Position numbers and translations under genes: made by a program. A model generated the notes under the pieces. That model saw only the letters and a program-made list of their open reading frames with translations, searched no databases and was not told where the DNA came from. A stretch of DNA of 64,000 nt, taken from positions 1 to 64,000 of the forward strand of contig NZ_SWJZ01000017.1 of NCBI RefSeq assembly GCF_005144475.1. The letters are read 5' to 3'. The stretch is from Rhodobacter capsulatus (GTDB taxonomy: Bacteria > Pseudomonadota > Alphaproteobacteria > Rhodobacterales > Rhodobacteraceae). Positions 1 through 64,000 of the stretch are shown here, one piece after another. The first letter of the stretch is position 1; each line of letters starts with the position of its first letter.

Positions 1-2
1 GT

Positions 3-22
3 GCGGGGGGCAGAGCCCCCCG
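3..22. repeat. GC-rich hairpin after lpdA
   Basis: Six Gs, a five-base loop and six Cs form a perfect hairpin just downstream of the lpdA stop. Read on the lpdA strand it has the GGGG-CTCTG-CCCC form also seen at 19369-19387 as the first half of the dispersed intergenic repeat. The window edge hides whether the second half follows. It may act as a weak terminator, but no T tract is visible. Confidence 0.5.
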
Positions 23-28
23 CCGCCA

Positions 29-1423
29 TCACATGTGCAAAGCGCGCCCATAGGCGTCGAGCACGGATTCATGCATCATCTCGCTCAGCGTCGGATGCGG
101 GAAGACGGTGTGCATCAGGTCTTCCTCGGTGGTTTCCAGCGTGCGGCCGATCACATAGCCCTGGATCATCTCGGTCACCTCGGCGCCGACCATATGCGCG
201 CCCAAAAGCTCGCCGGTCTTGGCGTCGAAGACGGTCTTCACCATGCCCTCGGGCTCGCCAAGCGCAATCGCCTTGCCGTTGCCGATGAAGGGGAAGCGGC
301 CGACCTTGACCGTGTAGCCCGCGGCTTTCGCCTTTTCCTCGGTCAGCCCGACCGAGGCGACCTGCGGCGTGCAATAGGTGCAGCCGGCGATGGTGCCCGG
401 CTTGATCGGATGGGCGTGCTTGCCCGCGATCAGCTCGGCCACCATCACGCCCTCGTGGCTCGCCTTGTGCGCCAGCCACGGCGCCCCGGCGATGTCGCCG
501 ATGGCGTAAAGCCCCGGCACGCCGGTGCGGCAGAACTCATCCACCACCACATGCGTCCGGTCGATCTTCACGCCCAAAGCTTCCAGCCCCAGCCCCTCCA
601 CATTGCCGACGATCCCCACCGCCGAAATCACCGTGTCGAAGTCCGCGGTGGTGGTGCCCTTGGCGTCCTGCAGATGCGCCACGACCTTGCCCGGGCTGCG
701 GTCAAGCTGCGTCACCGTCGTCTTTTCCAGGATCTTCATCCCCTGCTTGACGAATTGCTTCTTCGCAAAGGCCGAGATCTCGGCGTCTTCGACGGGCAGC
801 ACCCGGTCCATCACCTCGACCACCGTCGTCTCGGCGCCCAAGGTGTTGAAGAAGGACGCAAATTCGATCCCGATCGCGCCCGAGCCGATGACCAGAAGCT
901 TCTTCGGCATCCGTTTCGGCACCAGCGCATGCTTGTAGGTCCAGACCAGATCGCCATCGGCCTCGAGCCCCGGCAGGGTCCGCGCCCGTGCGCCGGTGGC
1001 CAGAACGATCGCCTTTCCGCTGATCTCCTCGACGCCCGCGCCGGTTTTCACCGCCACCACACCCGGGCGCGGCAGGCTCGCCTCGCCCATCAGCACGGTG
1101 ACCTTGTTCTTCTTCAAAAGATGCCCGATGCCGCCCGACAGCTGTTTCGCCACCGCGCGGCTTCGCGCCACCACCGCGTCGAGATCATAGCCCAGCCCCT
1201 CGGCCTTCAGACCGAATTCCTTGGCGCGGTGCAGCAGGTGAAACACCTCGGCCGAGCGCAAAAGCGCTTTCGTCGGAATGCAGCCCCAGTTCAGACAGAT
1301 GCCGCCCAGATGCTCGCGTTCGACCACGGCCACCGACAGCCCCAGCTGCGCGCCGCGGATCGCCGCGACATAGCCCCCCGGTCCCGCACCGATCACGATC
1401 ATGTCGAAGCTCTTGGCGGCCAT
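29..1423 (-). CDS. lpdA: Dihydrolipoamide dehydrogenase (E3)
   Basis: This 464-residue flavoprotein reoxidises dihydrolipoamide in 2-oxoacid dehydrogenase complexes, passing electrons to NAD. The N-terminal FAD-binding GAGPGG motif lies at about residues 12-17, the redox-active disulfide GGICLNWGC at 40-48, a second Rossmann motif GSGAIG near 180, and the C-terminal HPTLSE motif carrying the catalytic His/Glu near the end. Length is typical for the family. The ATG at 1423 (MAAKSF) fits better than an in-frame ATG ten codons upstream because homologues begin there. No other complex subunit is in the window, so which E1/E2 it serves is not shown. Confidence 0.95.
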   Translation of the reverse strand: MAAKSFDMIVIGAGPGGYVAAIRGAQLGLSVAVVEREHLGGICLNWGCIPTKALLRSAEVFHLLHRAKEFGLKAEGLGYDLDAVVARSRAVAKQLSGGIGHLLKKNKVTVLMGEASLPRPGVVAVKTGAGVEEISGKAIVLATGARARTLPGLEADGDLVWTYKHALVPKRMPKKLLVIGSGAIGIEFASFFNTLGAETTVVEVMDRVLPVEDAEISAFAKKQFVKQGMKILEKTTVTQLDRSPGKVVAHLQDAKGTTTADFDTVISAVGIVGNVEGLGLEALGVKIDRTHVVVDEFCRTGVPGLYAIGDIAGAPWLAHKASHEGVMVAELIAGKHAHPIKPGTIAGCTYCTPQVASVGLTEEKAKAAGYTVKVGRFPFIGNGKAIALGEPEGMVKTVFDAKTGELLGAHMVGAEVTEMIQGYVIGRTLETTEEDLMHTVFPHPTLSEMMHESVLDAYGRALHM

Positions 1424-1498
1424 CCGTCCCTCCATCTCAAGATGGTTTGGCATTAAACTATTTTTGCGCCCGCTTCAAGAAGCCGCACCCCGAAATGG

Positions 1499-1524
1499 AA
1501 AACGCGCCCCGAAAAGGGCGCGTT
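1499..1524 (-). terminator. Terminator of the DUF924 gene
   Basis: A 9-bp perfect stem (AACGCGCCC with GGGCGCGTT) lies 20 bases beyond the DUF924 stop. On the minus strand it is followed by TTTTCC, so it is a plausible intrinsic terminator for that gene. Confidence 0.7.
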
Positions 1525-1543
1525 CCGGGATCTGTCGGCACGA

Positions 1544-2107
1544 TCAGCGGGCGACGTGGGCCAGCATGCGTTCATAGCCGCCCTGCCACAGGAAGACCGC
1601 CTCCTCGTCCGAGGAATAGCGGCCAACAAGTTCGTTGCGCCACGGGAAGCGGCCGAACCGCGCGATCACCGCGCGATGGGCTTTCGCATGCAGCAGATGT
1701 TCGTCCGGCATCCGTTCCGCCGCCAGACGCACGCCGCGTTCCTGATCGGCAAGGCTTTCGGAATGCATGAACGGCACGTAAAAGAACTGCCGCAGCGGAT
1801 CGACGATTTCCAGATCGAAGCCGCGCTCGATCGCGGCATCGGCGACCTTGCGGGCCTGGGCATCGGTGGCAAAGGCCAGTTTCTCGCCGCGGAACATGTT
1901 GCGCGGCATCTGATCGAAAAGAATGCACAGCGCCAGCGCGCCCACGGCCGATTGCGCCCAGTCGTCACAGGTGCCCGCGCGGGCGCGGTCCCACAGCCCC
2001 TGATAGCGGGCGCGGATCTCCGCATCGAGCTCGGGCGTTGCATTGTACCAGCGATCCGGACCGACCTCGTCGTGCCAGAAAGCGATCACTTCGGTGATCT
2101 CGTCCAT
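1544..2107 (-). CDS. DUF924 family protein
   Basis: This 187-residue protein matches the DUF924 family, a helical, TPR-like fold of unknown biochemical role. Characteristic stretches are FWHDEVGPDRWYN near the N-terminus, LFDQMPRNMFRG near residue 75, FYVPFMHSE near 120, and FGRFPWRNELVGR followed by EEAVFL near 160. The ATG at 2107 was chosen because the family signature starts immediately after it; the open frame continues upstream only with low-complexity sequence. It stands alone between lpdA and an MFS gene, so context does not suggest a function. Confidence 0.9.
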   Translation of the reverse strand: MDEITEVIAFWHDEVGPDRWYNATPELDAEIRARYQGLWDRARAGTCDDWAQSAVGALALCILFDQMPRNMFRGEKLAFATDAQARKVADAAIERGFDLEIVDPLRQFFYVPFMHSESLADQERGVRLAAERMPDEHLLHAKAHRAVIARFGRFPWRNELVGRYSSDEEAVFLWQGGYERMLAHVAR

Positions 2108-2243
2108 GTGTCCCCCTTGGGTTAGGAGCAGCCCTGTTAGCGTGCCAACTGGCGCGCAAATTGCAAGCGCTACCCGCCCCGGCCCGGGATTGGTCCACAA
2201 CTCTGCCCCATTTTGCCCAAAGGACAGGCCCCTTGCCCAAGCT

Positions 2244-3494
2244 TCAGGCAGATCGCGAAGCCTTGCCCGCCTCGCCCGAGTCGAGCACGGCCTCGACCGC
2301 CAGCGCCGTCGCCGAGGGCGAGACGACGGCGAAAGAGGCGGGGAAAGCCCCTGCCCGTCCGGGTGCGCGCAGGATGCGCCAGCCCGCATAAAGCGCGATC
2401 AGGGTCATCAAGATCGCGACATAAAGAAAGAAGCCCGCCGAGCCCGTGCGCTCCATCAGCCAGCCGGTGACCGGCGGGCCGGTGATCGCGCCGACGCCGT
2501 TGACGAACAACAGCCCGCCCGAGGCCCCGGCCATGTCGGTCGTGTCGAGATAGTCGTTCGTATAGGCGATGAGCAGGCCATAAAGCGGGTTCGCCACGCC
2601 ACCGATCACCGCGCCAAGCCCGACCAGCGTCCAGAAGCCGGGCGCGAGCAGCGCCGCCGCGAACATCGCGCCCGCGCCGATCACCGCGACCTGCAAGATC
2701 AGCTTGCGCCGATCCATCCGGTCCGAGATCCAGCCGATCGGATATTGCGCCACCAGCCCGCCAAGATAAATCGCCCCGACGAAGATCGAGATCTGCCGCA
2801 CCGAAAGCCCGGCCTGCGTGCCCCAGACCGAGACCATCCCGAAGAGCGCCGAAAACACCCCGCCCATCAGGAACATGGCGACGACGCCGAGCGGCGAGAC
2901 GGCGAAGAGCTTGCGGAAATCCAGCCGCCGCACCTCGGCGAATTCGGGGGCGGGGGCGACCGACAGCAGGATCGGCGTGAAGGCCAGCGACACCAGAACC
3001 GAGGGGATGACGAAAAGCAGATAGCCCCCCGGATCGCCGACGTTCATCAGCGCCTGCCCCGAGATGATGCCGATCATCTGCACGATCATGTAGGCCGAGA
3101 GCGCCTGCCCGCGCATCCGGTTGCCGACCGAGGCATTCAGCCAGCTTTCCGCGGTGATATAGACGCCCGAAAAGGAAAAGCCGATCACCACCCGCATCGC
3201 CGACCAGGCGATCCAGTCGGGCACGGCGGGATAAAGGATCAGCACCGCGGAAATCATCGAGCCGAGCGCCGCGAAGACCCGGACATGGCCCACCCGCGCG
3301 ATCATCTGCGGAGTGAAATGCGAGCCCAGCAGAAAGCCGCCGAAATAGGCCGACATCACCACCGACATCTTGTAGGTGCCGATGCCCTCCAAGGCGCCGC
3401 GGATGCCCAGCAACGTGCCCTGCATGCCGTTGCCGACCATGAGCAGCATCACGCCCAGAAGCAAAGGCCAGGTGGTGCGCAGGACGGACAGCAT
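2244..3494 (-). CDS. MFS transporter (YcaD-like)
   Basis: A 416-residue, roughly twelve-helix membrane protein of the major facilitator superfamily. The first hydrophobic segment starts at residue 9 (WPLLLGVMLLMVGNGMQG), and the SHFTPQMIARVGH loop near 58-70 corresponds to the loop 2-3 signature. The C-terminal tail after the last helix is rich in Ala, Ser and Val. It resembles the YcaD/YfkF-like branch, whose substrate is not known. It ends 24 bases from the queA stop on the same strand and may be co-transcribed with queA. The substrate cannot be inferred from sequence. Confidence 0.85.
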   Translation of the reverse strand: MLSVLRTTWPLLLGVMLLMVGNGMQGTLLGIRGALEGIGTYKMSVVMSAYFGGFLLGSHFTPQMIARVGHVRVFAALGSMISAVLILYPAVPDWIAWSAMRVVIGFSFSGVYITAESWLNASVGNRMRGQALSAYMIVQMIGIISGQALMNVGDPGGYLLFVIPSVLVSLAFTPILLSVAPAPEFAEVRRLDFRKLFAVSPLGVVAMFLMGGVFSALFGMVSVWGTQAGLSVRQISIFVGAIYLGGLVAQYPIGWISDRMDRRKLILQVAVIGAGAMFAAALLAPGFWTLVGLGAVIGGVANPLYGLLIAYTNDYLDTTDMAGASGGLLFVNGVGAITGPPVTGWLMERTGSAGFFLYVAILMTLIALYAGWRILRAPGRAGAFPASFAVVSPSATALAVEAVLDSGEAGKASRSA

Positions 3495-3518
3495 CGCAAT
3501 ACTCGCAGTTGGGGATCT

Positions 3519-4571
3519 TCACCCGGGTAGCAGAAGCGAGGCGTCACCATAAGAGAAGAAGCGATAATTCTTCGTGAGCGCGTGATCGTAGATCGCCCGG
3601 ATCCGGTCCTGCCCCATCAAGGCCGAGACCAGCATCAGCAGCGTCGATTTCGGCAGGTGGAAATTCGTCATCAGCGCGTCGGCGATGCGGAAACGGTAGC
3701 CCGGATAGATGAAGATGTCGGTGGTGGCCGCAAAGGGCGCGATCACCCCCGGCCCGGTGGCGGCAGATTCGATCAGCCGCAGCGCCGTCGTGCCGACCGG
3801 GATCACCCGCCCGCCCGCGGCTTTCGTCGCGTTGATCTCGGCGGCGGCCTGCGGCGTCACCTCGCCCCATTCGGCATGCATCCTGTGCGTCGTCACATCC
3901 TCGACCTTGACGGGCAGGAAGGTTCCGGCGCCGACATGCAGCGTGACCTCGGTGAAGAGAACGCCCTTTTCGCGCAGCTTTTCAAGCAGGTCCGGGGTGA
4001 AATGCAGGCTGGCCGTGGGCGCCGCGACCGCCCCCGGCTTTTGCGCGAAGACGGTCTGGTAATCGGTCTTGTCCTGTTCGTCGGGCGCGCGCAGCGCCGC
4101 GATATAGGGCGGCAGCGGCATTGCCCCGGCGCTCGCCAAAGCCGCGTCGAAATCCGGGCCGGTCAGGTTGAAGCGCAGCCGCAGCTGCGCCTCGGCGATC
4201 GCCTCGACGCGGGCGGAAAGCGCGTCGGAAAAGACGATCTCCTCGCCCTCCTTCAGCTTGCGCAGGGGTTTCGCCAAGGCCATCCAGTCGCCGCCGGGCG
4301 CGGGCTCCAAAAGCGTCACCTCGACCCGGGCCACCACCTCGCCTTGCGCGCTTTGGCGGGCGCGCGTGCCCGAGAGCCGCGCCGGAATGACCTTGGTCGT
4401 GTTCAGCACCAGCCGGTCGCCCGGGCCCAGCAGATCGGGCAGATCGGCCACGGTCAGATCGCGGATCGTGTCGGGCGTGGCCACCAGCAGCTTCGCCGCC
4501 GTGCGCGGGCGGGCGGGCCGGGTGGCGATCAGCCCCTCGGGCAACTCGAAGTCGAAATCGGAAAGGTTCAT
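3519..4571 (-). CDS. queA: tRNA preQ1(34) S-adenosylmethionine ribosyltransferase-isomerase
   Basis: QueA transfers and isomerises the ribosyl moiety of S-adenosylmethionine onto preQ1 at tRNA position 34, giving epoxyqueuosine. The 350-residue length is standard. Family signatures include the N-terminal [20 protein letters not shown], the central [10 protein letters not shown] followed by LHVGAGTF, and the C-terminal [17 protein letters not shown]. Its ATG overlaps the stop of the upstream AsmA-like gene by four bases (ATGA), which suggests translational coupling. No other queuosine gene is in the window. Confidence 0.97.
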
Positions 4572-7500
4572 TCTGTGACCAGTTTCGGCGGCGCGCGGCG
4601 GAAGATCTCGCGGAACATGCCGGGGGTGAAGATGGAAAGCGGGTTGATGGTGATGCGCGGCGCATCCGAGGTGCCGCGCATCCGGTAGTTGAACCCGAAC
4701 AGCCCCTCGCCCTTGCGCGCAAAGATCTGCCCGATCGCATTGACCAGATAGAACGGCGTCACCACGCCCTGCATGTCGATGGCCTTGGTGTCGGGGTAGT
4801 AGTTGCCCGACATCGTCACCCCCATCGAGGCGCCGACCGCCTGCCCCGAGGTGACGGAAACCCCCTGCGGCGACAGATGGAACCGCCCGGCGACATCGGT
4901 GAACAGGAGCCCGTCGCCATTGAGCTGCTCGAGCAGCCCGATCACCGAAGCGGCCGACAGCATCGAGGCCAGCACCGGCGCATCCTTCACCCGCAGGTTC
5001 GAAATCGCCAGCCGCCCGTCATAGCTTTTCGTCTCGACCGGCATCAGCGTCAGATCGAGCGTGCCGCCGCGGGCCTTGGAAAACACCCCCGCCGCCGCCA
5101 GCGCCGCGCCCGCATCGGGCCCGGTGATCCGCACCGCCGCGCGCCCGTTTTGCGCGGGCAGGACCGCGCCCGTCACCTCGGGGCCGCCATTGATCTTGCC
5201 ACGGAAATCGCCCGAAAAGCCGCCCCGCGTGGTGAACTGCCCGGACATCGGCGCCAGCGCGATCCCGCCCGAGACGATCAGCCGGTCCAACCGCGCGTCG
5301 ATCCGGTTGCCGCCGCCCGTGGCCGCCCCGCCACTGCCCGCCCCGCCGCTGCCCGCCCCTGACGCGCCGCCAAACCGCGCCGTGCGCAGGTCAAGCCGAC
5401 CGGAATGCACCACCACATCGGGCACCCGCCCCCTGCCGCGGCCCACAAGATCGACGGCGCCGTCAAACCAGCTGCCGATCGCCAGCCGCTTGAAGATCGC
5501 CTTTTCGAACCCCTTGTCCGAAAGCTGCAACCGCCCCTCGGCGTTCAGCCCCGGGGCGCTTGCCTTCAGGCTGTCGACGGTGGCCACCGGCCCCAGATGG
5601 CCCGCCAGCTCGATCCGGCCCGCGGCCGCCGCGCCCTTCGACCAGCCCAGCTCGGGCACCGACAGCACCAGCCCCTTGAGGTCGGAGGCGAAGCGATAGG
5701 CGGGCGGCTGCCCCTTGTGCAGATCGATCACCAGAGAGCCCCAGCCCTCGCCCCGCACGGCCCCTTTCGGCAGGGCGATCTTCAGATGGTCCAGCCCCGC
5801 CGGCGTCACCTCGACAAAGCCATCGACGCGCGAGATGCCGCGCGCCTCCGGCCCGAAGCGCTGCGCCCAGCGGCCCTGAAACGGCACGATGTCGAACAGC
5901 CCCGCCCCCGAAATCACCATGCCCGCCCGGTCGGCGGTCAGCGTCAGCCGCGGCGCGGTGATGCGGTGTCCGGGCACGATCTTGTCCGAGACGACATCGG
6001 TCAGCCGCGCCGCCACTTCGAAATCGACATCCTCGGTCAGGATGCGCTTCTTCATCTGAAAGCGCAGCCGGGTCCGCGCCTCGGCCCAGCCGGTCGCAAT
6101 GTCGGTGCCCTGCCCGGCCTTCGACATGAAGTGGAAGGGGTCTTCGTCGAGCAGCGCCAGCGCTGCCGGGATCGGCGCGCGGGTGACCAGCTTCACCTCG
6201 GCGCGGGCGGGTTTTTCGCGGATGTCGGGCACGGTCATCACCGAATCCGCCACCTCGATCTGCCCGCCCGAGGGCGCCTGAAGCGTGCCCTCCTCGACCA
6301 TCAGCGTGTGCTTGTTCTCGGTGATGCCGGCAAAGCCGCGCCCCTCGCGCACGGGGGGCAGCGTGCGCAGCACCTTGACCTCGGCGCCGCGGAATTCATA
6401 GCCCAGCTCCAGCCGCGGCGGCGTCGCAGGAACGATCCGCAAGGCCGTGCGAACATTGCGCAATTCGCCCGTGGCCACGTTCTCGGCCAGCCATTCGCGG
6501 GTCGGCGGCACCAGCGCCTTCGGCCAAAGCGCCAGAAGATCGGCGCTGGAAATCGACCCCACCGCCGCATCCAGCGCCACCCGCCAGCCCGCCGGACCGG
6601 CCGAAACCTGCCCCGACGCGGAAATCCGCCGCTTGCCCTCGACCAGCTGCAGCTGCCCCAGATCGACGCGGAACGGATCCAGCCGCAGCCGCAGATCCAG
6701 CCCGCCTTGCGAAAACCGCGCCGGTTTTTCGAACAGCCCCTCGGGGTCCGAGGCGATGTCCGAAAGCTGCACCTGCGCCAGGGCCTCGCGCGGCAGGCCC
6801 TTTTCGAAATCGCGCAGCCGCACCTGTCCGGTGGCCGCCAGCCGCAGCGCGCGGCTTTGCAGATCCAGCCGGGTGATCTCGACCTCGCCGCTGTGCGGCC
6901 GATAGGCCAGCTTCAGATCGGCGGCGTCAAAGGCGACGGGCTTCACCGCCTCGGAGGGGCGCAGCGCCCCCGGCCCGATATGCAGGCTGGCATCCAGACG
7001 CCGCAGCGCCCCCGCCTCGGTGATGCCCGAGCGCAGCGTGCCCGAAATCGGCGCGTCCAGCGTGCGCAACACCGCCAGCGCGGGCGATTGCACCGCCAGA
7101 TCGGCGGCGGGCATGCCGGTGACGGCGGCGCCGAATTCGGCCGCCGGGCTGCGTTTCGAGGTCGAGGCGGTCAGCGCCACCTGCGCGGGCAGCGCGTCCT
7201 GCTGGCCGACGTCGAAGCCCAGCGTCAGCGCGATCGCCTCGGCGTTCTGGCTCAGGCGGAACCGGCCCTCGGAAACGTCCCAGATCCGCTCCAGCCGTTC
7301 ATCGACGATGCGGATATGCAGATCCTCGGCCGACACCTCGGTCACGCCGCGCAGGGCGGGCGTGGCGAACAGCGCCTCGACACTGTCGCTCACCTTCAGC
7401 GGATCGGTCAGATCGAGCTTGATCGCCCCCGCCCCGGCATCGCCCAGATCCAGATCGATCCGCCCGTCGGCGGCCCGGTAAAGCGCCACCGAGGCGCCGC

Positions 7501-7897
7501 CGATCTGCAGCCTTTGCGGCAAGAGCCGCCCCTGCAGCAGCGCCTCGGGGCGCAGCCGGGTCCGCACCTCGGGGAAGACCGCCAGCGGCAGGCCCGACGG
7601 CTGCGCGATCTGCACCATCGCCAGCCGCACCTCGGGGGCGAAGCCCTCCTCGATCACCAGCGCGGCCGAGCCCAGATGCACCCGCATCCGCCCGGCCAGC
7701 GCCGCATTCGCCCGCGCCTCGATCCGGTTCAGCAGCGCCTGCGGCACCGGCACCGGCAGATGCGTCAGCGCCAGCCCCGCCACCCCCAGCGTCAGGGAGC
7801 ACACCGCCAGCCCGAGGATCAGCCAGATCCCCAGCCTGCGGCGCGTCCGCTCCGCCTGCCGCTTGCGCGGTTCCTGGTTTTCCCCCGGCTCGGTCAT
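4568..7897 (-). CDS. AsmA-like/DUF3971 envelope protein (YhdP-like)
   Basis: A 1109-residue protein with a short basic cytoplasmic N-terminus, one membrane anchor at about residues 22-45, and a very long beta-rich periplasmic region. Length and layout match the AsmA-like/YhdP proteins, which are thought to form bridges for phospholipid transport between inner and outer membranes. A glycine/serine-rich linker at about residues 842-862 separates the repeats from the AsmA-like C-terminal domain ([21 protein letters not shown] and onward). It is upstream of queA with a four-base overlap. The lipid-transport role is inferred from the family and was not read from catalytic residues. Confidence 0.8.
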
Positions 7898-7997
7898 CCT
7901 GCCCTTGCTCTGCCTCGGCCCTGCCCCGCGTCCGGCCCTTTGACCGCGCGAGTTTCTGCCCTACTTCTAATGTCGCATCCGACAAGGAGGAACGCAA

Positions 7998-8474
7998 ATG
8001 ATCGCTATCGGCGAAAAGGCGCCCGATTTCACCCTGCCCGTCACCCGTGCGGGCGCCGAACCGGAGGAGCTGACCCTCTCCGCCCTCGCCCCGCGCAAGG
8101 TGGTGCTTTATTTCTACCCCAAGGACGACACCCCCGGCTGCACCACCGAGGCGCTGGATTTCACCCGGCTCGGCGCCGATTTCGATGCCGCGGGGGCGAT
8201 TGTCCTCGGCATTTCCAAGGACAGCGCCGCATCGCATGCGAAATTCTGCGCCAAACATGCGCTGGGCGTCGCGCTGGTTTCGGACAGCGCGGGCACGGTC
8301 TGCGACGCCTATGGCACCTGGGTCGAGAAGAACATGTATGGCCGCACCTCGATGGGGATCCAGCGCGCCACCTTCCTGATCGACGCGACGGGCACGGTGG
8401 CGCAGGTCTGGCCCAAGGTCTCGGTCAAGGGCCATGCCGAGGCGGTTCTGGCCGCGGTGCAGGCGCTCGGCTGA
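7998..8474 (+). CDS. bcp: Thioredoxin-dependent peroxiredoxin (Bcp/PrxQ type)
   Basis: This 158-residue protein reduces hydroperoxides. The peroxidatic cysteine is C48 in DDTPGCTTE. The resolving cysteine found five residues later in the E. coli type is replaced by Leu (CTTEAL); other cysteines occur near residues 78 and 101, so resolution must use another cysteine or an external thiol. A strong ribosome binding site AAGGAGGA lies eight bases before the ATG, and a TAATGT-like -10 is near 7969. It is divergent from the AsmA-like gene. Confidence 0.93.
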   Translation: MIAIGEKAPDFTLPVTRAGAEPEELTLSALAPRKVVLYFYPKDDTPGCTTEALDFTRLGADFDAAGAIVLGISKDSAASHAKFCAKHALGVALVSDSAGTVCDAYGTWVEKNMYGRTSMGIQRATFLIDATGTVAQVWPKVSVKGHAEAVLAAVQALG

Positions 8475-8477
8475 CCT

Positions 8478-8516
8478 GCCGCAACTGACCCGCCGAACTG
8501 ACCCGCCGAACCGACC
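8478..8516 (+). repeat. 13-bp tandem repeat, three copies
   Basis: Three consecutive 13-mers follow the bcp stop: GCCGCAACTGACC, CGCCGAACTGACC and CGCCGAACCGACC. A fourth, more diverged unit (8464-8476) contains the bcp stop codon. This is probably local duplication. Confidence 0.7.
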
Positions 8517-8520
8517 CAAT

Positions 8521-8586
8521 GGGCGAGTTTCGGCAGATTTTCGCCCAAAACCGCCCCCCGGCGCCGGGCCATGGCCCGCCGGGGGG
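8521..8586 (+). other. Two consecutive hairpins between bcp and the M23 gene
   Basis: GGGCGA (8521-8526) can pair with TCGCCC (8541-8546). A second, very strong hairpin pairs CCCCCCGGCG (8554-8563) with CGCCGGGGGG (8577-8586) around a GGCC-AT-GGCC core. Neither is followed by a T run. They may terminate bcp or protect its 3' end. Confidence 0.5.
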
Positions 8587-8689
8587 GAAAGCGGTTGCGC
8601 CGCGGGCAGGACGCTTGCTAAGTCCGGCATGGACCCGGCCCCCCCGGGGCGTAAAGACCGGGCCCTGCCCGCAAGACAGGAAAACCGCT

Positions 8690-10000
8690 TTGCCCAGACG
8701 GATACTCGACCGCACCAATGCGGTGCTCGACCGATGGCTGCCGGAACAACGGCTGTTCCTGAAATCCGAAGACGCCACCCGGTTCGTGCGGATGCGCCCG
8801 CTGACCCAGGCGATGACGCTGGTGGCGGTCTCGGTGCTGTTCCTGTGGTCGGTCATCGCCACCTCGCTTCTGTTCATCGACCAGATTTCCTCGGGCGGCG
8901 CGCGCGAGCAATCGGCGATCGCGCGGGCGCAGTTCGAGGCGCGTCTCGACAGTCTCTCGCAGGAACGCGATGCCCGCGCCGCCGAGGCGCTTGCGGCGCA
9001 AAAACGCTTTCAGCTGGCGCTGGATCAGGTGTCGCGGATGCAGTCGCAGCTGCTTTTGTCCGAGGAACGCCGCCGCGAGCTGGAAACCGGGATCAACGTG
9101 ATTCAGGCGACGCTGAAGCGCACGATGACCGAACGCGACAGCGCGCGGGCGGAGCTGGACAAGAGCCGCGGCAGCGGCTCGGCGGCGGCGCTGCGCCAGC
9201 GCGTCGGCGAGATGGACGGCACCGTCGATCTGCTCGCCTCGGCGCTGGATCAGACAGCGCATCAACGCGACCGCGCCGCGCGCGAGGCCGAAAATGCCCG
9301 TGCCGAGGCCGATCAGGCGCTGCAGGAACGCCGCCTGATCGAGGAACGCAACGCCGAGATCTTCGACACGCTGGAAGGCGCGGTGACGATCTCGATGGAG
9401 CCGCTGGACCGGATGTTCCGCAAGTCGGGCATGGACCCCGACGCGATCCTGCGCGAGATCCGGCGCGGCTATTCCGGCACCGGCGGGCCGCTTCTGTCGG
9501 CGGCGATCTCGACCAAGGGGATCGTCGACGACAGCGCCGATCTTGGCCGCGCCAAGGGGATCCTGAAACAGCTCGACGAGATGAACATGTATCGCATCGC
9601 CGTCGATCAGCTGCCCTTCGCGATCCCGATCAAGGGCGGCTACCGCTTCACCTCGCCCTTCGGCTGGCGCTGGGGGCGGCTGCATGCGGGCATCGACCTT
9701 GCCGGGCCGGTGGGGATGGATGTGCATGCCCCCGCCGATGGCGTCGTGACCGATGCGGGCTGGGAAAACGGCTATGGCCAGGTGATCAAGCTGCGGCACA
9801 AATTCGGCGTCTCGACGGTCTATGGCCATCTGTCCAAAATCCGCGTGAAGGTCGGGCAAAAGGTGTCGCGCGGGGAGATAATTGGTGATACAGGCAATAC
9901 CGGACGGTCCACGGGACCGCATCTGCACTATGAAATCCGGGTCGGTGGCGCCCCCATCAACCCGATGACCTTCATCAAGGCGGCTCAGGATGTTTTCTAA
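8690..10000 (+). CDS. M23 family metallopeptidase with coiled coil
   Basis: A likely peptidoglycan endopeptidase of the LytM/M23 family, or a regulator derived from one. From the TTG start it is 436 residues, with one membrane segment about 45 residues in (MTLVAVSVLFLWSVIATSLLF), a long Glu/Arg-rich coiled coil, and a C-terminal M23 domain. The zinc-site motifs HAGIDLAGP and GPHLHYEI are intact, so catalysis is plausible. TTG at 8690 was chosen because AGGA lies eight bases upstream; the ATG at 8519 would add low-complexity sequence. The stop overlaps the start of the bactofilin gene, a pairing common in alphaproteobacteria where bactofilin positions an M23 hydrolase. Confidence 0.85.
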   Translation: MPRRILDRTNAVLDRWLPEQRLFLKSEDATRFVRMRPLTQAMTLVAVSVLFLWSVIATSLLFIDQISSGGAREQSAIARAQFEARLDSLSQERDARAAEALAAQKRFQLALDQVSRMQSQLLLSEERRRELETGINVIQATLKRTMTERDSARAELDKSRGSGSAAALRQRVGEMDGTVDLLASALDQTAHQRDRAAREAENARAEADQALQERRLIEERNAEIFDTLEGAVTISMEPLDRMFRKSGMDPDAILREIRRGYSGTGGPLLSAAISTKGIVDDSADLGRAKGILKQLDEMNMYRIAVDQLPFAIPIKGGYRFTSPFGWRWGRLHAGIDLAGPVGMDVHAPADGVVTDAGWENGYGQVIKLRHKFGVSTVYGHLSKIRVKVGQKVSRGEIIGDTGNTGRSTGPHLHYEIRVGGAPINPMTFIKAAQDVF

Positions 10001-10496
10001 AAGCAAGATCCACGAACCCGGCCCGAAAACGGCCTCCGAACCCGAGAAGAAACCCGAGACGAGCGCGGTGCCGCCGCGGTCCCTGGGCGAATTCGTCCCC
10101 GCCACGACGCGGCCCAAGGCGGCGGCTTCGGTGCTGTCGGCGGATCTGACGGTGACGGGCAACATCAAGACCACGGGCGACGTTCAGGTCGAAGGGATCG
10201 TCGAGGGCGACATCCGCGCGCATCTGCTGACGGTGGGCGAAAGCGCCACGATCAAGGGCGAGATCGTCGCCGATGATGTCGTCGTGCATGGCCGCGTCGT
10301 CGGCCGCGTGCGCGGGCTGAAGGTGCGCCTGACCTCGACCGCGCGGGTCGAAGGCGACATCATCCACAAGACGATCGCGATTGAATCGGGCGCGCATTTC
10401 GAGGGCTCGGTGCAGCGGCAAGACGATCCGCTGCAGGGCGCGAATGCACCGAAGCTGATGGCGCCGACGCCGGAAACGCCGCATACCGGCAAGTAA
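9990..10496 (+). CDS. Bactofilin (polymer-forming cytoskeletal protein)
   Basis: A 168-residue bactofilin. The central region, about residues 45-140, contains the repeated beta-helix strands of the family (LTVTGNIKTTGDVQVEGIVE, then IRAHLLTVGESATIKGEIVA), flanked by flexible Pro/Lys-rich tails. Bactofilins polymerise without nucleotide and scaffold cell-wall enzymes. The gene starts inside the last codons of the M23 endopeptidase gene, implying coupled expression and a shared role in localised wall remodelling. Confidence 0.92.
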   Translation: MFSKSKIHEPGPKTASEPEKKPETSAVPPRSLGEFVPATTRPKAAASVLSADLTVTGNIKTTGDVQVEGIVEGDIRAHLLTVGESATIKGEIVADDVVVHGRVVGRVRGLKVRLTSTARVEGDIIHKTIAIESGAHFEGSVQRQDDPLQGANAPKLMAPTPETPHTGK

Positions 10497-10517
10497 GCGG
10501 ACGGACAGGATGCGACG

Positions 10518-10542
10518 GGGCGGCTTTCGGGCCGCCCTTTTG
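10518..10542 (+). terminator. Terminator after the bactofilin gene
   Basis: GGGCGGC and GCCGCCC form a 7-bp stem around TTTCGG, followed by TTTTG. It lies 22 bases after the stop and is a typical intrinsic terminator for the M23-bactofilin unit. Confidence 0.85.
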
Positions 10543-10616
10543 CTTTGGCGTTTGGGGGGACCGGGCAAGGCCGGGGCTCCGCCCGCAGGGCTGCCACGGG
10601 CAGCCCGTTCGACGGG

Positions 10617-10639
10617 AAAGCCTTCCACTGGAAGGCTTT
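10617..10639. other. Perfect 10-bp hairpin
   Basis: AAAGCCTTCC pairs with GGAAGGCTTT around ACT. It carries A and T runs on both sides and could be a second, bidirectional terminator between the convergent bactofilin and P-loop ATPase genes. Confidence 0.6.
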
Positions 10640-10740
10640 TCGATCCCGTCTCACCCCGGGATATTTATGCCAAGGTGAAAGGGCATGATCGGGCTTGCCC
10701 TGCGGCGGGGATTTTCGATCCCGTCCTCATCCCGGGACAT
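10636..10740 (+). repeat. Dispersed intergenic repeat plus degenerate second copy
   Basis: CCCCGGGATATTT followed by CCAAGGTGAAA at 10654-10680 is a copy of the element also found near 17264, 19390, 47721, 47757 and 63315. About 73 bases later a related stretch, TTTTCGATCCCGTC then CTCATCCCGGGACATT, repeats the upstream half imperfectly (compare 10637-10666 with 10710-10740). Confidence 0.6.
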
Positions 10741-10752
10741 TCAAGGACGCGA

Positions 10753-11307
10753 TCAGAGCGCCTCGAGACGCTCCAGTACCTTGCCCAGCAAATCCGCCAG
10801 CGGCATCGAGCCGGAAAGCTCCAGCACCGGCTCGGGGCGGCCCGAGAGCCAGTTGCGGTGCCGCGTCAGCGAGCGGCCCGAGAAATACGGATCGTCATAG
10901 CTGGCCGCCCATTTCAGGAATTGCGCATGGGCATGGTCCATGTCGCCGCCCGGCCGGATGCGGTCGCCGAATTTCTCGCTCTCGCGGCGGCGGATGCGCG
11001 CCAGACGCACCGGGGTCGGCGCAGTCAGAAAGACGATCAGCCCGGCCCCGGCAATCGCCGTGTCGCCCCAGCCGTCGCAAGAGCCCGCCAACACCCAGCC
11101 GCCCTCACGCCCCTGCCCCAGCTGCGCCGCCGAGATCAGCGCCAGCCGCTCGGCCACCGGGCGTTTTTGCGTGAAGGGCTGCGCCGTCGGCGCCCAGTAG
11201 AAATCGTCGGTGTCCAGAAAGGGCAGCGCCAGTTCGGCCGCCAGGGCGCGGCCAAGGGTAGAGGTGCCAGACCCGGCGGCGCCGGTGATATAGACCCGCG
11301 CCGCCAC
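10753..11307 (-). CDS. P-loop NTPase (adenylate-kinase-like)
   Basis: A 184-residue small NTPase. The N-terminus YITGAAGSGTSTLGRALA is a Walker A-like loop, but the usual lysine is replaced by threonine (GSGTST). FLDTDDFYW follows at about residue 30, and a lid-like Arg-rich stretch (RLARIRRRESEKFGDRI) lies near 115. Such proteins are annotated as AAA-type or adenylate-kinase-like ATPases; the substrate is unknown. The GTG at 11307 was chosen because it lies four bases after the prfB stop and directly precedes the conserved strand. It is co-directional with prfB and probably translated from the same mRNA. Confidence 0.75.
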   Translation of the reverse strand: MAARVYITGAAGSGTSTLGRALAAELALPFLDTDDFYWAPTAQPFTQKRPVAERLALISAAQLGQGREGGWVLAGSCDGWGDTAIAGAGLIVFLTAPTPVRLARIRRRESEKFGDRIRPGGDMDHAHAQFLKWAASYDDPYFSGRSLTRHRNWLSGRPEPVLELSGSMPLADLLGKVLERLEAL

Positions 11308-11311
11308 CGGC

Positions 11312-12439
11312 TCAATCGTCCGAATTCGCGTCGGCGCGCGACTTGCCCGCCACATCCATCGCCAGCGTCGCCGCCATGAAGGCATCCAGATCGCCGTCAA
11401 GCACCCCCTGCGTGTCCGAGGTTTCATGCCCGGTGCGCAGATCCTTGACCATCTGGTAGGGCTGCAGCACGTAGGAGCGGATCTGGTTGCCCCAGCCCGC
11501 CTCGCCCTTGGCCTCGTGCTGGGCGTTGATCGCGGCGTTGCGCTTGTCGAGTTCGAGCTGGTAAAGCCGCGCCCGCAGCGCGTTCATCGCGGCTTCGCGG
11601 TTCTGGTGCTGCGATTTCATCGAGCTGGTCACCACGATATTCGTCGGCAAGTGGGTGATCCGCACCGCCGAGTCGGTGGTGTTGACGTGCTGCCCGCCCG
11701 CGCCCGAGGAGCGATAGGTGTCGATGCGGATATCACTGGCCGGAATGTCGATCTCGATATTGTCGTCCACGACCGGATAGACCCAGACCGAGCTGAACGA
11801 GGTATGCCGCCGCGCCGCAGAGTCATAGGGCGAGATCCGCACCAGCCGGTGCACGCCCGATTCCGACTTCAGCCAGCCATAGGCGTTCTGCCCGGAAATC
11901 TTGTAGGCGACCGAGCGGATCCCTGCCTCGTCGCCCGCGGTTTCCGATTGCAGCTCGACCGTGTAGCCCTTTTTCTCGGCCCAGCGGGTATACATCCGCG
12001 CCAGCATCGAGGCCCAGTCGCAGCTTTCCGTGCCCCCCGCCCCGGCGTTGATCTCAAGGAAAGTGTCGTTGCCGTCGGCCTCGCCATCCAGAAGCGCTTC
12101 CAGCTCCTTCGCCGCGGCGAGTTCCTTCAGCGCGCGCAGGGATTTTTCCGCCTCTTCGACGATTTCCGGGTCTTCCTCCATCTCGCCGAGTTCGATCAGC
12201 TCGATGTTGTCGGTCAGATCGCGGTCGATGCGACGATAGGTTTCCAGCTTGTCCATCAGCATCTGCCGCTCGCGCATCAGCTTTTGCGCGCGGGCCGGAT
12301 CGGACCACAGATCGCCATGCTCGATCATGGCGTTGAATTCTTCCAGCCGGTGCGGCGCGGTCTCAAGGTCCATGCGCTGCGCAAGCAGCTTGAGCGTCTT
12401 GCGGACGGCTTCCACGATGTTGAGCATTTCGGCGCGCAT
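11312..12439 (-). CDS. prfB: Peptide chain release factor 2
   Basis: RF2 releases peptides at UGA and UAA codons. This 375-residue protein has the GGQ catalytic loop (SSGAGGQHVNTTDSAVRITH near 245) and the anticodon-like loop in RISPYDSAARRHTSF, where the E. coli SPF tripeptide reads SPY. The frame is continuous from the ATG at 12439, so the programmed +1 frameshift found in many bacteria is absent. The start was chosen for MRAEMLNIVEAV, which matches alphaproteobacterial RF2 N-termini. Confidence 0.97.
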   Translation of the reverse strand: MRAEMLNIVEAVRKTLKLLAQRMDLETAPHRLEEFNAMIEHGDLWSDPARAQKLMRERQMLMDKLETYRRIDRDLTDNIELIELGEMEEDPEIVEEAEKSLRALKELAAAKELEALLDGEADGNDTFLEINAGAGGTESCDWASMLARMYTRWAEKKGYTVELQSETAGDEAGIRSVAYKISGQNAYGWLKSESGVHRLVRISPYDSAARRHTSFSSVWVYPVVDDNIEIDIPASDIRIDTYRSSGAGGQHVNTTDSAVRITHLPTNIVVTSSMKSQHQNREAAMNALRARLYQLELDKRNAAINAQHEAKGEAGWGNQIRSYVLQPYQMVKDLRTGHETSDTQGVLDGDLDAFMAATLAMDVAGKSRADANSDD

Positions 12440-12499
12440 GGCACTGTCCTTTCGCGGGGTTGGCCGGGTCATACAATCCCCGCGCGTCCCGGGCAAGGG

Positions 12500-12521
12500 G
12501 GGCGGGTGCGCAGACCCGCCC
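12500..12521. other. GC-rich hairpin after the acyl-CoA ligase gene
   Basis: GGGCGGGT pairs with ACCCGCCC around GCGCAG just beyond the ligase stop. There is no T tract, so terminator function is uncertain. Confidence 0.4.
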
Positions 12522-12529
12522 GCCCGCGC

Positions 12530-14173
12530 TCAGGCCGGTTCGGCTTCCGCCAGCTCGGGCATCAGCACCTCGCCGTAAAGCTCGCGCAGCCGCGCCTTGA
12601 CCACCTTGCCGGTGGCGCCCAGGGGCAGGTTGTCGATGAACAGCACCCGGTCCGGGATCTGCCAGTTCGGCACCTTGCCCTTGTAGCAGGCCAGGATCTC
12701 CTCCTCCGTCACCTCCATGCGCAGATGGCGCTGCACGATCACCACCGGGCGTTCGTCCCATTTCGGATGCCGCGCGGCGATGGCGGCGGCATTGGCCACC
12801 GCGGGATGGGCAATCGCGATGTTTTCCAGCTCGACCGTGGAAATCCATTCGCCGCCCGACTTGATGATGTCCTTGGACCGATCCCGGATCACCATGTAGC
12901 CATCCGGGTCGATCGTGGCGATATCGCCGGTGTCGAACCAGCCGTCAAAGGTCAGCGCCGAGCGGTCCTTGTTGTAATAGGTATCGACGATCCAGTGGCC
13001 GCGGATCTGCAACTCGCCCTGCGTCACCCCGTCATGCGGCAGCACATGGCCCGCGCTGTCCACCAGCCGCAGCTGCACGCCATAGGGCGGGCGCCCCTGC
13101 GACAGACGGCGCTCGGCCTGGTCCTCGGGCGGCAGGGCGAGGTGTTTTTGCAACAGCTGGTTCACCGTGCCCAAGGGGCTCGTTTCCGTCATCCCCCACA
13201 GATGCACCAGATCAACGCCGTACCGGTCGCGGAATTCCGCGATCATCGAGGGCGGCAGCGCAGTGCCCCCCACCATCGCGCGTTTCAGGCAGGACACATC
13301 CGCCCCGGTGGCTTCAAGCCCCTGCAGCAAGCCCAGCCAGACCGTCGGCACGCCAAGCGCAAGGCTCACCCGCTCGGCCGCGATCAGCCGCGCCAGGCTT
13401 TCGCCGTCAAGCTTCGGGCCGGGCAGCACCAGCTTCGCCCCCACCGCCGCGGCGATATAGGGCACGCCCCAGGCGTTGACATGGAACATCGGTACCGCGG
13501 GCATCACCGTGTCGCGCGCCGACAGCGCCAGCCCGTCGGGCGAATTGCCCGCCAGCGTGTGCAGAAGCGTCGAGCGATGGGTGTAAAGCACGCCCTTCGG
13601 ATGCCCCGTCGTCCCCGAAGTGTAGCACAGCGACGAGGGCTCGGTTTCCGCGATCTGCGGCCATTGGAAGGCGGTATCGCCCTGCGCGATCAGCTCGTCG
13701 TAAAACAGCATGCCATCGAGCTGCGCGGCCAGCGCCTCGTCGCGCGCGCCCATCATCACCACCATCTTCACGGTGGGCATCTGCCCGATCAGCCCGGCGA
13801 TGGTCGGCACGAAACCGCGGTCGATGAACAGCACCCGGTCGCGGGCGTCGTTGACGATATAGACCAGCTGCTCGGCCGCAAGGCGCGGGTTCAGCGTGTG
13901 GCAGACCATGCCGCCGCCCGAGACGCCGAAATAGATCTCCAGATGGCGGCGCGTGTTCCAGGCGATGGTGCCGCAGCGGTCGCCCGGCATGACGCCATGC
14001 ATCTCCAGCGCCGAGGCCAGACGCCGGGCATTGCCGATCACCGCGCCCCAGCTGGTGTGGGTCACCTCGCCCGTGGTCTCGACCGAGACCACCTCGGTCG
14101 CGGTGTGAAACCGCTCGACATGATCGGCCAGCGAGCCGATCACCAGCGGCAGGTGCATCATCGAATTCTGCAT
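12530..14173 (-). CDS. Acyl-CoA ligase (AMP-forming, fatty-acid or DmdB-like)
   Basis: A 547-residue member of the ANL superfamily that activates a carboxylic acid to its CoA thioester through an acyl-AMP. The AMP-binding P-loop is SLCYTSGTTGHPKG near 178-191, the hinge region is GWFDTGDIATIDPDGYM near 415, and the C-terminal GEWISTVELEN and ATGKVVKARL contain the usual catalytic lysines. The family includes medium-chain fatty acyl-CoA ligases and methylmercaptopropionyl-CoA ligase (DmdB), and sequence alone does not decide between them. ATG 14173 is preceded by GGAGGAA-type ribosome binding sequence. No beta-oxidation genes adjoin it. Confidence 0.85.
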   Translation of the reverse strand: MQNSMMHLPLVIGSLADHVERFHTATEVVSVETTGEVTHTSWGAVIGNARRLASALEMHGVMPGDRCGTIAWNTRRHLEIYFGVSGGGMVCHTLNPRLAAEQLVYIVNDARDRVLFIDRGFVPTIAGLIGQMPTVKMVVMMGARDEALAAQLDGMLFYDELIAQGDTAFQWPQIAETEPSSLCYTSGTTGHPKGVLYTHRSTLLHTLAGNSPDGLALSARDTVMPAVPMFHVNAWGVPYIAAAVGAKLVLPGPKLDGESLARLIAAERVSLALGVPTVWLGLLQGLEATGADVSCLKRAMVGGTALPPSMIAEFRDRYGVDLVHLWGMTETSPLGTVNQLLQKHLALPPEDQAERRLSQGRPPYGVQLRLVDSAGHVLPHDGVTQGELQIRGHWIVDTYYNKDRSALTFDGWFDTGDIATIDPDGYMVIRDRSKDIIKSGGEWISTVELENIAIAHPAVANAAAIAARHPKWDERPVVIVQRHLRMEVTEEEILACYKGKVPNWQIPDRVLFIDNLPLGATGKVVKARLRELYGEVLMPELAEAEPA

Positions 14174-14324
14174 CGGTTCCTCCCTCGATACGGACCCTGC
14201 GGCGGTCTCCCTCCGGGCTGCGCGCGGGTCTTTCACTCCTCGCGTGCATTCCGACGGCGGAAGACGGTCGTGTCAAGCGGTCGCACGGGCGAAAGGCCGC
14301 AGCGCAGAATTGACGTTACGGCAT

Positions 14325-14340
14325 TTGCTGCAATGCGGCA
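14325..14340. promoter_or_regulatory. TTGCTGCAATGCGGCA candidate operator
   Basis: This 16-mer contains the palindrome TTGC-T-GCAA followed by TGCGGCA, and differs at one base from 43358-43373 upstream of nuoA. It lies about 150 bp upstream of the acyl-CoA ligase start. TGC-rich sites of this kind are bound by regulators such as PhaR in related bacteria; that assignment is only a suggestion. Confidence 0.4.
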
Positions 14341-14561
14341 GGTTCGGGCGGAAAAGGAAACGCATCGCGTTTCCCTGCCCGCAAGTGCACAGGGTCTGGC
14401 CCGGACCGTTTCCCCAAGCGTAACAGAGGCCAGCGCCCGTCCCGGCGGGCGAGAAGCGCCCGCCGAGGGCGAGGCGGGCGCTGGCCGAGGGCCTTTGGGC
14501 CCCCGGCCGTCACGGGGCCGATGTCGCACAGGGCCTCGGCGATGGCCTCGGCCAAATGAAA

Positions 14562-14592
14562 ACGGCGGCCCCGGGGGACCGCCGTGTTTTTT
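14562..14592. terminator. Terminator of the TRAP transporter genes
   Basis: ACGGCGG pairs with CCGCCGT across ten bases. On the minus strand the stem is followed by TTTTCATTT; on the plus strand by a six-T run. It lies 14 bases past the dctM stop and ends the TRAP operon. Confidence 0.8.
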
Positions 14593-14605
14593 CTTTCCAA
14601 CCGGC

Positions 14606-16435
14606 TCAGTTGCCGGTGATCGGCGCCCCGCCCAGACCCAGCGGCGCCGGGATGCCAAGGCTTGCGCCCCCGGCAGGCGGCGTGACCGGCTGACCCGCGG
14701 GCGCGCCAAGACCCGGCGGCAGACCGCCCAGACCGCTCGGCGCGGGAACCGCCCCCGGCTGCGCCCCGATCGGCGGCAGGCCCAGACCACCGCCCAAGCC
14801 ACCGCCCAGACCGCCACCGATGCCGCCCGGCACGGTGACCGTCACATGCGAGACATCGACCGGCTTGCCCTTGTAGTGCATCACCAGCTGCGGGAAGGCG
14901 ATCACCACCCCGATCATCACGATCTGGATGCAGACAAACGGCACCGCCCCCCAATAGATCTGCGAGGTCTTCACCGGCTCGGTCAGCTTGCCCGTCACCT
15001 TGTCGAGGAACGGCACCTTCGGCGCCACCGAGCGCAGGAAGAACAGCGCAAAGCCGAAGGGCGGGTGCATGAACGAGGTCTGCATGTTCACCCCCAGGAT
15101 CACCCCGAACCAGATCAGATCGATGCCAAGCGCCTCGGCGGGCGCCACCAGAAGCGGCACGATGATGAAGGCCAGCTCGAAGAAATCGAGGAAGAAGGCG
15201 AGGAAGAACACCAGCATCGAGACGAAGATCAGGAACCCGGTCTCGCCGCCCGGCAACGACACCAGAAGATGCTCGACCCAGATATGCCCGTTCACGCCGT
15301 AGAAGGTGAGCGAGAACACCCGCGCGCCCAAAAGGATGAACATCACGAAGGCCGAAAGCCGCGTCGTGGCGGCCAGCGCCTCGCGCACGACCTCCAGCGA
15401 AAGCCGCTTCTTCACCGCCGAGAGGATCAGCGCGCCGACCGCGCCCATCGCGCCGCCCTCGGTGGGCGTGGCGATGCCAAGGAAGATCGTGCCCAGCACC
15501 AGGAAGATCAGCGCCAAGGGCGGGATCAGCACGATGATCACCTGTTGCGTCAGGTGGCTCATCCGGTTCAGCCCGGTGGCCTTGTCGATCAGCGCCATCA
15601 GATAGACGAAGATCACCGCGATCGAGGCCGCAAGGATCCCCGCATTCTTCGCCGCGCCCGTGCCCGCCAGCCAGTGCTGCGCCGCCACGAAAACGGCGAT
15701 GCCAAGGCCCATGGCGACAAAGAACGACATCACGCCAGAGCCCAGCGTGCGCGCCTCTTTCGGCAGCGCGGGCATGGAATTCGGCCGCAGGATCGACATC
15801 ACCAGCACATAGACCATGTAAAGCCCGGTCAGCACCAGACCCGGGATCATCGCGCCCTTGTACATGTCGCCCACCGACCGGCCGAGCTGGTCGGCCAGAA
15901 CGATCAGCACGAGGGACGGCGGAATGATCTGCGCCAAGGTGCCCGAAGCCGCGATGACGCCCGAGGCGATGCGCCGGTCATAGCCGTAGCGCAGCATGAT
16001 CGGCAGCGAGATCAGCCCCATCGCGATCACCGAGGCCGCGACGACGCCGGTCGTCGCCGCCAAAAGCGCGCCGACCAGGATCACCGCATAGGCCAGCCCG
16101 CCGCGGATCGGCCCGAAGAGCTGGCCGATCGTGTCGAGCAGATCCTCGGCCATGCCGGATTTTTCCAGCAAGATCCCCATGAAGGTGAAGAAGGGAATGG
16201 CGAGCAATGTCTCGTTCGACAAGACCCCCCAGAACCTTTCGGGCATCGCATTCAGCAGCGGCCAGTCCAGGTTGATCGAGCCGCCCGAAAGCGGCGCCAG
16301 CTCGACCCCGATGATGAAGAAGACAAGCCCGTTCGCCGCCAGCGAAAACGCCACCGGATAGCCCAGCAGCAGAAAGACGATCAGCGAAACGAACATGATC
16401 GGCGCCATGTTCTGCGCGATGAGTTCCATCAGCAT
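14606..16435 (-). CDS. dctM: TRAP transporter large permease (DctM family)
   Basis: The large membrane subunit of a tripartite ATP-independent periplasmic transporter, which drives uptake of organic acids or similar solutes with an ion gradient. It is 609 residues with about a dozen membrane segments, including LLAIPFFTFMGILLEKSGMA near 75 and ASGTLAQIIPPSLVLIVLAD near 155. An unusual Gly/Pro/Leu-rich tail of about 75 residues (GGIGGGLGGGLGGGLGLPP onward) follows the last helix. Its ATG overlaps the dctQ stop (ATGA). No binding protein gene (dctP) is adjacent, so the substrate cannot be inferred. Confidence 0.93.
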   Translation of the reverse strand: MLMELIAQNMAPIMFVSLIVFLLLGYPVAFSLAANGLVFFIIGVELAPLSGGSINLDWPLLNAMPERFWGVLSNETLLAIPFFTFMGILLEKSGMAEDLLDTIGQLFGPIRGGLAYAVILVGALLAATTGVVAASVIAMGLISLPIMLRYGYDRRIASGVIAASGTLAQIIPPSLVLIVLADQLGRSVGDMYKGAMIPGLVLTGLYMVYVLVMSILRPNSMPALPKEARTLGSGVMSFFVAMGLGIAVFVAAQHWLAGTGAAKNAGILAASIAVIFVYLMALIDKATGLNRMSHLTQQVIIVLIPPLALIFLVLGTIFLGIATPTEGGAMGAVGALILSAVKKRLSLEVVREALAATTRLSAFVMFILLGARVFSLTFYGVNGHIWVEHLLVSLPGGETGFLIFVSMLVFFLAFFLDFFELAFIIVPLLVAPAEALGIDLIWFGVILGVNMQTSFMHPPFGFALFFLRSVAPKVPFLDKVTGKLTEPVKTSQIYWGAVPFVCIQIVMIGVVIAFPQLVMHYKGKPVDVSHVTVTVPGGIGGGLGGGLGGGLGLPPIGAQPGAVPAPSGLGGLPPGLGAPAGQPVTPPAGGASLGIPAPLGLGGAPITGN

Positions 16436-17007
16436 CAGATGCCGTCCTCTTCAACAAAGGCCTCGGCCGCGCCATGGTGGCCGGTGAAGGTATGCGGATC
16501 CGGGATCAGCCCCATCATCACGCCGATCTTCTTGATGATCTCGGACAAGCCCTGCGCGAAGAGCAGCGCAAAGCCGATCATCAAAAGCGATTTCGCCGGC
16601 CAGATGATCAGCCCGCCCGAGTTCGTCGACACCTCGCCCGAGCGGATCGACATCGACAGCCAAGGGAACATCAGCCAGATCATCAGCACGATGAAGGGCA
16701 TCAGGAAGAAGACATGGCCGAACAGGTCGATCCAGTGCTGCACCCGGCGCGAGAAGGCGCCATAGACGATGTCGATGCGGATATGTTCGTTCTGTTTCAG
16801 CGTATAAGCCGCGGCCAGCAGGAAGGCGGCGCCGAACAGATACCATTGCGCTTCCAGCCAGGCGTTCGACGAGATGTCGAAGATCTTGCGGATGGCCGCA
16901 TTGGTGGCCGAGACCAGCACCGCCACCAGAATGAGCCAGGACACCGATTTGCCGATGAATTCGTTGATACGGTCTATGACCCGTGCGAGGGCAAGCAAAG
17001 CGCCCAT
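16435..17007 (-). CDS. dctQ: TRAP transporter small permease (DctQ family)
   Basis: The 190-residue small subunit has four predicted membrane helices, starting with VSWLILVAVLVSATNAAIRK at about 21-40, and the EAQWYLFGAAFLLAAAYTL segment typical of DctQ. It pairs with DctM in the inner membrane and contacts the periplasmic binding protein. ATG 17007 is preceded by GGGAGGAG, a strong ribosome binding site. The frame continues upstream but has no family similarity there. Confidence 0.92.
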   Translation of the reverse strand: MGALLALARVIDRINEFIGKSVSWLILVAVLVSATNAAIRKIFDISSNAWLEAQWYLFGAAFLLAAAYTLKQNEHIRIDIVYGAFSRRVQHWIDLFGHVFFLMPFIVLMIWLMFPWLSMSIRSGEVSTNSGGLIIWPAKSLLMIGFALLFAQGLSEIIKKIGVMMGLIPDPHTFTGHHGAAEAFVEEDGI

Positions 17008-17413
17008 CGTCTCCTCCCCTTCCCTTATTTCCCTTGGCCCCCGAAGGGGCTGCGGCCTTCCTTGCCGGGTTGCGGGGCGAAAATCAAGAAAAACGGCCCC
17101 TTCCGGTCCGATTATCTTACCAATCCCGCGGAAGTTCGGCGAGGCGACGGTCCGAATGGGCGCAAGGATAGAGATTTGACCAAATGAAGAAAAGCGAAAA
17201 GGCGCCGCCCGCGGCCTTTGCAACCGGCACGTGAAACCGCGCCGGAACCGACTCGGCACGGGGTTTCTTCTTGGTCCAAATACGCCCTTGCGCCGCCCGA
17301 ACCGGGCCCGAACCGCAGGCAATTTTCCGGAAATGTCGCCCGACTTGCCGGTTTGCGCAACTTTCGGAACGCTTTTTGGCCAGACCGCGACATTATATTC
17401 ACGGATTTGCCGT
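17008..17413. other. Intergenic region between dctQ and the ilv promoter
   Basis: No gene is visible in this divergent intergenic region. A GCCCC-CGAA-GGGGC hairpin lies near 17040, and an AT-rich TAAGATAAT stretch on the minus strand (17111-17119) is a possible -10 for dctQM without a clear -35. The dispersed repeat is at 17264-17287. Confidence 0.4.
17264..17287 (-). repeat. Copy of the dispersed intergenic repeat
   Basis: TTTCTTCTTGG, TCC, AAATACGCCC. Read on the minus strand it is GGGCGTATTTGGACCAAGAA plus GAAA, nearly identical to the copy at 63315-63338 and related to the GGGATATTT-CAAGATGAAA copies elsewhere in the window. Confidence 0.7.
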
Positions 17414-17442
17414 TGACGCTGTTCCGATCGCCCCCTAATGTC
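17414..17442 (+). promoter_or_regulatory. Sigma-70-type promoter of ilvIH
   Basis: TTGACG at 17413-17418 is followed by 17 bases and TAATGT at 17436-17441. The spacing is ideal and it lies about 30 bp upstream of the leader peptide start. Confidence 0.7.
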
Positions 17443-17470
17443 CGCCCCGAGTATTGGGAAAGGATCAGCG

Positions 17471-17518
17471 ATGCTCTCGCTTCTTGTCGTAGGGAAGGAT
17501 GGACGCATGGGCCGGTGA
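17471..17518 (+). CDS. ilv leader peptide
   Basis: A 15-codon frame, MLSLLVVGKDGRMGR, starts six bases after an AAAGGA ribosome binding site and stops at TGA 17516-17518. Codons 2-7 are Leu-Ser-Leu-Leu-Val-Val, the branched amino acids made by the downstream pathway. Position and composition fit a leader peptide whose translation senses charged Leu and Val tRNAs. Confidence 0.75.
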   Translation: MLSLLVVGKDGRMGR

Positions 17519-17571
17519 CGGTCGACCATGATGGTTCCCATGCGCCCTCGCCAGACCAGCGGGGGCTTTTT
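17504..17571 (+). terminator. ilvIH attenuator
   Basis: CGCATGGG (17504-17511) can pair with CCCATGCG (17537-17544), sharing one base with a following terminator: GCCCTCGC (17544-17551), loop CAGACCA, GCGGGGGC (17559-17566), then five Ts. The first hairpin begins inside the leader peptide, so ribosome position could decide which structure forms. Transcription would stop before ilvI when branched-chain amino acids are plentiful. Confidence 0.75.
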
Positions 17572-17617
17572 GTTGAGAAACGGGCGGGGTGGGATGCCCC
17601 CGGAAAGGACGGAAAAG

Positions 17618-19363
17618 ATGTCGCGGCAGATGACCGGCGCGGAGATGGTGGTGCAGGCGCTGAAGGATCAGGGGGTCGATACGATCTTCGGATACCCGGG
17701 CGGCGCCGTCCTTCCGATCTATGACGCGATCTTTCAGCAAAACGACATCCGCCACATCCTGGTGCGGCATGAACAGGCCGCGGTGCACATGGCCGAGGGC
17801 TATGCCCGCTCGACCGGCAAGCCGGGCGTGGTGCTGGTGACCTCGGGCCCGGGCGCGACGAATGCGGTGACCGGGCTGACCGACGCGCTGATGGACAGCA
17901 TTCCGCTTGTCGTCTTCTCGGGTCAGGTGCCCACCTTCATGATCGGCACCGACGGCTTTCAGGAGGCCGACACGATCGGCATCACCCGCCCCTGCACCAA
18001 GCACAACTGGCTGGTGAAGGACCCCGCGAAGCTGAGCGAAACCATCCATCAGGCCTTCCATGTCGCCACCTCGGGGCGGCCCGGCCCGGTCCTGATCGAC
18101 CTGCCGAAAGACGTGCAATTCGCCACCGGCCAGTATACCGGACCGAAGCTCGCCCGCGTCGATCACTATCAGCCCAAGGTGAAGGGCGACATCGAGGCGA
18201 TCACCAGGCTGGTCGAGCTGATCGAAAAGGCGGAACGGCCGATCTTTTACACCGGCGGCGGGGTGATCAACTCGGGCCCCGGGGCGTCGCAGCTCTTGCG
18301 CGAGCTGGTCGATGCGACGGGCTTTCCGATCACCTCGACGCTGATGGGGCTGGGCGCCTATCCGGCCTCGGGCAAGGGCTGGCTCGGCATGCTCGGCATG
18401 CACGGGCTTTACGAGGCCAATCTGGCGATGCACGGCTGCGATCTGATGATCAACCTCGGGGCTCGGTTCGATGACCGCATCACCGGGCGCGTCGCCGATT
18501 TCTCGCCGCATTCGACCAAGGCGCATGTCGATATCGACGCGTCGTCGATCAACAAGATCGTCAGCGTCGATCTGCCGATCGTCGGCGATATCGGCCATGT
18601 GCTCGAAGACCTGCTCAAGGTCTGGAAGGCGCGCGGGCGCAAGGTCAACAAGGAAGGCCTGGCGAAATGGTGGGGCAAGATCGACGACTGGAAGAAGGTG
18701 CGCTGCCTGAACTACACCAATTCCGACGCGATCATCAAACCGCAGCATGCGCTGGAGCGGCTGGAAGCCCTGACCAGGGGGCGCAACCGCTACATCACCA
18801 CGGAAGTCGGCCAGCATCAGATGTGGGCGGCGCAATATCTGGGCTTCGAGGCGCCGAACCGCTGGATGACCTCGGGCGGTTTGGGGACGATGGGCTATGG
18901 TTTCCCGGCCTCGATCGGGGTGCAGATCGCGCATCCGGATGCGCTTGTCATCAACATCGCCGGTGAGGCCAGTTGGTTGATGAACATGCAGGAAATGGGC
19001 ACGGCGACGCAGTTCCGCACGCCGGTCAAGCAGTTCATCCTGAACAACGAGCGACTGGGGATGGTGCGGCAATGGCAGGATCTGCTGCATGGCGGGCGCT
19101 ATTCGCAAAGCTGGTCGGAAAGCCTGCCCGATTTCGTGAAACTGGCCGAGAGCTTCGGCTGGAAGGGCATCCTGTGCCGCGATCCGAAGGAGCTGGACGA
19201 TGCGATCATGGAAATGATCGAGCATGACGGCCCGGTGCTGTTCGATTGCCTGGTCGAGAAGCACGAGAACTGCTTCCCGATGATCCCCTCGGGCAAGCCG
19301 CACAACGAGATGTTGCTGTCGGCCGATGCCGAGGCCTTCCGCGGCGGCGCCGCGCTGGTGTGA
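17618..19363 (+). CDS. ilvI: Acetolactate synthase, large (catalytic) subunit
   Basis: A thiamine-diphosphate enzyme that makes 2-acetolactate or 2-aceto-2-hydroxybutyrate, the first committed step of Val/Leu/Ile synthesis. It is 581 residues: TPP N-domain with FGYPGGAVLPIYDA (24-37) and catalytic Glu52 in RHEQAAVHMAEGY, a central FAD-binding domain, and a C-terminal TPP/Mg domain. The Mg motif usually reading GDGS is GEAS here (AGEASWLMNMQE), a variant I recall from relatives. The ATG at 17618, behind GGACGGAAAAG, starts at the family N-terminus; an earlier in-frame ATG lies in the attenuator. It forms an operon with ilvH. Confidence 0.95.
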   Translation: MSRQMTGAEMVVQALKDQGVDTIFGYPGGAVLPIYDAIFQQNDIRHILVRHEQAAVHMAEGYARSTGKPGVVLVTSGPGATNAVTGLTDALMDSIPLVVFSGQVPTFMIGTDGFQEADTIGITRPCTKHNWLVKDPAKLSETIHQAFHVATSGRPGPVLIDLPKDVQFATGQYTGPKLARVDHYQPKVKGDIEAITRLVELIEKAERPIFYTGGGVINSGPGASQLLRELVDATGFPITSTLMGLGAYPASGKGWLGMLGMHGLYEANLAMHGCDLMINLGARFDDRITGRVADFSPHSTKAHVDIDASSINKIVSVDLPIVGDIGHVLEDLLKVWKARGRKVNKEGLAKWWGKIDDWKKVRCLNYTNSDAIIKPQHALERLEALTRGRNRYITTEVGQHQMWAAQYLGFEAPNRWMTSGGLGTMGYGFPASIGVQIAHPDALVINIAGEASWLMNMQEMGTATQFRTPVKQFILNNERLGMVRQWQDLLHGGRYSQSWSESLPDFVKLAESFGWKGILCRDPKELDDAIMEMIEHDGPVLFDCLVEKHENCFPMIPSGKPHNEMLLSADAEAFRGGAALV

Positions 19364-19368
19364 GAGCA

Positions 19369-19417
19369 CCGGGGGCTCTGCCCCCGGACCCCCGGGATAT
19401 TTCCGGCAAGATGAAAG
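19369..19417 (+). repeat. Complete dispersed intergenic repeat between ilvI and ilvH
   Basis: The hairpin CCGGGGG-CTCTG-CCCCCGG (19369-19387) is followed by CCCCCGGGATATTT and GGCAAGATGAAA. It is the fullest version of the element in the window and fills most of the gap between the two acetolactate synthase genes. Confidence 0.7.
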
Positions 19418-19438
19418 ATATTCGGAAGGGAGAGGGCA

Positions 19439-19999
19439 ATGGCCGCTCTGAACATCAAGAAAGGCTCGTCGAGCCACTCCGCCTATGACCTGCGCGACTT
19501 TCATTCGGATGTCGAACGCAGCCACACCTTGGCCGTCATCGTCGAGAACGAACCGGGGGTTCTAGCCCGCGTGATCGGGCTGTTTTCCGGGCGCGGCTAC
19601 AACATCGACAGCCTCACCGTGGCGGAAATCGACCACAAGGGGCACCGGAGCCGCATCACCATCGTCACCCGCGGCACCGAAGCGGTGATCGAGCAGATCC
19701 GCGCCCAGCTGGGCCGGATCGTGCCGGTGCACGAGGTTCACGACCTGACCACCGAGGCAAAGGCGGTGGAGCGGGAACTGGCGCTGTTCAAGGTCACGGC
19801 GACCGGCGAAAAGCGGGTGGAATCTTTGCGTCTGGCCGATATCTTCCGCGCCTCGGTGGTCGATAGCACGCTCGAAAGCTTCATCTTCGAGATCACCGGC
19901 ACCTCGGAAAAGATCGACGCCTTTGCCGAGCTGATGCGGCCGCTCGGTCTGGTCGATGTGGCGCGCACGGGCGTCGCCGCGTTGGCGCGGGGCGTCTGA
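19439..19999 (+). CDS. ilvH: Acetolactate synthase, small (regulatory) subunit
   Basis: The 186-residue regulatory subunit activates IlvI and mediates feedback inhibition by valine. An ACT domain occupies about residues 25-100 (HTLAVIVENEPGVLARVIGL, FSGRGYNIDSLTVAE), followed by the C-terminal ALS small-subunit domain (FRASVVDSTLESFIFEITG near 140). The ribosome binding site is GGAAGGGAGAGGG before ATG 19439. Confidence 0.96.
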   Translation: MAALNIKKGSSSHSAYDLRDFHSDVERSHTLAVIVENEPGVLARVIGLFSGRGYNIDSLTVAEIDHKGHRSRITIVTRGTEAVIEQIRAQLGRIVPVHEVHDLTTEAKAVERELALFKVTATGEKRVESLRLADIFRASVVDSTLESFIFEITGTSEKIDAFAELMRPLGLVDVARTGVAALARGV

Positions 20000-20022
20000 A
20001 CAAGCGATCCGGAACAGGATCA

Positions 20023-20045
20023 GGGGGCCTTGCGGGCCCCCTTTT
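20023..20045 (+). terminator. Terminator of ilvIH
   Basis: GGGGGCC and GGCCCCC form a 7-bp stem around TTGCG, followed by TTTT. It lies 24 bases after the ilvH stop and abuts the convergent DUF3422 gene. Confidence 0.85.
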
Positions 20046-21331
20046 CAATGCCCGACGCCGTTCCTGATCCGGCGCAGCGCCAGCCAGACCACCGCGACGA
20101 CCAGGGGCGTCAGCCCGGCCACCGCCATTTCCTTGCTGATGCCGATTTCCTTGGCGATCGGATAGACCGCATAGGCCGCCAGGCTGACGGCATAATAGCT
20201 GATCGCCACCACCGAGAGCCCCTCGACCGTGCGTTGCAGCCGCAGCTGCAGATCCGAGCGCCGGTCCATGCTTTCCAGAAGCTTCTGGTTCTGCGCCTGC
20301 CGCGCCACATCGACCCGGGTGCGCAACAGCTCGCCCGCCCGCGCCGCACGTTCGACCATCGCATTCAGCCGCACCTCGGCCGATTTCACCGTCCGCATCG
20401 CCGGATCATAGCGGCGGTTCATGAATTCCGAAAACTTCTGCCGCCCGTGAAACCGGCTTTCGCGCAGCACCTCGACCCGCTCGTTCACGATCGCCTCGTA
20501 AGCCGCGGTGGCCGAAAACCGGAACGTGTTCGTCACCGCCAGGCTTTCCAGCTCGGTCGAGACCTCGAGCAGACGGTGCAGCGTGTCCTCGGCCGGATGG
20601 GCGTCGTCGTTCATCAGCGCGACCAGATTGGTCAGCTCGGGATCCAGCGCGTTCAGCGTCTGCGTCAGCGCCCGCGCCCGGCCAAGGCCCAGCATCGACA
20701 TCGCGCGATAAGTCTCCATCTCGCAGATCCGCTGCACGATCCGGCCCACGCGCCCCTGCCCCGTGCCGGGCTTGGCAAAAACCGCAAAGCGCATCTGCCC
20801 GGCCGAGTCGATGCGGAAATCGGTGGCGATCACCGCGGTTTCCTCCAGCACCCAGGTGCAGACAAGGCTTTCGGGCACGAACCAGCTGTCGATCAGCGGC
20901 AGGATCGCTTCGGTATCCTCGGGCAGATCCTCGATCCGGATCGACACCGCCGCCAGCCGCCGCCCCGGCGCCGACTGTATCCAGTCGGAGGGAAAGACTT
21001 CGGCCTCGGCCGGATCGAAGGGCCGCGTCGAAACCCCGGGCGCATAGGCCAGAAAGGTGGTGAATTCGGTGTGGCTGTCCCATTTCAGCGTGTGCCGGCC
21101 GATCTCGCCCGAATAATGCGTGACATCCTCGGGCGGGATCGCGGCGCCGTAGCGGGTCAGAAGATCGCACAGATGCGTGTGATCCTTGGCGCGATCACGG
21201 TTGGCGGCGTCGAAGGGTTCCTTGATCGCAAGATAGACGACATGGGCTGGCGCGCAGACCGAGGGAAAGGGACGGGCGTGCAGCTCGTTCACCAGCGCAT
21301 AGCGCAGCGGATGGTCGTCGATGGGCGTCAT
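20045..21331 (-). CDS. DUF3422 family membrane-anchored protein
   Basis: A 428-residue member of DUF3422, a proteobacterial family of unknown function. The N-terminal signature DHPLRYALVNELHARPFP (about 6-23) is strong and fixes the ATG at 21331. A helical, partly coiled-coil middle is followed by two C-terminal membrane helices (VAISYYAVSLAAYAVYPIA and AGLTPLVVAVVWLAL), so most of the protein is probably cytoplasmic with a C-terminal anchor. It is convergent with ilvH. Confidence 0.9.
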   Translation of the reverse strand: MTPIDDHPLRYALVNELHARPFPSVCAPAHVVYLAIKEPFDAANRDRAKDHTHLCDLLTRYGAAIPPEDVTHYSGEIGRHTLKWDSHTEFTTFLAYAPGVSTRPFDPAEAEVFPSDWIQSAPGRRLAAVSIRIEDLPEDTEAILPLIDSWFVPESLVCTWVLEETAVIATDFRIDSAGQMRFAVFAKPGTGQGRVGRIVQRICEMETYRAMSMLGLGRARALTQTLNALDPELTNLVALMNDDAHPAEDTLHRLLEVSTELESLAVTNTFRFSATAAYEAIVNERVEVLRESRFHGRQKFSEFMNRRYDPAMRTVKSAEVRLNAMVERAARAGELLRTRVDVARQAQNQKLLESMDRRSDLQLRLQRTVEGLSVVAISYYAVSLAAYAVYPIAKEIGISKEMAVAGLTPLVVAVVWLALRRIRNGVGH

Positions 21332-21527
21332 GGCAAAGCCTTTGGCTGATGTCTTGTTCTTTGGCGTCGAGATAAGTCTGCACGGGGACGGCGCAAGAAC
21401 GGAAGAGGCGGAATTCACGAAGCTTTGCGGCATACCGGCGCATACGGGCATTGCTGCAACAGCGAAGGCGACAGATGCAAAGGCCCCGGCAAAGCCGAGG
21501 CCCGCGTGCATCCGAGGCAGGAAAGCC
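21332..21527. other. rnj-DUF3422 intergenic region
   Basis: The 196 bases hold a terminator-like hairpin on the minus strand at 21482-21502 (GGCCTCGGC-TTT-GCCGGGGCC followed by TTTGC), which would end the nuo-birA-coaX-rnj transcript. A TTGCTGCAA palindrome at 21451-21459 matches the core of the sites at 14325 and 43358. Confidence 0.5.
21482..21502 (-). terminator. Terminator after the ribonuclease J gene
   Basis: A 9-bp stem with one G-T wobble and a three-base loop, followed on the minus strand by TTTGCATC, 26 bases past the rnj stop. Confidence 0.6.
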
Positions 21528-23204
21528 TCAGTCGGCCATCAACCGCGAGACGACGACCGTCACCTCGGGCTTCTTGCCGATCTCTTCCATGGCGACCTGC
21601 CGGGCGATCCGGCGCAGCGCCTCGTCCAGCTTGTCATCATCGCGCACGACCTTGTCCGGGGCGGATTCAAGGAAGGCCGACAGCTCGTCCTCGATGATCT
21701 TCATCATGTCGCCGCCCGACTTGCCGCGCTCGGGCAGGCCCATCAGTTCGACCCAGGCATCACCCAGCGGCACGTCGTCCTCGTCGATGATCACGGTGAT
21801 CAGCACATGGCCGTTCAGCGCCATGCGGATGCGTTCGCGCACCACCCCGTCAAGCGCCCCGATCAGCACCGTGCCATCCAGATAAAGCCGCCCGGTCTCG
21901 ATATATTCGACGACTTTCGGCGCCGGGCCGGTCAGATCCAGCATCGTGCCGTTCGTCGCGACCTCGGTGGCGATGCCCTTCGACTGCGCGATCTTCGCAT
22001 GTTCGCGCAGGTGGCGGTGCTCGCCATGCATCGGAATGAGGATCTGCGGCCGCAAAAGGTCATGCACCGCATCCAGATCGGGGCGGTTGGCATGCCCCGA
22101 GACGTGGTAAAGCCCGCCCCGGTCATCGACCACATCGACGCCCATTTCGGAAAAGGCGTTGATGATCTTGAACACGCCGCGTTCATTGCCCGGGATGATC
22201 TTCGAGGAAAACAGGAACGTATCCCCCTCTTTCATCGAGAGGCCCAGATATTTGCCGCGGCTCAGCTGCGCCGTCGCCGCGCGGCGTTCGCCTTGCGAGC
22301 CGGTGACGATCAGCATCAGGTTCTGGCGCGGCACATCGACCGCTTCCTCGGGCTGGATCGTGCCGGGGAAACCCTTGAGAACATTCGCATCTTCGGCAAC
22401 CTGCACCATCTTGCGCATGGCCCGGCCCAGAAGACAGACAGACCGCCCCGCGGCCCGACCGGCTTCGGCCAGCGTCTTCAGCCGCGCCACGTTCGAGGCG
22501 AAGGTGGTCGTGACCACCATCCCCTTTTGCGCCGCGATGAAGTCGCGCAGCGGCGCCACCAGCGTCGATTCCGAGCGCCCCGGATTATGCGTGAAGACGT
22601 TCGTCGAATCGCAGCACAGAACCTTGATGCCCGCGCCCTCGTTGGCGATCTCGTGCCATTCGAGCGGGTCGAAGGGCTCGCCCACCACCGGATTGCCGTC
22701 GAGCTTGAAATCGCCCGTATGCACGACGCGGCCCGCGGGCGTGTCGATGATGAGCGCCGAGCTTTCCGGGATCGAATGGCTCACGGGGACGAATTGCACC
22801 CGGAACGGGCCGATATCGACCGCCTTCGGGCGCGGCTCGACGACGCGGATCATGTCCGAGGCGAGGCCCGCCTCCTCCATCTTCATCGCGACCAGCGCGG
22901 CGGTGAAGCGGCGGGCAAAGACCGGCGCGCGCAGCTTCGGCCACAGATGCGGCATGGCGCCGATGTGATCTTCATGGCCGTGGGTCAGGAAGATCGCGTC
23001 GATGCGGTTGACGTTGGCCTCGAGCCAGGCCGTGTCGGCCATGATCAGATCGACCCCGGGCGAGCCGTCCATGTCGGGAAAGGTCACGCCCAGATCGACG
23101 ACGATCAGCCGCTCCTTGCCCTCGGGTCCGTAGCCATAGACATAGGCATTCATCCCGACTTCGCCGGCACCGCCCAAAGGAAGGTAGATCAGTCGCTCGC
23201 TCAC
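21528..23204 (-). CDS. rnj: Ribonuclease J
   Basis: A 558-residue metallo-beta-lactamase/beta-CASP nuclease acting in rRNA maturation and mRNA decay with endo- and 5'-3' exonuclease activity. The zinc motif THGHEDHIG lies at 74-82. Further motifs are GDFKLDGNPV near 165, CDSTN near 200, and a C-terminal domain carrying MHGEHRHLREHA. Its start overlaps the coaX stop by four bases, so it is translationally coupled to coaX and probably belongs to the long nuo-birA-coaX transcript. Confidence 0.96.
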   Translation of the reverse strand: MSERLIYLPLGGAGEVGMNAYVYGYGPEGKERLIVVDLGVTFPDMDGSPGVDLIMADTAWLEANVNRIDAIFLTHGHEDHIGAMPHLWPKLRAPVFARRFTAALVAMKMEEAGLASDMIRVVEPRPKAVDIGPFRVQFVPVSHSIPESSALIIDTPAGRVVHTGDFKLDGNPVVGEPFDPLEWHEIANEGAGIKVLCCDSTNVFTHNPGRSESTLVAPLRDFIAAQKGMVVTTTFASNVARLKTLAEAGRAAGRSVCLLGRAMRKMVQVAEDANVLKGFPGTIQPEEAVDVPRQNLMLIVTGSQGERRAATAQLSRGKYLGLSMKEGDTFLFSSKIIPGNERGVFKIINAFSEMGVDVVDDRGGLYHVSGHANRPDLDAVHDLLRPQILIPMHGEHRHLREHAKIAQSKGIATEVATNGTMLDLTGPAPKVVEYIETGRLYLDGTVLIGALDGVVRERIRMALNGHVLITVIIDEDDVPLGDAWVELMGLPERGKSGGDMMKIIEDELSAFLESAPDKVVRDDDKLDEALRRIARQVAMEEIGKKPEVTVVVSRLMAD

Positions 23205-23977
23205 GCCCCAAGTCCCTTGTTGTAATCGAAGATCAGACGCAGACCATGCATGGTCAGGTCATCCTCGACCTTGTCGAACAGATCGAAGCCCAGATCGAAG
23301 AGCGAGGCAAGACCCCCGGTGGCAATCACCTTCATCGGACGGTCGCGTTCCATCCGGATCTGCCGCACGATGCCTTCGACAAGGCCGATATAGCCCCAAT
23401 ACACCCCGGATTGGATGCAGGCCACCGTATTCGTGCCGATCACGCCTTGCGGTTTCGTGACATCGACATGCGGCAGGGCCGCTGCCGCCATATGCAGCGC
23501 CTCGAGGCTGAGGTTCACCCCGGGCGCGATCACCCCGCCGATATAGGCGCCATCGGGGGCCACGACGTCAAAGGTGGTGGCGGTGCCGAAATCGACGACG
23601 ATCAGATCGCCGCCATGGCGGTCATAGCCCGCCACCGTGTTCACCAGCCGGTCCGGCCCGACCGTGGTGCCCAGATCGACCCGCGGCGCGACCGGCAGCT
23701 CGCAGCCCGGCTTGCCGACGACCAGCGGGCGGCAGTCGAAATAGCGGTTGCACAGAACGCGCAGGTTGAACACCACCCGCGGCGCGGTCGAGGAGATGAT
23801 CGCCGCGGAAATCCTGCCCTGCAGGCCCTTGAGCTGCATCAGCGTGTTCAGCCAGACGAAATATTCGTCGGCGGTGCGGCGGTGGTCGGTGGCGATGCGC
23901 CAGGTGGCGGCGAAATCCGCCCCGTCCCAGACCGAAAACACGGTGTTGGTGTTACCGCAGTCGATGCACAAAAGCAT
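23201..23977 (-). CDS. coaX: Type III pantothenate kinase
   Basis: CoaX phosphorylates pantothenate, the first step of coenzyme A synthesis. The 258-residue protein has the ASKHA-fold phosphate loops DCGNTNTVFSVW (6-17) and VDFGTATTFDVV near 130, plus GPDRLVNTVAGYDRHG near 105. ATG 23977 was chosen because MLLCIDCGNTNT begins the conserved domain. The gene lies between birA and rnj on the same strand. Confidence 0.95.
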   Translation of the reverse strand: MLLCIDCGNTNTVFSVWDGADFAATWRIATDHRRTADEYFVWLNTLMQLKGLQGRISAAIISSTAPRVVFNLRVLCNRYFDCRPLVVGKPGCELPVAPRVDLGTTVGPDRLVNTVAGYDRHGGDLIVVDFGTATTFDVVAPDGAYIGGVIAPGVNLSLEALHMAAAALPHVDVTKPQGVIGTNTVACIQSGVYWGYIGLVEGIVRQIRMERDRPMKVIATGGLASLFDLGFDLFDKVEDDLTMHGLRLIFDYNKGLGA

Positions 23978-23985
23978 GGGCGCCC

Positions 23986-24756
23986 CTAAAAGAAGATATC
24001 CGCCGCCGAGATCGCCCGCCGTTCCGGGCCGGTCACAAGGATCAGCGCGCCGGTGTCGTCGATCGTCTCGAAGGTGCCCGTCAAGGTTTCCGTGCCGGTG
24101 CGGGCGGTGATCCTTTGCCCGATCCTGGCGGCGCGGGCAAGCCATGCCGCGCGAATGGGGGCGAAACCGTAGCGCTCGAAGGTTGCGGCATAATGCGCGA
24201 AGCCGCGCGCCAGCGGCGGCAGGAAGTCGAGCGGGTCGATTTTCAGCCCGGTCTCTCCCACCAGCGACACCGGGGCGACAGCGCCCGGTTCCAGCGCCGC
24301 GGCGGGCGGGGCGGCGGCCAGATTGACGCCGATGCCCACCGCAAGATGGCTGATCTGCCCGCCGGTGCCGACGCTTTCCAGCAAGATCCCGGCGATCTTG
24401 CCGCCGTTCAGCAGCACGTCATTGGGCCATTTGATCGCGGTGACGGGTCCGGGGCCCATGACCTCGGTCAGCGCGGCCTCGAGCGCGAGCGCCGCGACAA
24501 AGGAATAAAGCGCCGCGGTGGCGGGGGTGACGGCGGGGCGAAAGACCAGCGTGGCGGCGAAATTGCCCGAGGGCATCAGCCAGTCGCGGCCGCGCCTGCC
24601 CCGGCCCGCGGTTTGCCGATGCGCGAAAACCCAAGCAGGCCCCGCAAGATGCGGGGCCAGCCGGGCCGCTTCGGCCATCGTCGTGTCGGTCTGCGCAAGG
24701 ACGTGGCGGGCCACGCCCTCCGGCCAGTCTCCCGGCCAGTCGGGATCAGTTGACAA
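23986..24756 (-). CDS. birA: Biotin--[acetyl-CoA carboxylase] ligase
   Basis: BirA attaches biotin to carboxyl carrier domains, such as acetyl-CoA carboxylase and, in this window, the methylcrotonyl-CoA carboxylase alpha subunit. It has the biotin loop [12 protein letters not shown] near 50-61, [19 protein letters not shown] near 120, and the C-terminal beta-barrel. There is no N-terminal helix-turn-helix, so it is a single-function ligase of about 256 residues. The TTG at 24756 overlaps the end of nuoN and is the best available start; its ribosome binding site is weak, and a GTG some 13 codons later is the alternative. Confidence 0.9.
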
Positions 24757-26182
24757 GGGAGGCTGCCGCGGCCTGCGCCGCGCCCTCGACGCCCGCCATG
24801 TTGATCGCACCGCCCAGCATCGCCCCCGCCGCCAGCACCAGGAAGGCGAATTGCAAGACCGGCATCCGGCCATCCAACGGCGCGGATTTTTCGCCGAAAT
24901 ACATGAAATAGACGATGCGTAGGTAGTAGAAGGCGCCGATCACCGAGGCCACGACCGCCGCCACCGGCACCCAGACGAACCCCGCCCCGATCGCCGCCTT
25001 GATCACCGCGAATTTGGCGAAGAAGCCCAGCATCGGCGGCACGCCCGCCAGCGAGAAGAGCAGCACCAAGAGCGCGAAGGCCTTCACCGGATCGGTTTTC
25101 GACAGCATGTTCAGCGCGGCGATTTCGGTGACGGGTTTGCCGTCACGCTCCATCGACAGGATGAAGGCGAAGGTGCCGACGTTCATCACGGTGTAGATCG
25201 TCATGTAGATCAGCATCGATTCCACGCCCGCCGCGGTGCCCGCCGCCAGCCCCAGCAGGCCAAAGCCCATGTGCGAGATCGAGGAATAGGCCATCAGCCG
25301 CTTGATGTCGCGCTGCCCGATCCCGGCGATGGCGCCCAGATACATCGAGGCCAGCGCCAGCGCGGCCAGGATCTGCCCCCATTCGCCCGGCACCTGCCCG
25401 AAGGCGTCATGCACGACCCGCGCGATCAGCGCCATCGCGGCCAGTTTCGGCGCAGTGGCAAAGAAGGCGGTGACCGGCGTCGGCGAGCCTTGATAGACGT
25501 CGGGCGTCCACATGTGGAAGGGCACGGCCGAGACCTTGAAGGCAAGGCCCGCGAGCAGGAACACCAGACCGAACAGCAGACCGATCGGCAGGTGGCCTTG
25601 CTCGACCACGGTGATGATGCCCGAGAACGTGGTGGTGCCCGCGAAGCCGTACACCAGCGAGGCGCCGTAGAGCAGCAGACCGGACGACAGCGACCCCAGC
25701 ACGAAGTATTTCAGACCGGCTTCCGACGACACCGCCGAGTCCCGGCGCAGCGCCGCGACGACGTAAAGCGCCAGCGACTGCAGTTCGAGCCCGATGTAAA
25801 GCGACATCAGATCGCCCGCCGAAACCATCATCATCATGCCGACGACGGCGAGCACGATCAGGATCGGATATTCGAACCGCAGCAATCCGCGACGGCCCAT
25901 GTAATCCGCACTCATCGCCAGCACGGCCGCGGCCGAGACCAGGATCACCACTTTCGCGAAGCGCGCGAAATCATCGGCGATGAAGAGCCCGCCAAAGGCC
26001 GTTTGCGTGCCCGAGCCCATCCCGATGATCAGAGCCAGCGCCAGCATGGTGACGGCCGAGGCCCAGAGGATGGGTTTCGCCACCCTGTCCTTGCCGGTCC
26101 AGACGCCGAAGAGCAGCACCCCCATCGCATAAAGGGCCAGCAACACCTCGGGCAGGACGAGAGAGAATTCCGCTTTTGTCAT
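24746..26182 (-). CDS. nuoN: NADH-quinone oxidoreductase subunit N
   Basis: An antiporter-like membrane subunit of complex I (478 residues, about 14 helices), related to ND2 and thought to carry one proton channel. The family core is visible in [20 protein letters not shown] near 165, with conserved Lys/Glu-bearing helices, and in [19 protein letters not shown] near 300. It is the last nuo gene; its stop overlaps the presumed birA start. Confidence 0.97.
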
Positions 26183-26194
26183 GGGTCTTTCTCC

Positions 26195-27733
26195 TCAGTT
26201 GCCCGCGGTCGCATGCGCGACGGTGCCGAGGTCGGCGTGGTAATTCTGGACAAGATGGGCCACCGAAGGCCCGATCAGATCGGTCACAAGGCTGGGGTAG
26301 ACGCCCAGGATCAGCGTCATCGCGACAAGCGGCGCGAAGATCGCCTTTTCGCGGGTCGTCATGTCGGAAATCGTCTTCAGGCTTTCCTTGACCAGCTCGC
26401 CAAAGACCACGCGGCGGTAAAGCCACAGCGCATAGGCCGCCGACAGGATCACCCCCGAGGTCGCAAAGAGCGCCACCCAGGTGTTGACCTGGAAGATGCC
26501 GAGCAGCGTCAGGAATTCGCCGACGAATCCGCTGGTGCCCGGCAGCCCGACGTTCGCCATGGTGAAGAACATGAAGATCAGCGCGTAAGCGGGCATCCGG
26601 TTCACCAGACCGCCATAGGCGGCGATTTCCCTTGTGTGCATGCGGTCATAGATCACGCCGACGCACAGGAACAAGGCCCCCGAGATGAAGCCGTGGCTGA
26701 GCATCTGGAAGATCGCGCCATCGACGCCCTGCTGGTTCGCCGCGAAAATCCCCATCGTCACATAGCCCATGTGGGCGACCGACGAATAGGCGATCAGCTT
26801 CTTCATGTCTTCCTGGGCCAGCGCCACCAGCGAGGTGTAGACGATGGCCACGGCCGAGAGGATGAAGACGAAGGTGGTCATCGTCTCTGCCCCCACCGGG
26901 AACATCGGCAGCGAGAAGCGCAGGAAGCCGTAGCCGCCCATCTTCAGCAGAACCGCGGCCAGCACGACCGAGCCCGCAGTGGGCGCCTGCACGTGGGCAT
27001 CGGGCAACCAGGTGTGCACCGGCCACATCGGCATCTTCACCGCAAACGAGGCGAAGAACGCCAGGAAGAGCAGCGTCTGCACCCCGCCCGTCAGGCTCCA
27101 CCACCCCAGGAACGGCAGATCCGCATGCGGGAAGTCGAAGGTCATCAGCGTCACGATGTCGGTGGTGCCCGCCATCATATACATCGCCACCATCGCGACC
27201 AGCATCAGCACCGAGCCGAGGAAGGTATACAGGAAGAACTTGAAGGCCGCGTAGATGCGCTCCTTGCCGCCCCAGATCCCGATGATCAGGAACATCGGAA
27301 TGAGCCCCGCCTCGAAGAAGAGGTAGAACAGCACCAGATCCAGCGCCACGAAGACGCCGATCATCAGCGCTTCCAGGACGAGGAAGGCGATCATGTATTC
27401 CTTGACGCGCGTTTCCACATGCCAGGCGCTGGCGATGGTGAGCGGCATCAGGAAGGTGGTCAGCATCACGAACAGGATCGAGATGCCGTCCACGCCCAGC
27501 TTGTAATGCAGGCCCATGATCCAGGCCCGGTCCTCGACGAACTGCATGCCCGGGTTTTGCGGATCGAAGCCCGCCAGCAGCAAAAGCGAGACAAGGAAGG
27601 TCACCACGGTCGCGCTCAGCGCCACCCATTTCGCATTGCGGTCGGCCGCCGGACCTGAGCCGCGGCTGACCACGGCAAGCACCGCCGCCGCGGCCAGCGG
27701 CAGGAAGGTGATGATGGAGAGGAGGTTTTGCAT
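26195..27733 (-). CDS. nuoM: NADH-quinone oxidoreductase subunit M
   Basis: The ND4-like antiporter subunit, 512 residues and about 14 helices. Core motifs include [19 protein letters not shown] near 135, with the channel glutamate, [19 protein letters not shown] near 250, and [18 protein letters not shown] near 315. ATG 27733 ([13 protein letters not shown]) overlaps the nuoL stop as ATGA; the frame upstream lies inside nuoL and was discarded. Confidence 0.97.
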
Positions 27734-29886
27734 CAGTTCATTCCCCCGGTCCGCACGACCCAGAACATCAGTGCAACGATGCCCAGCACCATCGCAAACG
27801 CATAGTGGAAGAGATAACCCGACTGGATCCGCCCCGCGACGCGGGTGAAGAACGGGATCCAGCCAAGCGCGAGCCCGTTGATCGCCCCGTCGATGACGGC
27901 GCCATCGCCGCCCTTCCACAGTTTGCGACCAAGCGATTTGGCCGGGTTCACGAAGAGCAGATCGAACAGCTCGTCGAAATACCACTTGTTGAGCAGGAAG
28001 CGGTAAAGCCCCGGCAGCGCCCGTGCCGTCCGGCCCGGCAGCGGCTTGTCGCCGATGTAGTAGAGCCAGGCGAAGAAGAAGCCGGTGACCATCGCGCCGA
28101 AGGGCGAAAGCTTCACCCAGTCGGGCACGGCATGGGCATCGTGGATCACATGGTTCGTCTCGGCCATGAAGATCGCGCCCTGCGGGGCTTTCGCCACCGC
28201 ATGCTCCGCCGCGGGTTCCGCCATCGCCATCGTGCCCGCCATCGCGGCTTCATGCGCCGCCTCGGCCGTCATCGCGGCTTCGGAGCCATGGCCCTCGGTC
28301 GCGTGCCCTTCGGTCGCGTGTTCGGTGCCATGTTCCGCCCCGTGCGCCGCGGCAGGCAGGTTGAAGAAGCTGGCCACCTTGTCGCCGAAGAAGCTGTGAT
28401 ACCAGACCATCCCGGCCAGCACCGAGCCCACCGCCAGCACCGCCAGCGGCGCCAGCATCACCGTCGGGCTTTCATGGGCATGGTCATGCTTGTGATGATC
28501 GCCCCGCGCCTCGCCGTAGAAGGTGAGGAAGATCAGCCGCCAGGAATAGAACGAGGTCATCCCCGCCGCCGCGACCAGCACGTAGAAGGCGAAACCGTTG
28601 CCCGAGGCAAAGGCGCTTTCGATGATCGCGTCTTTCGACAGATAGCCCGCAAAGCCCACCGGCACGCCGCCGATCGAGAGGAACGGGATGCCGACGCCGG
28701 TGATGGCGAGGGTGCCGATCATCATGATCGCGAAGGTGAAGGGGATCTTTTTGCGCAGGCCGCCGTAATTGCGCATGTCCTGTTCGTGGTGCATCGCATG
28801 GATGACAGACCCGGCGCCCAGGAACAGCATCGCCTTGAAGAAGGCATGCGTCAGCAGGTGGAACATCGCGACCGAATAGACGCCCGAGCCGGCAGCCACG
28901 AACATGTAGCCCAGCTGCGAACAGGTCGAATAGGCGATCACGCGCTTGATGTCGTTTTGCACAAGGCCGACGGTCGCGGCAAAGAACGCGGTGACGGCGC
29001 CGACATAGACGACCATCATCTTGGCTTCCGGCGCATATTCAAAGAGCGGCGACATCCGGCACACCAGGAACACCCCGGCGGTCACCATCGTCGCGGCGTG
29101 GATCAGCGCCGACACCGGGGTCGGGCCTTCCATCGCATCCGGAAGCCAGGTGTGCAGGAACAGCTGCGCCGATTTCCCCATCGCGCCGATGAACAGAAGC
29201 ACGGCGATCAGGTTGGCGGCGTTGAACTCCCACGACAGGAAGTGCAGTTGCGTCTTGGCCAGCTCGGGGGCCGAAGCAAAGATCACGTCCATGTCGATGC
29301 TGTCGGTCAGGAAAAACAGCCCCATGATCCCCAGCGCAAAGCCGAAATCGCCGACGCGGTTGACGACAAAGGCCTTGATCGCCGCGGCATTGGCCGAGGG
29401 TTTCTTGTAGTAAAAACCGATCAGCAGATAGGAGGCGACCCCCACCCCTTCCCAGCCGAAGAACATCTGCACCAGGTTGTCGGAGGTCACCAGCATCAGC
29501 ATGGCGAAGGTGAAGAACGACAGATAGGCGAAGAACCGCGCCTTGTAGCTCTCGTGATGGGTCCAGTTCTCGTCATGGGCCATGTAGCCCCAGGAATAGA
29601 GGTGCACGAGCGCCGAGACCGTGGTGACGACGATCAGCATGATCGCGGTCAGCCGGTCGAGCCGGATCCCCCAGGCGGTATCGAGCGTGCCCGAGCGGAT
29701 CCAGTCGAGCAGATGCACATGCTGCGTCTCGGCCGGAAGCGTCAGAAAGACGTACCAGCTCAGCGCGCAGGACAGGAACAAAAGGCCGGTGGTGACGACA
29801 AGCGCCCCCTTTTCCGTGATCAGCCGCCAGCCGAAGCCGCCGATCAGGGCGCCAAGGAGTGGCGCAAGCAGGATGATCGTGGCCAT
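27733..29886 (-). CDS. nuoL: NADH-quinone oxidoreductase subunit L
   Basis: The ND5-like antiporter subunit that carries the lateral helix of complex I. It is 717 residues, longer than most. [19 protein letters not shown] near 135 and [20 protein letters not shown] near 240 are diagnostic. An unusual His/Ala/Glu/Met-rich loop at about residues 514-567 ([20 protein letters not shown] and following) lies in the region of the lateral helix and contains a small internal tandem repeat at the DNA level. The stop overlaps the nuoM start. Confidence 0.97.
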
Positions 29887-29890
29887 GGCC

Positions 29891-30847
<957 letters not shown>

Positions 30848-30851
<4 letters not shown>

Positions 30852-31258
30852 GTGTTTTCCCCCGATTTCTCGTCGAAGACCTCGCGCGCCAGTTCCAGCG
30901 CCTTGGTCATGGCGGGCACGCCGCCGAACATGCTCATCTGAAAGATCACCTCGGCGATCTCCCGCTCGGTTGCCCCCGCCTCAAGCGCATGGCGGATGGT
31001 CAGCCGGACCGGCGCCTCGGCCTGCGCGCCCAGCGTCACCTGCCCCGCCAGCGTCACTAGAAGCCGGGTGCGCGCATCCAGCCCGTCGCGGTTGAAGGTC
31101 TTGCCGAACCACATTTCCAGCATGTCGGCCGGCATGGTCGGAAACATCTTCTCGAAGGCCTTGGGGTTGAAGCTCTCCAGAGCCGGGTTGAACATCCGGG
31201 CCATTTCCGTGCCCTGCTCCATCATCGCCATGAAAAGCTTCTGAAAATCCGCGTTCAT
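30848..31258 (-). CDS. Carboxymuconolactone decarboxylase family protein in nuo operon
   Basis: A 136-residue protein inserted between nuoI and nuoJ. Residues 58-130 match the helical CMD/AhpD fold ([40 protein letters not shown]). It contains no cysteine, so it cannot act as an AhpD-type peroxidase, and a PcaC-like decarboxylase role is unsupported by context. Both ends overlap neighbours as ATGA, so it is translated with complex I genes. It is one of the extra reading frames typical of this operon; function unknown. Confidence 0.85.
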
Positions 31259-31746
31259 CTGTAGGGTGCATCCATCTCGATGTTGCGGGCGATTTCGGCC
31301 TCCCAACGAGCGCCGTTCTCCAGCAGTTTTTCCTTGGTGTAGAACAGTTCCTCGCGCGTCTCGGTGGCGTATTCGAAATTCGGCCCCTCGACGATGGCAT
31401 CGACCGGGCAGGCCTCCTGGCAATAGCCGCAGTAGATGCACTTGGTCATGTCGATGTCGTAACGCGTGGTCCGGCGCGAGCCGTCCTCGCGCGGTTCGGC
31501 GTCGATGGTGATCGCCTGCGCCGGGCAGATCGCCTCGCACAGCTTGCAGGCGATGCAGCGTTCCTCGCCCGAGGGATAGCGGCGCAGCGCATGTTCGCCG
31601 CGGAAGCGCGGCGACAGCGGCCCCTTTTCATGCGGGTAGTTCAGCGTCGGCTTCGGCGCGACGAAGTATTTCATCCCCAGCGCGAAGCCTTTGATGAAGT
31701 CCCACAGGACGAAGTATTTCGCTGCGCGAACATAATCGAAAGCCAT
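31255..31746 (-). CDS. nuoI: NADH-quinone oxidoreductase subunit I
   Basis: The TYKY homologue, 163 residues, carrying two [4Fe-4S] clusters (N6a and N6b) that pass electrons toward NuoB. Both ferredoxin motifs are intact: [12 protein letters not shown] near 64-75 and [12 protein letters not shown] near 103-114. ATG 31746 overlaps the stop of the upstream 95-residue frame. Confidence 0.97.
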
Positions 31747-32033
31747 CAGTCGTTCTCCGCCGGATCGGTCTTGCCAGTGCCTTGCTTGGCCGGGCCGGAA
31801 ACGGTCCATTTCCGGCTGTCGGAGGCGACCTCGAGGTCGCCCACGCCAAAATCTCCGCGCCCTTCCAGCGCCCCCACCGCCCGCATGATCGGCGGCGTCT
31901 TCGACAGGAACGAGGTCACGTTCCTGCCATCCACTTCCAGCCGGTAGCCCTCGACGATGACCGGCACCAGCTTCACCACGCGCCCGTCAAGGGTCAGGGT
32001 CAGCGTCTCGCGGTTCGGATCCTTCACGTTCAT
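31746..32033 (-). CDS. Hypothetical protein in nuo operon (between nuoH and nuoI)
   Basis: A 95-residue, soluble, beta-rich protein ([36 protein letters not shown]) with a charged, disordered C-terminus. I do not recognise a family. Its ATG overlaps the nuoH stop and its stop overlaps the nuoI start, both as ATGA, which argues that it is a genuine, co-translated gene. It has no signal peptide or membrane helix and could be a cytoplasmic accessory or assembly protein for complex I. Confidence 0.75.
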
Positions 32034-33067
32034 GCTCCCATGCTCCAACGGGCCCAGAAGCCGCCCAGAACTTCGAATTTCGCCAGGAAAGCCACGACCA
32101 CGACCCAGGCCAGCGACAGCGGCAGGAAGACTTTCCAGCCGATCCGCATCAGCTGGTCGTAGCGGTAGCGCGGCACGATGGCCTTCACCATGGCGAAGAC
32201 GAAGAACACCGCCGCCATCTTCGCCACCATCCAGAGCACGCCATCGGGCACGCCGGGAATGGGCGAGAGCCAGCCGCCGAAGAACAGGACCGAGGTCAGC
32301 GCGCACATCAGCCAGACGGCGATATATTCGCCCGCCATGAACAGCAGATAGGGCGTCGAGGAATATTCGACCATGAAGCCCGCGACGAGTTCGGATTCCG
32401 CTTCCGGCAGGTCGAAGGGCGGGCGGTTGGTTTCGGCGAGCGCCGAGATGAAGAACAGCGCCACCATCGGCAGATGCGGCAGCCAGTACCAGTTCAGCAG
32501 GCCGAAATCCCCGCGCTGCGCCTCGACGATCGCCGAGAGGTTCATCGAGCCGGTCGAGATGATCACGCCGACGATGATCAGACCCATCGACACTTCATAG
32601 GAAATCATCTGCGCCGCCGAGCGCAGCGAGCCGAGGAAGGGATATTTCGAGTTCGAGGCCCAGCCGCCCATGATCACGCCGTAAACCTCCAGCGAGGAGG
32701 CCGCGAAGACGAAGAGGACGGCGACGTTGATGTCGGCCATCACCCAGCCTTCGTTGAACGGCACGACGACCCAGGCCAGAAGCGCCAGAACAAGGCTGAG
32801 CATCGGCGCAAGGAAATAGACCGGCTTGTCGACGCCCGCGGGCACGACGATTTCCTTGAAGACATATTTCGCCGCATCCGCCACCGATTGCAAAAGGCCG
32901 AAGGCGCCCACCACGTTCGGACCCCGGCGCATCTGCACCGCCGCCCAGATCTTGCGGTCGCCCCAGACCAGCAGCAAAAGGCCGATCATCACGAAAGCGA
33001 TGATGCCCAGACCCTGCGCAAGCAGGATGAGGGTCTGTCCAAGTGATGTTGCCCAGAAGTCAGCCAT
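32030..33067 (-). CDS. nuoH: NADH-quinone oxidoreductase subunit H
   Basis: ND1 homologue, 345 residues and eight helices, forming part of the quinone chamber at the junction with the hydrophilic arm. Signature stretches are [20 protein letters not shown] (31-50), [21 protein letters not shown] near 130 and [20 protein letters not shown] near 210, containing the conserved acidic residues of the E-channel. Confidence 0.98.
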
Positions 33068-33100
33068 GTTGTCCCTCGGATCCGTCCTGCATCATTCGTT

Positions 33101-33508
33101 TCAAACCGTCGGAATGCCGCGCTCGTGGCAATCGGCGACGGTCACTTCCGCATCGATCGTGCGCAAGCCCCGCGGCAGCGCCGGCGAGATGAGGTAAACC
33201 GCATCCGCCTGCAGGCTGCCGCCCGAGCGTGTCACGTTGGTACGCACATGCCGGGCAAAGCCGAAGCCGCGGATCTGCGCATATTGTGCCGCGGCGCAGG
33301 CGGCATAAGCCGTCACCGCCGCCTTGCTGGTGGTGCCCGACAGCGCCACCTGAAATCCCACCAGATCGTCATCGAGCAGATGCGTCTCGACCCCCTCATA
33401 GGTGATCGTCGCGCCCGAGACCGCCCCGCCCCCGGCTTCGGCGCAGCCGCTCAGCCCGGCCGCAAGGCCGGTCAGAAGCGCCACGGGAAGGATCGGCGAC
33501 AGGGTCAT
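33101..33508 (-). CDS. Small lipoprotein in nuo operon (between nuoG and nuoH)
   Basis: A 135-residue predicted lipoprotein with lipobox LSGC (Cys22). The mature part is a compact domain of unknown family with cysteines in YAACAAAQY and VADCHERG. It starts four bases from the nuoG stop and ends 33 bases before nuoH. It would be anchored on the periplasmic side, whereas complex I subunits G and I are cytoplasmic, so its link to the complex is not obvious. Confidence 0.75.
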   Translation of the reverse strand: MTLSPILPVALLTGLAAGLSGCAEAGGGAVSGATITYEGVETHLLDDDLVGFQVALSGTTSKAAVTAYAACAAAQYAQIRGFGFARHVRTNVTRSGGSLQADAVYLISPALPRGLRTIDAEVTVADCHERGIPTV

Positions 33509-33512
33509 GGGG

Positions 33513-35510
33513 TCACTCCGCCGCCACGGCCGGGGATTTGCGCCCCTTGGCCTGCGCCGAACACTCCGCCATCACCACCGAAGCCCGGGCGATCGGGTTG
33601 GTGAAGTAATAATCGGCAAGCGCCAGCCGGAAGCTCGCCTTGCCCATGTCGCGCCGCTCGGGCACGGTCCAGCCGTTGTCGGCCAGATCGTCGATGTCGC
33701 CCAGATGCGGGTGTTTCGCCAGCATCGACTGGCGCAGCCCGCCAAGGCTGTCCCAGGGCAGCGTGGCCCCCAGTTCCGCCGACAGCGCGCGCAGGATCGC
33801 CCAGTTTTCCTTGGCTTCGCCCGGCGCGAAGGTGGCGCGGAAAGCCAGCTGCGGACGCCCCTCGGTGTTGACGAACAGCCCGTGTTCTTCGGTATAGGCC
33901 GCGCCCGGCAGGATGATGTCGGCGCGCGAAGCCCCGCGATCGCCGTGCGAGCCCTGATAGATGACAAACGGCCCGCCTTCGGAGGCCGGGGTGATTTCCA
34001 CCTCGTCGGCGCCCATGTTGTAGATCACCTGCACGCCCTCGAGCGCGACGAGCAGACCGCCATTGGTGACCGCCCCCACATCCATCGCACCGACGCGGGC
34101 GGCCGCGGTGTGCAGCATCAGCATCCGCCCCGACAGCGCCATCGCATTCGCGATCACCGCATCGCCATCGGCCTCGGAAATCGCGCCCTGCCCCAGGATC
34201 ACGATGGCCTCTTTCGACGCTTTCAACCCGGCCAAGGCCGCGCGGTCGGTGCCGACATGGTCATAATCATAGGTCAGATCGACCGCCGGGCCGATCAGCT
34301 TGACCACCGCGCCCCTGGCCCAGGCCTTGCGGATACGGGCGTTCAGCACCGGCGCCTCGGTCCGCGGATCGGTGCCGATCAGGATGATTTCCTTGGCCTG
34401 GTCAATGTCCGCAATCGCGACATTGCCGACATAGGCAGACCGGTTGCCGATCGGCAGACGCGCGCCATCGGTGCGGCATTCGACCGAGCCTCCCTGCGCT
34501 TCGATCAGGTGCTTCAGGCTGTAGGCGGCCTCGGTCGAGCAAAGATCGCCGACCAGACCCAGAACCTTCTTGCCCGTCATCGCCGCGGCGGCGGCAGAGA
34601 GCGCCTCGGGCCAGCTGGCCTTGCGCAGCTTGCCGTTTTCGCGAATGTAAGGCGTATCAAGGCGTTGGCGGCGCAGCCCGTCCCAGATGAAACGGCCCTT
34701 GTCGCTCAGCCATTCCTCGTTCACGCCGTCATGGTTGCGCGGCACGATGCGTTTGACCTCGCGGCCCTTGGCGTCGATGCGGATGTTCGAGCCAAGCGCG
34801 TCCATCACGTCGATGCTTTCGGTCTTCACCAGTTCCCACGGACGCGCAGTGAAGGCATAGGGCTTGGAGGTCAGCGCGCCGACCGGGCACAGGTCGATGA
34901 TGTTGCCCTGCAGGTTGCTGTCGAGCGTCATGTCCAGATAGCTGGTGATCTCGCTGTCGCAGCCGCGCCCGGTCTGGCCCATCTGGGTGATGCCCGCAAC
35001 CTCGGTGGTGAAGCGCACGCAGCGGGTGCAGGAAATGCAGCGCGTCATCTCGGTCTTGACCAGCGGGCCAAGGTTGAGGTTGTCCGAGGTGCGCTTGACC
35101 TCGCGGAAGCGCGAGACCGAGCCGCCATAGGCCATCGCCTGATCCTGCAGATCGCATTCGCCGCCCTGATCGCAGATCGGGCAATCCAGCGGGTGGTTGA
35201 TCAGCAGGAATTCCATCACGCCTTCGCGCGCCTTCCGCACCATCGGCGAATTCGTCCTGATCACCGAGGGCTCGCCATTCGGGCCGGGGCGCAAGTCCTT
35301 GATCTGCATGGCACAGCTGGCGGTGGGCTTGGGCGGACCGCCGACCACTTCGACCAGACACATCCGGCAGTTGCCCGCGATCGACAGCCGTTCATGATAG
35401 CAGAACCGCGGCACTTCGATGCCCGCCTGTTCGCAGGCCTGGATCAGGGTCAGGCTGGGATCGACCTCGACCTCGATGCCGTCGATGATGATCTTGCGCA
35501 GGGTGCTCAC
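33513..35510 (-). CDS. nuoG: NADH-quinone oxidoreductase subunit G
   Basis: The 75-kDa-type subunit, 665 residues, which wires electrons through clusters N1b, N4 and N5. The N-terminal 2Fe-2S domain has [15 protein letters not shown] (about 34-48), the His-ligated cluster follows ([18 protein letters not shown] near 100), then [10 protein letters not shown] near 150 and the molybdopterin-oxidoreductase-like domain without its cofactor. The start is GTG at 35510 behind GGAGAAGAA. Confidence 0.95.
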
Positions 35511-35574
35511 GCTTCTTCTCCACTTGCAGTCGGTGGCGGGGCAGATGCCCCCGGTCGTTGGTAGGTTCGGACGC

Positions 35575-36405
35575 TCAGCTTTCGGCGTCGTCCGTCTTGG
35601 CGGGGGTCTCGGCGGCACGTCCGCCTCGGATCGAATTGACCGGCGGATGCACCGGGTCTTTCTCCAGCACGATGATCGCGTCATGCACATGGATGCCCGA
35701 GACCAGATGCCCGAACGGCCCGACCTTCTGCTTGCCGCCATGATACCAGCGGTGCATGTCGTCGGTCAGTTTGCGCAGGAAATTGAAGATGTTGTCGGGC
35801 GTATCAAGACCGCCGCCAAAGTTCTTCCAATAGGCGCATTGCATGTCTTCGATCATGTAGAGGCCGCCCTCGGACAGAAGCGGGAAGAGCGTGCGCAGGC
35901 TGGCGCGGACGTGTTTCATCATATGGCTGCCGTCATCCAGAATGATGTCGACACCGCCCATTTCCGCGATGACCTCGGCCAGAAACTTCGGGTCGGCCTG
36001 CGAGCCGATCCGCACCTGCCCCGCCTCGCCGTTGTATTGGGCGCAGTCGGGGTTGATGTCGATGCCGAAGATCACCGCTTCGGGGCCGAAATAGCGCCGC
36101 CAGAGCCCGAGCGAGCCGCCGCGCCAAGTGCCGATTTCCAGCATCCGCACCGGCTTGCCGCGGAACTTCTCGAAATAGCGCTCATAGATCGGCAGATAAT
36201 GGTGCCACTTGTGCACCTCCCGCCCCTCGGTCGTGGCGTAAAGATCGACCAGATCGCCGCCCGTCTTGTATTTCTCGCGAATGTCCGCAGCGACATCGGT
36301 GCCCTGAAACCGGAAATTCGGCTTGGCCTTTTTCGCCGGGGTCGCGCCCGCGTCGGAGGCCGCCGTCGCCTCGACCGCCGTCGTGCCGTTGTCGGTCTTG
36401 CTCAT
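35575..36405 (-). CDS. Class I SAM-dependent methyltransferase in nuo operon
   Basis: A 276-residue protein between nuoF and nuoG. After a flexible Ala/Thr-rich N-terminus (1-30), a Rossmann methyltransferase domain shows motif [16 protein letters not shown] (88-102), an acidic motif IDINPD (115-120) and ILDDGSHMM (155-163). The overall pattern recalls TylF/MycE-type small-molecule O-methyltransferases. Substrate unknown. The start overlaps a small lipoprotein gene by four bases; the stop is 64 bases before nuoG. Co-expression with complex I invites the idea that it acts on a complex I subunit or quinone, but nothing in the sequence proves this. Confidence 0.85.
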
Positions 36406-36686
36406 GCACAGCCCCCCGGAAAGATCCACGCGCCTTCGCTGAAATTGTCCCTGTCGCCCGAGGCGACCTTGCCACCGCAGAGCGCATTGGCGGCGCGTTT
36501 CGCCTCGGCGCCCTCGTCATAGCCGAAGCGGGCGGCCTTGCGCGTCACCGCCAGTTCGCCCGAGGACAGGAAGGCCCCCTGATAGCCCGCAACCTCGGCC
36601 AGGCGCGGCGCATGGGCGCCGCCATCGGGCATCGGCGCCGCGGCGGCGCAGCCCGCGATCGCAAGGGGAAGCAGCAGCGCCCGCAT
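36402..36686 (-). CDS. Small lipoprotein in nuo operon (94 aa)
   Basis: Begins MRALLLPLAIAGC, a short signal with lipobox IAGC (Cys13), and has about 80 mature residues with FGYDEGAEAKRAANALCGGK and a C-terminal cysteine. Family not recognised. It overlaps the upstream 158-residue frame and the downstream methyltransferase, each by ATGA-type overlaps. Confidence 0.7.
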   Translation of the reverse strand: MRALLLPLAIAGCAAAAPMPDGGAHAPRLAEVAGYQGAFLSSGELAVTRKAARFGYDEGAEAKRAANALCGGKVASGDRDNFSEGAWIFPGGCA

Positions 36687-37162
36687 CAGTAGCCCTTCCT
36701 CTCGTTGACCCGCGGACAGGCCAGATCCAGCCGATAGACGCCCGCCGCCAGCCGCCGCACCTCGGCGGGATCGCGCGAGATCGCCCGCGACGAGGGGCAG
36801 ACGATATCGACCACCAGCAGCACGCCCTTTTTCAGCGCGCGCTCGTCGGTTTCCGTGACGCCCTCGTATTCGACCTCGAAGGCCGAGGCGAAGCCGTCCC
36901 AGGAAAGGCACTCCTCCAGCCCCTGCGCGTTTCTTTCGCACTGCTGGCCGCCGGTCATCACCTGACCGTAATAGTCCACCTGCGCGCCGCGCACGCCCTC
37001 GGACAGGCGCAGATGCCGCGACAGATCGGGGATGTAGCCCGAAGCGCGCAGGCTGTACGCCGGGGGCTCGGCCAGCGCAGGCAGACAGGCGCAGGCCAGC
37101 ACCGCAACCGTCGCCGTTCCCCCCGTCGTGATCCTGTGAAAGCTGCCCGACCCGGTGGCCAT
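36686..37162 (-). CDS. Secreted hypothetical protein in nuo operon (158 aa)
   Basis: An N-terminal signal peptide (VAVLACACLPALA, cleavage near residue 31) precedes a 127-residue mature domain with cysteines in QQCERNAQGLEECLSW, VDIVCPSS and LACPRVN, suggesting disulfides in the periplasm. Family not recognised. It begins six bases after the nuoF stop and its stop overlaps the next gene. Confidence 0.75.
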   Translation of the reverse strand: MATGSGSFHRITTGGTATVAVLACACLPALAEPPAYSLRASGYIPDLSRHLRLSEGVRGAQVDYYGQVMTGGQQCERNAQGLEECLSWDGFASAFEVEYEGVTETDERALKKGVLLVVDIVCPSSRAISRDPAEVRRLAAGVYRLDLACPRVNERKGY

Positions 37163-37168
37163 CTCAGA

Positions 37169-38464
37169 TCACTCCGCCGCCATCGCGCCCATGCGGCCGG
37201 TCTTGCGCGCCTTGATCCGGTCCTCGATCTCCTCGCGGTAATGCCGGATCAGCCCCTGGATCGGCCAGGCGGCGGCATCGCCAAGGGCGCAGATCGTGTG
37301 GCCCTCGACCTGTTTCGTCACCGAAAACAGCATGTCGATTTCTTCGATCTCGGCCTCGCCCGTCACCAGACGGTCCATCACCCGCCACATCCACGAGGTC
37401 CCCTCGCGGCAGGGGGTGCACTGGCCGCAGCTCTCGTGCTTGAAGAATTTCGACAGCCGGGCGATCGCCTTGATGATGTCGGTCTGCTGATCCATCACGA
37501 TCAGGCAGGCGGTGCCGAAGGACGACTGCTTTTCGCGCATGCCGTCGTAATCCATGATCGCGTCTTCGCACAGATGCGCCGGAATGACCGGGCACGAAGC
37601 CCCGCCCGGGATCACCGCTTTCAGGTTTTTCCAGCCGCCGCGCACGCCGCCGCCGTGTTTCTCGATCAGCTCCTTCATGCTGATCGACATCGATTCCTCG
37701 ACGACGCAGGGGGTGTTCACATGGCCCGACATCGCGAACAGCTTGACGCCGGTGTTGTTCGGCCGCCCGATGCCCGCGAACCAGGCGCCACCGCGGCGCA
37801 GGATCGTCGGCACGACGGCGATGGATTCGACGTTGTTCACCGTGGTCGGGCAGCCATACAGCCCCGAGCCCGCCGGGAACGGCGGTTTCATCCGCGGCAT
37901 CCCCTTCTTGCCCTCAAGGCTTTCCAGAAGCGCGGTTTCCTCGCCGCAGATATAGGCGCCCGCGCCGTGGTGCAGATAGACGTCGAAGTCGTAGTCCGAG
38001 CGGCAGGCGTTCTTGCCGATCAGCCCGGCTTCGTAGCATTCGTCGATGGCGGCCTGCAGGGCCTCCTTTTCGCGGACATATTCGCCGCGGATGTAGATAT
38101 AGGCCGCCCGCGCGCCCATGGCGAAACCGGCGATCAGCGCGCCTTCGATCAGCGTATGCGGATCGTGGCGCATGATTTCGCGGTCCTTGCAGGTCCCGGG
38201 CTCGGATTCATCGGCGTTGATCACCAGAAACGAGGGCCGCCCGTCGGATTGCTTCGGCATGAACGACCATTTGAGCCCGGTCGGAAAGCCCGCGCCGCCG
38301 CGTCCGCGCAGCCCCGAGGTCTTGACCTGCTCGATGATCCAGTCCCGGCCGTTGCCCAGGATCGCCGCCGTGCCATCCCAGTGACCACGCGCCATCGCGC
38401 CCTTCAGCGAGCGGTCGTGCATCCCGTAGATGTTGGTGAAGATGCGATCGTGATCGTTGAGCAT
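37169..38464 (-). CDS. nuoF: NADH-quinone oxidoreductase subunit F
   Basis: The 431-residue NADH-oxidising subunit binds NADH, FMN and cluster N3. The glycine-rich nucleotide loop [16 protein letters not shown] (about 51-66), the FMN region with [17 protein letters not shown] near 170, and the cluster motif [11 protein letters not shown] near 345 are all present. ATG 38464 is favoured over the ATG two codons upstream because GAGGGA then sits at proper distance. Confidence 0.97.
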
Positions 38465-38534
38465 GTCCATTCCCTCGGTTTCGGCGGGGGCCGGTCCCCG
38501 GCCCGCGCGGCATCGGCCTGCGATGCACACGGTC

Positions 38535-38608
38535 TCCCTCGTCCGGGCCGCAACCCGGCGCTTCCGGACCTCGGTCCGGGAAATCCCGAGCCCCGCAGGG
38601 CTCGGGAT
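38535..38608. other. Tandem perfect hairpins upstream of nuoF
   Basis: TCCGGACC and GGTCCGGGA (38562-38580) form one hairpin. ATCCCGAGCCC (38583-38593) and GGGCTCGGGAT (38598-38608) form a second with an 11-bp perfect stem. No T run follows, and both lie inside the operon, so they more likely act in mRNA processing or stability than in termination. Confidence 0.55.
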
Positions 38609-38659
38609 CGTGTCTTGCCGCGCCAGCGCCTCTCCCCAGGCGCCGGGCGGGGTCTTTCC

Positions 38660-39112
38660 TCAGCCCCGACGGGGCTTTTGCTTGCCTTTCTGCGCGGGCG
38701 CCGGTTTGGCAGCCGGTTTCGGCGCCGCAGCAGTCGGTGCGACGACCGGCGCGGGCGCCGGTTCGGCGGCCTTGACCGGAGCCACAGCGGGCGCGGCGAC
38801 CGGCGCGGCTTTCACCGGTTCGGGCGCTTTCGGCACTTCGGCGGTCTTCACCGCCGCCGCAGGCGCCGCGGCCGGAACCGCCCGGCGCAGCGCGGCGCCC
38901 TCTTCGGCCGTCATCGGCGCTTTCGGTTCAGGCAGACCGCAGGTCGCCCAGCAGATCAGCCGCGCAAGGATCAGCGCAGAGATCACCCCGGCGATCGCCG
39001 CCATCCAGATCCCCACCGAACCCAGAAGCCAAAGTGCAAAGAAAATCGCGGCACCGAGCCAACCACCCAGCTTGCGGGCTTTCGTCTGGCAGTCTGTGTC
39101 GTTCGTCGACAT
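38660..39112 (-). CDS. Membrane protein with Ala/Pro/Lys-rich tail (between nuoE and nuoF)
   Basis: A 150-residue protein. After a short cytoplasmic N-terminus (MSTNDTDCQTKARKLGG) come two hydrophobic helices (AAIFFALWLLGSVGIWMAA and IAGVISALILARLICWAT) and a long low-complexity tail of Ala, Pro, Val and Lys ending in KQKPRRG. Homologues in related genera, as I recall them, end in a helix-hairpin-helix-like domain that is missing here. It is one of the extra frames in the nuo operon; function unknown. Confidence 0.75.
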   Translation of the reverse strand: MSTNDTDCQTKARKLGGWLGAAIFFALWLLGSVGIWMAAIAGVISALILARLICWATCGLPEPKAPMTAEEGAALRRAVPAAAPAAAVKTAEVPKAPEPVKAAPVAAPAVAPVKAAEPAPAPVVAPTAAAPKPAAKPAPAQKGKQKPRRG

Positions 39113-39211
39113 TTTGCCTTTCCTTTCCCTCTTTCCGTGCCGGGTGGCGGACGTCACGCCGTCCCGGCCTCTGTAGGTTGTCGTTCAAGTCTTCAGATCA
39201 GTCGTCCGTCT

Positions 39212-40381
39212 TCAGTAACTGTTTGTCTTCGCCCGTTCGAGGAAACGGTCAAGCCCTTCCTCGACGATGATCTGCGCCTGAACCACCCAGCGGTCGCCAC
39301 TGGCGCGCCCCGGAAAGCCCTTCAGATTGCCGTCCATCCAGGCAATTTCGGCCACGCCCCAAGCGGCGATCTGGTCGAAATGGAAGATGCCCAGATCGTG
39401 CAGAAGCGCCTCGATCGCCGGTCCGATGCTCTCGATCTTCTGCAGGTCGTCCGCCTTGCCGTCGCGTGCCGCGGCCAACGCAAGCGGTTTCTGCGCAGCG
39501 GTTTCAGCCGTTTGTGCGGCTTTCGCCGCCGCCCCGGCCGCCGGTGCCACCGGGGTTGACGTCCCCCCGGCCAGATCCGCCGTCGCCGCCGCTTTCGCCG
39601 CCTCGGCCGCCGCCTGCTGCTGCACCGCCGAGCGCGGCCGCGCGCTCATCAGACCGATCGCGCCCATCTGCCCCGAGACCTGCCATGGGGCGGAAAGCCG
39701 CACCTCGGTCCCGTCGATCCGGCGGGTGCCATCGCCCACCGCCACCGCCCGCGCGACCGAGCCGTTCTGCGCCTCGCGCCCCCCCGGGGTCGCCGTGCAG
39801 CTGGTCAGGCCGGTCGCGGGTTCCGCCCCGAACCGCCCGATCTGAGAGCCCGGCACCAGCGTCTTGCCCGCGGCCAGATCGTCGATCAGCCGCTCCAGCC
39901 CCGCCTCGGTCAGGTCCTCGTAGTAATCCTTGCCGATCTGCGCCATCGGCGCATTCGCGCAGGCGCCCAGACATTCGACCTCTTCCCAGCTGAACTTGCC
40001 ATCGGCCGACAGCGCATGCGGCTGCGCCGAGATCTTGCGCTTGCAGACCGACATCAGGTTTTCCGAGCCCATGATCATGCAGCTTGTGGTGCCGCAGACC
40101 TGGATATGCGCGACCGAACCCGTCGGCTGCAGCTGGAACATGAAGTAGAAGGACGCCACTTCGAGCACGCGGATATAGGGCATGTCGAGCAGGTCGGCGA
40201 CATGTTCGATCGCGGGCTTCGAGAGCCAGCCTTCCTGTTCCTGCGCGCGGAAAAGCAGCGGGATCACCGCCGAGGCCTGACGGCCCGCGGGGTATTTGGT
40301 GATCTGCGCTTCCGCCCAGGCGCGGTTCGCGGGCGTGAAGGCGAAGCTGTCGGGTTGGGTGGCGTGCAAACGGCGCAGCAT
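39212..40381 (-). CDS. nuoE: NADH-quinone oxidoreductase subunit E with C-terminal extension
   Basis: Residues 1-180 are the thioredoxin-like 24-kDa subunit with cluster N1a ligands C96, C101, C137 and C141. Unlike the usual 160-240-residue proteins it continues to 389 residues: an unstructured linker (180-300) and a helix-hairpin-helix-like module at about 309-375 ([31 protein letters not shown]). This module resembles the predicted H3TH domains attached to many alphaproteobacterial proteins. The stop codon lies 99 bases before the next frame; the start overlaps the nuoD stop. Confidence 0.95.
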
Positions 40382-41622
40382 CAGCGGTCAATCTCCCCGA
40401 ACACGACATCCATCGTGCCGATGATGGCCGACACATCGGCCAGTTGGTGTCCCTTGGCGACGGCATCGATCGATTGCAGATGCGCGTAGCCCGGCGCGCG
40501 GATCTTGGCGCGATAGGGTTTGTTGGTGCCATCGGCGACCAGATAGACGCCGAATTCGCCCTTCGGCGCCTCGACCGCGGCATAGACCTCGCCCGCGGGA
40601 ACCTTGAAGCCCTCGGTGTAAAGCTTGAAATGGTGGATGAGCGCCTCCATCGAGGTCTTCATCTCGGCCCGTTTCGGCGGCGTCAGCTTGCCGCGCGAAA
40701 GGATGTCGCCCTGCCCGTCCGGCGCGCGCAGTTTCGCGCAGGCCTGCAGGATGATGCTGGTCGACTCGCGCATCTCGGCCATGCGGACCAGGTAGCGGTC
40801 ATAGCAGTCGCCATTCTTGCCGATGGCCACTTTGAAGTCGAATTCGTCATAGCATTCATAGGGTTGCGCGCGGCGCAAATCCCAGGCGAAGCCGGAACCG
40901 CGGACCATCACGCCGGAATAGCCCCAGCGGGAAATCTCTTCCTCGGTGATGATGCAGATATCGGCGTTGCGCTGCTTGAAGATCCGGTTTTCGGTCAGCA
41001 GCCCCTCGATGTCATCAAGCACCTGCGGGAAAGCCTTGGCCCAGATCTCGATATCGTCGATCAGATCGGGCGGCAGATCCTGATGCACCCCGCCCGGGCG
41101 GAAGTAGTTCGCGTGCAGACGCGCGCCACAGGCCCGTTCGTAGAAGATCATGAGCTTTTCGCGTTCCTCGAAGCCCCAGAGCGGCGGCGTCAGCGCGCCG
41201 ACGTCCATCGCCTGCGTGGTGACGTTCAGAAGATGGTTCAGGATCCGGCCGATTTCCGAAAACAGCACCCGGATCAGCGAGGCGCGGCGCGGCACGGCAG
41301 TCCCGGTCAGCTTCTCGATCGCCAGGCACCAGGCATGTTCCTGGTTCATCGGCGCCACATAGTCGAGCCGGTCGAAATAGGGCGTGTTCTGCAGATAGGT
41401 CCGGCTTTCCATCAGCTTTTCGGTGCCGCGGTGCAAAAGCCCGATATGCGGGTCGGCACGTTCGACGATTTCCCCGTCGAGTTCCAGCACCATCCGCAAA
41501 ACCCCGTGCGCCGCAGGGTGTTGCGGGCCGAAGTTGATGTTGAAGTTGCGGATGCTCTGCTCGCCGGTCAGCACGTCTTCCGAGCCGTCGTCGTAGCTGT
41601 TGTGCCGGATGTCGCCGTCCAT
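40381..41622 (-). CDS. nuoD: NADH-quinone oxidoreductase subunit D
   Basis: The 49-kDa subunit, 413 residues, which forms the quinone site with NuoB. Signatures: [20 protein letters not shown] (28-47), with the quinone-site His residues, and the C-terminal DVVFGEIDR. Its stop overlaps the nuoE start by one base. Confidence 0.98.
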
Positions 41623-41667
41623 GCCTCTTCCCCTTGTGCTGCTTGCCTCAGCCGTTCCGTTGCCGGA

Positions 41668-42267
41668 TCAGCTGCGCTTCTCGTCGCCCGGAAGCACGCT
41701 CTGCGCGCCTTCCCACGGGCTGAGGAAATCGAATTGCCGGTATTCCTGCGCCAGCTTCACCGGTTCGTAGACGACGCGCTTTTGCACCTCGTCGTAACGC
41801 AGCTCGATGTAGCCGGTGGTCGGGAAATCCTTGCGCAGCGGGTGGCCGCGGAAGCCGTAATCGGTCAGCAGCCGGCGCAGGTCCGGATGGCCCGAGAACA
41901 GGATGCCGAACATGTCGAAGACTTCGCGCTCGTACCAGTTCGCCGCCGGATAGACGTCGGTGATCGAGGGGCACATCACGTCTTCGGTCAGGGCCGCCTT
42001 GACGCGGATGCGCTGGTTCTTCCACATCGACAGGAAATGCCAGACCATCTCGAACCGCGCCGGGCGTTCGGGCCAGTCGACGGCGGTCAGATCGACCAGC
42101 GTGGTGAAGCGGCAGTCCACGTCATCGCGCAGGAACTGCACGAAGCCGACAATGCCCTCGGGCCTGACGGTCACCGTCAGCTCGCCGCCGATCACCTCGG
42201 CCGAGATCACCTCCCCGGCACGTTTCCGCGCGACATGCGCCGCGAGGTCTTGCAGCTTTTCGCTCAT
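41668..42267 (-). CDS. nuoC: NADH-quinone oxidoreductase subunit C
   Basis: The 30-kDa subunit, 199 residues, of the connecting fragment. The family signature [20 protein letters not shown] near 112-131 with [11 protein letters not shown] is present. ATG 42267 is chosen because AGGAGG lies six bases upstream; the ATG two codons earlier directly abuts that sequence. It is separate from nuoD, unlike the fused NuoCD of E. coli. Confidence 0.97.
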
Positions 42268-42278
42268 GCTCATCCTCC

Positions 42279-42803
42279 TCAGCGCACCAGCGTGCCGGTG
42301 CGGCGGATCTTGCGCTGCAGCTGCAAGATACCATACATCAGCGCCTCTGCCGAGGGCGGACAGCCGGGCACATAGATATCGACCGGCACGATGCGGTCGC
42401 AGCCGCGCACGACGGAATAGCTGTAGTGATAATAACCGCCGCCATTGGCGCAGCTGCCCATCGAGATCACATAGCGCGGCTCGGGCATCTGGTCGTAGAC
42501 CTTGCGCAGCGCAGGCGCCATCTTGTTGGTCAGCGTGCCCGCGACGATCATCACGTCGGATTGCCGCGGCGAGGCGCGCGGCGCGAAGCCGTAGCGTTCG
42601 ACGTCATAGCGCGGCATCGCGGTGTGCATCATCTCGACCGCGCAGCAGGCCAGACCGAAGGTCATCCAGTGCAGCGAGCCGTTGCGCGCCCAGTTGATGA
42701 TGTCCTCGGCGGTGGTGAGCAGGAAGCCCTTGTCCTGCAGGTCGCGGTTGAGCGCGGCCGCGGCAACGTCCATGTCGACGGCGGCGGTGTTGGCCCCGGT
42801 CAT
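42279..42803 (-). CDS. nuoB: NADH-quinone oxidoreductase subunit B
   Basis: The PSST homologue, 174 residues, carrying the terminal cluster N2. Ligands are in [12 protein letters not shown] (tandem cysteines near 50), [15 protein letters not shown] near 115 and [11 protein letters not shown] near 145. ATG 42803 overlaps the nuoA stop as ATGA; an in-frame ATG three codons upstream is possible. Confidence 0.97.
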
Positions 42804-43183
42804 CACGCCCATTCCAGCGCCCCCTTCTTCCATTCATAGGCAAAGCCCACGGTCAGCACGGACAGGAACACCATCATCGACCAGAAGGCGGTCATCGACA
42901 TGTCGCCAAAGGCCACCGCCCAGGGGAACAGGAACGCCACTTCAAGATCGAAGATGATGAACAGGATCGACACCAGATAGAAGCGCACGTCGAACTTCAT
43001 CCGCGCGTCGTCAAAGGCGTTGAAGCCGCATTCGTAGGCCGAGACTTTTTCCGGGTCGGGATTGCGATGGGCGATGATCGCGGCCGCGGCAATCAGGATC
43101 AGTCCAAGCCCGATCGCCATGGCCAGAAGGACGAGTATGGGAAGATATTCCCGCAACATTCCATGCGTGAGCGCGTCTTGCAT
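42803..43183 (-). CDS. nuoA: NADH-quinone oxidoreductase subunit A
   Basis: ND3 homologue, 126 residues and three helices. The conserved loop [20 protein letters not shown] (about 50-69) contains the ND3-type cysteine that is shielded in the active state of complex I, and FLIFD-type sequence follows ([16 protein letters not shown]). It is the first gene of the operon. Confidence 0.97.
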
Positions 43184-43446
43184 CTTTTGACCCCTTTTGC
43201 CCCCGGTTGCACCTTCCCGTGCGCGGGGGCGGCAAGGGGAGGAATAGCCCTCTCCCCCCCTCCGGTCAACATCGCGAGGCCCGGATTCTGGGTTTGAGAC
43301 GCATTTTGTATACCGATGCACACCGGATTTGAGACGTTTCGCCGCTGCGACAAGGAGTTGCCGCAATGCGGCAACATGTCTCGCCCCAGGACCGGGGCAA
43401 GAACCGGGCCGAATCGGCCAATGCGCGAAATAATATTGCGAATCTG
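43184..43446 (-). promoter_or_regulatory. nuo operon upstream region with repeats
   Basis: The 263-bp region between the liu hydratase stop and nuoA should hold the nuo promoter. It contains a 9-bp direct repeat TTTGAGACG (43293-43301 and 43328-43336), a TATACA-like -10 on the minus strand near 43307-43312 without a clear -35, and the palindrome TTGCCGC-AAT-GCGGCAA (43358-43374). These are candidate operators. Confidence 0.5.
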
Positions 43447-44232
43447 TCAGTTCACAAGCCAGTGAGGCGCCCGCCGGTCAAAGAAAGCCGCCAGACCCTC
43501 CTGCGCTTCGGCGCTTTCCCAACGCGCCACCAAAGCGGCAATCGTGCGCTCCTGCGCCTCCGAGTCGAGCCCCGGCGTCAAGGCGCGCACCAGCGCCTTC
43601 GCCTCGGCCACGGCGCCGGGCGCGCAGGCGAGATAGGGGGTGACTTCGGCCTCGATCGCGGCGTCCAGATCGGCGGCCGGAACGGTGCGCGCGAGCAGGT
43701 TCAGCCCCACCGCCTCGGCGGCCGAAAACAGCCGCGAGGACATGAAGACCGCCCGCGCCTTCGCCGGGCTCATCCGGGCGATGACATAGGGCGAAATCGT
43801 CGCCGGGGTCAGGCCAAGTTTCGTTTCGGTCAGGCCGAACCGCGCGCCCTCGGCGGCGATGGCGACATCGCAGACCGAGATCATGCCGATGCCGCCGCCA
43901 AAGGCATTGCCCTGCACCCGGCCGATGACCGGCTTCGGGCAGTCGTTCAGCGCCGCCAGCATCGCGGCCAGGCTGCGGGCACTGGCCGCGCGCGCCGCGG
44001 GCGTGGCGGTGATATTGGCCTGCATCCAGCGCAGATCCCCCCCGGCGCAGAAACTCGCCCCCTCGGCCGCCAGAACGACAACCCGCACCGCGGGATCGGC
44101 GCCCAGCTGCCCGATGGCGCGGGTCAGCTCCCCGATCATCTGCGCGTCGAGCGCATTGTGCTTGGCCGCACGCGACAGCCAAAGCCACGCCACGCCGCGG
44201 GCATCGGTCTCGATCCGGATCGTCTCAAACAT
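43447..44232 (-). CDS. Enoyl-CoA hydratase, probable methylglutaconyl-CoA hydratase
   Basis: A 261-residue crotonase-fold enzyme. The oxyanion-hole strands are [14 protein letters not shown] near 58-71 and [19 protein letters not shown] near 107-125. Position in a leucine degradation operon between HMG-CoA lyase and nuo suggests conversion of 3-methylglutaconyl-CoA to HMG-CoA (LiuC/AtuE-like). General enoyl-CoA hydratase activity cannot be excluded by sequence. The start overlaps the HMG-CoA lyase stop by eight bases. Confidence 0.88.
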
Positions 44233-45088
44233 CCTGTCCCCCCTTCAGCTTGCGCGCGAGCGCCGCCGCCCGCGCCAGCGCCACCGGGTCAAGCCCGGTG
44301 TCATAGCCCAGCGCCCAAAGCCGCGCCGCCACCTTTTCCGTCGCCACATTGCCGGCCGCGCCCGGCGCATAGGGACAGCCGCCCAGCCCCCCCGCCGCGG
44401 CGTCAAAGACCCGCAGACCCAGCGCCAGGCTCGCCTCGATGTTTTCCAGCGCCCGCCCCGCGGTGTCGTGGAAATGCCCGGCCAGCCGCGCGGGCGGCAT
44501 CTCGTTCAAGACCGCGCGCAACATCGCCGTGACGGTCTCGGGCCGCCCCTGCCCGATCGTGTCGCCCAAACTGACCTCGTAACAGCCCAGATCGCGCAGC
44601 GCGGCCACCACCTGCGCCACCTTTTCGGGCGCGATCGCGCCCTCGAACGGGCAGTCGGTGACCATCGAGACATAGCCCCGCACCGGCAAAAGCGCCGCCT
44701 GCGCCGCCTGCAGCACCGGCGCGAAGCGGGCCAGGCTTTCGGCGATGGTGCAATTCAGATTGGCGCGCGAAAACCCCTCGGAGGCCGAGGCGAAGATCGC
44801 CACCTCGTCGACCCCGGCCGCGAAGGCCGCCTGAAAGCCCTGCAGATTGGGCGTCAGCGCCGCATAGCGCGTGCCCGGACGCCGTGCGATCCCCGCCAGC
44901 ACCGCGCCGCCATCGGCCATCTGCGGCACCCATTTCGGGCTGACAAAGGACGCCACCTCGATCCGGCTGAAGCCCGCGTCCGAGAGCGCATCGACCAGCG
45001 CGATCTTGTCGGCGGTGGCGATGAAGCGGGCCTCGTTCTGCAACCCGTCGCGGGGCGCCATTTCGACGATGTCGACGCGCTCAGCCAT
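44225..45088 (-). CDS. Hydroxymethylglutaryl-CoA lyase
   Basis: A TIM-barrel lyase, 287 residues, cleaving HMG-CoA to acetoacetate and acetyl-CoA, the last step of leucine breakdown. EMAPRDGLQNEARF near 9-22 gives the metal/catalytic Arg-Asp pair, and GGLGGCPYAPGAAGNVATE near 235 holds the catalytic cysteine loop. The stop codon overlaps the hydratase start, and the ATG overlaps the GST stop by eight bases. Confidence 0.95.
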   Translation of the reverse strand: MAERVDIVEMAPRDGLQNEARFIATADKIALVDALSDAGFSRIEVASFVSPKWVPQMADGGAVLAGIARRPGTRYAALTPNLQGFQAAFAAGVDEVAIFASASEGFSRANLNCTIAESLARFAPVLQAAQAALLPVRGYVSMVTDCPFEGAIAPEKVAQVVAALRDLGCYEVSLGDTIGQGRPETVTAMLRAVLNEMPPARLAGHFHDTAGRALENIEASLALGLRVFDAAAGGLGGCPYAPGAAGNVATEKVAARLWALGYDTGLDPVALARAAALARKLKGGQDV

Positions 45089-45728
45089 CGGGCAGCTCGT
45101 AGAAGTCGCGGGCATAGATCGTCGCCCCGCCGCGCTCGACGGCGCGCAGATGCGCGGGCCGCGCCTGCGCCCGGGCGATCCAGCCGGCGATGGCGGGGAA
45201 TTTTTCGCGCGGAACGAAGCGGAACATCGCATCCATGTTGAAGCCGAACATGCAATCCGCGGCCGAGAACTGCCCCAAGATCCAGTCCCGCCCGCTCAGC
45301 CGCGCCTCGAGCGCATGCAGGGTGATTTCGAGCCGCTTCGTGTCGAGCCGCATCAAAGGCACCGACCGGGCGCTCTCGGGGCGCAGGAAGATGTGATGAA
45401 TGTTGAGCGCTTGCAGGATGTTGCCCTGGGTTTCGGCGAAATGCATCCATTCAAGGAAGGCGCCGCGGTCGGGGTCGCCAAGGCGCGGCGCCAGGCGCCC
45501 GCGGGTCTCGGTCAGATATTGCGTGATGGCGCCGGATTCGAAGATCACCCGGCCGTCGATCTCCAGCGCCGGGATGCGCCCGGCCGGGGACAGCGCGCGG
45601 AATTCGGGGCTGCGCAGGCTGCCATCGGTCAGCGACCAGACCCGGATATCGGCCTCTTCGCCCAGCTCCTCCAGAAGCCACAGCACCCGATGCGAGCGCG
45701 AGCCCGGGATGTGATGCAGGATCGTCAT
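45081..45728 (-). CDS. Glutathione S-transferase family protein in the liu operon
   Basis: A 215-residue GST. The N-terminal thioredoxin-like domain reads LHHIPGSRSHRVLWLLEELG with Ser residues at the usual catalytic position, GRIPALEIDG near 50-59 with the cis-proline, and ESGAITQYL near 64. The helical C-terminal domain has the capping DWILGQFSAADCMFG near 150. It is embedded in the operon with overlaps at both ends, which is not a standard part of the pathway. It might detoxify a reactive enoyl-CoA intermediate, but this is speculation. Confidence 0.88.
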   Translation of the reverse strand: MTILHHIPGSRSHRVLWLLEELGEEADIRVWSLTDGSLRSPEFRALSPAGRIPALEIDGRVIFESGAITQYLTETRGRLAPRLGDPDRGAFLEWMHFAETQGNILQALNIHHIFLRPESARSVPLMRLDTKRLEITLHALEARLSGRDWILGQFSAADCMFGFNMDAMFRFVPREKFPAIAGWIARAQARPAHLRAVERGGATIYARDFYELPDG

Positions 45729-47647
45729 GCCACCTCCTCCTCGGCCAGACGGATCAGCGCCGCCCCGGCCTCCACCTGATCGCCCGCGCCCGCCAGAACC
45801 TCGGCCACAAGGCCCGCCCGCGCGGCGCACAGCGTATGTTCCATTTTCATCGCTTCCAGAACGGCCAGCCGGTCGCCCGCCGCCACCTGCGCACCGGGCG
45901 CGACGAAGACAGCTTTCACCAGACCGGGCATCGGCGCAAGCGTGAGGCCGGAGGCAACGGCGCCACTTTCGCGGGCCAGCGGATCGGGGCGGGCGAAGCG
46001 ATGCGCGCCCTGCAGGAAGACGGTGATCTCGTCTTCCGCGACATGGATCTGCGCCCCGGTCTTGGCGCCATCGACCCACCAGCCATCGGGGTGCAGGGTG
46101 CAGTCATGCCCCTGCCCGCCGATCTCGACGCGGATCCGGTTCGGGCCGGTGACCTGCAGATGCGCGGGCTCCTCGAAGGGCACCGGGCGGCGCAGCGGCG
46201 CCCAAAGGGCGAAGCCGGTGCCGGGGGCCTGATGCAGCCCCGCCGCGGCGATCACGGCCAGCGCCCGGGCGGCGGGCGGGGTGGTTGGCGGGGTGGTGAG
46301 CGCCTGCAGATCGCGGGCGATCAGCCCGGTGTCGACATCGCCCGCGCCAAAGCCCGGATGCCGGGCAAGCCGGGCGAGGAAGCCGAGGTTCGTCACCGTG
46401 CCCGCGACCTGCGTCGCCTCCAGCGCCCGCGCCAGCGCATTCAGGGCGGCGGCACGGGTCGGGCCGTGGGTGATCACCTTGGCGATCATCGGATCATACC
46501 AGGGGCTGATCGTATCGCCCGGCCGGACCCCGGTTTCCACCCGCACGCCGGGGGGGAAGTGCAGGTGTTTCAAGGTGCCGGTCGCGGGCAGGAAGCCTGC
46601 GGGCACATCCTCGGCGTAAAGGCGGGCCTCAAACGCATGGCCCCGGAGGATCAGGTCTTCCTGCCGCGCGGGCAAGGCCTCTCCGGCGGCGACGCGCAGC
46701 TGCCATTCGACCAGATCGACGCCGGTGATGGCTTCGGTGACCGGATGTTCGACCTGCAGCCGGGTGTTCATCTCCATGAACCAGAACCGGTCGGGGCGCA
46801 GCCCGTCCGAGGCATCGGTGATGAATTCGACCGTGCCCGCGCCCGCGTAGCCGATCGCCTCGGCGGCGCGGACGGCGGCCTGGCCCATCGCGGCGCGCAT
46901 CTCGGCGGTCATGCCCGGCGCCGGGGCTTCCTCGATCACCTTCTGATGGCGGCGTTGCAGCGAGCAATCGCGTTCATAAAGATGCACGGCGCGGCGGCCG
47001 TCGCCAAAGACCTGCACCTCGATATGGCGGGGCTTTTCGACATATTTCTCGATCAGCACGGCGGAGTTGCCAAAGGCCGTCTGCGCCTCGCCCTGCGCCG
47101 AGGCCAGGGCTGCGGCGAAATCCGCGGCGCGGTCCACCCGGCGCATGCCCTTGCCGCCGCCGCCCGCCACCGCCTTGATCAGCACCGGAAAGCCCAAGGC
47201 CTCGGCCGCGCCCGCCAGATGCTCGGGGTCCTGATTGTCGCCGTGATAGCCCGGCACGACGGGCACGCCCGCCTCGGCCATCAGCGCCTTGGCCGCATCC
47301 TTGAGCCCCATCGCCCGGATCGCCGCGCCCGAGGGACCGATGAAGGTCAGCCCCGCCGCGGCGACCGCATCGACGAAATCGGGGTTTTCCGAGAGGAACC
47401 CGTAGCCCGGATGGATCGCCTCCGCCCCGGTTTGCAGCGCGGCTTCGATGATCGCATCGCCGCGCAGATAGCTGTCGGCCGGGCGCGGCCCGCCGATAGG
47501 AACGGCCTCGTCGGCCATCGCGACATGGCGCGCGCCCGCATCGGCGTCGGAATAGACCGCGACCGTGGCGACGCCCAGACGACGGGCGGTGTCGATCACC
47601 CGACAGGCGATCTCGGCCCTATTGGCGATCAGGATCTTGGCGAACAT
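45725..47647 (-). CDS. Methylcrotonoyl-CoA carboxylase, biotin-containing alpha subunit
   Basis: A 640-residue biotin carboxylase/carrier protein. The order is biotin carboxylase domain (KILIANRAEIACRVI at 4-18; ATP-grasp loop KAVAGGGGKGMR near 155), linker, and biotinyl domain ending in LEAMKMEHTL with biotin on Lys601. It pairs with the beta subunit upstream in the operon, carboxylating 3-methylcrotonyl-CoA. It needs modification by the BirA at 24 kb. Assignment to methylcrotonyl- and not propionyl-CoA carboxylase rests on the neighbours. Confidence 0.93.
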   Translation of the reverse strand: MFAKILIANRAEIACRVIDTARRLGVATVAVYSDADAGARHVAMADEAVPIGGPRPADSYLRGDAIIEAALQTGAEAIHPGYGFLSENPDFVDAVAAAGLTFIGPSGAAIRAMGLKDAAKALMAEAGVPVVPGYHGDNQDPEHLAGAAEALGFPVLIKAVAGGGGKGMRRVDRAADFAAALASAQGEAQTAFGNSAVLIEKYVEKPRHIEVQVFGDGRRAVHLYERDCSLQRRHQKVIEEAPAPGMTAEMRAAMGQAAVRAAEAIGYAGAGTVEFITDASDGLRPDRFWFMEMNTRLQVEHPVTEAITGVDLVEWQLRVAAGEALPARQEDLILRGHAFEARLYAEDVPAGFLPATGTLKHLHFPPGVRVETGVRPGDTISPWYDPMIAKVITHGPTRAAALNALARALEATQVAGTVTNLGFLARLARHPGFGAGDVDTGLIARDLQALTTPPTTPPAARALAVIAAAGLHQAPGTGFALWAPLRRPVPFEEPAHLQVTGPNRIRVEIGGQGHDCTLHPDGWWVDGAKTGAQIHVAEDEITVFLQGAHRFARPDPLARESGAVASGLTLAPMPGLVKAVFVAPGAQVAAGDRLAVLEAMKMEHTLCAARAGLVAEVLAGAGDQVEAGAALIRLAEEEVA

Positions 47648-47669
47648 GGCGGTCTCCTTGGTCTGCGGC

Positions 47670-47780
47670 GGGGGGCGCTGCCCCGCATCTTGCGTGGTTG
47701 GGGGGCGCTGCCCCCCGGGCCCCCCGGGATATTTGTGGCAAGATGAAAGGAATGGGTTTCATCTTGCTGCAAATATCCCC
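47670..47780. repeat. Inverted pair of dispersed repeats inside the liu operon
   Basis: Two GGGGGC-CTG-CCCC hairpins (47670-47684 and 47700-47716) precede GGGATATTTGTGGCAAGATG plus AAA at 47726-47748. Eight bases later the same element lies in reverse at 47757-47779, matching at 21 of 23 positions. The pair forms a long hairpin between the mccB and mccA genes. Confidence 0.8.
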
Positions 47781-47797
47781 GCCGGAGGCATCGAAAG

Positions 47798-49402
47798 TCA
47801 CATGCGGAAGATCCCGAAGCGGGTGGGCTCGATCGGCGCGCAAAGGCTGGCGGAGAGCGACAGCGCCAGCACCTCGCGGGTCTTGCGCGGATCGACGATG
47901 CCGTCATCCCAAAGCCGCGCCGAGGCATAAAGCGGTTGGCTCTGGCGCTCGAACATCTCGAGGGTCGGGCGTTTGAACTCGGCCTCTTCCTCGGCCGACC
48001 AATGCCCGCCCTTGCGCTCGATCCCTTCGCGCTTGACCGTGGCCAGAACGCCCGCCGCCTGTTCGCCGCCCATCACCGAGATGCGCGCATTCGGCCAGCT
48101 CCAGAGGAACCGCGGCGAATAGGCCCGGCCCGCCATGCCGTAATTGCCCGCGCCAAAGGAGCCGCCCACCAGCAGCGTGATCTTTGGCACGTTCGTCGTG
48201 GCGACGGCGGTGACCATCTTGGCGCCGTGCCGGGCGATGCCCTCGTTTTCATATTTGCGCCCGACCATGAAGCCTGTCACATTTTGCAGGAAAACCAAGG
48301 GGATGTTGCGCATCGAGCAGAGCTCGACGAAATGCGCGGCCTTTTGCGCGGCTTCCGAGAAGATCACCCCGTTGTTGGCGATGATCCCCACCGGGCAGCC
48401 TTTCACATGGGCGAAGCCGGTGACGATCGTCTCGCCGAAGCGCGGCTTGAATTCGTCAAAGCGCGAGCCGTCGACCACCCGGGCGATCACCTCGCGGATG
48501 TCATAGGGCGTGCGCAGATCCGCGGGCACGACGCCCAGGATCTCCTCGGGGTCATAGGCCGGGTCTTCGGGGGCCTGCCATTGCACGCTGGCCGGTTTGG
48601 CGCGGTTGAGGTGGCTCACGGCACGGCGGGCGAGCGCCAGCGCATGGGCGTCATCCTCGGCCAGATAATCGGCCACGCCCGACAGCCGCGTGTGCACGTC
48701 GCCGCCGCCAAGGTCTTCGGCGCTGACGACTTCGCCCGTGGCGGCCTTCACCAGCGGCGGACCGGCCAGAAAGATCGTGCCCTGATCCTTCACGATGATC
48801 GTCACATCCGACATCGCGGGCACATAGGCGCCCCCCGCGGTGCAGGAGCCCATGACGACGGCGATCTGGGCAATGCCCTTGGCCGACATCCGCGCCTGAT
48901 TGTAGAAGATGCGGCCGAAATGGTCGCGGTCGGGGAAGACCTCGTCCTGATTGGGCAGGTTGGCGCCGCCCGAGTCCACAAGATAGACGCAGGGCAGCGC
49001 GCAATCTTCCGCAATCTCCTGCGCGCGCAGGTGTTTCTTCACCGTCATCGGGTAATAGGTGCCGCCCTTCACGGTGGCGTCGTTCGCCACCACCATGACC
49101 TCCTGGCCGCTCACCCGGCCGATGCCCGCGATCACCCCGGCGCAGGGCGCGGCACCGTGATACATCCCATGCGCGGCAGTGGCGCCGATCTCGAGGAAGG
49201 GCGAGCCGGGGTCGAGCAGCGCCGCCACCCGTTCCCGTGGCGCCATCTTGCCGCGGGCGACATGGCGTTTCGTCGCCTCAAGCCCGCCCCCGGCGGCGGC
49301 ATGGGCGGCGGCCTCGCGCACCGTTTCCAGCAGCGCCAGATGCGCGGCCCGATTGGCGCGAAAGGTTTCGGAGCTGGGCAGGACGGCGGAAGAGAGCTTC
49401 AT
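47798..49402 (-). CDS. Methylcrotonoyl-CoA carboxylase, beta subunit
   Basis: The carboxyltransferase partner, 534 residues, with two crotonase-like domains. Signature stretches are [20 protein letters not shown] near 110, [16 protein letters not shown] near 185 and the second-domain [20 protein letters not shown] near 345. It transfers carboxyl from biotin to 3-methylcrotonyl-CoA. Its start overlaps the isovaleryl-CoA dehydrogenase stop by four bases; unusually, 150 bp with repeats separates it from the alpha subunit. Confidence 0.95.
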
Positions 49403-50559
49403 TTCGCCCCCAGCAATTCGCGGCCGATCAGCATGCGGCGGATTTCCGAGGTGCCCGCGCCGATCTCCATCAGCTTCGCATCGCGGAACAGGCGGCTCAC
49501 GACCGAGTCATTCAGGAACCCCGCGCCCCCCAGCGCCTGAACCGCCTGATGCGCCTGCACCATCGCCTGCTCGGAGGCATAAAGCACCGTCGCGGCGGCA
49601 TCCTGGCGCGTGACCTCGCCGCGGTCGCAGGCTTTCGCCACCTCGTAGGTATAGGCGCGCGCGGTGTTCGCAGCGACATACATGTCGGCAATCTTCGCCT
49701 GCATCAGCTGGAAATTCCCGATCGGCTGGCCGAACTGCTCGCGCGTTTGCGCATAGGGCACGACCTCGTCCAGACAGGCCATCAGGATCCCCGTGCCGAT
49801 GCCAGAAAGCACCACGCGTTCGTAATCGAGCCCCGACATCAGCACCCGCACGCCTTTCCCCTCGGCGCCCAGCACGTTTTCCGCGGGCACCTCGCAATCG
49901 TCAAAGAACAGCTGCGCCGTGTTCGAGCCGCGCATGCCGAGCTTGTCGAAATGCGCCGAGGTCGAGAACCCCTTCATCCCCTTTTCGATGAGGAAGGCGG
50001 TGATCCCCTTCGAGCCCGCCGCCGGATCGGTTTTCGCATAGACCACCAGCGTATCGGCATCGCAGCCATTGGTGATCCAGTATTTGTGGCCGTTCAGCAC
50101 ATAGACGTCGCCGCGCTTTTCCGCCCGCAGCTTCATGCCCACCACATCCGAGCCCGCGCCCGCTTCACTCATCGCCAGGGCGCCGATCTTCGCCCCCGAA
50201 ACCAGATCGGGCAGGTATTTGCGTTTCTGCTCGGGCGAGCCGTTCAGCTTCAGCTGGTTGACGCAAAGGTTCGAATGCGCCCCGTAGGAGAGCGCGATCG
50301 AGGCCGAAACCCGGGCGATCTCCTCGGTCGCGACGACATGGGCCAGATATCCCATGCCGGACCCGCCGAACTCCTCGGGCACGGTGATGCCCAGAAGACC
50401 CAGCGCCCCCATCTCTGCCCAAAGCTCGTTCGGGAACAGGTTGTCGCGATCGACAGCCGCCGCCATCGGCGCCAGCCGGTCGCGCGCCCAGGCCTGCACC
50501 ATGTCGCGCAGCGCACCGATGTCTTCCCCCAGATCGAACCGCATCGAGCCTGCGAACAT
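49399..50559 (-). CDS. Isovaleryl-CoA dehydrogenase
   Basis: An acyl-CoA dehydrogenase flavoprotein of 386 residues oxidising isovaleryl-CoA to 3-methylcrotonyl-CoA. Diagnostic features are [19 protein letters not shown] near 58-76, [16 protein letters not shown] near 130 and the C-terminal [15 protein letters not shown]. The catalytic glutamate should lie in the [14 protein letters not shown] stretch (Glu in DYE), the isovaleryl-specific position. The ATG at 50559 follows GGGGAGGGGAAG. It is the first gene of the operon. Confidence 0.94.
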
Positions 50560-50770
50560 CTTCCCCTCCCCGGTTATTGAACGCTTGTTCATTTATTTCC
50601 GGACGGGATGATTCCGTCAAGCCGACGTGCCGCAACGTCACTTCGGCGGGGCTCTCTCCGAAAGGATAGGTCGCACGCTTTCGCGCGCCGCCGCTGGCCT
50701 TCCGCGCAGGCGCCAAGGGCGGCGGGCGTTGGTAAATATCTTGTCAAGGATAACGACAGAGAGCCGCGCC
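50560..50770. promoter_or_regulatory. Divergent region upstream of the liu operon
   Basis: A palindrome TGAAC-GCTT-GTTCA at 50578-50591 lies 19 bases upstream of the isovaleryl-CoA dehydrogenase ATG and is a good candidate repressor site, of TetR type by symmetry. Further upstream is CGAAAGGATAGG at 50659-50670, the reverse complement of a 12-mer found at 51904 and 55288. A TTGACA lies near 50738-50743 on the minus strand. Confidence 0.5.
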
Positions 50771-51019
50771 ATGAGCCCGATCGCCACTGCCAGTCAGCAC
50801 GCCTGGATCTATGCCGTGCTGATCGAGATGAACGCTTATTGCCGCAACGAGGGGCTGTCGGAGGTGTCCGCCGCCCTTGCCCGGGCGATCGAGCGGATGG
50901 AGCCGGTGGTGTTTCCGCAGGCCGCCGCGCCGCAACGGCCGCGCCGGGTCTCGCCCTTTTCTTCGCGCGACGAGCGCGTGCAACCGGCGCAGGTGCTGCC
51001 CTTCCCCGGCCGCCGTTGA
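50771..51019 (+). CDS. Small hypothetical protein (82 aa)
   Basis: The frame MSPIATASQHAWIYAVLIEM encodes an N-terminal helical segment of about 50 residues (WIYAVLIEMNAYCRNEGLSE, VSAALARAIERM) followed by a Pro/Arg-rich tail. Family not recognised. The codon pattern (high third-position GC) is coding-like, and the ribosome binding site is poor. It has its own terminator, and its upstream region shares a 12-mer with the neighbouring signalling genes. Confidence 0.6.
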   Translation: MSPIATASQHAWIYAVLIEMNAYCRNEGLSEVSAALARAIERMEPVVFPQAAAPQRPRRVSPFSSRDERVQPAQVLPFPGRR

Positions 51020-51027
51020 CAGGACAA

Positions 51028-51060
51028 GCCGGTCCGCGCCTGACCCATCGGCGGACCGGC
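51028..51060 (+). other. Hairpin after the 82-aa gene
   Basis: GCCGGTCCGC pairs with GCGGACCGGC across 13 bases. No T run follows; the true terminator is probably the next hairpin. Confidence 0.45.
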
Positions 51061-51089
51061 GCGCCGCCGACCCACTCGATCCGGCGGCG

Positions 51090-51115
51090 AAAGGCGGTGC
51101 TTCGGCACCGCCTTT
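51090..51115. terminator. Bidirectional terminator with TTCG loop
   Basis: AAAGGCGGTGC and GCACCGCCTTT form an 11-bp stem closed by TTCG, between the convergent 82-aa gene and the response regulator gene. Confidence 0.85.
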
Positions 51116-51140
51116 GCATTTGAAAGCAGGGGCTTGCCCC

Positions 51141-51761
51141 TTAGAACCAGCCGTTTTCGCGCGCGATCATCGCCGCATGGGTGCGGTTGCGCGCGCCGAT
51201 CTTGCGCGTCAGCGTCCGCACATGCAGCTTCACCGTGACCTCCTGCAGGTCCATCTCGCGGGCGATTTCCTTGTTCGTGCGCCCGGCGCAGAGGCCGCGC
51301 AACACCTCGGTTTCGCGCGCCGTCAGCCCGCCCTGCACCGGCGGCTCCTCCTGCTTGAGAAAGTCGAAGGGCGCAAAGACCGAGCCCGAGGCCATCAGGG
51401 TCACCGCCCCGATGATCGAGCGCGCGGGCATCGCCTTCGGCACGAAGCCGATCGCCCCGGCCTCCAGCGCCTCGCGCGCGGCGGCGGGACGGGCGACGCC
51501 CGAGATGATCGCCACCGCCTGCGCCGGAAAGGCCCGCTTCATCTGCGCAAGGCCCTCGAGCCCGTCCATGCCCGGCATGTCGTAATCGAGCAGCACCAGA
51601 TCGTAGCCGCCCCCCGACTGCACCGCGGCCCGCAGCGCCGCCAGCGCCGCGGGCAGGGTTCCGGCCACGGCAACCTCGTCGCAGCCACCCGCGCGCAACA
51701 GCGCCGCAATAGCATCGCGCACGAGATCATGGTCGTCGGCAATCAGCAATCTCACCTTCAC
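51141..51761 (-). CDS. NarL/FixJ-type response regulator
   Basis: A 206-residue regulator. The receiver domain has acidic D10/D11-type residues (LIADDHDLV), phospho-acceptor Asp59 (VLLDYDMPGMDG) and Lys109 (FVPKAMP). The C-terminal LuxR-type helix-turn-helix (LTARETEVLRGLCAGRTNKE, VTVKLHVRTLTRKIGARNRT) lies at about 143-205. It is divergent from, and 242 bp from, the SUOX-fold/hybrid-kinase pair, which makes those its likely partners. Target sites are unknown; the shared 12-mer is a candidate. Confidence 0.9.
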   Translation of the reverse strand: MKVRLLIADDHDLVRDAIAALLRAGGCDEVAVAGTLPAALAALRAAVQSGGGYDLVLLDYDMPGMDGLEGLAQMKRAFPAQAVAIISGVARPAAAREALEAGAIGFVPKAMPARSIIGAVTLMASGSVFAPFDFLKQEEPPVQGGLTARETEVLRGLCAGRTNKEIAREMDLQEVTVKLHVRTLTRKIGARNRTHAAMIARENGWF

Positions 51762-52003
51762 CTCCGAAAATCTCGGCCCGAGCCTCTCCCGCAGGGGTTG
51801 CGGAAAGGTAATCTTAAAGAAAGCGGGCTATTTCAAGACCGCGACGGGAAGTTTCTGACGTGCTCGCCCTAAGCGTTGCAGAAGTCCCCTATCGAAGGGT
51901 AATCCTATCCTTTCGGATAGGGAAACATACTAAATTCCGCATGGCTTGACCGGAGGGCTATGCGACAATCCCGCGATCGTGCAGGATCCAACGGGGGAAA
52001 GAC
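51762..52003. promoter_or_regulatory. Divergent region of the two-component locus
   Basis: 242 bp containing an inverted repeat CCTATCC-TTTC-GGATAGG at 51904-51921, preceded by CCCTATCGAAGGG. Its first twelve bases (CCTATCCTTTCG) recur at 55288 and, reversed, at 50659. I found no convincing promoter hexamers. Confidence 0.55.
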
Positions 52004-52570
52004 ATGCCTATCTTCACCAAGACGGCCAAGGCCGTGCTGATCCTGAGCCGCTTCCTGCTTGTCGCCGCGGGGCTTGCCCTTCCGGCGCAGGCCGCGCTGG
52101 CCGAGTCGGCGGCCCCGGCCGCCGCAGTCGCGCTGCCCGCACCCACAGGGCCCGTGATGCTGACCGTCACCGGCCGGATCGCGGGAACCGACGGCAGCGG
52201 GATGGCCAGATTCGACGCGGCGATGCTGGCCGCGCTGCCGCGGCGGGAGTTCGCCACCTCGACGATCTGGACCGAGGGCGTGCAACGCTTTTCCGGGGTC
52301 GATCTGCGCAGCCTGATCGATCATCTGGGGGTCACGGGCGGCACGCTGAAGATCACCGCGGTCAACGATTATTCGGTGCAGATCCCGGTCTCGGAGGTGG
52401 TCGCGGGCGGCGCCCTGCTGGCCGACCTGCGCGACGGCAAGCCGATGAAAGTGCGCGACAAGGGCCCGCTCTGGCTTGTGTATCCCTATGACTCTGCGCC
52501 AGAATTCAGAAACGAAGTCGTCTATTCCCGGTCCGTCTGGCAGGTCGACCGGATCGAGGTTCTGCCCTAA
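52004..52570 (+). CDS. Periplasmic protein of molybdopterin-oxidoreductase-like (SUOX) fold
   Basis: A 188-residue protein with a signal peptide (KAVLILSRFLLVAAGLALPA, cleavage near 33) and a domain at about 50-185 resembling the molybdopterin-binding fold of sulfite oxidase (VQRFSGVDLRSLIDHLG, AVNDYSVQIPVSEVV, GPLWLVYPYDSAPEF). It has no cysteine at all, so the cysteine that ligands molybdenum in catalytic members is absent. Directly upstream of a hybrid kinase, it is more likely a periplasmic sensing subunit than an enzyme. GGGGGAAAG precedes the ATG. Confidence 0.85.
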   Translation: MPIFTKTAKAVLILSRFLLVAAGLALPAQAALAESAAPAAAVALPAPTGPVMLTVTGRIAGTDGSGMARFDAAMLAALPRREFATSTIWTEGVQRFSGVDLRSLIDHLGVTGGTLKITAVNDYSVQIPVSEVVAGGALLADLRDGKPMKVRDKGPLWLVYPYDSAPEFRNEVVYSRSVWQVDRIEVLP

Positions 52571-52576
52571 CCCGGG

Positions 52577-55270
52577 GTGCCTGCCCCCTTTCGCATCGGT
52601 TTCATGTCGGACAGTTTCCCCTCGTTTCTCGACTCGCGGCGACGCCTGCGCCCGTTCCTGTTCGCAGGGCTCGTCGTGGTGTTCCTTGGCGCGGTGGGGG
52701 CGCTTTACCGCTACGGCGTGATGGTGCAGTCGGAAATCGACAACCTCGCCATCGCCAATTCCGACAGCCTGCAATGGACGCTGGCGCAGCTTGAGGTGGA
52801 ATATTTCCACATGGACGGGGCGCTGCTGCGCGCCCGCCCCGACGCGCCCGAGACGATGGCGGAATTCGGCCGCAGCTTCGATGTCTTCTACAGCCGCGTG
52901 CACACGATCCTGGAGGGGCGCGGCTTTGCGGCGATCGTCACCCCCGAGGTCGCCGGGCCCGAGATCGGCCGCATCGACGCCTTCCTGCACGAGACCGCAG
53001 AGCTGGTCGATGCCGGCCCCGAAACGTTGGCCCCCGCCCTGCCCGCGCTGCGCGAGCGCGCCGGGGCGCTTGAAAGCGATGTCCGCACGATCTCGCTCGA
53101 AGGCGTGCGCGAATTCGCCAGCCGGGCGATGGCGCAGCGCGAACGGGTGTTTTCCTCGCTGATGCTGCTCGCCTCGCTGACCACGGCGCTTTTGGCGGCG
53201 ATCACCGCGGGGCTGGTGATCACCTGGTCGCTCTGGCGTTTCGGGATGCGGCAGACCGGCTCGCTCTCGGCGGCGAAGGCCCGGCTCGAAGCGGTGATCG
53301 GCACCTCCTTCGACGCGGTGATCGTCGTCGATCACGAGGGCAAGGTCCTGGAATTCAACGGCGCCGCCGAACGGGTCTTCGGCTACAGCCGCGCCGAGGC
53401 GCTGGGGCGGCATCTCAACGACCTGATCGTGCCCGAGGCGATGAAATCGGCGAAAGTGGCGGGGTTCAAGCGCTACCGCACCGGCGGCGTGCCGCGGATC
53501 GCGGGGCATGGGCTGATCGGCCTGCAGGCGCAGCGCAAGGACGGCTCGGTCTTCCCGGCCGAAATTTCGGTGACCGCCACCCGGATCGGCCGCAAGGAAA
53601 TCTTCGTCGGCTACATGCGCGACATCACCGACCGCGTCGCCGCCGAAAAGGAACTGATCGACGCGCGCGATGCGGCGATGGCGGGCGAACAGGCGCAGGC
53701 CGAATTCGTCGCGGTGATGAGCCACGAGATGCGAACCCCGCTGAACGGGCTGCTCGGCACGCTTGAACTCTTGCGCGAAACCCCGCTCGATGCCAGCCAG
53801 ACCGCGCTGCTCGCCTCGATGCAGAAGGCGGGCGAAATCCTTTTGGCGCATGTGAATGACACGCTGGATGTCGAACGGCTCGATGCGGGCAAGCTGTCGC
53901 TGACGCGCGAGCCCTTTGCGCCGATGTCGGTGCTCGACGAGATCGTGCAGATGCAGGCGGGGGCGGCGGCGGCGCGCGGCAACCGGCTGTCGACGCGCAC
54001 CGCGGGACGCCTGCCCGAGGCGGTCGAGGGCGATGCGATGCGGATCCGGCAGGTGCTGCTCAACCTCGTCGGCAATGCGATCAAGTTCACCCGTGACGGC
54101 ACGATCACCCTTGAAGCGGACTATCACCGCGATCAGGGGCTGCTGGAATACCGGGTCATTGACACCGGCATCGGCATTCCCGCGGCCGAGACCGAGCGGA
54201 TCTTCGACGATTTCGTCACCCTCGACCCCGAACTGTCGCGCGAGGCGACGGGATCGGGGCTGGGCCTGTCGATCGCGCGGCGGCTGATGCGGGCGATGCG
54301 CGGCCAGATCGGGGTGGAAAGCGAGCTCGGACAGGGGTCGGCCTTCTGGATCAGCCTGCCCGCGCCGGTGGTGCTGAGCCTGCCCGCCGCGACGCCGCCG
54401 ATGCCGGTCGTGAAGGCGCCCGCGCGCCCCGCCCCCGGTGCGGCCCCCTGTGCCGCCGACGGCAGCCCCGCGCCGCGTCTGTCGACGTCGATCGAGGTGC
54501 TGGTGGTCGAGGACAATGACATCAACCGCGTCGTGCTGTGCGAGATGTTGCGCCGGGCCGGACACAGCATCGCGGAGGCTCGCGACGGCGTCGAGGCGGT
54601 CGAAAAGGCGGCGGAGCGCCGCTATGACGTGATCCTGATCGATCTGAACATGCCGCGGATGAACGGCGTCGATGCGACCGAGGCGATCCGGGCCGGGACC
54701 GGGCCGAACCACGAGACGCCGATCATCGCGGTCACGGCGAATGTCCTGCCCGAGGCGCGCAACCGGCTGGAGGCGGCGGGGGTGTGCCGGGTGATCTCGA
54801 AGCCGATCACCCGCAAGATGCTGGATCAGGTGCTGGCCGAGGAGCTGTGCCCGCGGTTGCGTCAGCGCCCGCTGTCGACCCCGCCCGAGCCCGCCGCGGA
54901 GGCCGGGCTGGCGCTGGTTCAGGCCGAGACTCTGGACGAGCTGGCGCAGTCGCTGGGCCCCGAGATGATGGCGCAGACGCTGCGGCGCTTCCTGACCGAG
55001 GGCACGGAGATGATCGCCGCGCTGACGCGGGCGGCGGCGCAGGATCGCCCCGCCGAAACCGCGGCGCTGGCGCATAAATTCGCCGGTTCGGCGGCGCTTC
55101 TGGGGGCGGAACGGCTGCATCATCGGCTCAAGGCGATCGAGGTGGCGCTGCGGATCGCCGCGCCGGGAACCGCCCCCGATGCGGCGACGCTGGCCGCCCT
55201 TGACGCGCTTGGCGCGCTTTGGACCGAGACCCGGACCCGGCTTGAAACGGCCGCCGCGTCCCAGGGCTGA
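52577..55270 (+). CDS. Hybrid sensor histidine kinase (PAS-HisKA-HATPase-REC-HPt)
   Basis: An 897-residue kinase. Order: membrane helix (26-46), periplasmic helical domain (47-190), second helix (193-220), PAS (235-355), HisKA with His383 in MSHEMRTPLNG, ATPase domain with LLNLVGNAIKF (494-504), DTGIGIP (529-535) and GSGLGLSI (559-566), receiver with Asp689 (LIDLNMPRMNG) and Lys742, and an HPt with His833 (LAHKFAGSAALLG). The HPt could pass phosphate to the response regulator at 51 kb. The start is GTG 52577, or ATG 52604; neither has a clear ribosome binding site, which fits translational coupling to the SUOX-fold gene six bases upstream. Confidence 0.93.
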   Translation: MPAPFRIGFMSDSFPSFLDSRRRLRPFLFAGLVVVFLGAVGALYRYGVMVQSEIDNLAIANSDSLQWTLAQLEVEYFHMDGALLRARPDAPETMAEFGRSFDVFYSRVHTILEGRGFAAIVTPEVAGPEIGRIDAFLHETAELVDAGPETLAPALPALRERAGALESDVRTISLEGVREFASRAMAQRERVFSSLMLLASLTTALLAAITAGLVITWSLWRFGMRQTGSLSAAKARLEAVIGTSFDAVIVVDHEGKVLEFNGAAERVFGYSRAEALGRHLNDLIVPEAMKSAKVAGFKRYRTGGVPRIAGHGLIGLQAQRKDGSVFPAEISVTATRIGRKEIFVGYMRDITDRVAAEKELIDARDAAMAGEQAQAEFVAVMSHEMRTPLNGLLGTLELLRETPLDASQTALLASMQKAGEILLAHVNDTLDVERLDAGKLSLTREPFAPMSVLDEIVQMQAGAAAARGNRLSTRTAGRLPEAVEGDAMRIRQVLLNLVGNAIKFTRDGTITLEADYHRDQGLLEYRVIDTGIGIPAAETERIFDDFVTLDPELSREATGSGLGLSIARRLMRAMRGQIGVESELGQGSAFWISLPAPVVLSLPAATPPMPVVKAPARPAPGAAPCAADGSPAPRLSTSIEVLVVEDNDINRVVLCEMLRRAGHSIAEARDGVEAVEKAAERRYDVILIDLNMPRMNGVDATEAIRAGTGPNHETPIIAVTANVLPEARNRLEAAGVCRVISKPITRKMLDQVLAEELCPRLRQRPLSTPPEPAAEAGLALVQAETLDELAQSLGPEMMAQTLRRFLTEGTEMIAALTRAAAQDRPAETAALAHKFAGSAALLGAERLHHRLKAIEVALRIAAPGTAPDAATLAALDALGALWTETRTRLETAAASQG

Positions 55271-55287
55271 GCGCATGGCGCCACGGA

Positions 55288-55368
55288 CCTATCCTTTCGC
55301 GTGCGCTGTCATCCCTCCGACACATTGCCCGGATTCCCTAACGGCAATTAACCTTGCACGCAGGTTAA
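55288..55368 (+). promoter_or_regulatory. 12-mer and TTAACCT inverted repeat upstream of the receiver-like gene
   Basis: CCTATCCTTTCG at 55288-55299 is the third copy of the locus 12-mer; together with the two bases before it, it is identical to the 50659 copy over 14 bases. TTAACCT (55348-55354) and AGGTTAA (55362-55368) form an inverted repeat with a seven-base spacer 17 bases before the ATG, a plausible repressor site. Confidence 0.5.
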
Positions 55369-55384
55369 GCACTGGGAGGGCCGC

Positions 55385-56134
55385 ATGGTCTGGACGCATT
55401 CATCCGCGCAACCCGTCGCGACGGCGGCGGTTATCGGGCCCTGGCTCGGCCGGATCCTGATCCGGCTGCGCGCCGCGTTCAGCCCGGCACCGACCGCTTC
55501 GGGCTGGCCCGCCGTGGTGATCGCCGCCGCCGATCAGCCGCACGGGAGCGGCGGCGCGACGCCCGGCATCCGCCTTCAGCGTATCGGTCGCAGCGCCGCG
55601 CCGGCGCATGAGCTTGCCCCGCCCCGGCCCGAGTCGCCTTCGGCCCTCTCCCCGGGCGCCGCCCCGACGGGGTCCGCCACCGCGCCGGTCGCGGGCGCCG
55701 CCCGCTTTTACGGCCTCGACGCGGATTCGATCTCGGTCGTCTATGTCCTGTCGCATCGCGGCGGCGCGGGGCTGACCTGCCTCGACTGGCTGGCCGATCA
55801 CGGCCTGCCGTTCCGCCGCATCGGCGCGCTGCACCCGACCGCGCCGGTCTGGTCGGCACCGCAGGGCGCGTTGCTGCTCGTCGATCTCGACACGCTGGGC
55901 GGGATGTCGGAAATGGCCGAGCCGCTGATGCGGCTGCGGCTGGGCCGCCCCGACATCGCGGTGGTGCTGCTGAGCGAAGAGGTCGAGACGCATGATTTCG
56001 GCACCGAGCGGCTGGTGCTGGCCGATATCACGCTGCGCCTGCCCTGCGCTTTCGCCAGTTTCGAATTCGCGCTGGCCGAGGCGCCGATCAACAATGCCGC
56101 CTGGCAGGAGCGGCTTCTGGGTGATCAGCGCTGA
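55385..56134 (+). CDS. Receiver-like hypothetical protein (249 aa)
   Basis: Not a recognised family. The first 110 residues are low-complexity (Ala, Pro, Ser). Residues 110-245 look like a degenerate receiver domain: a beta strand (SISVVYVLSHR), GALLLVDLDTLGGMSEMAEP at the phospho-acceptor position, then RPDIAVVLLSEEVETHDF. LVDLD could supply an aspartate, but the MPxMDG turn is missing. GGGAGGG precedes the ATG. It follows the hybrid kinase and may be a target or adaptor of that system. The stop overlaps the convergent aminotransferase gene by ten bases. Confidence 0.65.
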   Translation: MVWTHSSAQPVATAAVIGPWLGRILIRLRAAFSPAPTASGWPAVVIAAADQPHGSGGATPGIRLQRIGRSAAPAHELAPPRPESPSALSPGAAPTGSATAPVAGAARFYGLDADSISVVYVLSHRGGAGLTCLDWLADHGLPFRRIGALHPTAPVWSAPQGALLLVDLDTLGGMSEMAEPLMRLRLGRPDIAVVLLSEEVETHDFGTERLVLADITLRLPCAFASFEFALAEAPINNAAWQERLLGDQR

Positions 56135-57321
56135 AGACGGCGGACTTCGTCATCGACAATACGGGCAATCAGCGCCGCATCGGCCTCGCAGAAGGTCAGC
56201 GGCAGCCGCAGATCGAGCAGACCGGCCAGCACCGCATCGGTGCGCGGCAGCGCCTGCGCGGGGGCAAAGCGCCAGCTTTGATGGCGCGAGGTGAAGGCGA
56301 CGGGCTCCTCGGCCCCGAACCATTTCAGCTCCACCCCCCGCGCAGCGCAAGCCTTCACGAGGGACAGGATGCGATCACCGGCCCAGCCGGGCAGAAGGAA
56401 CTGGAAGGACGAGCCGACAAAGGCTTCGGCCTGGGGCCGGGCGATCAGCCGCAGCCCCGGCGTCGAGACAAGCCCCGCCTCCAGCGCCCGGTAAAGCGCG
56501 TTCCAGCGCCCGATGCGGTCGGGCAGCGTCGGGATCTGCGGGCGCAAGATCGCGGCGCGCAGGTTGTCCATCCGCCCCGAGACATTGGGCGTGTCGTATT
56601 TCAGCCCTTCGAAGACCTCGGGCGGGGGGGCTGCGGCATGCCGGGGATAAAGCATGTAAGACCCTGACAAAAGGATCATTTTCGCCATCAGCACGGGATC
56701 ATCAGAGACGATCAGACCGCCCTCGCCCGAATTCATGTGCTTGTAGGTCTGCGTCGAATAGCAGCCCACCGCCCCATGCCGCCCCGAGGCCACGCCGCGC
56801 CAGCTGGCCCCCATCGTATGGGCGCAATCCTCGATCACCAGCAGCCCGGCGGCCGTCGCAATCGCCATCAGCCGGTCCATGTCGCAGATATGGCCGCGCA
56901 TATGCGACAGCAGCAACACCCGCGCGCCCGCGGTTTTGGCTTTCAGATCAAGGTCTTCAAGATCGATCACCAGATCTTCGGTGACCTCGACGAAGACCGG
57001 CTCGGCCCCCAGCGCGGCAATCGCCCCGGGCACCGGCGCCAGCGTGAAGGCATTCGTCAGCACCCGGTCCCCCGGCCCGACACCCGCGGCGCGCAAAGCG
57101 CAGCCCATCGCATAGCCGCCCGAGGCGACGGCGAGGCAATATTTCGCCCCGGTGAAGGCGGCGAATTCGACCTCGAGCGCCGCCGCCGCGCCGATCTCGC
57201 CCGGCGCGACATTGTAGCGATGCAGCCGCCCCGAGCGCAGCACGGCGACGGCGGCGGCGATGGCCGCCTCGTCGATCGGTTCCTGTTGGGTGAAATTGCC
57301 GGTGAAGACCGTGTCCGTCAT
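56125..57321 (-). CDS. DegT/DnrJ/EryC1/StrS-type aminotransferase
   Basis: A PLP-dependent sugar-aminotransferase-fold protein, 398 residues. VASGGYAMGCALRAAGVGPG (65-84) contacts PLP phosphate, D165 in VIEDCAHTMGA binds the pyridine nitrogen, and Lys194 in YKHMNSGEGG is the Schiff-base lysine. Members aminate nucleotide-linked ketosugars or similar polyketide/sugar substrates. It overlaps the MFS exporter gene upstream by four bases, so the two form one unit. No nucleotide-sugar genes are nearby, so the substrate is unknown. Confidence 0.9.
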   Translation of the reverse strand: MTDTVFTGNFTQQEPIDEAAIAAAVAVLRSGRLHRYNVAPGEIGAAAALEVEFAAFTGAKYCLAVASGGYAMGCALRAAGVGPGDRVLTNAFTLAPVPGAIAALGAEPVFVEVTEDLVIDLEDLDLKAKTAGARVLLLSHMRGHICDMDRLMAIATAAGLLVIEDCAHTMGASWRGVASGRHGAVGCYSTQTYKHMNSGEGGLIVSDDPVLMAKMILLSGSYMLYPRHAAAPPPEVFEGLKYDTPNVSGRMDNLRAAILRPQIPTLPDRIGRWNALYRALEAGLVSTPGLRLIARPQAEAFVGSSFQFLLPGWAGDRILSLVKACAARGVELKWFGAEEPVAFTSRHQSWRFAPAQALPRTDAVLAGLLDLRLPLTFCEADAALIARIVDDEVRRLQR

Positions 57322-58529
57322 GTCTCTTTCCTGCGCAGCAGCAGCACGAAGGGCACCGCAAGCAGCGCCGCCGCGGCGAAATAGGCGGCATCGGGGCTTC
57401 GCACCGGCGCCGCATCCGAAAGGAAATAGCCGAAGACCTGGGCGAAGAACAGCGTTCCGGCCAGCATCATCAGGTTGGTGACGGCGCCCAGCCCGCCCTG
57501 CAGCGCGCCCTGTTCGCTTTCGGGCACCCGCGCCGACATCATCGCCGTCAGCGCCGGTTGCGCGAAGCCCTCGGGGCCGTGGAAGATCAACAGCACGACG
57601 ACGCCGACGATCCCGGGCACAAGGCCATAGCCCGCCGCAGCCAGACCGGCGATGGCCAGACCCACAAGCGCCGCCCGCCGCTCGCCGATGCGCGCAACCA
57701 CGGGGCCGGTGAAGAGCCCCTGAAACAGCGCCCAGACGATGCCGAAAGCGGCAAGCGAGACGCCGATCGTGACCTCGGACCAGCCGAATTTCGCGATCCC
57801 CCAATAGGACCAGACCGCCGGATAGACCGCCGAGGCGAAGAAATAGAGCGCATAGATCGCCACGAGCGGCAGCACCCCCTTGTGACGGCGAAAGACGGTC
57901 AGGATGCCGAACGGGTTCGCCTCGCGCCAGACCACGGCGCGGCGATTTTCGGGCGCAAGCGTTTCCGGCAAGGCCCTGAGCCCCCACAGCAAATTGAGCG
58001 CCGCCAGCGCGGCGGCGGCCCAGAACGGCACCCGCGGCCCAAAGGCGCCCAGAAGCCCGCCAAGCGCCGGGCCGAGCACGAAACCAAGCCCCAAAGCCGC
58101 GCCAAGCCAGCCAAAGGCCCGGGCGCGGTCTTCGGGCGCGGTGAAATCGGCGACATAGGCATTGGCGATGCCCTGCGTCGCGCCGCAGATCCCCGCCACG
58201 ATCCGCGCGAGGAAAAGCCACAACAGCGAGGGCGCCAGCGCGCAAAGCACATAATCGATGCACAGCCCGGCCAGCGACACCAGCAGCAGCGGCCGCCGTC
58301 CGAAACGATCGGAGAGCGCCCCCAGAAGCGGCGCCGTCAGAAACAGCGCCAGCGAATAGACCGCATAAAGCCAGCCCCCCACCTGCGCCGCATCCTGCAG
58401 CTGCAGCCCGCCCACCTCCTCGATCAGATGCGGCAGGACCGGCAGGATCAGCCCGAGCCCGGCCATGTCGAAGAAGACGACGATCAGGATAAAGATCGTC
58501 GCGCGGCGGGGGTTTGGCACGTCAGCCAT
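57318..58529 (-). CDS. MFS efflux transporter (TetA-like)
   Basis: A 403-residue, twelve-helix exporter of the TCR/tet family. Motif A between helices 2 and 3 reads GALSDRFGRRPLLLVSL near 69-85, and motif C-like AFGWLGAALGLGFVLGPALGG near 138-158 is typical of antiporters. ATG 58529 (MADVPNPRR) lies over the gph stop by eight bases. It is upstream of the aminotransferase and may export its product or an unrelated drug. Confidence 0.9.
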   Translation of the reverse strand: MADVPNPRRATIFILIVVFFDMAGLGLILPVLPHLIEEVGGLQLQDAAQVGGWLYAVYSLALFLTAPLLGALSDRFGRRPLLLVSLAGLCIDYVLCALAPSLLWLFLARIVAGICGATQGIANAYVADFTAPEDRARAFGWLGAALGLGFVLGPALGGLLGAFGPRVPFWAAAALAALNLLWGLRALPETLAPENRRAVVWREANPFGILTVFRRHKGVLPLVAIYALYFFASAVYPAVWSYWGIAKFGWSEVTIGVSLAAFGIVWALFQGLFTGPVVARIGERRAALVGLAIAGLAAAGYGLVPGIVGVVVLLIFHGPEGFAQPALTAMMSARVPESEQGALQGGLGAVTNLMMLAGTLFFAQVFGYFLSDAAPVRSPDAAYFAAAALLAVPFVLLLRRKET

Positions 58530-59196
58530 GACGCGGAAGGAATTGCGCCACGCGCAAGGCCAGATCGGCGAAACTGTCCAGCATCGCCTCGGGGGCAAGG
58601 CGTTCGATCGCCCGGCCCTCGGGACCGAAAGCCACAAGCAGACAGGGCACGCCCGCGGCGCGGGCGGTCTCGCGATCGGTCACGGTGTCGCCCACGAGCA
58701 AGGATCGCGCGACCGTGCCCCCCGCCCGCGTCACCGCGGCGTGATAGGGCGCGGGGTCGGGCTTGCGGGTGGGCAGCGTGTCGGCGCCGACCAGCGCATC
58801 GAAAAGCGACGCGACCCCCAAGGCATCCAGCAGCTGCACCGCCAGCGCCTCGGGCTTGTTGGTGCAGATCGCGGTGCGGTAACCGGCCGCCCTGAGCGTC
58901 GCCACCGCCCCGGCAGCCCCCGGATAAAGCCTTGAATGCACGCAGATATTCTCGCCGTAATGCAGAAGCAGGCGGAAGTAATCCTCGTTCACCAGCAGCG
59001 CGGGATCGGGGGTGCCGAGCCGCGCATACCCCAGCGCCAGCATCGCCCGCCCGCCCTGAAAGGCGGTCAGCGCATCCGCCACCGGGTCAAGCACCGCCTC
59101 GAGGCCGCGGGCGACAAAACAGGCATTCGCCGCCGCGATCAGATCGGCCGAGGTATCGGCCAGCGTGCCGTCCAGATCGAAAACCACCGTTGCCAC
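58522..59196 (-). CDS. gph: Phosphoglycolate phosphatase (HAD family)
   Basis: A 224-residue HAD hydrolase. Motif I is VVFDLDGTLADT (about 4-15), motif II ICTNKPEALAV near 115, and motifs III/IV KPDPAPYHAAVTRAG and LLVGDTVTDRETARAAGVPC near 150-185. It removes phosphate from 2-phosphoglycolate, relevant to Calvin-cycle organisms. The start is GTG 59196, with GGGGCG upstream. It is divergent from glmU. Confidence 0.9.
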   Translation of the reverse strand: MATVVFDLDGTLADTSADLIAAANACFVARGLEAVLDPVADALTAFQGGRAMLALGYARLGTPDPALLVNEDYFRLLLHYGENICVHSRLYPGAAGAVATLRAAGYRTAICTNKPEALAVQLLDALGVASLFDALVGADTLPTRKPDPAPYHAAVTRAGGTVARSLLVGDTVTDRETARAAGVPCLLVAFGPEGRAIERLAPEAMLDSFADLALRVAQFLPRHG

Positions 59197-59198
59197 TG

Positions 59199-59240
59199 TT
59201 GCGCCCCCGAAAGATACTGTTACGCCCGCGAAAGATTGCG
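59199..59240. repeat. 21-bp imperfect tandem repeat in the gph-glmU promoter region
   Basis: TTGCGCCCCCGAAAGATACT (59199-59218) is followed at 59220 by TTACGCCCGCGAAAGATTGC. The shared core CGCCC-N-CGAAAGAT occurs twice on the same face of the helix, two turns apart, consistent with an operator for the divergent genes. Confidence 0.5.
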
Positions 59241-59310
59241 TGATCCTCGCCCTCTTGCAGCGAGATATGGTATCGGTAAAACAGGCGAGAGCAGAAGAAA
59301 AGGCGTTCCC

Positions 59311-60657
59311 ATGGCCATTGCCCTGATTGTCCTTGCCGCCGGGCAAGGAACCCGGATGAATTCCGACTTGCCGAAGGTGCTGCACCGTCTGGGCAGCGCG
59401 CCGCTTCTGGCGCATGCGCTGGCGGCCGGGCGCAGGCTTGATCCCGAGCGGGTGGTGGTCGTGGTCGGTCACGGCGCCGATCTGGTCGAAAAGGCCGTGC
59501 GCAAGATCGAACCCGAGGCCGAGATCGCGCTGCAGGCCGAGCAGCTGGGCACCGGCCATGCGGTGGCGCAGGCGCTGGCGCAGATCCCCACCTTCGAGGG
59601 CAAGGTGGTCGTGCTTTACGGCGACACCCCCTTCATCGCGGCGGAAACGCTGGAACGGCTGGTCGAAAGCCCCGCCGATGTCGTCGTTCTGGGGTTCGAG
59701 GCCGCCGATCCGGGCCGCTACGGGCGGCTGATCGCAACGGGCGACCGGCTGGAACGGATCGTCGAATACAAGGATGCAAGCGCGGAAGAACGCGCGATAA
59801 CCCTTTGCAATTCCGGGGTGATCTGCTGCGACGCGACGCTTTTGGCGGCCCTTGTGCGCGAGCTTTCCAATGACAATGCGGCGGGGGAATATTACCTGAC
59901 CGACATCGTGGCCAATGCCCGCGCCAAGGGCCATATGGCCGAGGTCGTGCGCTGCGACGAGGCCGAGACGCTGGGCATCAACACCCGCGCCGAACTGGCC
60001 GCGGCCGAGGCTGCCTTTCAGGCCCGCGCCCGCGCCGAGGCGCTGGAAACCGGCGTGACGATGGTCGATCCCTCCACGGTCTATTTCGCGCTGAACACCT
60101 GCATCGGCCGCGATGTGGTGCTGGGCCCGAATGTGGTTTTCGGCCCCGATGTGACGATCGAAAGCGGCGCCACGATCGAGGCCTTCTGCCATCTGGAAGA
60201 TTGCCACATCTCGCGCGGGGCGACGGTCGGGCCGTTTGCGCGGCTGCGCGGCGGGGCGGAACTGGCCGAAGACGTGCATATCGGCAATTTCGTCGAGGTG
60301 AAGAATTCGATCCTCGGCGAGGGCGTCAAGGCCGGGCATCTGAGCTATCTGGGCGATGCCGATGTGGGCGAGTTCACCAATATCGGCGCGGGCACGGTGA
60401 CCTGCAATTATGACGGCGTGTTCAAGCACCGCACGACGATTGGCGCGCATGTCTTCATCGGCTCGGATACGATGCTGGTGGCGCCGGTGACGGTGGGCGA
60501 TGGCGCGCTGACGGGCTCGGGCTCGACGATCACCGAGGATGTTCCGCCGGGCGCCGTCGCGCTGGGACGGGCGAAGCAGGTGACGAAACCGGGGCTGGCG
60601 GTGAAACTGTTCGAGCGGCTGCGCGCGCAGAAGGCAGCGCAGAAGAAAGGCGCGTAA
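59311..60657 (+). CDS. glmU: Bifunctional N-acetylglucosamine-1-phosphate uridyltransferase/glucosamine-1-phosphate acetyltransferase
   Basis: A 448-residue enzyme making UDP-GlcNAc for peptidoglycan and LPS. The N-terminal pyrophosphorylase domain has LAAGQGTRMNSDLPKVLH (8-25); the C-terminal left-handed beta-helix acetyltransferase has repeated hexapeptides (VTIESGATIEAFCHLEDCHI) and the conserved GAGTVTCNYDG near 370. It ends directly before glmS, so both steps of the pathway are co-transcribed. Confidence 0.98.
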   Translation: MAIALIVLAAGQGTRMNSDLPKVLHRLGSAPLLAHALAAGRRLDPERVVVVVGHGADLVEKAVRKIEPEAEIALQAEQLGTGHAVAQALAQIPTFEGKVVVLYGDTPFIAAETLERLVESPADVVVLGFEAADPGRYGRLIATGDRLERIVEYKDASAEERAITLCNSGVICCDATLLAALVRELSNDNAAGEYYLTDIVANARAKGHMAEVVRCDEAETLGINTRAELAAAEAAFQARARAEALETGVTMVDPSTVYFALNTCIGRDVVLGPNVVFGPDVTIESGATIEAFCHLEDCHISRGATVGPFARLRGGAELAEDVHIGNFVEVKNSILGEGVKAGHLSYLGDADVGEFTNIGAGTVTCNYDGVFKHRTTIGAHVFIGSDTMLVAPVTVGDGALTGSGSTITEDVPPGAVALGRAKQVTKPGLAVKLFERLRAQKAAQKKGA

Positions 60658-62472
60658 ATGTGTGGGATCATTGGTGTTCTTGGCTTTCACGAAGTGGCGC
60701 CGCTGCTTGTGGAAAGCCTCAAGCGGCTGGAATACCGGGGCTATGACTCGGCGGGCATCGCGACGGTGAACGAAGGCCGGCTGGATCGGCGGCGCGCGGT
60801 CGGCAAGCTGGTCAACCTCTCCGATCTTCTGGTGCACGAGCCGCTCGCGGGCAAGGCGGGCATCGGGCACACCCGCTGGGCGACGCATGGGGCGGCGACC
60901 ACGGTGAACGCGCATCCGCATCGTTCGGGGCCGGTGGCGGTGGTGCATAACGGCATCATCGAGAATTTCCGCGAGCTGCGCGCCGAACTGGCCAAGGCCG
61001 GGATCGCGCCCGAAACGCAGACCGACACCGAGACCGTGGCGCTGCTGACGCGGCTCTTCATCGACCGCGGCCTGACGCCGCGCGCGGCGGCGGTGGCGAC
61101 GCTGCAAAAGCTGGAAGGCGCCTTTGCGCTCTTGTGGCTGTTCGAGGGCGAGAACGATCTGATGATCGCCGCCCGCAAGGGCTCGCCCTTGGCCATCGGC
61201 CATGGCGAGGGCGAGATGTTCGTCGGTTCCGACGCCATCGCGCTGTCGCCGATGACCGACCGCATCACCTATCTGGCCGAGGGCGATTACGCCTTCGTCA
61301 CCCGCGCGGGGGCCGAGATCTTCGACGCCGAGGGGCGGCGGGCGAACCGCGAGGAGACCCGGATCGACCTGTCCTCGACCCGCGTCGAAAAGGCGGGCTA
61401 CAAGCATTTCATGGCCAAGGAAATCGCCGAACAGCCGGTGGTTCTGGGCGATGCGCTTCGCCATTACCTCCGGCCCGAGGGGGTCAACCTGCCTGCGGAG
61501 CTGGATTTTTCCAGCCTTGACCGGCTGACGCTGGTGGCCTGCGGCACGGCGTTCTACGCCTGTTCGGTGGCGAAATACTGGTTTGAACAGCTGGCCGGTC
61601 TGCCCTGCGAAATCGACGTCGCCTCCGAGTTCCGCTACCGCGAGCCGCCGATGCCCGCCAACAGCTATGCGATCTTCGTCAGCCAATCGGGCGAGACCGC
61701 CGACACCCTCGCCGCCTTGCGCTACTGCGCGGCAAAGGTTGCGAAAACCATCGCCGTGGTGAACGTGCCCACCTCCTCGATCGCGCGCGAGGCCGATCTG
61801 GCGCTGCCGATCCTTGCGGGGGTCGAAGTCGGCGTCGCCTCGACCAAGGCCTTCACCTGTCAGCTTCTGGCGCTCGCCGTGATGGCGCTGAAGGCGGGGA
61901 TCGACCGTGGCCATCTGAGCCCCGATCAGCTGCAGGGCCATCTCGATACGCTGCGCGCGCTGCCGGGGCTGATGAATGCGGCGCTCTCCACCTCGGAGGA
62001 GATCGCGAAACTGGCAGGCCAGCTCGCCGAGGCGCAGGACATCTTGTTCCTCGGGCGCGGCCCGATGTATCCGCTGGCGCTGGAAGGCGCGCTGAAACTC
62101 AAGGAAATCAGCTACATCCACGCCGAGGGCTATGCGAGCGGAGAACTCAAGCACGGGCCGATCGCGCTGATCGACCGCACCGTTCCGGTGATCGTTCTGG
62201 CGCCGCATGACCGGCTGTTCGACAAGACCGTGTCGAACATGCAGGAGGTGATGGCGCGGCATGGCAAGGTGCTTTTGATCACCGACGGCAAGGGGATCGC
62301 GACCGCGGCCGAGGGCACCTGGGCCAGCCTGCGCCTGCCCGAAGTGGCCGAGCCCTTCGCGCCGATCCTTTACGCGCTGCCCGCGCAGCTGCTCGCCTAT
62401 CACACCGCCATCGCCAAGGGGACCGACGTCGATCAGCCGCGCAACCTTGCGAAATCCGTGACGGTGGAGTGA
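60658..62472 (+). CDS. glmS: Glutamine--fructose-6-phosphate aminotransferase
   Basis: A 604-residue enzyme that makes glucosamine-6-phosphate. Cys2 (MCGIIGVLG) is the N-terminal glutaminase nucleophile after methionine removal. The two SIS domains follow (LVACGTAFYACSVAKYWFE near 290; LFLGRGPMYPLALEGALKLK near 460), and the C-terminus ends DQPRNLAKSVTVE. The ATG immediately follows the glmU stop, so there is no room for a glmS ribozyme. Confidence 0.98.
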   Translation: MCGIIGVLGFHEVAPLLVESLKRLEYRGYDSAGIATVNEGRLDRRRAVGKLVNLSDLLVHEPLAGKAGIGHTRWATHGAATTVNAHPHRSGPVAVVHNGIIENFRELRAELAKAGIAPETQTDTETVALLTRLFIDRGLTPRAAAVATLQKLEGAFALLWLFEGENDLMIAARKGSPLAIGHGEGEMFVGSDAIALSPMTDRITYLAEGDYAFVTRAGAEIFDAEGRRANREETRIDLSSTRVEKAGYKHFMAKEIAEQPVVLGDALRHYLRPEGVNLPAELDFSSLDRLTLVACGTAFYACSVAKYWFEQLAGLPCEIDVASEFRYREPPMPANSYAIFVSQSGETADTLAALRYCAAKVAKTIAVVNVPTSSIAREADLALPILAGVEVGVASTKAFTCQLLALAVMALKAGIDRGHLSPDQLQGHLDTLRALPGLMNAALSTSEEIAKLAGQLAEAQDILFLGRGPMYPLALEGALKLKEISYIHAEGYASGELKHGPIALIDRTVPVIVLAPHDRLFDKTVSNMQEVMARHGKVLLITDGKGIATAAEGTWASLRLPEVAEPFAPILYALPAQLLAYHTAIAKGTDVDQPRNLAKSVTVE

Positions 62473-63308
62473 TGGCCAGAAAACGCGGACCCCGGGTCAT
62501 CGTCGCCGAAGACCGCCCCCTGACCGAGGCAGAGGCGGCCCTGGCCGCCGAAGCCGCGGCCTATGCCGCCTCGGATGCCGATTACACGCAATACGAGGAA
62601 GCGGCGGCGGCAGACGACCTTGGCCCGCCCCCCAGTCTGGCCGAGGCGATCGCCGCGCTCGACTCCTGTGGCGATGCGGAAAGGGCTGCGGGCGCCGCGG
62701 CGTATCACAAGGTGGCGCGGCGGTATCTGGGCGTGTCGGTGCCGCTGATCGAGGATATGACGCGGCTCTGGCGGGCCCAGGCGACGCTTGACGAACGCAT
62801 CGCCTTGGCCGACGGGCTCTGGCACAGCGACATCCACGAGGCGAAGATCGCGGCGGCGAAACTGCTGACACAGGCGCGCATCCGCCCCGATGACGCGGTC
62901 TGGCGCACCATCGTTTCCTGGGTGCCCGGCTTCGACGCCTGGGCCGCGGCCGATCACGCCTGCAATGCGGGCGGGCGGCGGCTCGTCGGCGCCCCCGAAC
63001 GGCTCGACGAGATCGAGACCTGGCTGGACGCCGAAAACATGTGGACCCGCCGCGCCGCGCTGGTGATCACCCTGCCCTTCACGAAATCGAACCACCCCGA
63101 CGCCGCCGAACAGGCCGCCCGCGCCCGCGTGCTGGGCTGGTGCGTCCGCCTCGCCCCGGACCGCGACTGGTTCATTCAAAAGGCGATCGGCTGGTGGTTG
63201 CGCGAGCTGTCGAAACACGACGCCGAAGCCGTGCGCCAATGGCTTGCCGACCACGGCGCCACGCTCAAGCCCTTTGCCCGCAAGGAAGCCTCGAAATACC
63301 TGAAATGA
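62472..63308 (+). CDS. DNA alkylation repair (AlkD-like HEAT-repeat) protein
   Basis: A 278-residue protein. After an Ala-rich N-terminus, helical HEAT-type repeats from about residue 70 match AlkD-like glycosylases: WRAQATLDERIALADGLWHS, DDAVWRTIVSWVPGFDAWA, ENMWTRRAALVITLPFTKS and WFIQKAIGWWLRELSKHD. The WFIQKAIGWWLRE stretch is the usual C-terminal family signature. AlkD enzymes excise cationic alkylpurines. Its ATG overlaps the glmS stop by one base (a GTG one codon earlier is possible). Confidence 0.85.
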   Translation: MARKRGPRVIVAEDRPLTEAEAALAAEAAAYAASDADYTQYEEAAAADDLGPPPSLAEAIAALDSCGDAERAAGAAAYHKVARRYLGVSVPLIEDMTRLWRAQATLDERIALADGLWHSDIHEAKIAAAKLLTQARIRPDDAVWRTIVSWVPGFDAWAAADHACNAGGRRLVGAPERLDEIETWLDAENMWTRRAALVITLPFTKSNHPDAAEQAARARVLGWCVRLAPDRDWFIQKAIGWWLRELSKHDAEAVRQWLADHGATLKPFARKEASKYLK

Positions 63309-63352
63309 CGGGTGTTTCTTCTTGGCCCAAATACGCCCTTTCGCCACCCGTC
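63307..63352. repeat. Dispersed repeat copy flanked by 8-bp inverted repeats
   Basis: TTTCTTCTTGG-CCC-AAATACGCCC at 63315-63338 lies between GACGGGTG (63307-63314) and CACCCGTC (63345-63352). The inverted repeats abut the stop codons of the two convergent genes, so the structure could act as a shared terminator. Confidence 0.65.
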
Positions 63353-64000
63353 ACCGGCGCGCGGCGGCAAAGTCCCGCACCGCATCGCCAAAAGCCTCGA
63401 ACAACGGCCGCGACACCGGATCGTTCTGCGCATTCCATTCCGGGTGCCATTGCACTGCCAGGGTAAAGCCCGGCGCGCCATCCACGAAAATCGCCTCGGG
63501 GGTGCCATCCTCGGCCCGCCCCTCGATCACGATGCGCGGCCCGGGTTCGAAAATTCCCTGCCCGTGCAGGGTGTTGGTCTCCACCTCCTCGGCGCCGAAA
63601 AGGCTGGCAAAGCGCCCGCCCGGGGTCAGCGCGACGCGGTGGCGCAGGGCGAAAAGCTCCTCCAACGTGCCCTCGGGCGGCATGCGGTGGTTCATCCGGC
63701 CCGGCAATTCGCGGATTTCGGGGTGCAACGTGCCGCCCATCGCCACGTTCACCTCCTGAAAGCCGCGGCAGATGCCGAAGAACGGCTGCCCAGCCGCCAC
63801 GCAGGCCCGCACGAGCGGCAGCGTGATCGCATCGCGGGCGCGGTCGAAGGCCCCATGTTTCTCGGTTTCCTCGTGACCATATTCCGAAGGATGGATGTTC
63901 GGCCGCCCGCCGGTCAGCAAAAAGCCGTCGCAGACCCGCATCAGCTCCTCGACCGAGACCATCGTCGGATCGGCGGGGATCAGCAGCGGCAGACAGCCCG
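63351..64000 (-). CDS. Gamma-glutamyl-GABA hydrolase-like glutamine amidotransferase (peptidase C26), 5' end outside window
   Basis: The visible part covers about 216 codons; the N-terminus lies beyond the window edge. A class I amidotransferase triad is present: the nucleophile in FFGICRGFQEVNV and the His/Glu pair in AVQWHPEWN. Further matches are DGFLLTGGRPNIHPSEYG and NTLHGQGI. Such enzymes hydrolyse gamma-glutamyl-gamma-aminobutyrate (PuuD) or related gamma-glutamyl amides, as in polyamine breakdown. Confidence 0.9.
   Translation of the reverse strand, partial: GCLPLLIPADPTMVSVEELMRVCDGFLLTGGRPNIHPSEYGHEETEKHGAFDRARDAITLPLVRACVAAGQPFFGICRGFQEVNVAMGGTLHPEIRELPGRMNHRMPPEGTLEELFALRHRVALTPGGRFASLFGAEEVETNTLHGQGIFEPGPRIVIEGRAEDGTPEAIFVDGAPGFTLAVQWHPEWNAQNDPVSRPLFEAFGDAVRDFAAARR

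Follow-up and report, generated by a model that had tools for sequence, protein, structure and literature searches.

The PruR-type signalling locus

The window analysed here, a stretch of 64,000 nucleotides, harbors a signalling block in which the gene for a NarL/FixJ-type response regulator is divergent from a short operon coding for a PruR-type protein and a hybrid sensor kinase (Table 1). The regulator combines a receiver with a GerE/LuxR helix-turn-helix domain, in which the stretch E-x-T-[VI]-K-L is common to the two main regulator subtypes in most rows of the comparison. On grounds of homology, the product of the gene at 52004 (here termed pruR) can be assigned to the PruR-type proteins, and it would presumably sense pterins. 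Its profile E-value for PruR is 4.4e-52 and its structure model (pLDDT 82.5) adopts the sulfite-oxidase-like fold, matching PDB 7kos with a TM-score of 0.93 by target and 42% identity. According to the available text of a review, PruR proteins lack the molybdenum-ligating cysteine and present a tryptophan instead (PMC13259868); the protein encoded here has no cysteine at all, and its W89, invariant in alignments of 27 and 26 sequences, is a candidate for that tryptophan. Its N-terminus appears hydrophobic by eye.

The pruR gene lies directly upstream of the kinase gene on the same strand, and the kinase carries the WX7E motif as WTLAQLEVE at residue 67. A relative of this kinase is present in 121 of the 128 loci compared below, and WX7E was found in 104 of 119 loci, compared with 12 of 119 when a later stretch of equal length was examined. 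This arrangement fits the PruR-DTB systems of the literature. Downstream, the 55385 gene is syntenic in seven Rhodobacter genomes, own included; its product yielded no match in a Pfam search and only a poor structure model (mean pLDDT 33.4). A small ORF at 50771-51019, also found in seven Rhodobacter genomes including this one and likewise devoid of Pfam matches, was considered as a conserved regulon member and rejected, as no convincing relative was seen beside other loci.

Table 1. Genes and sequence elements of the locus, with positions in the window.
Feature	Position	Strand	Remarks
Acyl-CoA dehydrogenase	49399..50559	-	Pfam Acyl-CoA_dh domains; may be controlled from site 1
Site 1, degenerate palindrome CCTATCCTTTCGGAGAGA	50653..50670	-	12-mer at 50659-50670; 99 bp from acyl-CoA dehydrogenase ATG
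NarL/FixJ-type response regulator	51141..51761	-	Pfam Response_reg 4.4e-21, GerE 9.8e-18; predicted to bind the sites
Site 2, perfect palindrome CCTATCC-TTTC-GGATAGG	51904..51921	.	12-mer at 51904-51915 (+); proposed primary operator, pruR-kinase operon
Weak counterpart of the second promoter element, downstream of site 2	51926..51938	+	Aligned-promoter positions 23-35; poor match, by eye
Proposed pruR operon promoter	51941..51969	+	-35 near 51941-51946; extended -10 TGC-GACAAT at 51961-51969
PruR-type pterin-binding protein (putative)	52004..52570	+	Sulfite-oxidase fold, no cysteine
DTB-type hybrid sensor kinase	52577..55270	+	WX7E motif, PAS, HisKA, HATPase, receiver, Hpt
Site 3, half-site and spacer	55288..55305	+	12-mer at 55288-55299; no palindromic right arm; 85 bp before the 55385 gene
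CATCCC, possible second half-site	55310..55315	+	Offset of 20 bp from the first arm of site 3; position by eye
249-aa protein of unknown family	55385..56134	+	Proposed target of site 3

Three copies of a 12-mer and the palindrome that contains it

An earlier note on this DNA had described one 12-mer in three intergenic places of the block, and exact copies are indeed found at all three, on the strands described. The inverted repeat that it recognized around the second copy is real, sites 1 and 3 do share 14 bases (GACCTATCCTTTCG), and the gaps between 12-mer and ATG, reported as 80-110 bp, were computed as 99 bp for the acyl-CoA dehydrogenase (start taken at 50559), 88 bp for pruR and 85 bp for the 55385 gene. 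The second copy had also been placed between divergent regulator and kinase genes; it does lie between divergent genes, but the partner of the regulator is pruR, and the kinase gene is second in that operon.

The claim that such a triplet of an AT-containing 12-mer is improbable is borne out by two tests. The expected number of exact copies in the window is 0.01 on average, a count of three being reached in none of 100 shuffles. In a look-elsewhere test, 11 12-mers occur at least three times within 5 kb in this window, compared with a mean of 2.7 and a maximum of 8 in 60 third-order Markov windows; with at least six A/T, there are two such 12-mers (the one under study and one other), against a Markov mean of 0.017 and a maximum of 1. 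Across the 4,224,534-base genome the exact 12-mer is present four times and its reversed control not once, and allowing up to one mismatch there are 31 places versus 13 for the control. The earlier note had regarded abundance in coding DNA as an argument against its proposal; the 12-mer is not abundant there, with one of the four copies, the fourth, inside an ORF, which we take to resemble mreD.

The 12-mer makes up the left arm and the spacer of a palindrome of 18-20 bp, ACCTATCC-NWWN-GGATAGGT. Scored with a matrix trained on 82 other loci, site 2 reaches 29.9 and site 1, the second best palindrome of the window, 20.6, the best place outside the three sites reaching 10.5. The palindrome at site 2 is perfect in this genome and in its three closest Rhodobacter relatives. 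Site 1, also about 100 bp from the small ORF on the + strand, is without a TATCCC element, and a -35-like box stands 13 bp further off by eye. Site 2 is solid, whereas sites 1 and 3, whose geometry was counted by eye, are little more than half-sites, site 1 being the weakest case. Palindromes with up to two mismatches occupy nine places in the whole genome, two of which are sites 1 and 2; by a heuristic based on length and codon usage, three of the other seven lie inside ORFs and four between them (C64:16669, with one mismatch, C110:2862, C112:21365 and C160:69880), and there may thus be further targets elsewhere in this genome.

Conservation of the palindrome in the Rhodobacteraceae

The loci for footprinting were chosen for having a pruR match. 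From a starting set of 141, a single filtering step that removed near-identical loci and any lacking a pruR match left 128; 60 loci were fetched by E-value order of the pruR list, omitting one on a 3-kb contig and some lower-ranked ones, and 80 named loci are the best 80 of 579. L160 and G395 are very probably one record and count as a single witness. The palindrome, with up to two mismatches, lies upstream of the pruR orthologue in 84 of these 128 Rhodobacteraceae loci, against a mean of 0.2 for 50 permuted palindromes, and in a first set of loci it did so in 39 of 61 (control mean, 0.03). The inverted-order control GGATAGG-N4-CCTATCC was not empty, as it occurs with two mismatches in two of the 61 loci. 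Per-column base counts are too sharp, because they were taken from sites picked at up to two mismatches, a choice that a motif-free count avoids: upstream of pruR, no 7-mer is commoner than CCTATCC (75 of 128 loci; maximum of 28 in 20 shuffled sets), and the commonest 6-bp inverted repeat has CTATCC arms and a 4-base loop (49 loci), the next six being the same palindrome in another register or with its arms in reversed order. The motif is therefore conserved upstream of orthologues beyond chance, a check that had been proposed in the earlier note, and the conserved palindrome supports its suggestion that the NarL-type regulator may bind here or that the 12-mer is part of a local regulon.

The distribution is by no means uniform. 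No site with up to two mismatches was detected upstream of pruR in 44 of the 128 loci, among which are 23 of the 43 with the regulator subtype of this genome; within the genus Rhodobacter nine of 16 loci present one and seven do not, and among the six other genomes sharing this gene order G406 and G394 lack it. Perfect palindromes occur in 51 of 394 family genomes (66 places in total, counted by eye), compared with one genome for the reversed control. For the 295 genomes that were also searched for pruR, the gene is present in 32 of 34 with a perfect palindrome versus 140 of 261 without (Fisher test, 1.1e-6; genome lists read off the search outputs). Outside the family, the NWWN form was found in one of 237 sampled genomes, and so was the control.

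Exopolysaccharide genes in relatives

Genes for exopolysaccharide (EPS) lie near 41 of the 128 loci, many with the same palindromes upstream. Counting sites within 400 bp upstream of projected starts, the palindrome precedes the export protein gene in 26 of 38 loci, the flippase-type gene in 31 of 38, a fourth EPS gene (weak GNVR) in 33 of 39 and the priming transferase gene in 21 of 44, the export and flippase genes often sharing one divergent site. In G006, the EPS-side palindrome is on a different contig from the best pruR, a weaker pruR match being on a third. Beyond the contents of the earlier note, then, the full site is a palindrome, the neighbouring gene encodes a sensor protein of putative pterin-binding type, and polysaccharide genes of relatives carry the same site.

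Architecture of the pruR promoters

A second TATCCC element (at least 5/6 matches) stands exactly 20 bp downstream in 36 of the 84 pruR promoters and at +21 in nine, while 39 other positions yielded 0-2 each. The +20 element is characteristic of pruR promoters and, by the same threshold, rare at EPS genes (2/25, 0/31, 2/33 and 3/31). Further along, the pruR promoters show columns resembling -35 and -10 elements, with partial conservation of TG at 39-40, G at 59 and A at 62, counted from the site, across the 84 loci. Because scanning the region for the sigma-70 consensus gave no promoter, the pruR operon promoter in Table 1 is one that we infer.

Alternative explanations

The palindrome might be the operator of another conserved regulator of the PruR-DTB and EPS genes, since a site is present even in seven of the 14 loci whose stretch yielded no regulator, and 17 of 30 opened perfect palindromes have, by eye, neither the PruR system nor EPS genes within 1.5 kb. 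We consider this unlikely, because sites flank the regulator gene in the 128 loci (29 upstream and 41 just downstream, the latter mostly serving the next gene), site and system tend to occur in the same genomes, the site is hardly ever seen outside the family, and a palindrome of 18-20 bp suits a NarL/FixJ dimer. Compatible with the adjacent regulator, and a tentative possibility that we take more seriously, is that only site 2 works, sites 1 and 3 being decayed or chance half-sites. The right arms of both are poor, R. capsulatus has a different right arm at site 1 from that seen here, and site 3 scores 6.2 as a palindrome (rank 7); moreover, sites with up to two mismatches just behind the kinase gene number only three in 128 loci (control, 0.12), so that the site at position 3 is not a family-wide feature. 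Nevertheless, when this genome and R. capsulatus are both left out of the matrix training, the three reported places are the best half-sites in 64 kb, site 3 being joint best, and the left arms of sites 1 and 3 are kept in R. capsulatus. The left arm of site 3 reads CTATCC or CTATAC in all seven aligned Rhodobacter genomes amid diverged sequence, with CATCCC unchanged in four of them at the same offset as TATCCC downstream of the pruR palindrome, and the site 1 place is palindrome-like in G408 and G396 (three mismatches each).

That site 2 can form a hairpin (-11.2 kcal/mol, z -2.55) speaks for an RNA element or terminator. This reading, already disfavoured, is extremely improbable, given that sites 1 and 3 fold no better than shuffles (z -0.46 and -0.16), that no Rho-independent terminator (GC stem followed by a T run) occurs in 50540-55400, that the base sequence and not just the pairing recurs, as in the CTATCC arms of 49 loci, and that the sites are upstream of promoter-like columns. 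A promoter hexamer of an alternative sigma factor would account for the similar distances to starts (85-99 bp here), but it is very improbable for an element that is palindromic, has its promoter-like columns 30-60 bp downstream and is represented by just four exact 12-mer copies in the genome.

A predicted operator for PruR-type signalling

On comparative sequence evidence, then, the palindrome is probably the operator of the adjacent NarL/FixJ regulator, predicted to act on the pruR-kinase operon and its neighbour here and on EPS genes in relatives. The PruR-type protein and the hybrid kinase, as a PruR-DTB system, would read an upstream signal, presumably a pterin, phosphate would travel His-Asp-His(Hpt)-Asp from kinase to regulator, and the phosphorylated regulator dimer would bind the full operator. 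The perfect copy at site 2 would drive the pruR-kinase operon in a positive autoregulation, activation being favored over repression, and the half-sites would serve the 55385 gene and possibly the small ORF or the acyl-CoA dehydrogenase gene. Many relatives would have this operator in front of EPS genes. It is an evenly balanced question whether the palindrome is a family-wide operator through which a pterin-sensing PruR-DTB kinase-NarL/FixJ phosphorelay switches EPS transcription in the Rhodobacteraceae, in parallel to the PruR-DcpA c-di-GMP route, and whether the lineage of Rhodobacter capsulatus has turned the same switch to a small local regulon.

A palindrome upstream of both sensing-system and EPS genes provides a testable output for a recently described pterin-sensing pathway. 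As a short and computable operator, it would let the target genes of PruR systems be predicted genome by genome, would supply a reporter with which to test whether pterins act as extracellular signals, and would tie the pathway to polysaccharide, hence perhaps to attachment, in an abundant family.

Relationship to known systems

Known operators of the NarL/FixJ family include TTGCGG-N4-CCGCAA for ComA and the 7-2-7 heptamers of NarL. These resemble the element reported here in being palindromes of 18-20 bp upstream of the -35 region, with tandem half-sites, and differ from it in base sequence; CCTATCC-N4-GGATAGG itself was not found in the literature searched. PruR-linked sensor kinases have been reported as widespread (PMC13259868), and the PruR-DTB systems of that review share with this locus the order of pruR and, after it, the gene for a TorS-like sensor kinase that has PAS and receiver domains and a periplasmic domain with WX7E; the kinase studied here has an Hpt domain in addition. 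The available text of the review leaves their output regulator, operator and target genes undescribed (the terms 'response regulator', 'exopolysaccharide' and 'regulon' occur zero times each in it, and no such regulator or output is named), whereas the present proposal comprises an operator, a regulator of the NarL/FixJ family and targets that are either local or EPS genes. The PruR-DcpA system of Agrobacterium tumefaciens (PMC13259868; PDB 7kos) shares the PruR fold, with 42% identity, and the link to polysaccharide, but its partner makes and breaks c-di-GMP, while in the locus described here the partner is a kinase that presumably acts via transcription.

A repeated 12-mer and its palindrome

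The 12-mer CCTATCCTTTCG occurs at the three places named in the earlier note, and its middle copy is indeed half of a perfect 18-bp palindrome, CCTATCC-N4-GGATAGG (see table). A genome-wide count (4,224,534 bases in 170 contigs) yielded one further exact copy, which lies within an ORF; the reversed control word was absent. The suggestion that an AT-containing word is unlikely to recur in this way by chance was borne out: two 12-mers with at least six A/T (CCTATCCTTTCG and one other) appear three times within 5 kb here, against a mean of 0.017 in 60 simulated windows, in a test that allows free choice of the word. All three copies are kept in Rhodobacter capsulatus DSM 1710, the nearest named relative found (PruR-type protein 97% identical, DNA about 93%). 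Elsewhere in the genome (C113:18485-18511), two copies of CCTGTCCTTTCG, at a distance of 15 bp, lie in DNA that an ORF heuristic classes as intergenic.

Genes of the signalling block, in window order, and sites of the 12-mer
Feature	Order	Coordinates	Strand	Basis
Acyl-CoA dehydrogenase	first		-	Pfam
82-codon ORF	second		+	
Receiver-GerE regulator (NarL/FixJ-type)	third	51141-51761	-	Pfam
pruR, PruR-type protein (weak Oxidored_molyb match)	fourth	52004-52570	+	Pfam
Hybrid kinase (PAS, HisKA, HATPase, receiver, Hpt)	fifth	52577-55270	+	Pfam
249-aa protein, no Pfam match	sixth	55385-56134	+	Pfam search
DegT aminotransferase	last		-	Pfam
Site 1 (12-mer 50659-50670)		50653-50670	-	
Site 2 (12-mer 51904-51915)		51904-51921	+	
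Site 3 (12-mer 55288-55299)		55288-55305	+	

Conservation of the palindrome

Relatives of pruR are present in 172 of 295 Rhodobacteraceae genomes. A first comparison covered 61 loci, our own and 60 others that were fetched. The best-matching palindrome in the 400 bp before pruR had no mismatch in 16 loci, one in 12 and two in 11; 60 permuted palindromes reached at most two mismatches in a mean of 0.03 loci (maximum 1), and a control with the arms in inverted order did so in two. Phylogenetic footprinting of an enlarged set of 128 loci, to which 80 named loci (the best 80 of 579) had been added and from which near-duplicates had been removed, placed a site with at most two mismatches upstream of pruR in 84 loci, against 0.2 per permuted pattern, with A or T at the two central spacer bases in at least 79 of the 84. 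In these 128 loci, sites also lie upstream (29; control 0.12) and just downstream (41; control 0.08) of the regulator gene, directly behind the kinase gene (3; control 0.12) and at the remaining positions (41; control about 2.8). Counted with no motif presumed, CCTATCC ranks first among the 7-mers upstream of pruR (75 of 128 loci; 20 shuffled sets gave at most 28). Among inverted repeats in that region, one with CTATCC arms and a 4-base loop is the most frequent (49 loci).

The perfect palindrome was found in 51 of 394 family genomes, and its reversed control in one; outside the family, the form with an NWWN spacer appeared in one of 237 sampled genomes, as did its control. Perfect palindromes are associated with pruR, which is present in 32 of 34 genomes with a perfect palindrome versus 140 of 261 without. 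Thirty perfect palindromes were inspected with their surroundings: 13 have a PruR system or exopolysaccharide (EPS) genes within 1.5 kb, and 17 have neither. Two loci from two other genera (L081 and L090, 1501-1518) carry perfect palindromes at the same place among similar genes, away from the pruR system. In our genome, an AT-rich intergenic stretch of contig C110 contains CCTATCCAAAAAGACAGG (L066, 1501-1518); the small gene 77 bp downstream of it resembles, by eye, an XRE-type HTH regulator.

Promoter architecture and the three sites

A second conserved element, TATCCC, follows the first arm at an offset of exactly +20 bp in 36 of 84 pruR promoters (at least five of six matches); nine have it at +21, and each of the other positions accounts for zero to two. 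Beyond it, TG at 39-40 and G59/A62 are partly conserved in palindrome-aligned promoters, positions 43-55 show no conservation, and a sigma-70 consensus scan of the region returned no promoter. We infer that two dimers of the regulator may sit in front of a promoter of the extended -10 type.

A matrix built from 82 other loci gives sites 2 (29.9) and 1 (20.6) the top two scores in the window, the next place reaching 10.5; site 3 scores 6.2 as a palindrome, and by half-site scoring the three places are the best in the 64 kb. A pruR site with at most two mismatches is present in 9 of 16 loci of the genus Rhodobacter. Across the seven genomes sharing the whole gene order, ours included, site 2 is perfect in four, has two mismatches in G401 and is absent from G406 and G394. 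A palindrome-like sequence stands at site 1 in G408 and G396. At site 3, all seven have CTATCC or CTATAC, and its CATCCC at +20 is kept in four. Site 1 has no +20 element; its target may be the dehydrogenase or the small ORF.

Two other inverted repeats lie nearby. TTAACCT-N7-AGGTTAA (55348-55368), directly upstream of the 55385 gene, is the sole perfect copy in the genome, and its arms are nearly constant in seven aligned Rhodobacter genomes; another regulator may use it as an operator that overlaps the promoter. The model predicted for the 55385 product, from two input sequences, has a pLDDT of 33. Between the dehydrogenase start and a -35-like GCTTGAC lies the palindrome-like TGAACG-CT-TGTTCA (50578-50591), the TGAACG and GTTCA of which are kept in seven aligned genomes and which we take to resemble a TetR-type operator.

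Regulator types and EPS genes

By HTH signature, the regulators of the 128 loci fall into type A (EPT..NRTQ; 63), type B (EVT..NRTH; 43, including our own), other (8) and none detected (14). Most type A loci (55 of 63) have a pruR site, as do 20 of the 43 of type B. At least two EPS genes lie within the fetched stretch in 41 loci, 40 of type A and none of type B. By Pfam, these encode a WecG and sugar-transferase fusion, a polysaccharide export protein and a flippase-type protein; a fourth gene gives only a sub-threshold GNVR match. The export gene has an upstream palindrome in 26 of 38 loci; for the flippase the count is 31 of 38, for the fourth gene 33 of 39 and for the transferase 21 of 44. 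At the EPS genes, TATCCC at +20 is rare (2/25, 0/31, 2/33 and 3/31). In G006, the EPS palindrome and the best pruR are on different contigs.

Relationship to PruR systems

The earlier guess of a candidate site for the NarL-type regulator, or a promoter element of a local regulon, gains support: the palindrome is quite probably the operator of a NarL/FixJ regulator linked to PruR-DTB, a pterin-binding PruR protein paired with a sensor kinase. This reading is slightly weakened by the lack of the pruR site in two of the six further genomes that share the gene order and by the rarity of the +20 element at EPS genes. In this reading, a putative pterin signal and a putative flow of phosphate would reach the regulator, which would bind the palindrome and presumably activate the genes behind it. 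No paper naming the palindrome as an operator was found in the literature searched, and one may exist elsewhere.

The pruR product (predicted model pLDDT 82.5) has no cysteine and matches PruR pterin-binding structures (7kos, 42% identity; profile E 4.4e-52). Our kinase carries the WX7E motif, present in 104 of the 119 loci compared; the control reached 12 of 119. The pruR product and the WX7E kinase fit the PruR-DTB systems described in a review (PMC13259868), the text of which does not use the terms 'response regulator' and 'regulon'.
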